Assembly (NCBI GenBank): GCA_947561395.2
Contig: OX387183.1
Span: forward strand, 16,605,402-16,669,401
Source: Buxus sempervirens
Lineage: Eukaryota > Streptophyta > Magnoliopsida > Buxales > Buxaceae
DNA: 64,000 bases
Direction of reading: 5' to 3'
In this document: in pieces, positions 1 to 64,000 of the stretch
How the letters are laid out: every line of letters starts with the position of its first letter
Numbering within the stretch: the first letter of the stretch is position 1
Translations under genes and position numbers: made by a program
Notes under the pieces: generated by a model
Seen by the model: the letters and a program-made list of their open reading frames with translations, nothing else
What the model was told of the DNA's origin: nothing
Database searches by the model: none

Positions 1-1259
1 AACTAGAAATTTACACGTACTAACCACAAGATTATGCATTTAAATTTTAAAAATGAAATAAATCAAATGTTTATATAATTAATATATATTTTAGAATTTA
101 GTTCTAATTATAATATTCTAAATTTTGAAGATAGCCAATTAATGTCTATATAATAATTATCTATTGAATTAATCCTATAAGAGTTTTATTAATTAGATGG
201 AATTTTATTAGGGTAGGAAACTTATTTGTTGAATGAGAATTTTATTAACGCAAGAAATGGAATTTTATTAGTGTACGTAGGAAACTTGTTTATTGACATA
301 ATCACAATATATAAGGAAGTTTATTAGCTGAGGGAACTAATAGGATGGAATTTTGTTAGCATAAAAACCAATAGGACTTGAAATAGGTTGTTATAAAAGA
401 ACTAAAAGGATGTGGATGACAATCTTTGGAATAAGCAAGTCATTAATAAAATTATATGGTTATATATATAGAGCCAGATTGTAATCCTAGAATCTTATCC
501 ATGTAGACATTGATAGTTTACATGGGACCTCTTTGGATGGTAGTTTTCTATTATACTTGATAAGATAGGAGTGTTAAAAGGATTTTTCATGAACAAATAA
601 AAGGCCAGCCAGAATATTCCCCATGCTTCACATAAATAATATAGATGTAGAGTCTTTCTCCAATAAAATCCTACCACATTGCAACTCTTCTCCAACAATT
701 GGCAAAACTTAGATTCACTATTCTTAAACACGAATCCACAAAACATGCATATGTACGTGTTAGAAATTTAGTAGATCTACTAAATATTTAGATCAATGTC
801 AAATCAATCTTTAATTTGAAAAATACCTCTTTTACTAATAAAATGTTACCGAAAAAAGGAATTCTAATAATTGGAAATCCATATATATCCTAAAGTGTTT
901 TCTGGTTTTCATGTAGCTAAAATATCCATGTATATCCTTAAAGTGTAGTTAAAAAAAAAAAGTTGCTCTCTTTAATAATTTTATATAACACTTATCTATG
1001 AAGATTTCTTAGATTACTTTTTAGTTATAATTAATAATGATTCTGAAAGAGGATGAGAAGGATACATAAAATATTTAGCATTCTTTTTAATTCACTATTT
1101 AATCTATATCTATACTACTTTTAAAAACAATGAACTACCTTAAGTGTTTTTTATTTTCACATACCTAAAATGTTCTTCTTTATAATTTTAATTTCACATA
1201 TTCACCTATTTAAATTAAATGTATATTAATAAATTAATAAGAGACTTCAATTAATTATT
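1..1259. other. AT-rich intergenic sequence, no gene seen
   Basis: This stretch is strongly AT-rich, with many short poly-A/T runs and repeated phrases such as GGAATTTTATTAG (near 200-260 and again near 350). No reading frame here shows a recognisable domain or a splice-bounded exon. It is probably decayed repeat DNA. Confidence 0.5.
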
Positions 1260-1279
1260 AGAAATTGTAGTTTAGTGTA

Positions 1280-2010
1280 ATAATTATTAATTCATGATTT
1301 CATACTTTTAATAATAGTTCTAAAATATCTAATTTCAGGTTATCTTTTTTTTTTCATTTTACAATTGACATGAATATAATAAAATCCTATTTCTTCTCCA
1401 ATTAAATAAAACAAAAATAAATAAGTATTGTTTATATAAAATAATTGAATCCTATGTCTTCTCCAATCACACCATGAGTTCTATTAAATCAAACCTCTTC
1501 CCTAATACTTATATATACTTATCTAAAAATTATACTTTAATGTAATAATTATGATTTCATGATAATGATTTCCTACATTTACTAAAAGTTCTAAAATATC
1601 TAATTTCAAGATTATCTTTATTTATTTTTTACTATTGACGTGAATCTATTTTCTTCTCCAATTAAATAAAATAAAAAAATAGATACTTATAAGTATTGTT
1701 TATATAAAATAATTAAATCCTCTTTCTTCTCCAATTATACCATGAGTCCTATTATATCAAACTTCTTCCTTGATACTTATACTTATCTAAATTAAAAAAA
1801 CAAAAATTGATAACAATCACTATTATTTATATGATAATTCCCTATCAAACTAAAAAAAATTTAATAAAACAATATAAACATTAATTTTTAATTGAATAAT
1901 ATAATTTAGAAATGTCTAATTTCAAGGTTATCCTTTTTTTTCTTTAATGAATCTAATAAAATCATATTTCTTCTCCAACAGTTATCCAACTAAAAGAATA
2001 TTGGAATTAC
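1280..2010. repeat. Degenerate tandem duplication, unit about 270 bp
   Basis: The phrase TTCTAAAATATCTAATTTCA occurs near 1318 and again near 1589, an offset of about 271 bp. Both copies are followed in the same order by an ACTATTGACGTGAAT-like phrase, CTATTTCTTCTCCAATTAAAT, a TAAGTATTGTTTATATAAAAT phrase and an ACCATGAGT phrase. A third, shorter copy starts near 1908. The copies differ by substitutions and indels, so the duplication is old. No coding content is seen. Confidence 0.6.
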
Positions 2011-2596
2011 TAATAAAATCCTATTAAGTGTTAACAACGAAAAAAAAAGGATAAGGATCGCTATTATTCATATTAAAATATGGACATTCAATTTCAAAGA
2101 TAATCCTAAGAGTATTTTCCTTTTATAAATCCACAACTTCCACCCATTAAAATCAGTTCCTGTAGACACCCTAAAATTGCATGATTTTTGATAAATCTTG
2201 AAGGAGAGAAATATTTTATTGGAATTTTCAATTCTTAGCATTGGGTTTGAGATCCTTAACCCATTTGAATCCAAAACCACAAAGGAAAATACCCAAATTC
2301 AATCTTTTGCGCAACGTCAAACTTTTCCGGTTGAATTTTCTTGACTTTTGACCCAAAAAAATGAAATATTTTTTAAGGCAAGATTTCAAGAAAATTTTTC
2401 CCGATAATCAGGTTTTTAGCAATGTTATTGCATAAATGAATTTTTTGAGCCTTTAAATCTTGACAAATACCTTGGTATTAGCATGTTGAATCTTTTTACC
2501 GGACTTGAAAAACCGGAATTTAGCCTTGAACTGGAAAGTTTGACTTATTATTCACTTGGAATTTGGGTCTAGAACTATTTTTAATGAATTCAAATT

Positions 2597-2613
2597 GGGG
2601 GGGGGGGGGGGGG
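2597..2613 (+). repeat. G homopolymer, 17 bases
   Basis: An uninterrupted run of 17 G lies inside the LTR-like copy 1. Its exact length may be affected by sequencing or assembly error. Confidence 0.85.
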
Positions 2614-2754
2614 TGTTTGCTTATTTACATGTAATATCTTAAGTAAATGGAGATTAAAAAATATGATGACATTTACTTAAATGATATTATATGTAAATAA
2701 GTATTGTCTGTGCAAGTAAAGGTCAAGGCTATGCAAAATCTGTGCAGACAGGCA

Positions 2755-2960
2755 ATTTTGATCTTGTCCGCATAAGGTATGCGGTTTGGACAAAACCGCA
2801 TAAGGTATGCGGTTTGGACAAAACCGTATATGGTATGCGGTTTGGTCTTGTCCGCATATATCAAAACCGTATATGGTATGCAGTTTGGTCTTATCCACAT
2901 ATATAATGCGGATTGAACATGACCACATTGTATATGCGGTCACGTTCAATTTGCGCAAAT
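2755..2960. repeat. Cluster of short dyad repeats (CCGCATA / TATGCGG)
   Basis: Repeats of TTGTCCGCATA, GGTATGCGGTTTGG and CAAAACCGTATATGG alternate on both strands, so the cluster is a series of overlapping small palindromes. It keeps both strands open for nearly 300 bases, which explains several spurious open frames. The matching part of the second LTR copy (about 34990-35230) lacks this cluster, so it expanded locally. Confidence 0.75.
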
Positions 2961-3144
2961 TCGCAAATACTCGATTTTGGAGTCATATTTACCACTCTTA
3001 CCTCTCTCTGGGAGATGTGATCTCCCCTTTTTACCCTCTGTGGTTTATTAGATTTACTCCAACTCATGTGTTTAAAACTGAGTTGGAAGATTCTAGAATC
3101 CTAGTTTGGCATACCCTTGTGACCACCCATGCCCTTAAGTTTGC

Positions 3145-3153
3145 CTATAAATA
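3145..3153 (+). promoter_or_regulatory. Probable LTR TATA box
   Basis: TATAAATAG is followed by a short C/T-rich leader inside the LTR-like copy. The second copy has the degenerate form CTACAAATAG at the matching place (about 35407). The position fits the U3/R boundary of an LTR. Confidence 0.45.
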
Positions 3154-4599
3154 GAGGGCCTCTCCTCAAGCAAATGGCTGAGAATGAAAGCTAGCTAGAA
3201 GAGCTCCAAGTGAAGAAGGGAACCCCTGCCTCTCTGCCTTCTCAAATCCAAGTAAGCCTCTCTCCCTTTTTCTTTTATTAAATTCTAGGGTAGTCTAATC
3301 TTCTTCTTTTCGGTAGAATAAAGCCTGATTGTATTTGAAACCCCAAACCTATCTCCCAGTACCTCAAGCATCTTCTCTAGTCGTAAAACGTAAAGAGAAA
3401 GCTAGGGGAAACGAGAACGGGAATGGAACCCTAGGTATAAAACCTCTTTTGAATGATATACTTGTAGATTCATATTTATTTCTATGTGCTTGTTAATAAT
3501 TTTGGTTTTGATTTCATTTTCTGGAGAGAATACCAGGATCCATGCTCTTTATAGCATTGGATTTCCATTCTCTCCTAAAAAAATCTGATTTCTTACACAA
3601 ACACACATATCACTTAATTTGATGTAAAATAGGCTTAGATCTGGGATCCATCATGTTCACTATGATAAATCTGATAACAGTGGCCTTAGATCAATCTCTT
3701 AGAATTTCCTAAGTCGATTTCAAGTGATCTCATCTTCGAGAGAACGTCTTCATGGTCTAATTTCTCTAGTTGGGGCTTTTTGTCTCAATACGGGTATATT
3801 CAGTTCATTCTCTTCAATCAATGGGATTTAATTATAAGCCGAATCCTTACCCTAAATTCTTTTTGAGTATTTTCTAACTATTTTCAGATGATTTTAATTC
3901 AGATTCCATGAATCAAGTGCACATACTCATAGTTTAAGCTAGGCTTTGCTCTAGGTTTTCAAAATGGCTTATCTTTAGGTTAAACTTTTCAGATTTGATT
4001 TGGTTTGATTTTATGCAAGTTTTCTTTTCATTTTTACCTGATGATTAAGTCCTGGAAGACACACTTTCATAATGAAAGCCCAAATTCAATTGGGCTATCC
4101 ATATGAAAAATCTCACATGTGTTTGTCTTTTTCAATCACTTTTTGAGTATTTTATTATCAAGTAAGTATTTCAAGCATGAACAAGACTTGGCAACCACCT
4201 TGTGTGGATGAATAGGGGTGCCTAACACCTTCCCCTATTCATAACCTAATCCCCTTACCCATCTCTGGTTTTTATTTTACTCTAATTTTGTCTTTTGTAT
4301 TTTATTTTAAAGTAGAGTTATTTGATTATTAAACTAAAATTTACAGTAATATTTGTATCGTTCTGCAAACACCCCGAAACGTTCAAAAATACTTAGAACT
4401 ATGGTTTAAAACAGGGATGAATTCTAAAACTTAAAGAGATGCATTGCAGATCCAAACCTTTTGAATTCAAAACGTCATACATGTGTAATTCAACCATTAA
4501 GCATGCTTTAAATCCAAAATAAGTGATAACTCTCCGAGTTTTGCATATTCCGACAGCTGCTACAAACAGGAACCCTTCCGAACAGCTACTCTAATCCCT

Positions 4600-5300
4600 T
4601 TCTGAAATCTCTGCTCAGCTAGAGGACTCCAACCCAATCCCAAAGGGGACTTGACGGCAACCTCTAATCATCTCTACGGATTGAAGTAGAGGAGAAGAAG
4701 AACAGAGAAGAAGAATGAAGAAGAGAGATGCTGACGGAGGAAGAAAGTCGGTTTTCTCATCGACTGATTTCAAATGAGATAACTGCTAACAGCACCCTGC
4801 GTTATTCTAGAGAAGGCTTAATATGCTCATGGGAATTGATTTGGTGTATCAATCGTACAACAAAACTATGTAAAGTGTTAAAATTAACCTCAATTTGTGA
4901 AAGAGAGAATGAGAAAGACGAATAAAGCATTGAGTTGAAAGGTATTCACTATGGTCCAATTCCCTAATACCACTCACACGTACTCCACCAATCCTTAAGA
5001 AGACCCCTTAAATTGCACATGCTTAAATATAAAACCGATAATCAAAGTTTTTGCACCAATAATTACAATATTAATAATATAAAATAATTTAATACTCTTC
5101 ATGCAATAAAATACCAAGTTAGTCCCTAAATTAGCAACCACATGTATGGTTGCGAAAATTTAGAAAGAAAAGCCTTGAATTCAAATTAATTCCAATAAAT
5201 GCAGAATATATAAACAAAATTTATAGAAAGACTTAATCCAAAGCACTAAATTTGAAATTTTTGGGATGTTACATTAAGACTTGAAGTTTGACAGAAATCT
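4600..5300. other. Intergenic sequence, nothing recognised
   Basis: This is purine-rich near 4690-4730, then AT-rich. A 65-codon + strand open frame starting near 4728 has no recognisable domain or splice context and was not called a gene. Confidence 0.4.
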
Positions 5301-5306
5301 AATTGT

Positions 5307-5560
5307 TGTAGGCACCCCAAAATTACATGATTTTGGATAAATCATAGAATAAAGAGATATATTATTGAAAATTTTTATTGGGCTTGAGATCAATTACTCA
5401 TTTGAATCTAAAATTACAAAATAAAAGAGCCAAAACCAATCTTCGACACAAAGTCAAGATTTACATGTTGAAATTTTATTAGGGTTTTAGTAATTTTTTA
5501 TTATAATTGAATTTTTGAGCTTTCAAAATTTGGCAAATACCTTGGAATTTTAAATAGTGA
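5307..5560 (+). repeat. Fragment of the long LTR-like family, copy 3
   Basis: TGTAGGCACCCCAAAATTACATGAT at the start, followed by a GGGCTTGAGATCA block and CATTTGAATC, matches the first 300 bases of the copies at 2161 and 34539. The rest of the LTR is missing or unrecognisable, so this is a truncated copy. Confidence 0.55.
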
Positions 5561-6070
5561 AATTTTGCACTCTTGACAACTTTGCCCTTTTTAATTACCA
5601 AGCTACCCTTCAGTGGGTTAGAATAAAAATGGGCAAAATTGTCAATATATGTATTTTCTATTGCCACTTCATTGGTAAAACCTTTACAAGGGGACACTAT
5701 AAGACAATGCAAACCTCAAGGTAGTAAACCGGTATTTCAAAAACCTCAAGGGAGAAAGTGGGATTGTCTGAAACATCAATGGGTAAACTATAATTATCCC
5801 TTAAAAATAAGATAATTACTTGAAGTTCACCTTCCTTTTTTTTACCAAGAAAATAAAAATAATAATAATAACTTGAAGTTCACCTTTGAAGCCACCTCCA
5901 GAGCTTATAGTAAGGAAATCACAAACTGCCCAACAGGTGAAATCCCAATTGCTAAAAATTAGAAAACGATCAAACAAATAATTAGCACAGTAGGAGAGTC
6001 CATGCATGAACAGAAGAATGCATTGAGTCAGGTTTAGATTCATCACAGTGAAGATCTGGTAAAGCTTATT

Positions 6071-6391
6071 CCATCAGCACTGGGATTGGGTGAAGCAAAA
6101 GCAAAGGAAGTCCTCATCACGTTCCAACACCACCATGATTTGTTCATCCAAGGTCACCCATGCCTCTATTCCGTCGCCCCGACTGGTGTCCATCAGAATC
6201 ACTCAATTCGTTATTACTTCGTCTTCATTGATATGACTTACCCATGCCGGCTTCCCCCACCCAAAATCAGCTTCATAGAAAGGAAACCTACACAAACTGC
6301 TGAAGAAACAAGAATCTGCTTTCTCTTCGGAATAGATCTGCTCCGAGTCTTCCAAGTCTTCACTAACGGGTGCATTTGCATTGTACAACAT
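6071..6391 (-). pseudogene. BAHD acyltransferase C-terminal fragment, broken
   Basis: BAHD enzymes transfer acyl groups from acyl-CoA to alcohols or amines in plant specialised metabolism. The minus-strand frame reads an acidic linker, then CRFPFYEADFGWGKPAWVS with the family's DFGWG structural motif, then VILMDT, GDGIEAWVTLDEQ and a VLERDEDF-like end, which is the usual C-terminal order. An in-frame TGA lies just before VILMDT, where active members have coding sequence. The N-terminal half with the HxxxD catalytic motif is absent upstream on this strand. It is a truncated pseudogene; family assignment is firm, substrate unknown. The BAHD proteins it resembles most in wording are of the vinorine-synthase-like group, from recall only. 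Confidence 0.85.
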
Positions 6392-6439
6392 TGCACGTTG
6401 CGGGAGGGAACGGTTTTGGAACTGTCAAGAATTTAATTA

Positions 6440-6590
6440 AATAGCCAAAGCTTTGACTATTTTAATCCTATATTATTGACGCCTTTATAACAAATGATAA
6501 GGGCTTTTTGGGAAAGGCGTGCATAGTTGTTGGGACGCTTCCGAAGAAACCTATTCTTGTTTTATATAGTACTAGTGGAATGCACGTGGA
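6440..6590. repeat. Dispersed repeat, family H copy 1
   Basis: TTTGACTATTTTAATCCTATATTA, an AAGGGCTTTTTGG-like block, GCATAGTTGTTG and a TTATATAGTACTAG end recur near 60535 and 62447. The shared order over roughly 150 bases marks a dispersed family. The terminal TATATAGTA(C)TAG resembles 3' ends of some non-autonomous plant elements, but no TIR or target-site duplication was found. Confidence 0.5.
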
Positions 6591-6599
6591 AAAAAATTT

Positions 6600-7640
6600 A
6601 TATATGTTGAACTTAAATGATTTTTTATATAAATAAATATTGTATTTATGTTTAGCGACAAGCGTATATACATAATGCTTTTGTTATATAAAAAATACAT
6701 ATATTTTATATATAAAATATTTTGTTATATTTTTATATATTAAAAATGCATATTTTATTAATAAACATGTTATCAATTATTTGATTTCCAATTCACTAGA
6801 ACTACTTTGAGGGTATCTTAGGCAATTAAAATTTAAACATATCCTTCATTAAGTTTATTTTAATAAAGCCTTCAACATATTTCAATTTGTTTTCCCCAAT
6901 TCTTAGGCATAATCCACATCCACCTCAACTTCATATCACAAGTGCTTAATTAGTCTAATAATCTCACTTTAAATAATTAAACTTAATAATTAAGATGTGA
7001 TTAAGGTCGGGGTTTTACAACATGTTCTAAGGTCAGACAATCCAATCAACTAGGCCCATCTAGGAAATCATCCTAGCCAAAAAGGGAAACTAATGAATAA
7101 CTTGAGAAAATATTTGAGATAAGGCATTTGTCTATTGGCTATTGATATCGTTGAATAATCTGAGCAACACAGATATGAACCACATCTCTACAATGTTGCC
7201 CTCACTGTTCATAAAAAATTAAAGTTTGAATAACAAGGACAACCAATTAAGGCTAAGATTTGGCATGGAACTTTCCTAGGTCAACCACGCCAATTGGACG
7301 CTAAAATTAGTAAGAAACTAATACATCCATGTGATAGAGACCTTAGCGTACATTTTATCCTCATTTTTCCAGGCACATAGACAGAAACCAGGCTGGCATC
7401 TCAGGAGTACTTTTAAGTAATATTATGCCGATACCCTAAATATTGCCCATAAACAGATAAATAAGTCAGTATTGTCTATGTTACCTTATCCTCTCATGAA
7501 AGAGAATCATATTATTTTCTTCTAAAGCAACAACCTGTAAGAAAGTGTTGTTACTTACATGTGTTGTAAAGCAAAATTTTGCAATGCAGAAATAATTAAT
7601 AAAAAAGGGCCATCCTAGTGCATGAGGCTTCCGCCACTGC
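6600..7640. other. AT-rich intergenic sequence, no gene seen
   Basis: Low-complexity TATA-rich sequence to about 6790, then unremarkable sequence. A stretch near 7140-7330 has faint retroelement-like wording but no readable domain. Confidence 0.35.
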
Positions 7641-7691
7641 GGGTCTGGGAGGGTCTGATGTACAACATATCAGATGATCTTGATCACATAC

Positions 7692-9600
7692 CATATCAGC
7701 ATAGTGACGCTTGATTGTCTGAACCGGCTGCGATAACCAAGTCAAACTTATTACTAGCTTGGACTTTCCTTGTCTTCAGCATTCGACCTCCTCAGCTTCC
7801 ACCTCGACTTTTGGAGGGAGTGATAATAAAGAGTCCTTGATGTGGTTCCCAAATGGATACTTCCGACCAGTAAGTATCTCTATCCTCCTTGGATCAGCTT
7901 CTGCCAAGCTCACAAATGAATTAATTCCAGCTTACTGCAGTGCCTAAATTAGACATTTGGGAAAATCATTTAGTTAGAAGGATCAAGAAATATTATCTGT
8001 TTCAACATATCAATCACTTTTTTTTAAAATGAGCATTGTAAATGATAGTTATAAATTAGAGAAGGAACCTTTGCAGTCACCATTCCAATGCCAGGTAGTT
8101 GTTTCAATAAGTATGGACTGTTATCCCGGGGTCTTTGATGTAACAATTTGGCCAGAAGCGATGCATTTAAAGCTCCCTTGTAATTCTTTTTGTATATAAA
8201 GTAATCTTTCATGCACTTGGCAATTCTACACCCATTTGAGCATATTGAGTTCATGTCCTATAGGAAAAAAAATCCATACATTATTCAATAAATATTGGCG
8301 TAATTTAACATATGGCAAATCTAATAATGCATGAACATCAGGAAACCTGGTTAAAGGATAAATCATGAGCTCAAGGATCCCCGGTCATGCAGTCATTAGC
8401 CAACACAAATATCTTCTCTTCTCTGGTTTGGATACACTTTTTCCGCCTTCCTCTTTCACGAAGGATGTGGAAGCAAAGTCGATCATCTTTATCAGAGTTT
8501 ATATCATTAAGAAGCTTCTTCTCATTGCGTCTGAGTTGTATCCCTTTATTTTCAAATAAAATAAATGAAGCACTCTCCATTTGGTTTTTCAAATCCCAAT
8601 AGCACCAATTATTGGTGTATTGATATACATACAGGAAATCTCCTCAGACCGACAAATAATATGAAGTGCATCCTCCAAACTGCAGTTTTCAGGAGTTTGA
8701 ATAGTATTCTTCATTGTGTCAAACTTCAGATAATATTTTGTCATCAGCTTTCCAGGTTCTAAATTTATAAAATCATAGTGGTTAGAAAATTTGTTTTTAG
8801 GCTCTTCTCTGCTGTCATGTATGAAATTGAAATATGCAGTGTTATAATCTCATTATACCAAGTGGCTTCAGCAGGAAACCATATTCGTCTGTCCAAATCT
8901 TGATAACTCGTTAACTTTCTGAACACAAATTTCTGGAATATCACAAAATAGATCAAATGGCAGGAAAATAAATCTAAAACCCAACTACGACAATATATAC
9001 ATTGGAGTACCTTGCATGTGCTTATCAAGATGTTCACTAGTACCCTCTCGTAACTGCATAATTCTCAGGGTTCGGGTCATACATGCAAATTCCAAAGTCT
9101 CAGAAAAGAAATCAAGTGAAAATGAATATCCGTACCCAGCTACTCGCACACGCCTTTTTCATTCGCACATATAAGTAGGAATACTTCATCCATTCAATTG
9201 CTCGAGTTATATCAGAGACAGTTAGCTGAACCATTTCTGCAGTTAGATGCTCTATCAAACAAGAAAGCAATCTAGGATGAAAACAGAAACATTTGCCGGG
9301 TTAATATGGGGGGAAAACAAAACAAACAACAAAAAAATCTAAAAATCCAGAGGTTAAGAGTTGAGAAACATACTGGGATTCAACAATTTCACAACCATTC
9401 AAAAGGTTTTCATACAAATGGGCCTGAATTCATACAAGAAACTATATACAATTCTCATGCCAAAGCAAAAAATAACCAAAAAATATTGAAGAAGATATTT
9501 GACTGTAAAGAAACAACGAGAAAAGTTACTGTTTCTCTTCTTGTCATGATTATAACCATGTCAGTATCATCAAATGGTGGACGATCAGCCTCCTACACAT
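7692..9600 (-). pseudogene. MER3: MER3/HFM1 (ROCK-N-ROLLERS) meiotic helicase fragment
   Basis: MER3/HFM1 is a DExH DNA helicase needed for class I meiotic crossovers. Minus-strand exons follow in order: RPPFDDTDMVIIMTRRETV (about 9594-9528, helicase motif VI region); a winged-helix-like exon with HLTAEMVQLTVSDI and IEWMKYSYLYVRMKK (about 9262-9151); KICVQKVNELSRF (about 8945-8870); LEPGKLMTKYYLKFDTM to EEIS (about 8768-8633); LRRNEKKLLNDIN to EEKIFVLANDC (8543-8347); a Sec63 exon with MNSICSNG and LLKQLPGIGMVTAK (8257-8069); and LAEADPRRIEI to HYADM (7943-7692). Several splice sites still fit and the 8633/8543 junction restores a Trp codon. In-frame stops occur at 8378-8376 (TGA after GDP), near 7933 (TAA) and near 7765 (TGA after VEC). 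The exon near 8900 has a frameshift. The DExH ATPase half was not found. It is a dead, truncated duplicate. Confidence 0.88.
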
Positions 9601-9639
9601 CTGTGCCCAAGAGAAGATGTATTAATCAAGAATAGGGAA

Positions 9640-11820
9640 AAATGTAGATATACTTGACATGTATGTGTACATATTCACATATGTCCATCCCAGCATGCAT
9701 ATGATTGGACATAAGTATCAGTAATACCAAAAAAAGAGCAACCAAACCCGTGAGATAAAGGAAATAGAGTATAAAAAGCACAATACAATGATAAAAACAA
9801 AGAGAGATTTGTTGCAGGGTTGATTCGTTTTCAGTTCTAACACAAGAAACCTCCTAATTCCAATGTCGATAATAAAACACGGCTGAATAGGAATAGTACC
9901 TGAAACTAAAAGTCGAACGAAAGGTGCTGGAAAGTCTGACACGGACTTCAGAGCATATGAATCAACAAGTGATCCCATCATTGCACGCACAGAGGCAACA
10001 AATTATACAGAAAATGTGACCTGCATATAAAAAAAATATCGTTGTTATTCTATTAATCATTCATTGTTTTTGTCTTTTTCCTCTTAATCTTCTTAGAAAT
10101 AAAAATATCAGTTTTGTCATAATGATGTTTGGTTTTCCCAAAAGTCCAATAACATGGAGGTGGTTGAATGGTGCAGCTTAGCAAGATGCAAACATGGGAG
10201 CAAGATGGAAATATGAAATTTTCTTTTCCAATGATGATATTCGCTTTTCCCAAAAGTTCAATTTATTTATGGTTTTATGCCCTTGAACGATTATTGTCGT
10301 TGAATGTCATGCTTTAAAAAAACAACCTACATTCCATTTAGAGATTTCACATGGCTTATTTGCGCAAGTTAATTTAATGATTTGGTGGCTAAAATCTGCA
10401 TATCTCATTTTTTTTTTTTTTTTTGTTGCTTTCATGAGAAAGATGATTCCTTCTTTGGTCTGATAATTTCAAAAATCAAACTACTGAAAAATATGGGTAA
10501 CCATAACATAATCACATAACTTAATCAATATTTTGCTAGCAAAGAACATCATTGGCTCCTCTATTCAATATTCAGATCTATTTATGAAAGAGACACAACA
10601 AGATAAATAAGCTATCAACTGTCACTCACCTATCTCTGGCAAAAGCTTATCAATTTGCACATGCGTCCCTGGAACAAGAACAAATCAGATCCCTAGACCA
10701 TGAAGGAGAGAAATATACTGCATATGGAAGTTCTCATGTTCATTCTTATAGTTCATGCATGGGGCAAGTTACTTACAGAACTAAAAGTTAACTTGTGGAC
10801 CATCATTTTAAAGTATGAAGAATTATAAGGAAAAAAAATGGGACAGGAACAAAAGTCTTTACAATGAGAAAAAAAAAAAAAGAAGCTTCCATCGATAATC
10901 CATAGATAAAAGTATGAAAGGTACATAGTCATATAAGAAAATCTAATGGTATACTGTCATCAAACGATAACAATATCAATACATTCCTTGTAGTTCACAC
11001 TTTCTAGTAAATATAACAAGGGATAGAAATTTTTTCTTGACTATATAGCAGGCAACCACTTTGGACAGCATCAGCATGTATTACACTTGCTCCCTTCAGT
11101 GACTTCTTTTGATTGCTAGTGAGTGAGAATCAGATGAAGCCAGTACTACACTACAACTTAAGATGGAAACTTCCTATTGGTTATAAATGAGAAAGAATCC
11201 CAAATATCAAGTTAGAATTATTATTTACCAGGCTGATGTAGAATTGCCATGTTAGGAACCAGCTCCATTCAGTTATCACCTCATTGATCACAAGATGCAA
11301 GTTAAACAGGAACGGTTTTTTTTTGCCCAATCTTACAGTTTAATCATGCCAATATACTGTGATATATTACAGCTCCTAACTTAAGTTCTACAAATGTTTT
11401 GTTTTAATCACCAATTGCTAGAAAAAATCTGTTTCTGCTTTGAATTGTAGCCTTGGTGAGCTTGTCACTCCTAAAATGGTAAAATATTGCAAATTGAAGA
11501 GTAGATGAAGACAAAAATAAATTCTCCGTTCAAGTCGAATAGAATTATAGGACCAGGTAAATACAACTGCAATGAGATAATTCATTTCCAGGAAAATTGA
11601 AAATATTGAAAGAGGGCTCTAAAAATGTCTTGGATCAATGGATAGGTGGAGCTAAGATGGCCAGAGAACTACAAATAACTACAAGACAGTACAAAATACA
11701 TGAAAAAGTAAGAATAGATTACGATCAAAAAGATGATTATAGGGAAAAATTCCCTTCCTCACAAAACATTTAACTAATAACAGATTTAGGGCATGCCTAA
11801 AATCGATTGTGTAGGAAAGG
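9640..11820. other. No convincing gene; possible decayed upstream part of the MER3 copy
   Basis: A short minus-strand segment at 10020-9900 is flanked by acceptor-like ATATGCAG and donor-like CAGGTAC, but all three frames have stops. Another at about 10668-10635 is equally short. None of the DExH, SAT or HHAG helicase motifs expected upstream of the MER3 exons could be read. The rest is AT-rich intron-like or intergenic sequence. Confidence 0.35.
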
Positions 11821-11839
11821 GGGAACAACCTACCTTGTT

Positions 11840-12170
11840 GTCTTCCGGCCCAAATGAACTATGAGGATGACTTCCGATGGCTTGTCTTCCACGCAATGTG
11901 TCGTCTGCTATGATTCTTGTGAGCTCTTGATCTTAATGACATCTTTTTCTCCACGAATTGTCTTTCTGAACATGAAGCCAATCGGAAGAAAAAACTTCCG
12001 TTCCTACAAGACCAGCACTCCATTAAAACAATAGTGAGTAGGATATCTTGCTTGGTCAGATTGCGATCAGTTGCAGCACCTCTCTCCTGTTCCAATTCGA
12101 GTAGTTCGCAAGTTTCTCGTCGCTCTCTCAGCCGACCTGTTTTCGTTTCCCACCAGTTGCCTTTTCGAAA
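11840..12170 (-). other. Possible first exon of an unrecognised minus-strand gene
   Basis: The frame is open for about 100 codons upstream of and through LLELEQERGAATDRNLTKQD, with no clear ATG. A second frame reads TRIIADDTLRGRQAIGSHPH and SSFGPEDNK up to a good donor (AAG then GTAGGT, about 11835). The two frames are not the same, so a frameshift or a short intron would be needed. The base composition is more even than the surroundings. No family was recognised. It may be the decayed 5' end of the MER3 copy's locus or an unrelated gene. Confidence 0.2.
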
Positions 12171-12179
12171 TTTTTTACG

Positions 12180-13750
12180 GTAAGCGGTACAGATTTTTTA
12201 AAATGTAACCCTTTTCTGCAAATAAGATTTTTAATAGATTGTTTTATAAATACCCGGACAAACGTGACCCATATTTATAACTTTCCAATATTTAGTTAAT
12301 TATTTTGCCTTTTATGAAAATAGAATCCTCGTAGCTTTGTTCTTGTAATGGAACGGAAATATAGAGGAGGGTATTTTAATCGTCTCCGATTGCCTCCCGA
12401 CGCTGTCATGTCTGAAAGCTAAAGGAGCTTAATGATCTGTGGTAAATACTCTTTCGTTCTCTTCTTTCTTGGTCGTATCGCTAAATTCTCTCTAAATTTA
12501 CGTAGATTTCTTCCCCTTTGTGTTTCTAATTGCGAATATGTGCGACGCCTGAAAATCAGAAGTTATACGGTCATTCTCTTGTTCTTCGATTTTTTTTGTT
12601 TTCCTTATTTCTTTTACATTTTTTTTTTGAAAACTGATTAATTGGTGTTTGTAGGGGTTTCTCTTGATTTTGGTCATTTTCTTGCAATGATTGAGATAAA
12701 TCCCTAACAATAAGTAATATTCGTTCTTTTATGTTCAGTCTCTCTTGTCTTCGTTGGAAATCAAGGTCGTTTCGCTCTCCTTTCTCGATTAATTTATCAG
12801 GCACTGAATTGTTTGAATGGCCATTTTTAATGGATTGTGTCATTTGGATTTATCTGGAATTGAGGTGTTTTTTGCTTCCCTCGCCTACAGAATATTTGGA
12901 TTTTCGCTTGTTAGTTTCTAGCATTCTGTCATTATCTTGGATGCTTTTTCTTAATTGGACTCTTAAGGTTTTTCTACCCCTCTTCCCCGTTTATTTTTGC
13001 TTATGATCAATATGAGTTCTAAAATTTTTCTTCTTTTTAAATTTTTCATGGCAGACATGCTCTCAGACATTCTGCATTGAATGATTGCATTGATGAAAAT
13101 TGTTTTTCTACCCCCGATAAACCAGAGTTATTATTTTATTATTTTCAATTTAAACATTTACAACTAATGGTAGTTTTGTGGTCGTTGACTTTGGTTATGT
13201 GGTTTAACAATCTGTATTTGAAAAGGAATCAAACTGTTTTGAGTTCTTATTCTATGAGTATGAACCTACAATAAATAGAGGCTAGGGTTCTAACTTCAAT
13301 CAATTAACTAGTTGTTTTACCCATTCTAATCATGGGAACATATTTTTTTATAAATAATATATTATTAAATAATTTAAAATATCTGCTGCAGTGTTAAGCT
13401 AAGTGTTAAATATAGTATTGGGACGTTTTTTAATGGTAATGATACCTGATGCCATTAAATCTTTTATTGGTGGAATTCACTCTTTTACTGGTTTTTTTTT
13501 TTTCATGGGTAAAAGTATCTTATTTTGTACATTGCCTTCTAGAATGGTCATTCCCAAGTAAAGGAAAAGGCTTCTGGAGTAGTTTGAAATTGGTAAATTT
13601 TGGTATAAAGGAAGTCGGTCCAAGGGGGCAAAGGAGAAAGACAATGTCAATAAAAGGTGTTTTCTAATGAAAAGTCAAAAAAAAAAAAAAAAAGATATAA
13701 CTACAAATCCAAGTGCTGGACATAGATGAAAGGACGACACTCGTTTACAC
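12180..13750. other. T-rich intergenic or intron-like sequence
   Basis: The + strand from about 12430 is pyrimidine-rich with runs of T, as plant introns are, and the CTGTG then GTAAAT at about 12440 could be a splice donor of an untranslated first exon. Open frames here have no domain and biased hydrophobic composition. Nothing else was recognised. Confidence 0.3.
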
Positions 13751-13761
13751 ACCCAACCCCC

Positions 13762-14091
13762 TAGGGATGGCAATCAGACGGTTTAAATGGGTAACTTGCC
13801 CTGCCTCGCCCCTAATGGTTAGGGGTTGGTATTGCCAAATTTGGGTTAGGGGAGGATTCGAAAACCTGCCCCAAATCCAACCTATGTCTATAAAAATATT
13901 ATTTTATATGTTTAAAATATTTTATATCATAGATAAAAAATACATATTTAATGAATAAATATATTATTAATATATATACTCTAGTGAAAAATAGATTTTT
14001 TAATGCCACTGGGTCAACCCCAACTTGCCCTATTACCAACCCGATAGGTACAAGTTCGAGTTTTCCAAAACCCACCATGTTGCCATCCCTA
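13762..14091. mobile_element. hAT-like MITE, 330 bp
   Basis: The element begins TAGGGATGGCAA and ends TTGCCATCCCTA, a perfect 12-bp TIR of the type (TAGGG...) used by hAT elements. Internal wording (TTAGGGGTTGG, CAACCCCAACTTGCCC) is self-complementary. No coding capacity is seen. The flanks (CAACCCCC and TCAGTGCC) do not form a clear 8-bp duplication, so the target site has diverged. Confidence 0.7.
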
Positions 14092-14149
14092 TCAGTGCCT
14101 TCGAACTTTCACTCCAAGACACCCTAACGATGCTTTTTGTGGGATTATT

Positions 14150-14400
14150 TCGCTCTTTTACAAATCAAGCGGAATTTTGAGTGGCATGGTCGAAACATAG
14201 CAGCAGGCCAAGCGAAATGGGGAACCACAAGGGCAACACAAAGCAAAATTTCGCTCTATTTGGGCGAAATTTCCTCAAATCCAAAAAAACTCCATTGTTT
14301 GTTTTTTTAGATTTCCCAACATTTTGGCAGCATTTCAGCAGTGTGCCACTAAAATTTAGTTTCGTGCCACCCAGCGACAACAAAACGGTAAACCTTGCTC
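14150..14400. repeat. GC-richer repeat with GCGAAAT words
   Basis: Contains GGCGAAATTTCC, TTTCGTGCCACCC and ends AACGGTAAACCTTGCTCC. The same words and the GTAAACCTTG-type end appear in the elements at 18562-19033 and 27240-28530. The left end was not found, so only membership of the same broad family is inferred. Confidence 0.4.
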
Positions 14401-15140
14401 CGTATAACCCATGTGCACATAATAAATCGCCCACGGGGAAAAAAAGAAGTTACCACTACCTATTGAGTTTATTGGGGGTGTAGATAATCACCCATTAAAA
14501 GTGTTCTATGCCAGAGTTTGGTTAAGTAACCCGATTGTAGTCTAGGGAAGTCCTTGAACACCCTAAACTACCCCATCTAAGGTAGGTTCCCTTTAATTAG
14601 TTTCGACCATTAGTTTAAGGTATGTTGAAGGGCTATAGATTTGATCCAATTTGGAGGTCCACTGATGTAGTTTGAGCCCACAAGTACAATTCCTATTCCA
14701 ATTTTAGCTAACAGGAGGCATACCATAGCTTGGGCTGAGAACATACATAGGTGGATTTGGAATTCAGGCAATTTAGGCCTTTTTTATTTGATTTTTCAGG
14801 GTCTAGCAGCTATGATACAGCAGATACATGTTTTTTTCTTCTAGCCACTACATTACAGCGGCCAAAGGCTTCCCTTTATTTATTCTATTTTATTCTTCCT
14901 TTTCTTGGGTTCAGCGGGTTGCAAAAGGTTTCTCACAATTAGGTACAGTGAACAGGCCAAAGATTACCTGTTCTGGCCCATCAAAACATAGCAATGCACC
15001 TATGCTGCCCACTGTGTTTTTAGTCTGCACTTGTCCGCTTCCAATAAGGAGCCTTCATGCTAATTTTCTCAGGCCGCTGCTGTATAACGGCCACGTGCAG
15101 TAATTTTGAAAAAATGGTTTCTAAGTTTCTTTTAGCTTAG
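14400..15140. other. Intergenic or intron sequence, nothing recognised
   Basis: Several short open frames lie here, but none has a recognisable domain. The end at 15131-15140 (TTTAGCTTAG) is a plausible splice acceptor for the exon that follows. Confidence 0.35.
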
Positions 15141-15334
15141 GTTGGGCTTCTCAAGCATGTTTGAAGCTCCTGACAAATTGATGAGGTGTGCAGAAGTCTC
15201 CAATAAGATTGGGAAGGAGGTTGGTACTCACCTATTCGAGCATATGAGCTGGCAATCTTACCATCCTTCTGATTATGCACGAAAAATGAAAGCAATAATA
15301 TATAAAGTTCTTTCCAAGCCTTTACAAAGCGGTG
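15141..15334 (+). pseudogene. Coding exon of uncertain family, cut by an LTR element
   Basis: After a plausible acceptor (TTTAGCTTAG) the + frame reads about 64 codons without a stop. It includes NKIGKEVGTHLFEHMSWQ and PSDYARKMKAIIYKVLSKP, an amphipathic helical pattern. It weakly resembles the last helix of KIX domains (SDY.RK..) and equally the central domain of TFIIS-like proteins; neither is secure. The frame runs straight into the LTR element inserted at 15335. Past that element (17370 on) it continues only about eight codons to a stop. The exon is therefore disrupted here, whatever it encoded. Confidence 0.35.
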
Positions 15335-15388
15335 TGTCACGGGCTCACAAATTCCCTTGCCTTAACCCGTGCGGCACTTAGACACTCG
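15335..15388 (-). repeat. Remnant of the 3' LTR (terminal 54 bp)
   Basis: Matches 16849-16902 base for base except one position (GGGCTCAC against GGGGTCAC). The match stops at CACTCG, where the internal deletion has its junction. Confidence 0.9.
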
Positions 15389-16804
15389 TGCTACTCCATA
15401 GATGGGCTCCGCTTTCGAGTTTACTGCCTTAAGCCATCCTTGTTCTTCCTTATATTGGAGGCCAAGCCTTTTGGCCTCATTAACTTCAATGAAGTTATGT
15501 GATGCACCTGTGTCTACCAAGGCGCGTGTGTCAAGTGCTCCTACCTTGGCCTTGACGTACATGCGTCCCTTCTTTTCGACTTTTGCTATATTTACCTTAG
15601 CCTTGATGGCATTGAGTAAACGTAGAGATCCCATCTTGATCTCATCTTGTTGGGTCTCCTCCTCATCACCTTGGATTAGGGCTGACAGCTTCGATCTCTT
15701 TGGGCAATCTCTAGCAAAGTGAGGGCCATCACAAAGGAAGCATGTGATTCTAGGTTTGTCACCGAGCTTCCTTTCCTTGTTGAACTTGCTTGCTTTGTGG
15801 AAAGGTGGTTTGTGTCCTTCCTTGGGTTGTCCTGCATTATCTTCCACATTTTCCCCATTGAATTTTTGGAACTTTGGTTTGGAGGACTCACCTTTCTTGA
15901 ATTCTGTTAACGATTCCACAATAGCTATAGCTGATGCAAGATCTGTGGGACTCCGTCGCTGCACTTCAATTTTTGCCCATGATTGTAGACCATCGACGAA
16001 TGTGAAGAGAGACTCCTTCTCAGTCATGTCAGGAATCTCGAGTAGCAACTCAGAGAACTCCTTCACATACTCCCGAATGGTATTCTTGTGGGAGAGACGT
16101 CGTAGCCTGGCCCTTGCTTCATGCTCAGAGTTCTCAGGATAGAATTGCTTTTTAATTTCCCGCTTGAAGTCTTCCCATGTCTCCATAGTGCATACACCAT
16201 GCTTAATATCAGCGTGCCTCCTTCTCCACCATAAAGTAGCCGCATCATCCAAGAAGAGAGGGGCTGTCTTGATCTTCTTGCCTTCCTCATGGACGCCCGT
16301 TGCCTCAAAGTATTGTTCAAGGCTCCATAGGAAGTTGTCAAGCTCCCTTGCATTTCTAGATCCACAATAGCTCTTGGGTCTAGGAATGTCAACCTTAGAA
16401 GAGGAGTGAGAGGTGATCGTACCTTGAGTTATGGCCATTTTGCATAATGACCAATCTCCTCTGATTTCCTTCATTTCTTCTCTAATGGCAGCAATCTCGG
16501 ATCGGACTAAGTCCTTAAGAGCATCCACCTGTGCCTGAACCATCTTGGACACAGCGTTGAGGCCACCTTGCATCTCCCCTTGGAACTCTTCATGCCCATT
16601 CTCGAGTCCCTCGATGCGTTGGTCCATCATCTCAACCTTGTCCTGGCTATCTGCCATGGCTAGCTCCACCCTAGCAAGCCTTGCTTCCATGGTAGACAGG
16701 ATGTCCCTTGACTTATCCTTCCGTACCTTGCCAACATTAGGATTTTCCTTCTCTCGTCCCGAGCATTCGACACCAATGTTGGTGACTTCCGAAGTGTTTG
16801 CCAT
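15362..16804 (-). CDS. Retrotransposon gag-protease polyprotein, truncated
   Basis: The 480-codon frame has a charged, coiled-coil-like N-terminal third. A retrotransposon gag (capsid) domain at about 170-290 carries ATLWWRRRHAD and WEDFKREIKKQFYPENSE. A zinc knuckle of CX2CX3HX4C spacing lies at 355-367, and a retropepsin start with the catalytic DTGA at 431-434. Gag packages the element RNA and the protease matures it. The frame is open and looks undamaged up to the deletion; its final residues (about SVSKCRTG) come from the remnant 3' LTR, which supplies the stop. The polymerase half is lost. ATG at 16804 is the first Met after the primer-binding site. Confidence 0.92.
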   Translation of the reverse strand: MANTSEVTNIGVECSGREKENPNVGKVRKDKSRDILSTMEARLARVELAMADSQDKVEMMDQRIEGLENGHEEFQGEMQGGLNAVSKMVQAQVDALKDLVRSEIAAIREEMKEIRGDWSLCKMAITQGTITSHSSSKVDIPRPKSYCGSRNARELDNFLWSLEQYFEATGVHEEGKKIKTAPLFLDDAATLWWRRRHADIKHGVCTMETWEDFKREIKKQFYPENSEHEARARLRRLSHKNTIREYVKEFSELLLEIPDMTEKESLFTFVDGLQSWAKIEVQRRSPTDLASAIAIVESLTEFKKGESSKPKFQKFNGENVEDNAGQPKEGHKPPFHKASKFNKERKLGDKPRITCFLCDGPHFARDCPKRSKLSALIQGDEEETQQDEIKMGSLRLLNAIKAKVNIAKVEKKGRMYVKAKVGALDTRALVDTGASHNFIEVNEAKRLGLQYKEEQGWLKAVNSKAEPIYGVARVSKCRTG

Positions 16805-16834
16805 ACTATCGCCTTCTTGAGAACTCGAACCAAG

Positions 16835-16848
16835 GCTCCGATACCAAC
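16835..16848 (-). other. Primer-binding site, initiator tRNA-Met type
   Basis: Directly inside the 5' LTR the minus strand reads GTTGGTATCGGAGC, one mismatch from the usual TGGTATCAGAGC complement of plant initiator Met tRNA. Confidence 0.88.
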
Positions 16849-17365
16849 TGTCACGGGGTCACAAATTCCCTTGCCTTAACCCGTGCGGCACTTAGACACT
16901 CGACCCTTTCGACGTGCTAAGTAAGCCTAAACCAACAAGAAAGATTCTCAAGAGAGGGAGAGAGGAACACTAGGAGAACTTGTATTTCACTCAATGATTC
17001 CTTGATGATTTCAGGATGGTTACAAATGAGGGCTCTACCCCTTTATATAGGCCCTCCACCTCCTCAATGGACGGTGGGGATTACAACTATCCAATGGTGG
17101 GGATTAACCCTCTAGAATTCTCTAGGTAAAGTATCTACACAAGGCTTCTTCTAGAAGCTTCTCTCATCTTCTAGAGAACCTTCTAGAGAATACCCACTTC
17201 TCTTGGAGAAGCTTCCCTCCTCTTCTAGAGAACACTACACTCCTCTTGTATTTACACTTATGTAGAGTTCCCTAGAAGCTTCTAGAAATCTCTAGGCACC
17301 ACTTCCATCATCCAAATGTGCATCCGTGGGGTGCTTAGCGTGCTCCAACTTGGCGGGTCGTGACA
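16849..17365 (-). repeat. 5' LTR, 517 bp
   Basis: Starts TGTCACGACCCGCC on the minus strand and ends GTGACCCCGTGACA, so it is bounded by a 6-bp inverted repeat TGTCAC/GTGACA. Contains repeated TCTAGAGAA and AGAAGCTTC words and the box CTATATAAAGG on the minus strand (about 17049-17039), a likely TATA box. Confidence 0.88.
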
Positions 17366-17369
17366 GGTG

Positions 17370-18560
17370 GATGGGGAATAGGGAATATCAAACAATGAGA
17401 AACCTAAAACAATCCCAAAATGTGCTTGCCATCTATGATATTGTTCTTGTTGGAATGAGATTATTGTTTGGGCTCTCTTACAATACTCGATATGTCCTTC
17501 CACATTTCATAATCGGAGGTTCCTGTATGAAGTGGGAGCCAGGGCTTGAGCTTTTTAATGGAGCTCCAAGGTGGCTTGAGCAGTTCCTTCTTCAAGAGCA
17601 ATGATATGATGGTATAAGGGGAGAGATGTCTTTTGAAAGAGGAGAAAATGAAATAGAAGAGGGATTAGGTTAGGCTTGAAAGGGAAAGAAAGGTTTCGGG
17701 CGATATCAGGTTGCTGAAAATGCCAAAAGTCCCTTACTGGGGCAATCAAGCAAGATTCTATAGTGTTTTTTGATTTGGCCGTTGAACCTGAGAAACCAAG
17801 GCAAATTTTTTTTTAGCCCCAGTGAAAGCAACCAAGCTTAATTTTCTTCTAGCCCCTCAGTGAGAGCGGCCAGATACAAATCATTTCTCATTAGCTACTG
17901 TTTTGTGCTCTACTGGTTTGCAGAGTATGTGGCCAATCAGAAGATGACACATGTCAATTCATTAGGTTTGTTGACACATGTCTAAATAAATTGACTGTTT
18001 TGTTGTTTTTTTCCAAAATTGATCGTTACTGTGTCTGTTTATCTGGATTTGTTTCTGAAGTTCAGTGCTCGGATCTGTGAAGTTTTGAATAATCCTTTTG
18101 ATTTTATTGTGGATCTTCAATATTGGACCAATTTGCTTTGATGCAGATCTTTGAATCTCAGCTCAATTTGGAGCATGTTCTTCTATTTCATTAACAATTA
18201 GCTTACATAAATCAAATAATTAAAACACAAAATAATTAAATAAATTCTAGAGAGAGTTTTCATGAGAGAAGGTGTGGGACCCAAAAGGACTATTAGGGAA
18301 AGGAGAAGGGTGTCCATGTGGAGGAGAAAGGGGCTGGGGTTTTAGGCTCCTTCTTTACTATATATATACACTAGATAAATAAAATGCCTTATCCAACTAA
18401 TTGGGTTCAGTAACATGAATCTTATTTCTGACTTTCTTCAATCCCAATCTATTGAAGACATATAGGATATGACTCTCATTTTTCAAATATGGAAGAATAT
18501 CATTAAACCCCAGTTTTAGCCTCATGGAAATCACCTAGAAGAATATTCATTATTGCTCCC
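17370..18560. other. Intergenic or intron sequence, nothing recognised
   Basis: An open + strand stretch around 17430-17600 has no recognisable domain. The rest is AT-rich. Confidence 0.3.
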
Positions 18561-18561
18561 A

Positions 18562-19033
18562 GTCAAGGATCGACTTTTCGGTGCCGCCTGGCGCGCTGCC
18601 AAGCGGCCAAAACGGTTTGCCAGCGAGATGCTGGCGAAATGCTAGCAAAAAGGGCCGAAAAGGCCTTTTTAGCGAAATTGGCGGCATGCCGGCGAAATGC
18701 CATTTTTTGCAGAAAAAAACATAAATAAGTTAAAATATATATAATAGACATGATTCTATACAATTTATATTCGAAAAATAGATAGAATAAGGAAGTATTT
18801 TATCTAATTTATGAACAAATACAAGCACATGAACATAAACAATTACAAGGCTACAACTACAAGCACATTAGACCAATTTAGCGAAATTAGAGAAATTCTA
18901 GTGAAATTGGCAAAATGTTGGCAAAATTAGCGAAATTAGTGCCACGCCGGCAGCACCCCAGCGAAATGCTGGGGATACCATTTCAGAGTCATTTTTCGTG
19001 CCGCTAAGGGCACGAAAAGCGAAATGTCAAACC
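18562..19033. mobile_element. TIR element with GC-rich ends, about 470 bp
   Basis: The 9-bp direct repeat TTGCTCCCA lies on both sides (18553-18561 and 19034-19042). The left end (GTCAAGGATCGACTTTTCG) is an imperfect inverse of the right end (CGAAATGTCAAACC). Both arms carry GCGAAAT, GGCATGCCGGCGAAAT and TGCCGGCAGCACC words, and the middle is AT-rich. A 9-bp duplication suggests a Mutator-type element. No transposase is present. Confidence 0.65.
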
Positions 19034-19329
19034 TTGCTCCCAATGTTAATGATGGGATCAAATCCAAGTTCCATTTGTCAGACTTTTAACTTTTTATCAG
19101 AGAATGATTTATTATAAATTGCATATCCTAAGATTTAATTTAATGGTTTTGATTAGGGACACCTAATCTTCTTCAACGGGTAAGAAAAGAATGCTAGTAG
19201 GTGTTATTGTATTACAATTTTTAAATTGATAACCAAAATTACCATGTTCAAAATATTCACATGTTTTTCTGGGTGCTTTGGTGAGCGTACATTGCTTCTC
19301 CATCTTCAAGATTTGAAAAATATGTTTCG

Positions 19330-20440
19330 ACCCCAATACACCTAGAGGAGGAGTGAATAGGTGTAACAATGTGGAATTAAAATTTTCTATTAGTAAAAAA
19401 CAAGTTAATGATTAATAAGCATGTACAAGTCTTCAAACAATCAATAGCCGACCACAAATTGCAAATATGAAGATAAAAGTGGATAATTAAATCAATACAA
19501 GACATATGGTGACGAAGGGAAAACTCAAATAGAACTCTCTATGAGAAAAACCCTTCGGGCTGTCAGGTGCCACCTCAAGGATATCACTAAGAGAAGATAA
19601 ATTACATACCGTGGTTCAACCAACGGACAAAAGACTCTGACACTCACAAACTCAAGTATCTAAAAAACTCTTCAAATTTGCTGCACAACAACACTTTGGA
19701 ACTCTTAAGGTCCTCTCAATGATCAGCCAAACGAACTCAGTCAACATCCATAGGAACTCCCATGTGCAATCTCCTCATCCCGAAACTCTAAGGTAGAAGA
19801 AGAAAGAAAATAAGGATTGATGACTCAAAAGAAGAAAAACATGAAGATATGGTGTAGGGCTTCAACAAAGAAGAAATCTCCTCTTTAAGAGAAAAAGAGG
19901 TTTAGGGCTTCAAAAAATTCTGAATGCTGGTGTATGAACGAACCTTAATCCTACTTATAGGTTCCCCAAGAGTTTTGGTAAGAAAATGAATCAAAAATAG
20001 GATTTTTAAGAATTTTCGGAGGTTGACGCTCAAATTCGGGACACGCGCAAGACGAGCATCAAGATATGACTTACGAAGGCTTCTCTTGCCCTCAACTTGC
20101 CCAAGCCTCAGGTCCCACACCATGGGCTATATAATTTCACGCTCAAGCTTTGTACTAGGGCGCAACTTGCCTAAGCTCTCTGATTGCAAGTGACATAAAA
20201 ATAATCCAATACAACACATGTCCCTCGCATGAGCTTGGGACGACTGCAAACCTCGAACATGTGCAATACTTCCATGCTCGAGCTTGGGGCGAGGGGCAGA
20301 TAAGTGCCAGGCCTAATTTTTATCAGATCAACTCCATTATTGGTCAAATTCAACACACAAACACTTTGACTTGTTCTAAACACTGTAAACACACTTTTGG
20401 CATGAAATTAAGCCAAAACAACCTACTATAACCTAACAAG
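19330..20440. repeat. Probable decayed retroelement sequence
   Basis: Wording such as ACACCTAGAGGAGGAGTGAATAGGTG, GAGAAAAACCCTTCGGGC and repeated GCTTGGGGCGA/CTCAAGCTT is familiar from dispersed plant retroelements. No gag or pol domain and no paired ends are visible. Confidence 0.3.
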
Positions 20441-21040
20441 ATCTTTTATTTGGCAGCTGCTAAAGCTTGTAAGTTGTCTTAGTTTTGCTCTTGGAAATTG
20501 GATTTGCAAGGAGAAGAAGGAAGAGGGAAAATAATGTGGAGAGGGGATAAAAAAAAATTATCATTTGTGTGTTTTTTACTTATGGCCACTTATGCTAATT
20601 ATGCATCAAATCAACTATTCACTGAAATCCCTTATACCATATTGCTATATACAACCATGTCTGAATACTGGTCTGGATCGGTTTTGAGTTCATGCCAAAT
20701 TGGTCAAGCATCAGATAACATTGGGGGTAGTCACATTTAGTTAGTTTTAATAGGAATAATAACACCTGCACGTAATTAGTGTGTTTTGAATTGCTAATAT
20801 CTTCATGGCATGTCTTTTCTAAAATTGAAATGTCCATGTTTCTAGTTCCTATAAAAAAAGGAATTTCATGAAGAACCTAAGATTGGTGGAAGTTATACAT
20901 ATAAAGTTATTGAACTCTGCCTTTGTGTTAACTGTTTTCGTGTCAAACGTGCTGCAGTATATGTTCACTATATTAGTTGTTTCTTTGTCAGTTATTTCTA
21001 ACTTCATGATAGGAATATTTTTTCTTTCCCCTTCTTGTAG
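20440..21040. other. Intergenic or upstream intron, nothing recognised
   Basis: Short open frames without domains. A TTCTTGTAG acceptor-like site at 21032-21040 precedes the next coding piece, so an upstream exon is possible. Confidence 0.3.
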
Positions 21041-21050
21041 TGTACAATTT

Positions 21051-24000
21051 ATGGCGAGGATGAAGACAAGAATAACTGACTTGCACTTTGATCTGCTAAG
21101 AGAGATCATGATTTGTCTTGCTAGATCGTCAGATGGAGCTACAAATATTGCAAGGGCAGCATCTGCGTAAGACTTTCAGAATTGGCCATTGATCTAGACT
21201 CGTTGTAAAATGATTCCATTGTTGAACACATTATTATGTTTTCATTTACTATTGACTGTTTTAAAACATTTCTCTGATGACCTCATTTTGTTAGCACACT
21301 TCACATGGAGAGTGATGAGTTTGCTTTACTGTCTATGAATATTAATGTTACATGGACTAAGTTTTGGGTGTTGGGTGCAACTCTGTCTAGTTATTAGACT
21401 CTTCTCATTCTTTTATCACATAATACAGACACTTGGCCCATTTAATATATTTTTTGAACTTATTTATACTAAATATTACTAAAATGTGATACTATATATA
21501 CGTAATATCGATTTCTACTCATTTTAAATTTTGTAATTGAGAAAAGAATGAAAATAAATGAGAAATTTCTTTAAAATGGTGGATGTATCTGTTGAAATAG
21601 AAACTAAGGATCCAATGTGGATTCTGTGCTCATATGATATCATGTTAGAACGGTTTAATAGAAGTACTTCGGTGCAAGTAAAAGAGTCTATGTAACCTGG
21701 ATAAGTATGATACAATTATTATTTTTCCAGCACTCTTACCATTAGTTGTGTTTGGATCGTTGTCTTCTTTATTGCTAGAGAAATGGTAATGTTTGGAAGA
21801 TCTCAGTCAGTGGATGCAGGAGATTCTAGAAAGCCTCTAAATAAATCCTACGAGCTGTCCTAATAATTGAATTTGTTGTTTTAAATAGTTCATAATTTCA
21901 GCATTAAAAAAGTTCTATTTTCAGCCTTAGGAAAGTTTCTGTTTTAAATAACTTCCTATTTTAATATTAAGAAAGTTTATATTTCCTATTTCAGCTTTAG
22001 GAAAGTTTCCAAAGTTTCCTTATTCAACATTAGAAGGCTTCTAATACCTCGTTAAGGAAATCTTTGTAACTTCTACAAAAGGGAAACAGCTGCATAATTG
22101 AAGGCAAAGAACTACTCAGCAAGCTAATAATTTAATAAGAGAGATTATTTAGAGTTTTTGCTCAAGGAGAGAGGCCAAGATCTTGGGGGTTGCACTTCCT
22201 TCCCTGTGGTCTTGCTCTTGGAGTTTTTCATTCCACAATTCCTAGGTTGTTGTTTTTTCATTTTATAGCAGCTTAAGAATTTAATCGAAGAAGTTTGAAG
22301 CTATATCAGTTATCAATATAAAAGGTTAGAACAGTTCTACCATCTCTAATCCGTCATGACTACAAGAATCGGGGTGTCTTCTAGTGTTGAAGGAGGCACT
22401 ACTAGCAAGACACAAGCTGATCCAATACTCGTGATGATGGAGATGTTGTAGAAACTTAAATCCAGATTCGATGCAAGGACAGATGATAAAAACAAATGTC
22501 TATAAAGCCAACAAAGGGGCCTTGAAACCATCATCTAATGCACTGTTTGCTTGTGGAAGGCAATGTTTGATTCAAAGAATGAAGTATACACTAATGGTGA
22601 TTCGAAAGATATTAATTTGCAACCTGTTTACCCAAGGAATGAAAGGCTTCATTCTGATCAGCCCAAAAATGAGCCTGTGGATTGCAGCAATCATGATTAC
22701 ATGATTGGAACACCTATGAGGAATGAGAGGGGTCCTTATCGAGCCTATAATAAGCACCAAGAGGTCAGATTTGACCACATGCCAGATTTTCTTGATTTTT
22801 CCAGCAGGCATGTCATACTTCAAGTCCCAGATTTTTATGGGAAGGTAGAACATTTTGTCTTTAATGATTGGTTTAGTGCAATTGAAGGTTTTTTTTTTCA
22901 TTGTTTGTGATTTTCAGCAAGTCAAAAATTCTAGTTCATGTCCATGATATTGAAGAGAGAAGCTTAAGTATGGTGGCAAAACATTGAGGAGCAATATTAT
23001 TAAATGGGATTTATTGTTGCCGCATGCAGAGTTCCCTTACAACAACTCTATTAATAGGCGCACGGGGATGACACCATTAGAACTTGTTGCTGGCGGCAAA
23101 TCACTAGCACCTATTGATTTGGTCCCTTTTTCCAATCAACACCGAAGTTAGCTAGATTGCAGAGGACTTCTTATGCCACATGCAGTCGATACATGACAAC
23201 GTAAGGAAGAAGATTGCTTTGAGTAATGAAATCTAGGAGGTAGACTTTGAGGTTGAGAAATAGTAATGATCCACTTGAGGCTAGAAAGATTTTCAAGAGG
23301 AACCTTGCACAAGTTGCAATCTAAACATGTGGGACCTTATAAAATACTGAAGAAGTTAGGTTCAAATGCCTACTTGTTGGAGTTACCTGATGGTATGCAA
23401 ATCAGCCTAATCTTTAATATGACAAACCTTACAAATTATTATGGAGATGATGGTATTTCAACAAGCACATCACAACTACGAGTTCCAATTTTTCAGCAAT
23501 AGGCGGAAGAATTTGAATATATCTTGGACAATCAAATTGTTATTACTTGCAAAGGTGGTTATCAAGTCTCTGGTGAAGTGAAAAGGACATCCAGTGTTAG
23601 ATTGTTCATGGATCACTATACTAAGGTTGCAACGTCTAGCTTGTGGCCTTTATGAGTGGTAAATTTCCTTGTACTCATTGAAGTTGAGTATTTGAATGGA
23701 AGAAAAAGTCAATGTAGGAGATTCTAGAAACCTAAAAATAAATTCTATGAGCTGCCCTAATAGTTAAAGTTTTTGTTTTAAATAGTTCCTGATGTCAGCA
23801 TTAGAAAAGTTTCTATTTTCAGCCTTAGGGGAGTTTCTGTCTTAATTTATCCCTTTCACGAAATCTTTGTAACCTTTGTAAAAGGGGAACAGCTACATAA
23901 TTGAAGGCAGAGAATTATTCAGCAAACCAATTGTTAAGAAGATAAATTCCTTAGAGTTTTCACTCAAGGTGAGAGGCCAAGGGCTTGGGAGATGCGATTT

Positions 24001-24607
24001 ATTCCCTTGAGTCTTTCTCGAGTTTTCTAAAATCTGTGGTTTTTTTCTATCAAACAATTTTGAAGCTACATCAAATAGACTTCTAATAACCAAAAGTTGT
24101 CTCTTAAACTCTTGAAGGGCATACCTTTTGTATTGCTTTCCAGGATGAAGTAGTGTTAGACATGGTGTTCTTGCAACCAAAGGTTTGGATTGCTTTTAAG
24201 TGCTGGGCCACTGCTTGACTATATTTTTCTGCAAGTTTAAATTGTTGATGATAATGTCCACTCAGCAAGTTGGGCCGTATATTTGTTCCTCAACTCATCA
24301 CCCTTTCTGAGTTCTTGCCATGCTGCATTACTTGCCTATCATGTTATCCAGATATTTTAGAGTTGAACAAAAATAAATAAACAAATAAGTTGATTTGTTG
24401 GTATCATTTTTCTTACACTGGCAACCTTTTTAATGCAGCTGCAAAGACTTCTTGAAGTGTGCTAAAGATACTATTGTATTGAGAAATGTTGCTTTTGAAG
24501 GTACGAGCCCATTATTTGCACATGGGAAATTGCCGCAGATCATTATCTTCTTGGATAGTTGTGCATGTGCTGGAAATGTGAAAGCTCGTTTCTGCCTAAA
24601 CATTAAG
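21051..24607 (+). CDS. F-box-like protein, partial, two exons
   Basis: Exon 21051-21166 (116 nt, donor GTAAGA) and exon 24439-24607 (169 nt, acceptor TTAATGCAG, donor GTAATT) join in phase to 95 codons. The first gives an F-box-like helix set (TDLHFDLLREIMICLARSS, then ARAASACKDF across the junction). The second ends FLDSCACAGNVKARFCLNI, which resembles the FLxxCxxAGNxxAxxxLG start of the SEL1-type repeats after the F-box in At1g67340-like plant proteins. F-box proteins recruit substrates to SCF ubiquitin ligases. No in-frame stop is seen. The C-terminal SEL1/MYND part was not found after 24607; the next coding exon seen is the TAZ exon at 28942. The start is the first ATG after an acceptor-like site and is uncertain. 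Confidence 0.55.
21815..22318 (+). repeat. 5' LTR of the F-box-intron element
   Basis: Aligns with 23713-24080 in ordered blocks. It is longer than the right copy because of a partly repeated TTTCAGC..TTAGGAAAGTTT segment at about 21900-22020. The exact 3' end is uncertain. Confidence 0.65.
22995..23495 (+). pseudogene. Integrase C-terminal region, Ty3-like, broken
   Basis: The + strand reads HAEFPYNNSINRRTGMTPLE and PIDLVPF, then after stops and frame changes MIHLRLERFSRGTLHKL and GPYKILKKLGSNAYLLELP. These are the usual order of the integrase core end and its C-terminal domain. Several stops lie between about 23150 and 23265. Gag-like wording (VRFDHMPDFLDFS) lies upstream at about 22550-22900 in an open frame. 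Confidence 0.8.
23713..24080 (+). repeat. 3' LTR of the F-box-intron element
   Basis: Begins TGTAGGAGATTCTAGAAACC just after a purine-rich stretch (GGAAGAAAAAG, a possible polypurine tract) and ends near GAAGCTACATCAAATAG. No target-site duplication was identified with the left flank. Confidence 0.6.
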
Positions 24608-26099
24608 GTAATTGTCTTCTTCATTTTGTCTTTTAGTTTTGATGCTTAGTCTATTTCCTAGATTAACAATAAGAAGGGGACCAACTATTTCTATCAGAAA
24701 AAAAAAAAAAAATAGGGCAAAACTATTGGAATCAATTTTTCATCTTAGCTAAGCCAAGTTAGCCAACCATCTACGGATGTGTGTGTAATCAAATTCTAGG
24801 GCCGCCAGCCACTATTTATCATTGGTACTTTTTGTTATGGGCATTTTCCTAGCTTGGCAATTGAACATTTTTCAGGGTCTATTCAACATTACACAGGCAA
24901 TAGCTATTAAAGATTTCTTGACAGTTGCCTAGGCACAAAAGTTGACCACATGGATGCATTTTTGGTCTATGCGAATGCCTGTTATTAATTAGAGTCTGTT
25001 AGCAATTCAACATGCACTTATGCAAGTTCTATTTGGAATTTATAAATACAGATATTATGTAAAGTTTGTACAACATTGTGGTACTCAGCTTAAAAAAAGT
25101 GCAAAATATTAAAGCAATTGTGCTGAGTCCTTGTATCTTAACTCCATGAGGACTAACAGGTCTATCATACAGCACACGACTGCACGTGACATCTGCACCT
25201 TAGTCAGGTAACATATATTATAAAACATCGTATTTTAGAAATAATGGTAGTATAATTAATTTAATAGGAACAACCAGAGAAAAAAAAACAGCTATCGTAG
25301 TAATAGAAATAACAAGAGAAATTGAAATTAGGGATGAGGTTGAAGACACATGTCCTTATCAAGAAAAAATTCAACAGTAGACTGTGGAGTATGGAGAAAA
25401 GAGCTGAAAGGAGGGCGGGTTTTATGGTTATTAGTGTTAACAGTGGGGATAAAGTAAGGGTAGGCTTCCTATAAAAGCGAAGAAAGCTCCTCGAATTCTG
25501 GGTAATAAATAATGATCAACATTCAATACTACAACTAGAGAGCTTTACTTGATTGGTTGGATGCCTTCTCCTTTCTTGACAAGTCAATGGAGCTACAATT
25601 GGTTCTTTTAGGTAGAATAAATGGTTGGATTAATATTTTATTAGTTGGTAATTAGTTATTATCATATAATTAAGCATTAATTTCTTATTGATAACTTTTT
25701 TACATTATTAATCTCTAACATAATTTATAAGCAAGATATAAATGTTGACGTCACTGAAATGGAGGAAATTTTCCAAATTGAGAGAGAGATCTTTCCTAAA
25801 TGATTGACTTTGACATTTAAACTATTGTTTGTTCTCCAATTAGTGAAATTTTTTTCAACATAAGAATATGATAACATACATATATAGTAAAGATACCTCA
25901 AGGGAGGTTTGCATGCATGCGTCAATTATCAATCATCAACATGAAATACAAAGTAATTCTGTATGGGTTAGGGATGCATCATGTGGTGCAAGATGCCACT
26001 TCCCTTTCCCTTTATCCATGCATAAAAAATATAATGCTGGTTGACTACCATAGCCTAGACATTGGATGGCATTATCTCTAATGAAAGGACTTAAGAGGC
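24608..26099 (+). other. Intron or intergenic sequence, nothing recognised
   Basis: AT-rich sequence without recognisable exons. A further F-box-protein exon was looked for and not found. Confidence 0.35.
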
Positions 26100-26415
26100 C
26101 TCTAATTCCTTGGCATTCAATGCTAATGCTACTTCTACCCCCATCATGACCACCCCTGTCCCCTAGTTATCATTATCACTAGATTCTTATCACCATTATT
26201 ACTATCATCATCACTACACCTGGTCTTCACCGCTATCGCTACTACTTCTACCACCACCATGACCACCTGTGACCCTTAGTTACCATCATCACTAGAATTT
26301 TCACCACTGTTATCACTATCGTCACCATAAAAAGTGGTCATTATCACCACAATCATCATCAAATCCATTACCATCACCATATGCACTAGCATCATCACTA
26401 AATGCATATGGCTTA
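26100..26415 (+). repeat. Low-complexity (CACCATTATCACT)n-like tract
   Basis: A degenerate array of CATCA, CCACCA, CATTATTACTA and ACCACC words, strongly biased against G on the + strand. It is a decayed microsatellite or minisatellite. Confidence 0.7.
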
Positions 26416-27239
26416 GGAGTGATTTATGTAACTTTTTTAAATGAATCACCAGAATGTGTCAATCCATCTTTGTCTCCATCACCTATTGTCCGTATTTGTA
26501 GTAGCTCTGGCAATCAATGCAATAGGTTAATCATTAAACATCTAGCTCGTGAGTACTAACCCATTCATATAATGTATTCGCCTCATGATCATCAGTACTT
26601 CAAAAGGGCATCTAATTAATCTTAGGCCAATGCACTTTTATGAAGCTACAATGCATTTCGTTTCGCGGCCAAAATTTCTCTGCGTTTCATTGAAACGCCT
26701 TCTTTTTTTTTTGGAATTTTTTTCATGCGCATGAAACAAACTATAAGACCTCACCAGGACGTGCTGACTGTTTCCTTCCTCTAATTCAAATATTCTCAAA
26801 TCTCCTCCAATCTCTATCAAATCTGTCATAAACCTCTTTCAATCTCAAGATCTTCAGTTTAGAAGCATATTATCCACGATATGGAGTAGCTTTTGGAGTC
26901 CTACAACATTCGTGTGCGACCCGAAACAAAGTAAAATGTGTAATTATTCAACTTTAAAGCCTTATACTTAATAGAATAAGCTGATCTTTGGATATGTAAT
27001 GTAGCAGCACCTGATATATCAATAGGTGTCATCACCTATAATTGTTTTTATGAAAATTACTTTTTTTAATTATTTGTCACGAAAATTGGTAAAAAATAGG
27101 GGAAAATGTATAAAAATACAAAAAATGATGTTAGAAATTAGTAAAAATTACAATGAATTGAAAAGGACAATATACTGTTTTATTTTGTTAATATTTATAT
27201 AATTGACAAATTTTTAAATTACTTTATATATATTAATAT
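26416..27239. other. Intergenic or intron sequence, nothing recognised
   Basis: A minus-strand open stretch at about 26640-26830 has no recognisable domain. Confidence 0.3.
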
Positions 27240-28530
27240 CAAGGTTTACCATTTCAGTGTCGATAGGCGTTCCACCCATCGCCTGAAACGAAATTTCGCC
27301 ACCAGGGTGCTGGATTTTTTGGATTTTGGGGAAATTTCGCCCGCACGCCACTCCGTTTCGCCAGCACGTCAACCCGTTTTGCCAATAAAAAATGAACAAA
27401 TTTTCATTTCCTTCCCCTGTTTCGCCCGTTTCACCCATTTCACTCTGTTTTGCTCGGCAAGCCGTCCCGTTTCGCCGGCACGCCGCCAAAAATCGCTAGC
27501 GATGCAATTAAGGAATTTCTCCCTCAAAAACGCATCGTTACTTCCAAAAAACGAAATTTTGACTGTAAACACTGGTTAATATAACTATTTAAATAATATA
27601 AATATTGTATGTACAATAAAAAATTGGAGACTTAACAAAAACTAATGCACAATTGATTAAAAAATAAAAAATAAATCATTACATTTCAACAATTATTTAA
27701 TTATATAATACAATAAAAGTTTTATTAAAAATAAATTAATTAATATAAATTTACTTATAAATCTGTAAAAATATATATAAATGACAATATGTCGCAATAA
27801 AAATTATAAAATAAAGGTACAACGTTGTGGACATGAAATTTATGATTGTATTTTTTTATTAACATTTTAAATAAATAAAATATTAAAAAATTTTAAAAAA
27901 AATTTACCAAAAAAAATTATTTATGAGAAATGAATAAATTTATATAAATTTATGATTGTTGTGACGTTATTGCTTATCCTCCACCACCGCCGCCTCAACC
28001 ATAGCCAAATAGCTGGCGCAGCTATTATCTTGAGTTCCCTCTTATTTGTATTATCAGAGACACGTCTCAGGAGGAGTATGAGTTCTATATTAGCTTGTTC
28101 AAGAAATATTACATGTATAAGATGTCATGGAAGCGATTTTGCAACTACATCATGAGCAAGTAGGGTTCGAGCCTCCTACATTTCAGTCGGGTTGTCACTC
28201 CTTCCATTTTTTATGGAATCATTCATGATTATATGTATGATTGCTATGTTTGTTAACTTTGTTACTATTTGCATCATCAGTTGTCCTTTTAGTTGTTACA
28301 TTACATTTCATATTTTGTGACACTATGCATGGATTTACCACTTATTCAGTGATTATTTGCACACGTGATTATGTTATTCATGTATTCTAACCTTATATTT
28401 ATATTTTTTATTAATTATCTTTGATTTTCAGCCAAAAATACACAAAATCACTGATTCTGTCAAAATTTCACGGCGTGCCGATTTTTCCTAGGTGCGGCAC
28501 GCCCATCGGTATCAAAATTGAAAACCTTGG
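27240..28530. mobile_element. TIR element with GCGAAAT words, about 1.3 kb
   Basis: Left end CAAGGTTTACCATTTCAGTG with CGATAGGCG; right end, read on the other strand, CCAAGGTTTTCAATTTTGAT with ACCGATGGGC. That is an imperfect inverted repeat of about 30 bases. Near the left end TTTCGCC, CACGCC and TTTCGCCGGCACGCC repeat; the centre is very AT-rich. The words are shared with 18562-19033. No transposase and no clear target-site duplication were seen. Confidence 0.55.
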
Positions 28531-28941
28531 TAGGGAGCATACTTAAGCTATGGCTCTCTCTTTTTCCCACAATAGCACATACTTCTAGAAGGGAAGAGAG
28601 TTAGTTCTTCCCTAAGATTTGTTTTTAAACTTTTAGAAATTCAAGAGCTCTCTATTGTGATACTCCCTTTTTAGGTAGATGAATCATCATTTTGCATCCA
28701 ATCTATTGCTTGAATATTCCAGCTCCATCCATACTGATGGAAGACTTGAATGATATATAGAAAGGCTTCCACCCCCCTGGTGAAAAGAGAATTTCCCTGC
28801 CTATGGATCCTGCCAATGTTTTCCTGGTGGGAATTGCTCTCAAATCTCCTAGGTTGTATACAAAATTATTATGACAATATTATATAGAAACATTTGAGTT
28901 CTATATCTGGCCATGCATGATACGATGCCCTGCTATTGCAG

Positions 28942-29425
28942 ATTAAGAGAACAATTAAACTTCTGATGCTGTATGATCCTCTAATCCATGCTACTCAATG
29001 TTTCACTCCACAATGCCAGTACAATAAATGCCGTGAACTCAAGGGACTTTTCCGCCATAGCTCACAATGCCAAACTCGTGTTTTACGAGGTTGTATTCTC
29101 TGTAAAGCTTTGGTGAATATTCTTAGGGTGCATGCTCTATGTTGCAAAGAATCGAAGTGCAAAATACCTCATTGCAGGTGCATATGCTAATCTCCATTGA
29201 TAAAGAATTCTAGATGTTTTGAGCTTGGTAAAATTTGTTTTTAATATGTTATATTCCAGGGCTGCAAAAGAAGTTTTGAGGGGGATGAAAGTTCTGACTG
29301 ATCCTTCATGGATGGTCACAGTGATGGGGCTGATTACACAGGGAGAGCTGCAGAGGTTGCCGGGAGTGCCGGATGAACTTGTACATAAATATGGACTTCT
29401 TGAGAAGATGTTTGAGCAAAAGTGA
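28942..29425 (+). CDS. TAZ zinc-finger protein, two C-terminal exons
   Basis: Exon 28942-29177 (acceptor CTATTGCAG, donor GTGCAT) and exon 29260-29425 (acceptor ATATTCCAG) join in phase to 133 codons and a TGA. Residues 1-79 form a TAZ domain with the Cys/His set of the CBP/p300 family: LIHATQCFTPQCQYNKC, LKGLFRHSSQC, GCILCK, LRVHALCCKESKCKIPHC. The wording is closer to the TAZ of plant HAC histone acetyltransferases than to that of BTB-TAZ (BT) proteins. TAZ domains bind transcription factors in the nucleus. The last 54 residues (RGMKVLTDPSWM to EKMFEQ) follow the finger where HAC proteins have a basic RRLQQ-type tail and were not recognised. No stops interrupt the exons. Upstream exons of a HAC (PHD, KAT11, ZZ) are absent. 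Confidence 0.7.
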
Positions 29426-29429
29426 CAGA

Positions 29430-31290
29430 AGACGGGTTACTACATCCTGGTTATCCTGAGAAAGGATTCCTTGGTGTCTGATAGCAGTGAAAATCAGTGT
29501 TCAAGAGCTGAGAAATTGTTACACTTTTGTTTCTGTAAGGCTGGGCTTTAGGGAGGGGAAAGAAATCCACCAGGTTTGGTTTATCAAATGCTTTAGATGG
29601 GTACCTTATTTTCATCTTCCATTTCTGACCTTTTCCCTTTACTACTGGGGATTAGCAGCGTTGTGCCCTTTGTTGTGTCAACCATACCACTGATTGAATC
29701 CAGCCAGGGCCAAAAGCCCATGAACAATGAAGCTGAAAGTTGCAGACACCTTAGTTTCTATCCAGTGTGTCCATCGAAGTAATTTCACTCTGTGGATCTT
29801 ATCTACCCATTTTCAGGACTTAAAAGTTTCATGATTCAGATGACAAGATCTGTACCCCAGAGTTCCTATTTTAAAAAGATTGAAGGGTTTGGGTTCTGAT
29901 GAATGTAAATGGATGTCAATTGTCCGGTGAAATGCTGTAAGAGGAGAGAGTTGTAAATGGGACCGAAAGCTACATTAGAGCCTGAACTGACCATAAAGTT
30001 TGGGTTTGGGTTTGGGTTTGGGTTCAATCCAGGCTTCATTCTAGGCTTGATGTTGAGTTCAGCTGAGGCTTAAACTCCATTAATACTGCCTGAAAAGCCT
30101 CAAGAGTGAAGCTCTTGGCAGTTGCTGAATTGCCATTTAATCAAAAACATTCAATAGTGAGGGTCAGCCTGAACCCAACCGAATCTCAGATGATAGAGTT
30201 TAGGGTGAGCTCCAACCAACTCAACCCCACCCTACTTATAGCCCTATGAGAACTGAGTCCAAAATCATCGAAATCCAATTTAACCTACTCTAATTATACC
30301 CCTATAGGATGGAATTTGGTTCTCATTGGAGAATATTCCTTCTTTACGTGTACTTTCAGTCAACCCTAGCCATGTGCTATATCTTATTTAAGGCTGACAA
30401 CAAGTTAGGATTGATCATTGAGCCGAAAGATCAGGCTTCTTGTAAACAACGCCCGCCCACTAAAAAACTATAGAAGGGGTCAAGCTTGCCTGGCCAAGCT
30501 CAATATTGTGTTTTTTTTTTTTTTTTATTATTATTAATTTTCAGATATATTCACATATTGTTCTTCATTAATCTAAATTTAAAAACATTCATAATATCTC
30601 AGAATCTTCAATATACATGATCATCAATCTATATGATTACATAAAATAAAATAGTTACATATACAAATTCATTGTAGACATCCTTGAAGAACGTGATGAA
30701 TCCTGATTTTATGCATGGTAAAAATAGGACCAATCCTAATAGGAATAGAATTCCTTAATATATCAATATATGCATCAGTTAATTACTCAATAACCAATAG
30801 GGTTATTAACCAAGAGGGTAATTTTACTTTCTATTAAAGTAATAAACATTAAGATTAATTTCTTGTTGGTCAAATCAATGGCTAATAATTCAAAATAATT
30901 CACCAATTACATAGGACACAGTCATGTGGAGTCAAATTCTAGGTGATATTACTGTTGCTTAAAGAAAACTTGCAATTTCTTATACCAATAATAAAACATA
31001 TATTGTATCAAAATCATAATTCAAACACTTTATAAACACATTATGTATAAAGTCTTACATTTATAATTTTATGTATAATATATATATTATGAACATCGAG
31101 CGAAGCCAACCTAAGGAATTCCATAGACAACCAAGCCTGTCCTTAAATTTATCATAGCTCTTAAAAATCATGCAAAATTTGGCCTTATTAATAACCTATA
31201 GATGACCAACCCTAATCTCATAAGAAAGACATTTTCCACATGACAAAATGTCTCTTCTAAGACATTATGTTTTCCGAGACCATTTCGTCT
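29430..31290. other. Intergenic sequence with decayed repeats
   Basis: Probable 3' untranslated region of the TAZ gene to about 29980. A four-unit TTTGGG run lies at 29999-30023, then AT-rich sequence with no gene recognised. Confidence 0.4.
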
Positions 31291-31306
31291 AGTACCACTC
31301 AGGTAC

Positions 31307-31480
31307 GAGACCATACTAGTTGGTCCTTCATGCTAGAACATCTGTTGGTCCAATGGTAGAGGGTGCATACACGTAGGTTTCATACACTTATGTGGACAGG
31401 TTTCATACACCTATGTGGACACGTATTTTACCGTTGGACCAGCAGATCTTCCAACCTAAGGCTCCAGGAGATTTCAAGAC
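31307..31480. mobile_element. 9-bp-TSD MITE family, copy A (174 bp)
   Basis: Core inverted repeat TCTGTTGGTCCAATGG / CCGTTGGACCAGCAGA. The ends are GAGACCATACTAGTTGGTCC and GGCTCCAGGAGATTTCAAGAC. It is flanked on both sides by the perfect 9-bp CTCAGGTAC (31298-31306, 31481-31489). Contains an internal duplication of GGTTTCATACAC.TATGTGGACA. The 9-bp duplication points to a Mutator-type non-autonomous element. Confidence 0.85.
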
Positions 31481-31489
31481 CTCAGGTAC

Positions 31490-32920
31490 CAACATGAAAC
31501 TGACAGACTAATGCCCTATTTTAATAAGGAGCCCTACCCCACATCCTATCCCAGCCGTTGGTATCACGGTACGACCAGATTCTAGTACTTTAGTACCAGA
31601 GGAAATACGTTTATGTTTTCCATGCAATAAGAAAGTGATCTGTGTCACCGTCCAAACAACAATAATGAAGCATACCTAGGTACCATCAGATTTGGAGGTG
31701 CATACAAGTACTGTTTCCACTTTTTTTTCTTTTTTTTTTTCCACATTATAAGAAGGTGCCTGAGCACAGAGAGCGACTCCTCGTTCTCGTCCCATCTCAC
31801 TCCCATATTATTTCTGAAACTCCTAAATAAGCCTCTTGAAATTGAAATTTCTCACGTTTGATTAAACATGAGAAATTATAAACGGTTTGACATTTCTCAC
31901 TTTTTTTCTTTAATTGGAATTTGACCTTGTACTTTATATAGCATGTGGAGCAGGAGTGGTCTACAGCAAGATTCCCTTATCGCATTCTACATCAATAGTT
32001 GTGGATTCCACAAATAAAAATATATTTTTATTTTGTGGGACTCACAATCTTTACATCTATACAAATATAATTGAGGAGATTCAGTCATTCTGTCCTGACA
32101 TTTCTTACCCGAAATATCTCACTTTCAGTTTTATTAATTTTTATCTCTAGGTTAGTTACTTATTTGAACATATCGACTAGCTACAAATTAATCGAACATA
32201 ACTGAAGATTCAAACGAAGTTTATAAGTTGGATACAGTATAATTCTTTTACAAAGCGCATGTCACGTGCCTTCCCCTAATTTTATTAGTGGTACGTGCAT
32301 ATTGCACATCCTCACCCTTAACTGTAGCATATAAATAGGGGTTTAAATTCGAGTGGAAAGAGTAGTGGGGTGTTATTGTTTTGGATTGGATTGCTATAGT
32401 TGGAGAGGGCAATGGTTGGAAAAAAAAAAAAAAAGGAGGCCAAAATCTGGACGGAATATTCCCTCTCTTCTCTTCTCTGCAAAAGCTGTTGCAGGAAATT
32501 GTAACTTTTAAGTACTCCGCATGGTATCTATCTCCAAATGCAAGATAGAATGCAGGAGAAAGGAGCACTGTATGTCATCAATAGTTAAATGTTCTTCGTT
32601 CTTTTTATTTTCGTCCTTTCGTTTTTTCTCTTATATATGTTTTCTTTTTTAACATTCATCATGGTATTACAATAATTCATAGTCGGCATATACACATACA
32701 TCTAGAGAATCACTGCGACTTCAATTTGCACCTACAAGCTTTGACACAGCAACGATTCAATTGAGTCACCATGACTTCAAATAGAGGTAAAATTTTTGAG
32801 CAAACTCCCTTTGAGGATGGTGTATTTCAAGCTTCGCCTCAAGAATTACGTTCTTCTTGATCAACTGCTTCTACAGCAAAATCTCTTTTGAAAAAAAAAA
32901 TTTTTTTATTTGGCAAAATC
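31490..32920. other. Intergenic sequence, no gene seen
   Basis: Two pyrimidine-rich runs (about 31721 and, on the other strand, about 32420) and AT-rich sequence. Short open frames without domains. Confidence 0.35.
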
Positions 32921-32924
32921 TACA

Positions 32925-33168
32925 ATGGTAATACGGTTTTTAGTAATATTTTTTAAAAATAACCTAGATTCAATGACTTAATTATCGGTAATTAAAATTA
33001 GTAATGCTTTTTTGACATAATTAGGGATTAATGAATGTCATTTTATTGTCCACGGAGGATTTCTTACATAAATGCCCTTAAAAGACTTCTTAACCTTCTT
33101 AACCTTATTAAAAGATGACAAAAGAATGAATTGTTTATTACAAGTTTTTTTTTAGGGCATTTTCATTC
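32925..33168. repeat. Family C element, left part only
   Basis: GGTTTTTAGTAATATTTTTTAA, GATTCAATGACTTAATTATC, GGTAATTAAAATTAGTAATG and TTTTATTGTCCACGGAGGATTT follow the same order as the left half of the element at 33711-34073. The right half is missing and MITE copy B begins exactly where the match ends. Confidence 0.55.
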
Positions 33169-33320
33169 GAAGTTATATCAGCTGGTCCTTCACGCCGGAA
33201 GATGTATTGGTCCAATGGTGAAAGGTGTGGTATACATAAGCTTCATGCATCTATATAAATACATACATCATCGTTGGACCAGCAGATTTTCGTGCGAATG
33301 GCTCCGTAGATTTCAAAGTC
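33169..33320. mobile_element. 9-bp-TSD MITE family, copy B (152 bp)
   Basis: Core TATTGGTCCAATGG / CGTTGGACCAGCAGATTTTC. The ends GAAGTTATATCAGCTGGTCC and GGCTCCGTAGATTTCAAAGTC match copies A, C and D. The flanks share only TTTTC, so the duplication has decayed or the left flank was rearranged. Confidence 0.75.
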
Positions 33321-33710
33321 TTTTCGGAACAAATCTTTTGTGAACAGTAGTCGTTCTAATTTTGTCGCTTCCGCCCCTTGATTTGACAACGAAAGGCATT
33401 TGGCTTTTTTCACGGGGCACACCAAAATACCACCGGACGGGACGTCCGACAGCGCAGCCTAGGTCTTAGGTGGGACCGTAAGCAGTAATGGTCCCAGCAA
33501 TAGTTGGTGATGCGCGGTCATGGCCCCAGAATAGCACGTGTCGGTGCACTAAAATACGCGTGGTCCAGTTTGCCGACACTTTTATTTTTTTCAGCACGTG
33601 ACTCAAATTAGATAGCGACTTGTGCCGAAAAGGGGGAGGGCTTCTCTCGATGCAACGCGTTGTAAGGTACCGTACATGATTAGACCTTATGATAGTAATT
33701 TGGTCACGGC

Positions 33711-34073
33711 GAAATTGGTTTTAGTGTTACTTTTTAATAATAATTTTGATTCAATTACTAAAATCTTGGTAATTAAGAAATAGTGATATTTTTTTAAAAA
33801 TTGAAAACAAATGTTATATTATTGTTCACAAAAGATTTATTCCAAAAATATCCTTAAAACATTTGTTAATCTCATTAAAACTTGATAATAAATAAATATA
33901 TTTACAAGTATATTGAAGGCATTTTTTTTAAAAGTTAAAAAGTTTTTTTTATGAATAATAAAAGGACACTGATTCACAATTATTTCCAAAAAGTATCATT
34001 GATTTTTAATTACCAAGAATTTAGTGCCTGAATCAAGATTAGTTTAAGAAACATCACTAAAACCAATTTTCCC
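33711..34073. mobile_element. Family C long-TIR element (about 360 bp)
   Basis: Left GAAATTGGTTTTAGTGTTAC ... ATTTTGATTCA ... CTTGGTAATTAAGAAATAGTGATA is inverted at the right end as ...ATCATTGATTTTTAATTACCAAG ... TGAATCAAGAT ... CACTAAAACCAATTTTC. The arms are about 90 bases and diverged. No coding sequence. Confidence 0.7.
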
Positions 34074-34538
34074 TTTTGCTCATTCGCATATGTATTCCAA
34101 AGTCTTGTTTTGGAAAATAAATGACAAATATTGGTAAAAAATATATTGTAATGTGGTTTTGTATATTTATTTTTGAGAAAAGTGTTCTTGCGACTGTGCA
34201 CGTAGGCAAATGAAAAAAAGAGATGGGTAATTAATTAGGCATCTTGGGTTTGAAAAACTGCTACGGAGTATTATTTGAAAAATAAAAAAAATGAAAAGAC
34301 CAACTTACCCATGAGAAATATATTAAAACAATACATTCTAAGGTTGTTTTGGAGAAAATTGTGATAATTTAAGGTAATTATCCTTCAATGCCAACGGACA
34401 TTGTGGAAAATAAGAAAAACAAATACACTAACTTGTGCTCACAAAGTTTTTTGATTGGTTTACAAGGTTATTTTTGGAATAAAAGTTTGTTTTTATTTGT
34501 GGCACATTCTATAATGGACCTTATCCCAATATATATAT

Positions 34539-37500
34539 TGTAAACATCTAAAATTACAAGATTTTAGGAGAGAAAATTTTTAGCTCTTAGCATTGGGCTC
34601 AAAATCAATGACTCATTTGAATCCGAAATGCTAGTATCAACCTTTTGAAAAATTTAACTTTTCTTTTTGAAAATTTTTTGACTTTTGACCAATGAGTGAA
34701 ATTTTTATTAAGACAATTTTTTTTCCAATAATCAATGTTTTGGTATGATTGAACCTTTTGGCTTCCAAAATTTGATAAAATACGTAAGCATTTGAATGAT
34801 GAAATTTTTCACTAGATCAGAAAACCGAATTTTATTCCTGGTTTGGAAAGTTGAATTTTTATTTTTTTGTAATTTGAGTCTAGAACTCTTTTTAATGGAT
34901 TCAAATAGGTGTATTTCCTTTTACAATTTACGTGTAATATTTTAAGTAAATACAAAATAAAAATAGATGAGGATAGTTACTTAAATGATATTCAAGTATA
35001 TAAGTATTGCTTATGGAAGTAAGGGTTGCAAAATTGGGCCAAACTGTAATTTCTTTTACTGCATCATTTTTTGAAAATGGTTCAAATTTATTTTGCATTG
35101 AACCATGATTTAACCACAAATGCAGACAAAATTTATGTTGCACCATTAAAATTTCATGGTTCAAATAAATTTTTTGTTGCACCGTCTGTGCTAACAGAGC
35201 AACATAAAATTTATGATTTGTGAAAAGTTCCAAGGTCTACATGTTTATAACCGAATTCCTTGTCTCTAGAAAACTTGATCCTCCCCCCTCCAATTTGCCT
35301 TTGAATCCTTCAAAGTGAACGTAAACAAATGCTTTAACGTAAATTGGGAAGGTTCAAGACCTATAATTTAGCTTACCCTTGGGACTTTTCTATCCCTCAT
35401 TTTGTCTACAAATAGAAGCCTAGACCTCATTGCAAGGGCTAGAAAATTTTGAAGGAGGAAGTTTTGCCCAATTGGGGACTCACACTCTTGTGCTCACAAT
35501 CACTTGCTTGCTTACTTGCTAGAAGGAAGTTTTCATTTATAAGTATAATTCTTGTTTAAAATTCAATAACCTCTTTCAATTCAACAACTCTACTCTTCCT
35601 TTTCATTAATTCTCCTAGGTTAGAGCTTGATGTGTTTACAAGTCTACCTTGATCCAAGTACATCAAGTATTTTCCCTGGCAGTAAAACATGAAGACAAGA
35701 GCAAGGAAAAGGAACAAAGGATGGCACTTAGATCTAAAATCAACGTAGATAGGATGATGTTAATTTTATGTAATATAGCTTGTTTTGATGTTCTTATATA
35801 CTTTTTTTTCTTTAAATTGGGAAGGTAATGGTTGGACCAATTCGATGGCTTCATACACATAGTATTCCCTACATTTTTTTCCATTGTTTTATGTTTATTT
35901 GTGTACCTTAATTGTACACAATGCACACATTCACTTGCATATTGATTTTCAAATTTAGACCAATTTCTTGGATCCATCATGCTCAATATGGTCAAAATTT
36001 AACAATTTAACTTTAGATTAAATTCTCAAAACCTCTTATCTGTTTTTGGATTTGAATTGATGATGTAGAGATGGCCTTATGGCCAGATCTTTACTGCAAT
36101 CTAAATTCAATATTGATTTAGAAATCAAATTGTACTCCAGATCTCTCGTTTCATCGGAAATGTTGAACAAATCATGTTCCTATAATTTTTAATTCATTTT
36201 AAAGGTGATTATCATCCTAATTATCTTGATTTGAATTGGATCTATGCATTCTTGTAAAGCTCCAGCAAAATTTTGGAAGTCCATGATTTGTGTTACAATA
36301 AAGATCTGCAAAGCTCATAAAATCATTATATGAATAAATTTTTGAATGATACTTGTCGTATTTGAAAGCTGTGTATCGTTACTTACTCTAGACCAATTTT
36401 TAGCAATTTGAATTAAATCAATTTCATTTTACATTCATTTGAAGTTAGGTAGTTTTATATAATGTTACTTGTAGAATCTATAACTTGATAAGAGTGTCTC
36501 CTTTCAAAAAGTTCAATTTTCAATGATTTTTATTTCTTGGTTTTCCTTTTCAAGTTTATTTTCAATCAAAATTGATTTTAATTTATTTGGATTTAAAGTA
36601 AAATCTATACGTTTGATAGATCTTGTACTACTCAATAGGAGAACACAAGACCTGTCATAGTTTTCTTCCTAACTTGAAGGATGGACAAAAGCTTAAAATG
36701 GATAAATCTAATAAAATTTGATTCATTTGAAAGCTGAGGTTCTCTAGTTCATCCAAGCCAATTTTGAGCAATTTAATGGAGCCAAATTTGGTATGGTTAG
36801 CAAGCTTTTCTTTGTCGTACCTGCAATTTTGTTTGATTATAATTTGCTTAATACTACTCAATTATGGATGATTTTAAGCCTTGACTTTCTTTATTGAGTC
36901 AATTTTCAAATGCAATTTGTTTGACTTGATTTGTTTTTAAATTAAGGATTTTATGTTCGATTGAAGCTAAACTGCTCAATAGTATTTTGCAAAGTCAATC
37001 ACACTATTGCAGATCTAAATTTGGATTTTAATGTCATATGATTTAATCATGATGATTTCCTTATCAGAGGGCTCTAATTATGACCACTCAGTTGAGGACA
37101 ATCTAATCCATAGTATAATCCAAAGTTATAAGCTTTCATTTTTACCTTTTCTTTATTTTATTTTTATTGATTATGCAAGCTATCTAAAATAATGGAAAAT
37201 AAAGCAATCCTCTTAGGATGGATGAATTAGAGTGCCTAATACCTTCCCTCACTTATAACCTATCCATTTACCTTAAATAATGTGGTTATGCTTCTTCTTC
37301 TTCTTCTTCTTTCCCTTTCAATTATCATTCAAAATCGTTTATAAGAGTCCTATGAAAAACATATTAAACTACAAGCCTAAATAGATCCTCTTTTAATTGT
37401 TACCACCAAATTTTAATCTTTTTATTTTAGTATTTCAAATACCAATTAAACTAACTCTAGTGCACAATTAAGCTAATTCTCTTGATGTATGATATTGTAG
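34539..37500 (+). mobile_element. Long LTR-like sequence, copy 2
   Basis: Starts TGTAAACATCTAAAATTACAAG and follows the block order of copy 1 at 2161: CATTTGAATCC, TTGACTTTTGACC, CTACAAATAG (about 35407), GTAAAACATGAAGA (35683), GATCCATCATGC, and CTAATACCTTCCCTCACTTATAACC near 37240. It is longer than copy 1, with an AT-rich middle. No gag or pol accompanies it. The end is uncertain. Probably a second solo LTR of the same family. Confidence 0.55.
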
Positions 37501-37578
37501 GTGCTGTCGTATAGAAGTAAAAATTTGGCTAAATTATAATAATACTAATGGCATTATGCCTAAAAATTCAACACGAAG

Positions 37579-38352
37579 TAGGGCTGCAACTCGGTGCGGT
37601 TTGGTTTGGGTTGGCCTCAACTCAAGACCAAACCAAGGTTACTAATAGTCGGCCCAAAACCAAACCAAACCGACCTCAAAACCAAAATACTAAAACGGAA
37701 AACTGAACCGATTATTTAAAGAAAACCCATAACCCAACCCAAACCGAACCAAATTGCAAAGTTCGGTTCGGTTCAGTTTGGGCCATTTTCCCTTACTTAA
37801 AACCTGTTATCAAGAGAGAGATTCCCATTTTTGCCCAAAAAAAATTTAAAGAATATACACAACAAATTTAAAGGATCATCACTTACATGCAATCCAATCC
37901 TTTAAGTAGTTCACATGCATACATAATATGGAGCAAAGAGCTTAGAATCCCAAGTCATATGTTAATTGTTTTGGATCGCACTTTTGAGCTCATGAATCAA
38001 TTTAATAATTAACTACAAAGATTTATAAATTAAATAATAATCTTATTCATTATTTTATAGCTTATAATTTATAAGTTATATTGTATTATTACAACTTTAT
38101 CTACTGTATATTATATATATATTATTATATTTCGATTTGGTTCGGTTCAATTCTACGCTTAGGAAATTCGGTTTGGTTTTCAGTTCGGTTCGATTAATCG
38201 GAACCTTCAACCCAAAACCGAACCAAACAAATTCGGTTCTCTATTTTTAGAACCAAAACCTACCCAAAGACTATATAACCCAAACCAAACCGACCCAAAG
38301 TTAGGTTGGACCGGTTCGGTTTCGGTTTTAACCTACCCAAGTTGCAGCCCTA
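37579..38352. mobile_element. hAT-like non-autonomous element, 774 bp, intact target-site duplication
   Basis: The TIR TAGGGCTGCAACTCGG is matched 15 of 16 by the inverted right end CCAAGTTGCAGCCCTA. The 8-bp ACACGAAG is duplicated perfectly at 37571-37578 and 38353-38360. Subterminal regions are packed with GGTTCGGTT/AACCGAACC and TTTGGGTT words in both orientations, as hAT subterminal transposase sites are. The middle is AT-rich and has no transposase. Confidence 0.92.
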
Positions 38353-38369
38353 ACACGAAGGGTGTATTG

Positions 38370-39560
38370 TTCTAGATCTATGTGCTAATACATATCAAAA
38401 CAACTCAAAGTAGTGCACTAGTAACACTAGTAAGATGTCTCCAATCCATAACATTAACATAAAAATACACACACATGCATTTACCAAATTTAGGTTAAAG
38501 TAATAGAAACATCTATACTATATTTAACTTAAGAAGGCCCCTTGGGAAGCGTGCCAATTCTATATATGAGTTCTCCAAAAAGTCCATATGTATCGTACAG
38601 TGGACGTTGTCAAGGTTTCATTAATATAGGGTTTTAAGAGTCATAACTCTTCCTCTTCTTGAAAAACCTAGGCACTTACAAAACTGTTTCCTCTCACTAC
38701 GTACAGTACCAATACTACACGTGCACCCCTGGTAGTATCATATAATGCAAGACAGGTTTGTGATTAATTAGTGTTAGTACATTATGTAAATCGCTAGAGT
38801 AAACGCGACTTGCTTTATAACCTTCTTGGCTTCTTCTGTTTTTTTTCCCCAATTTTGGGTATTGTTACTACTATATGTTTCATGGCACTATAGTACATAT
38901 CTTTTTTTTTTTTGGATAAGAACTATAGTATAATACATATCTTCCTTAGGTATTGTTCTTAAGCGTTAATAATCCAATTGATGATGTGACCATATATGGA
39001 GCACATGTACAAAGTCACTTGCATGGGTCTATGATTGAAGGTGACGAAACAATAATAGATAAGCATGACACAAGGCGGCTAAAATATAAAGTAGAATTCC
39101 TCTAATAAGTTTGATTATCTATTTATTTATTTTTTTAATTTTAATTTTAATTTTTTTTAATCACTCTAGTAGGTTTGGCTACGACCTTATTATTATATAT
39201 AGAAGCCACATTGTTGACATAGACAGCCTCTTTTCCATTAGCAGCACCAATGGTAATATTGAATGATAGGCTGATAGCCAAGGTCCAAGGAGTACCAGTG
39301 TGGTGACGGTGACCCGTTTTTCTATTCATTGATTTGTCATTTACTCATACAATCATACTAGAGGGTATTTAGTAGGTTTGACATCCTCTATATTTTTCTT
39401 TGACACTAATATTTACATTTTAAGAGAGATGTTGTCATACAGAGTATTTGAAGGTTAGAAAATTTTCTAACCTTATATGGTAAGAGATTTTACCGTTAAA
39501 TTTTTAATCATATGCTTTCATCCATTTCAAAGTGCGTCAATGAGTGTAGGGAAAAAAATG
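38370..39560. other. Intergenic sequence, no gene seen
   Basis: AT-rich with poly-T runs; nothing recognised. Confidence 0.35.
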
Positions 39561-39564
39561 AAGA

Positions 39565-39803
39565 GGATGACATCTATATTTAGTAAGGAACAAAATCCTC
39601 GGCATGACTTTACTGCATTGTTTTTTGTTGTGGCAGCAAGATGTTATCATGTGAAGCATCTCATGGTCAGTTTTTTTTCATAGTTGTTAATGTTTCACAT
39701 TGGGCCCACTTGAAAAAAGAACTAATCATGAGATGTTCTACATGATAGCATCTCACGGCCACAGTAGAAATCAATGCAATAAAGCATTGTAGAAGATGTC
39801 ATT
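39565..39803. mobile_element. Long-TIR MITE, family E copy 1
   Basis: GATGACATCT at the left is inverted as AGATGTCATT at the right. Inside, GTTGTGGCAGCAAGATGTTATCATGTG is inverted as CATGATAGCATCTCACGGCCACAG. The same paired ends occur at 41315-41553. It has a central TGGGCCCACTTGAAAAAA block and no coding content. Confidence 0.72.
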
Positions 39804-40417
39804 TGGTTTAATAACGAGAGAAATGAGTTATCTGTTCCACAATATTTCACATCAGAGACTTCTGGCCGACAAGGAATTTCTTGTTTCAAAATAGCATTGA
39901 ATTGAGAGAATAAACCGAGTCTATAGTGAAAATCCAACATTTAGACGTAGAAATATGGTGAGATTTAGATGAATTCAAATTTTTGGTTATGCCTTTGAGT
40001 GGTTCTCATTGAGAGGAATTTCTTGTTTCAAGGAATTTATTTTGATCTCTCCATTGTTGTTATTAAACCAGGCATTAATTTGTTAAATAAAACAGTATAG
40101 AAGTGGGTAAAGTACATTTATACAATTTGCAAGATTTCTTTTTTCCGAAACCGAACTGAGGTTCTTGACTATTAACCCAAATCTAGCTGAACCGAATTGA
40201 GAACCGACCTTTCCAGCATAAAAAATCAAACCAACATTAAATTGATTATTATTAATCAACTTTTACTTTTGAGTCAAAGATGAAATGCATCATGTGTTCT
40301 TAGGCACATGCTAGAACTCACCCTTGATGCCATTGAGATCATCAATCAGCTTCTTTGACTACATTAATTAATAGTCAAAGAACATGCTCTTATTTGTTGG
40401 TATAAGCAAATACATAG

Positions 40418-40597
40418 CAATTCATTTCTTGTGGTGGCTCTATCTGCAGCACCCTTAAGTGAAGCCTCCACAGGATGCAAACACGTGTCATGTGGATGCA
40501 AACACGTAACTAACAGTTTTCAGCCACATGACACGTGTTTACATCCTGTGGAGGCTTCACTTAAGGACTGCAAATAAAGCCACCACAGGAAGTGATC
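40418..40597. mobile_element. Foldback MITE, 180 bp, near-perfect arms
   Basis: The two halves are inverted copies: left TTCTTGTGGTGGCT, CTTAAGTGAAGCCTCCACAGG and AACACGTGTCATGTGG; right CCACATGACACGTGTTTACA, CCTGTGGAGGCTTCACTTAAG and AGCCACCACAGGAA. The arms are about 80 bases with few mismatches. The 11-bp CAAATACATAG flanks both sides (40407-40417 and 40598-40608), as for Mutator-type insertions of 9-11 bp. The arms carry CACGTG palindromes. Confidence 0.9.
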
Positions 40598-40609
40598 CAA
40601 ATACATAGT

Positions 40610-41310
40610 AGGAAAGAGTTCATTCAACCTGAGATTTAAAACTAAGGGAAAGAATATTCAAATTAAAGGATACCACTATTCTCAAAACAAATTGTCTACA
40701 TGGTGTCCTAATTTTCCTTATAAATTAATCATCATTAGATGGAAATTTTTTGTAAATTTATCTGTCCAATACCAATTCCAAATAAATTGTTGTTATTTGA
40801 GGTTTTATTGGTTAAGTACCAGTCAAGTTTTGATTAAAGAAGGTGCAAAAGCATTGTGTCTTCATTGAATTTAATTATATAAAATGTATCAATATATAGA
40901 GTTCAAGCTACATGTTTTGAGAACTATAGCTAATTAATTGATAGTCACTTCGCAAACGCTTATTTGTTTATATCCACAAGAAGGACCACTGTTTCAGCAT
41001 TTCCCTCTTATTTGTTTACATGCATGCCAACTTATTTGATTTTAAGGATCCTTTAATGAAGGCATAAGTCCAAAATAATAGATGGCAAGTTATGTCTTTT
41101 TGTTATATGTTTGCAATTTTGCATTAATATTGCTTCAAAACCCAAGTAAGTTGCTCTTGCAATAACTGTTGAGCTAATGATAATTTATGTTTGTTAGACA
41201 AATTCCAAATTTTATACAAAACAAGTGATAAAGGGGGGGTTTTTTTTTTTGGTAATAACATGTGACAAAGAGTTGAAGACATAAAAATACCATAAGAAAA
41301 ATATAGTACT
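40610..41310. other. AT-rich intergenic sequence, nothing recognised
   Basis: No domains, paired ends or tandem repeats were seen. Confidence 0.35.
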
Positions 41311-41314
41311 CATT

Positions 41315-41553
41315 GTCATATGTGGGATGAAATCTTTTGTAGTTTATTACTATATTGGTCACTGCTGTAGTCGTGAGATGCTACCGTGTGGACCATTTTA
41401 CTGCTTGTGTGTTTTTTCAAGTGGGCCGCTCATTAAACATTTATTACAATGAAAAAACACAATTTGTGAGATGCTCTATATGACAACATCTCACGGCCAC
41501 AACAATGACCAATGCATTACAACACTGCAAGAGATGTCATCCACTCATATGTG
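41315..41553. mobile_element. Long-TIR MITE, family E copy 2
   Basis: Left CATATGTGGGATGAAATC ... GGTCACTGCTGTAGTCGTGAGATGC is inverted on the right as ACATCTCACGGCCACAACAATGACC ... GAGATGTCATCCACTCATATGTG. The arms are about 85 bases. The middle shares the TTCAAGTGGGCC word (inverted) with copy 1. Confidence 0.75.
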
Positions 41554-41559
41554 AGGAAA

Positions 41560-42090
41560 TCTATTTGCATGGGTGCAAATGCAATGGAGTTTTCGGAGGA
41601 AGTAATGTCAATGTGACCTCTTTAGAGTGGGTCAAAGTTAATGGATGGCTTAAATCCAGCCACGTCATTCACCACATGGTTTAGCCTAAAAAAAGAAAAA
41701 AATGATATTTCACTTTCAACTCTCATGGCACATATTTAGCCACATTAAACACTTTGAAAGTGACTTAAATATCCAACTTTGTTCCAAGCAAGTACAATGA
41801 TAAAGATCTTAACATTTTTAACTAGAGCTTTTGAATTAAGTGATTATTAATCAACTTTGTCATGAAAAAAGGCTCTAGGCCATCTCACATTATTTGTAAT
41901 AAAATCCTGTAACTCCATTAGCGATAATGCAATTGATCCATTCACATTAAAAAAACTCAATATATATAGTTTAATTTTTTTTAATTTGAACAAATCAATC
42001 ACATAAAAAAGGAGGAATGGAGTTACCAGTGTGGTTGACCCCCTGAGCATGGCAATGGTAACTTCCTCCTCGCTGCATAATATTTCGATT
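41560..42090. other. AT-rich intergenic sequence, nothing recognised
   Basis: A 67-codon minus-strand open stretch has no domain. Confidence 0.35.
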
Positions 42091-42100
42091 ATGCCAAGGC

Positions 42101-42250
42101 GACTTTAAATCTGCTGGAGCCTTTGGTTAGAAGATCTGCTGGTCCAATGGTGATATATGTGTCCACATAGGTGCATGAAACCTATATGTACACACCTTCC
42201 ACCGTTGGACCAGCAAATCTTCCAGTATGGGGACCAACTGATATGATCTC
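42101..42250. mobile_element. 9-bp-TSD MITE family, copy C (150 bp)
   Basis: Ends GACTTTAAATCTGCTGGAGCC and GGACCAACTGATATGATCTC; core GATCTGCTGGTCCAATGG / CCGTTGGACCAGCAAATC. The flanks TGCCAAGGC (42092-42100) and TGCCAAAAC (42251-42259) match at 7 of 9 bases. Confidence 0.82.
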
Positions 42251-42885
42251 TGCCAAAACTACATACCAATTATCCCTGCCTTACTTGGGGGATTGGACCG
42301 TGACCACAACATCACGAAAGTATAATGATAAAAAAAATGATCAATCACAACCCCATGTATTCTTCACCATAACTCTAATCACCTTTGATGCCCTCGAGAT
42401 CATCAACCACATTCTTTGACCATAATAACAGTCAACAGTCAAACAATCAAACGGTCCTCATAAATCCATACATTTCAATCCAAAAAACAATTTTTTTAGT
42501 TTCTCAAGACTAAAGAGGGAAATGCTGAAACAGTGGCCCTGCAAGGGAGGGAGGCATCCTCTCTTCTTTTGGACCGAGTTTTGAACTTTGCAGTCACGAG
42601 GGCATTTACAACACGCGATCAGAAATAAATGCCTCTTTTTGAGCAAACAAGAATATTAAAAAAAATAACATTTTCTTCGTTCTTGTCGGGGGAAATCTCT
42701 GGTCAGATCGTACGGCCCAGCTTTCCGCTTAGCTGGAATTAGCGGAGGCCAGCTGGCATGTACGGCGGCGAATACGCAGCTCACGTCGCCGTTCGGCTGT
42801 CCAGAACTGGAGCCGTGCTGGTTCCACATAATAACAAAGTTCCCGCTCCTTGTCCTTTCTTGCCACCGCCTTTATGGGAAATGCC

Positions 42886-42951
42886 GTGTCTGTCCTCCCT
42901 AGTGCTTTGCTTCCCCTGACGCACTAAGCACTCCGGGGAGGATAGACACGG
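42886..42951. repeat. Short hairpin
   Basis: CCGTGTCTGTCCTCC is inverted as GGAGGATAGACACGG with one G-T type mismatch, and the inner AGTGCTT/AAGCACT also pairs. Loop about 20 bases. It lies in a GC-richer patch about 1.4 kb upstream of the hexokinase start. It could be the tips of a decayed TIR element or a hairpin transcript; neither is shown. Confidence 0.5.
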
Positions 42952-42959
42952 AAGGACTT

Positions 42960-44200
42960 CCGGCTTCTTCATTTTCACTCTTGAAGGACTTCAGGACATG
43001 ATTAGGGTTCCCGAAATACCCTTATTATCTTAGCCAAATTAAAAATCCATTCACGAAGGCCGAATTAAATCAGTAGATTTAAGAGAAAAGTCCATCCATC
43101 CAATCACCAAAAAAGGGTTTAAGCATTTTTTCTATGCACATGTGAATCATGCTTTTCTACTGTTTTTCTTTGTTTAGGTAGCATGAAAAATCAACTTTTT
43201 ATGCTTGCATTTTGTCAATTCTCTTTATTGATTTTGTAGCTTCAATGTCTTTTGAAATGGTGGGAGGATTATTTTAAATGGGTTTGACTAATTATTACAA
43301 ACTAGCGACGCTAACGTACAATTACGAACAGGGATTAGAAGAAAATTGTGTCTTGCATTTGAAATTGGGCTTGGTCAGTCGATGGTAGGTAATTCGCGTC
43401 GATTAAAATTAAATTCAAACCGACATTAATTTGGTCACCTAAACAGTTTGATCATTTCTTAGCAGTTGGGAATATGTTTTCTTCGCTTTAGATCATTCGA
43501 AACAATTTAACCCGCGTGATCAATAATTTGATTTAACAATTGATTTTATGATCAATCTGGCTGACATAGTCCATAGGCAAAAACTGTACCATCTTATATA
43601 TTTAACTAGAAAACATCAACATCTAGTGAGTCAGTATGCATGCATCATTAGTTCATGGCCACCTTAGAAGAACATTTATGATTTGTTTTCTACTTTTGGA
43701 GAGTAAACAACCTTAATTCAAAGATTAAGATGTCTTAATTGGAAGGCAGGTCCTAATCAAACAGTCAAAAATAGATCTTTATTTGTCAAAGAGGTTGACC
43801 AGATCTTTCCAAGGAAAGTGGCATAAGCCATAATATATTCTGATTTTTGGGTCAAAATCTTAACTAACCCTACAAAGCAGCTTTCTTGCGTCCCCAACGG
43901 ACAGAAGTCAATTCCCAATAGCTTTTTCTATTTAACAAGTACAGTGAACAAAGTCGGAATTTCTAAATTTCATCGAAGGCAAATCAGTCAATTCGAATTA
44001 AAATTACTAAACACGAGTTCGCTTTTTCATCACTACTTAAAGAGAGCAGTGGAGGTGCTTCTCTCCCTTCCTCTCTCGATCTCCTTATGCAGAATCGCGA
44101 TTCTCTGAAGCGTTTCATCGAACGGTTTGGCTCCGCGCTACGTAAACGGTTGTTTTCTCCGGGCTTCACGCCGGAGAAACGGTCCGGTTGATCGCCGGTG
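42960..44200. other. Upstream region of the hexokinase gene
   Basis: AT-rich to about 43980, then a C/T-rich leader (TTCTCTCCCTTCCTCTCTCG at about 44060) typical of plant 5' untranslated regions. No clear TATA box was assigned. Confidence 0.4.
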
Positions 44201-44321
44201 AAGAGTTTAAATTGGGTACTCGAGACTTTTATGAACGAACGGTGTTGTTTGTTGTTATTTCAATGGATATTGATTGAAGAGACGGGGGAAGGAGAGGGAG
44301 AGAGAAAGGAAGGGAGGAGGG

Positions 44322-58947
<14,626 letters not shown>

Positions 58948-58999
58948 GTATTTTCAGCATAGCCCCTGTAAAATATAGATTACATTCTCCATATCTTAT

Positions 59000-60520
59000 A
59001 AATATGAAAGCCGGTGTTGTGCAGTATCCTGTAGATCTGTTGTCTCTTCTCTCCATTCTTTCATTGATGTCAAAACCAGCAGATAATTCTTATAAAGAAC
59101 TGTAATCATTTTTTGGTTCAGCTTGGCAAAGAGCTTGTTTCTTTCAATGCAAAATAGAGTTTCTATCTCATTTCATTTAAGCATCAAGAGTTTCTCTTGT
59201 AAATTATTGCAGTTTATTCCTATAGCTTCTCTCTCTTAATTAGAATCAATATTAATAGCACTTCCTTAGTTTTCCAAGTGAAATATTCCTTTTCTTTTAG
59301 TATTTTATTTAATGTTCTTTCTATTTTAGTCTTTTGTATTTGTAATTATTACTAGTGCAAGTCCAATGCAATTTATGGATGGAATTAATCATGGCTCTCA
59401 TTCTAGGCCTCTATGAGAACCATTATTTACTTATTCTTTTACACTATGGCCATCATGATCTTATATGGGGTTATGATAGAAGTTAATTATAAATCACTTA
59501 GCTTGAATAACTTGAATGCTATCTTATATGCCCATGGCAATCCCTTGAATAATATACTTAAACATATATGAATCATACTAAACATTTTTCATAAAAACAA
59601 AATGTTATAAACTTTGAAAAGAAATGATATAATACGTTATCTTTTTGTTGCACAATAAAATAGCCATAGAGATTGATAGCCTATTAAGGAAACCCATGTT
59701 TTTAGACAATTCATTACATCTAGGGATGTTTTTAGACATTATCACTACATCTAGGGTTTTCAATGGATTGGATCAAGAAATGAGTTCAATTTGAGTATAA
59801 TTGAATATAACACAAAAAAATGGCATATCTAATAAGTAGTTTTTGATTTAATGATCCAATAAGGCATATTCAATCCGTGGCGAAAGTCTTGTGCTAGTCA
59901 TAACCAAGACCTAGGTTCTACTCCTGCCATCATCAAAGAGAAGTAATGTTTGGCAGCCCTATATGCAAGCGCTTTCCAATGGAGGTAATTGGATGGGTGT
60001 GTGTATAGCTACCGTGCTATGTGCCGAGCAAGCAAGTGCCTAAACTACCTATGCAAGTGCCAGTATCTCATGTACCCAAAAAAAAAAAAGTTTTTTTATG
60101 CAATGTTATTTGTGTATCATGTATGTATATATTTTTTTAGAAACGTGTGCATGTGAGAAAATGTGTGTGTGCCTGCGTATGTTTGTGGTTTGAAGCTTTT
60201 TATAGACGATAGAGGTCTTAAATAGACCACTAAAGATCAAGTTTCTTGCATGGTGAAATATTGAATGCGTTGAATGGGACGGCATCTAGTTTGCTTGTCA
60301 CTAAATTCATGTTCCTCGCAAGGACATTCCCAAAACAGCCTTTGAATCTCATGAAGTAAACACCCCTACGGCCAACTCCATCGTCACCATCGCCGCCACA
60401 ATCACCCACCACCACTAAACCACTACAATCCATTACCATTACACTTAACTATCAACATCATCATCATCACTATTGATGAGACTAGCGGGGTGCACGCACA
60501 TAGAATGAGGAATAGTTTCG
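59000..60520. other. Downstream region of hexokinase, no gene seen
   Basis: Probable 3' untranslated sequence to about 59200, then AT-rich intergenic DNA with a CCACC/CATCATCA-rich patch at about 60380-60470. Confidence 0.4.
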
Positions 60521-60534
60521 TAATTTTTCAAATT

Positions 60535-60680
60535 TTAACCCAATAAATAGAGTTTTGACTATTTTAACCTTATATTAATGATGCCTTAACAACGAAAGTC
60601 AAAAGGTTTTTTAGAAAATCATGCATAGTTGTTGTCACGCTTTTAAAGGGACTTATTCTCTTTATATCTATTACCTTATA
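60535..60680. repeat. Dispersed repeat, family H copy 2
   Basis: TTTTGACTATTTTAACCTTATATTAATGATGCC, AGGTTTTTTAG, GCATAGTTGTTGTCACGC and TATATCTATTA follow the order seen at 6440-6590. Confidence 0.5.
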
Positions 60681-60916
60681 AAGAACAAAGCTGGTCAAAT
60701 TTTGTTTGATGTTTTGTCGGTTCAGTAAAAAAACGACAAACATTTTGTTTGAATTTTGTCCTTAGTCTTGTATAAAACGATAATCTTAAGCTTTTGTCAT
60801 TTAATGCATCCAATGTAATAAGTAAAATGCGAAACTGGCCCACCACGACCACCACCCACCACCATTTCACCAAAAAAAACAGAAACTGGCCCACCACGCC
60901 CGGAACGTCGAGAAGT

Positions 60917-61241
60917 GGGTTTCAGTTGGTAGTTTTCAAAAGAATTTAGATTCAATTACCTAATTCTTAATAATTGAAAATTAGTGATACTTTTATAAAA
61001 TAATTAATATTGGACATCATTTAAGAAAGTTCCAAATCCTCAAAAGACTTGAAAACCTCTGTCACTGGATTTGTTACATGTGAGGTTTACAAGTCTTCTT
61101 AGGTAGTTTTTTTTAATATAAACAGTAAAATGATACCGGTTCTTAATTATTTTAGGAAAGTGACACTATTTCTTAATTACTAAAAATAAGGCAACTAAAC
61201 CTGAATTATGTTGAAAAATATCGCTTAGTACAACTTTTCCC
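60917..61241. mobile_element. Family C long-TIR element, copy 3
   Basis: Left TTCAGTTGGTAGTTTTCAA ... GATTCAATTAC ... ATTGAAAATTAGTGATACTT is inverted at the right as AAAGTGACACTATTTCTTAATTAC ... CTGAATTATGTTGAAAAATA ... CAACTTTTCC. The arms match those of 33711-34073 with moderate divergence. Confidence 0.6.
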
Positions 61242-61363
61242 TCACTCTTATTTGTCTTTTTTGTGACTATATATATATATATATATGGTTTTTCTCTCTT
61301 TATTAAGCGGTGATGCCATGTCATGTCTCTTCAATGACCATAATGATAAAGTTACCACAATAG

Positions 61364-61510
61364 GACTTGAAATCTGCTGGAACCGTAGGCTGGAAGATCT
61401 GCTGGTCCAACGGCAAAGCATGTGTCCAGGAGTGTGAAGCTGACGTGGACACATGCATTACCATTGGACCAGCAAATCTTCCAGCGAGAGGGTCTAGGTG
61501 ATATGGTTTC
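61364..61510. mobile_element. 9-bp-TSD MITE family, copy D (147 bp)
   Basis: Ends GACTTGAAATCTGCTGGAACC and GGTCTAGGTGATATGGTTTC; core CTGGAAGATCTGCTGGTCCA / TGGACCAGCAAATCTTCCAG. The flanks CCACAATAG (61355-61363) and CGACAATAG (61511-61519) match at 8 of 9 bases. Confidence 0.85.
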
Positions 61511-61519
61511 CGACAATAG

Positions 61520-62440
61520 TAAGGTGACTCGAAAGTCCCTCTTATAAGAACTACCAGAAACAACCGTTTTTTTTTAATTAGTTCCAACACAAAATTTAAG
61601 AATAAAAATATTAAGAAACAAGGTTGAGTAAATTTGTATAAGAGAAAAGAATTCTAATAAAAATATAAAAAATTACTTAAATTTGTACAATTAATAGAAT
61701 GCTATAAACTTATCATAGTATTAGAAAATCATAAAAATATAACAATTAATAAAAAGTCATAAAATTTTATAAATACACATAAAACTTAATAAAGATATTT
61801 TAAATAAGATGAAATCAGAAAACAAGGAAATATTAATAACATTTCATAGAAATATAAAACTTAATAATAAAAGTGGATCAAACACATAAAGAAAGTTATA
61901 TAAATATAGAAAAATTTACAAACGTCAATAAAATTCATTAAAATTATAAAAGCTTGAAAAATGAGGAATGAAGGAAAGCTGATGATAATGATAATTCGAA
62001 AAATTAATAAAGGAATACAAATTTGAAAAAAAAGATTGAAAGTTTCGTATAAAACCAAAAAGGATTGAAAGTCATAAAAATTTGTTTATTTTTTTTTCAG
62101 ATAGTATTATAATGTTCATGTGCTTTGTACGTATGAAAATTAAAGATGTATCATACATTTAATTATTAGTAATTATCTTTGTTGAAAATTTTAGTAAAGA
62201 TGTGTCTATAAACTGAAAATTAAATATGTTTGCAAAAAATACTATTTGAGGCTTGCAAAGGTTCTTCAATCCCACAATTTTCTTAACAGTTAGTAACTTT
62301 TCAACACAGCTCAATTCTTGAAATTTATTTACATTGAATACGACAGGATAGGCAAAACCACATATTGTAATTTACTCTATGCTTAAGGCAAAATGTATTC
62401 ATTTTAGTGCACAAGCAGTATTGCACGTATGAAGAAAAAG
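61520..62440. repeat. AT-rich sequence with ATAAAA-type words
   Basis: From about 61580 to 62080 the + strand repeats phrases such as AATATAAAA, CATAAAATTT and AACTTAATAAA, a decayed AT-rich repeat. No gene. Confidence 0.4.
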
Positions 62441-62446
62441 GTAGCC

Positions 62447-62580
62447 GTAGCGGAAATAGTTTTGACTATTGTAACCTTTTATTAATAAATCATCATAATG
62501 ATGTATAAGGGCTTTTTTGAAATTTTCACATTTGGCTTAGCTTGATTCCCAAGGGGCACTTCACGTTATATATAGTATAG
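62447..62580. repeat. Dispersed repeat, family H copy 3
   Basis: GGAAATAGTTTTGACTATTGTAACC, TATAAGGGCTTTTTTG and TATATATAGTATAGAT follow the order of copies 1 and 2. Confidence 0.5.
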
Positions 62581-62975
62581 ATAAATCCATTTAAAAAATC
62601 TCAAATGTTAATCACTGCGTTAACATTTTCTTCCACAAAGGCACAAAGCAAATATTTCCAAACAATAATATAAATTGCACGCACATGCCCCACCTAACTA
62701 ATAGCATAGATTTACTACTAACATAACCATAGGTAATACAACTATTATTTAAAAATTGTTTTGAAAAACTTCACCAAATGCATTTTTATTGATTTTTAAA
62801 ATCATAATTGATATTAATTAAGTGTTACCAAATGAGTTTTCCATTCACTTATTTCCAAAAACATAAAGAAGACAATTTAAAAAGTTTTTAGTTTTCAAAT
62901 TATTTTTATTATAAAAAATGTTACCAAACAGTCTGTTAGACGCTTCATGTGAACCTAAGGCAGGGTGTTGATAAG

Positions 62976-63803
62976 TAGAGGTGTAAGTAGAGCAGATTGG
63001 ATTGGGTTATGAGAGTTCGAGCTCAACCCAATCTAGGATTTACTAGCCCAAACTCGTCGTTGACCTGCTTTAACCCAAACTCACTAAACCAAAACATTAT
63101 TGTTTGAGTTTAGGTTGGCTTAAACAAAATGTAAGATTTTGAATTTTTTTTATAATTTTTGTTATAATTACAAAATATTGGAATATCATTCATTAAATCA
63201 TCTATCAACATGCTTTTATGTTTGTTTGTTATAAATGCAAATATTACAAATTCCTCTTGATTTGTCCCTTGAATTTGGGAAAAAAACACTTAATTAATTT
63301 ATTTCTTTAAAAATTTAAAATATAATACTAGCTTACTATATTTGTGGTTTTGTATAATCTTTCTTGTGAAATATGTGCTCCCAAATATCACATTCATTGT
63401 AACATATACGTATATGTATGTGAGTATAAAATTATTTATTTGACAAAAATTCATAAACTTATTATCACATGTTAATAATATATGTTTAATAGTTGATTGC
63501 ATAAATACAATGATAATATAAAAGGAAAAGAAAACAATGATACATATATATACAAATAAATATTCACTTATTATATTTGGTGGAGTTTTATACATATATC
63601 TATATGAGAGCGTGTACATAAAGTCAACATTAATTTCAGGCTTTTCGGGTTGTATAGCTTAAACCCAAGCCCAACCCAAACTCAATTTCGGGTTAGAAAT
63701 GAAACCCAATCCAAACCCAAACCCAAACTCAATGCTCACTTCGGGCTCTTATTCGGGTTGGATTGAGCTGGTTTTGGGCGGTCTGGCTAGATTTACAGCT
63801 CTA
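62976..63803. mobile_element. hAT-like non-autonomous element, 828 bp, intact target-site duplication
   Basis: The TIR TAGAGGTGTAA is matched 10 of 11 by the inverted end TTACAGCTCTA. The 8-bp TTGATAAG is duplicated perfectly (62968-62975 and 63804-63811). GGGTTGG/CCAACCC and AACCCAAACCC words crowd both subterminal regions; the middle is AT-rich with no transposase. Confidence 0.9.
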
Positions 63804-64000
63804 TTGATAAGGCTGGGTCCTCGTTATAAGGAGATCGTCCTTGGACTGTGTACCCGGCCCACCAAAAGAAAATGTGGAATGAGGCCTGGCCCATATGCAG
63901 CCCATTTCAGCCCTAATCAACACTTTTCTCCTTAAAGGGGCACCTTCTCCATACGAGCTTTTGGCCGGGCAACCGGCCATCAGTGTGTGTTAACTTGTTC

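Follow-up and report, generated by a model that had tools for sequence, protein, structure and literature searches.

A putative F-box-TAZ gene of Buxus sempervirens carrying a TAZ exon pair copied from a HAC-type gene

The window analysed here, a 64 kb stretch of the Buxus sempervirens genome (C3:16605402-16669401), holds on its forward strand four exons of 116, 169, 236 and 166 nucleotides, 687 in all and divisible by three, which join into a single open frame of 228 amino acids closed by a TGA stop at 29423-29425. GT stands 3' of exons 1 to 3 and AG stands 5' of exons 2 to 4, with phases that agree; the exons, GT-AG sites, phases and 228 uninterrupted residues given in the preliminary description were all recovered on recomputation. 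Exon 1 (21051-21166) contains the start codon and the first half of an F-box-like region in 38 codons and 2 nucleotides, and exon 2 (24439-24607) contains the second half, followed by about 25 residues resembling the start of TPR_27. Exon 3 (28942-29177) encodes a TAZ zinc finger and exon 4 (29260-29425) completes the frame. Intron 1 (21167-24438, GT-AG) harbours Ty3/Gypsy remains, with the integrase tail SH3_Tf2-1 detected by Pfam in 23257-23499. Intron 2 (24608-28941) is 4.3 kb long and includes a CAT/CAC-rich low-complexity stretch (26120-26400, seen by eye), and intron 3 covers 29178-29259.

The strength of the donors was ranked, using a donor matrix drawn up by hand, among the 612 GTs found in 18-31 kb of the window. 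The exon 1 donor (TGC/GTAAGA) is weak, as 220 of the 612 score as high. The exon 2 donor (AAG/GTAATT), in phase 0, is strong (2 of 612 as high, itself counted) and that of exon 3 is good (17 of 612). Exon 2 also contains another strong donor, AAG/GTACGA, which would end the exon at 24500 in phase 1 and so fail to match exon 3.

Elsewhere in the window, positions 44322-58944 of the forward strand hold a plant hexokinase gene; its introns are long, and the gene extends over about 14.6 kb from the start codon to the last exon, with Pfam matches to Hexokinase_1 in 44274-44594 and 45373-45981 and to Hexokinase_2 in 58453-58944. On the reverse strand, a Ty3/Gypsy gag-protease open frame of 498 amino acids was identified by Pfam at 15365-16858. 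A viral-contig scan matched a pattern in five stretches, none of which was confirmed.

We examined the F-box-like start proposed in the preliminary description. The first 95 residues gave no Pfam match at E values up to 10, the F-box models PF00646 and PF12937 included, and a search of the PDB returned one chain at the chance level (E 1.3). In plants, one group of F-box proteins carries TPR_27/Sel1 repeats and sometimes a MYND finger, At2g35280 and At1g67340 presumably being examples; a sequence that we take to be of this kind, reconstructed by hand, was used for comparison. This reconstructed sequence scores 4e-14 for TPR_27 in Pfam and 9e-4, under the cut-off, for F-box-like. The joined F-box half aligned with it colinearly, with 21 of 81 residues identical, at 25.8 bits and a pairwise E of 6e-5, the best of 300 shuffled queries reaching 20.8 bits, and the likeness to this one reconstructed sequence runs through DLL..I, CK.F and FL..CA.AGNV.A. 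As the match spans the exon 1/2 junction, it supports this splice, though the exon 1 donor is weak. In contrast to the F-box/TPR_27/Sel1 proteins, the TPR_27-like part of the window gene stops after about 25 residues and is followed by the TAZ finger, and the joined protein has no MYND match. When the whole window was searched with the reconstructed query, the best place was exon 2 (25.0 bits, E 0.074; next 20.4); exon 1 was hit at 19.6 bits by another part of the query and was not picked out as an F-box. Among the candidates scored in its own genome (2 of 2), the F-box half found just the two exons of the window, so that no close relative is visible to that search. The F-box-like start is therefore plausible on its colinearity with one reconstructed sequence, although no curated F-box model matches it.

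The TAZ half is recognised by a curated model. The zf-TAZ domain (PF02135) is the only Pfam domain of the joined protein, scoring 35.6 bits against a cut-off of 25 (E 1.3e-8) with its best stretch at residues 109-173; KAT11, PHD, ZZ and TAZ1, which belong to HAC acetyltransferases, and BTB were not detected by Pfam. In the PDB, 15 matches were listed at E values up to 1, and every one is a TAZ2 chain or fusion of p300/CBP, the best at E 1.6e-13. AlphaFold run on exon 3 alone, without an alignment, gave a mean pLDDT of 53.4 and was uninformative. In the genome (676.5 Mb in 247 contigs), a zf-TAZ search that reads exon by exon, in which nine candidates were scored and counts are lower bounds, placed the domain at at least eight places: two HAC-type, five BTB-TAZ-like and the one in the window. 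The two HAC-type places, 18 kb apart on contig C21, correspond to the TAZ1 and TAZ2 domains of a single HAC-type gene, the only such locus seen in the search, and acetyltransferase-like and ZZ-like exons were recognised by eye between and around them. The other five loci are BTB-TAZ-like as judged from their sequence. Two of them (L003 and L004) look, by eye, near-identical at and near the TAZ exon, including the 3' flank, a likeness that points to recent duplication, either of the segment or of the genome.

The window TAZ is 53% identical to TAZ2 of its own genome's HAC gene over 75 amino acids (E 7e-25) and 34-41% identical to the five BTB-TAZ-like loci, so that the earlier assignment to a CBP/HAC-type finger is supported and can be narrowed to HAC TAZ2 as the nearest relative among the TAZ loci of this genome. 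All 12 zinc ligands of the three HCCC sites lie in exon 3 and match the columns of HAC TAZ2 that we take to be ligands. With the HAC and CBP/p300 acetyltransferases, the window gene shares the TAZ finger, the ligand spacing, the intron after the last ligand and the acceptor phase; it differs in showing only the 3' end of HAC, as judged among the best 80 of 114 tblastx pieces. That the gene is instead a BTB-TAZ gene with a missed BTB part is very improbable: five such TAZ loci are present in the genome, but the identities reject this origin, zf-TAZ is the sole domain found in the joined protein, and the intron aligns with that of HAC.

The relation to HAC extends to the non-coding DNA. Positions 28974-29387 are 69% identical to the 3' end of the HAC gene over 426 columns, intron included. 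Intron 3 is homologous to the last HAC intron, the two giving a local score of 23.0 where the best of 500 shuffles reached 7.5. The 58 bases before the exon 3 acceptor (28884-28941) align with the HAC intron that precedes TAZ2 with a score of 20.0, where the best shuffles reach 15.0 (span of 100 bases), 16.5 (200 bases) and 18.5 (400 bases). At 1000 and 2000 bases the shuffles reach 24.0 and 28.5, and no further likeness between intron 2 and HAC was seen in this comparison. Downstream of the middle of exon 4, four of five spans scored below the shuffles against HAC; the fifth (1500 bases) gave 23.0 versus 21.5, at 30515-30541, far from any colinear place. Exon 3, which has 18 extra nucleotides relative to HAC shortly 3' of its acceptor, is a copy of the penultimate HAC exon and exon 4 a copy of the last one. 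Since the intron aligns as well, the last two HAC exons are, by this comparison, copied as DNA and not via RNA, and a retro-copy of HAC is rejected.

The exon 3 acceptor, TTGCAG, sits at HAC's own acceptor and is in phase 0 in both genes. The 24607/28942 junction, which the preliminary description had regarded as uncertain, thus relies on a splice site inherited from HAC, whose phase is fixed, and it is met by the strong, in-phase donor of exon 2.

A blastn comparison of the window with the 30 kb HAC region gave 12 pieces, one being the HAC 3' end and the rest judged to be repeats. Against the same region, the other pieces among the best 80 of 114 from tblastx were weak or repeat-like, and parts of HAC other than the 3' end were not seen among those 80. 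A whole-genome-duplication block was considered and rejected: between the 64 kb window and 230 kb around HAC, 22 blastn pieces were obtained at E values up to 1e-8, of which 21 were judged repeat-like and the remaining one is the TAZ segment, and the three hexokinase stretches found nothing better than E 0.2 in the 230 kb block.

We then compared exon 3 with HAC codon by codon. Over 67 aligned codons the nucleotide identity is 70%; 38 residues are common and 29 are changed, with no stop. The second codon position is the best kept (81% vs 64% and 64%). The dN/dS pairs are 0.31/0.78 with NG86, 0.34/0.62 with YN00 and 0.31/0.52 with LWL85; as the YN00 and LWL85 dS values are lower than that of NG86, the ratio is 0.4-0.6. 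Taken over the whole exon the constraint is loose, and it centres on the fold. Neutral change was simulated under two models with 4000 runs each, one in which HAC changes only at synonymous sites and the window copy is free, and another in which the window copy alone changes. In the first, milder model, the 12 ligands were kept in none of the 4000 runs (mean 5.6), the frame stayed free of stops in 5.35% and at least 38 residues were kept in 7%; in the second, the values were none of 4000, 3.9% and 0.15%, the ligand test being biased in both, because a TAZ domain without its ligands would have escaped notice. Exon 3 looks to be under selection on these sequence comparisons. Exon 4 does not look selected at the protein level: 8 of its first 30 residues are shared with HAC, where the final two or three of the 30 already fall at or beyond a frameshift, and the identities at the three codon positions (16, 18 and 20 of 30) carry no codon-position signal. 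Two extra bases relative to HAC shift the frame, so that roughly the last 27 residues are new and the frame runs on beyond the position of the HAC stop.

These observations bear on the two main rivals of the reading preferred below. In one, the four exons would be decaying pieces, a HAC fragment and the remnant of an F-box gene that fall in phase by chance and make no working protein. The frameshifted, unconstrained exon 4 agrees with this, as do the weak exon 1 donor, the transposon debris in intron 1 and the TPR_27 continuation, which was not found in the window, intron 2 included, with the one reconstructed query, a weak test. An exon 3 that is open and retains 12 of 12 ligands at about 70% nucleotide identity to HAC, when none of 8000 neutral runs kept the 12, speaks against it, and we consider decay unlikely. 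In the other, exon 3 would belong to a TAZ-only gene, a HAC 3' fragment with its own promoter or another upstream exon, whose short TAZ protein would vie with HAC for its activators; the F-box-like exons would then be part of a neighbouring gene or a remnant. The apparent selection on exon 3 would hold whatever lies upstream, and the ninth codon of exon 3 is an in-frame ATG that offers a possible start at 28966. Against this stand the exon 3 acceptor and the 58 or so intron bases before it, whose retention would be expected of an exon that is spliced to one upstream. Moreover, 24608-28941 yielded no further recognisable coding exon when examined by ORF listing, by Pfam searches of two open stretches and with the one reconstructed query. 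We consider a TAZ-only gene unlikely as well. The rest of an F-box gene within intron 2 was also sought with the reconstructed query and not found, again a weak test.

The best-supported reading is a chimeric gene in which two F-box-like exons are combined with a captured HAC TAZ exon pair and whose product is a putative SCF adaptor. We give this reading an even chance, the 4.3 kb length of intron 2, the presumed junction of the two sources, counting against it; that the F-box-like and TAZ halves are joined in one protein is likely. The copied segment would have comprised HAC's penultimate and last exons, the intron separating them and the tail of the intron before, and it would have landed downstream of the two F-box-like exons, which the inherited phase-0 acceptor would allow to be spliced in frame to the TAZ exon. 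The F-box-like part of the chimeric protein may then dock on SKP1/CUL1, making it an SCF adaptor, and the TAZ finger may pick the substrate. In HAC, TAZ binds activators such as NPR1; a study of Arabidopsis (PMC6294559) reports that, in yeast, each of the two TAZ domains of HAC1 binds the C-terminal region of NPR1, and NPR1-like coactivators are for this reason the first candidate substrates. The outcome could be destruction of TAZ-binding activators or competition with HAC for them.

Such a protein would share its logic, a cullin-docking part plus a TAZ reader, with the BTB-TAZ proteins BT1-BT5, CUL3 adaptors that read their partners with TAZ. It would differ from them in using F-box and CUL1 rather than BTB and CUL3 and in having a TAZ domain from another branch. 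Plant BTB proteins are CUL3 adaptors, and BTB-TAZ proteins are one of their subfamilies, according to the accessible sections of a review (PMC13075204). The phrases 'F-box and TAZ', 'F-box-TAZ', 'TAZ and F-box' and 'F-box TAZ' were not found in the texts searched, and the two domains are not joined in the available portions of the papers that match both zf-TAZ and F-box. In the portions available of the main texts of F-box family surveys of soybean, chickpea and wheat, the word TAZ is absent, and MYND and Sel1 are listed. We tentatively suggest, as a possibility of less than even weight, a lineage-specific F-box-TAZ protein that is the SCF counterpart of the BTB-TAZ/CUL3 adaptors, in which a coactivator docking site became a degradation receptor for its partners, NPR1-like ones included. 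Should both halves be made as one protein, the result would be a protein-destruction adaptor of a new kind. Expression of the chimera would further mean that plants brought TAZ under two cullin systems independently, CUL3 via BTB and CUL1 via F-box, and that in the second case the donor gene is still recognisable at the DNA level. The locus would then offer a testable example of how a coactivator domain can become a degradation receptor and of how a shared intron phase permits exons to be captured.

Repeats are also shared between the window and the surroundings of HAC. The repeat at 62975-63803 is 86% identical to an inverted copy on C21, some 1.6 kb beyond the 3' end of HAC, and the same HAC block has a further partial copy of 465 bases (90%). 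Pieces of 54844-55731 are 73-75% identical to a stretch inside a HAC-gene intron, and the translation of that stretch resembles, by eye, a LINE-type reverse transcriptase.
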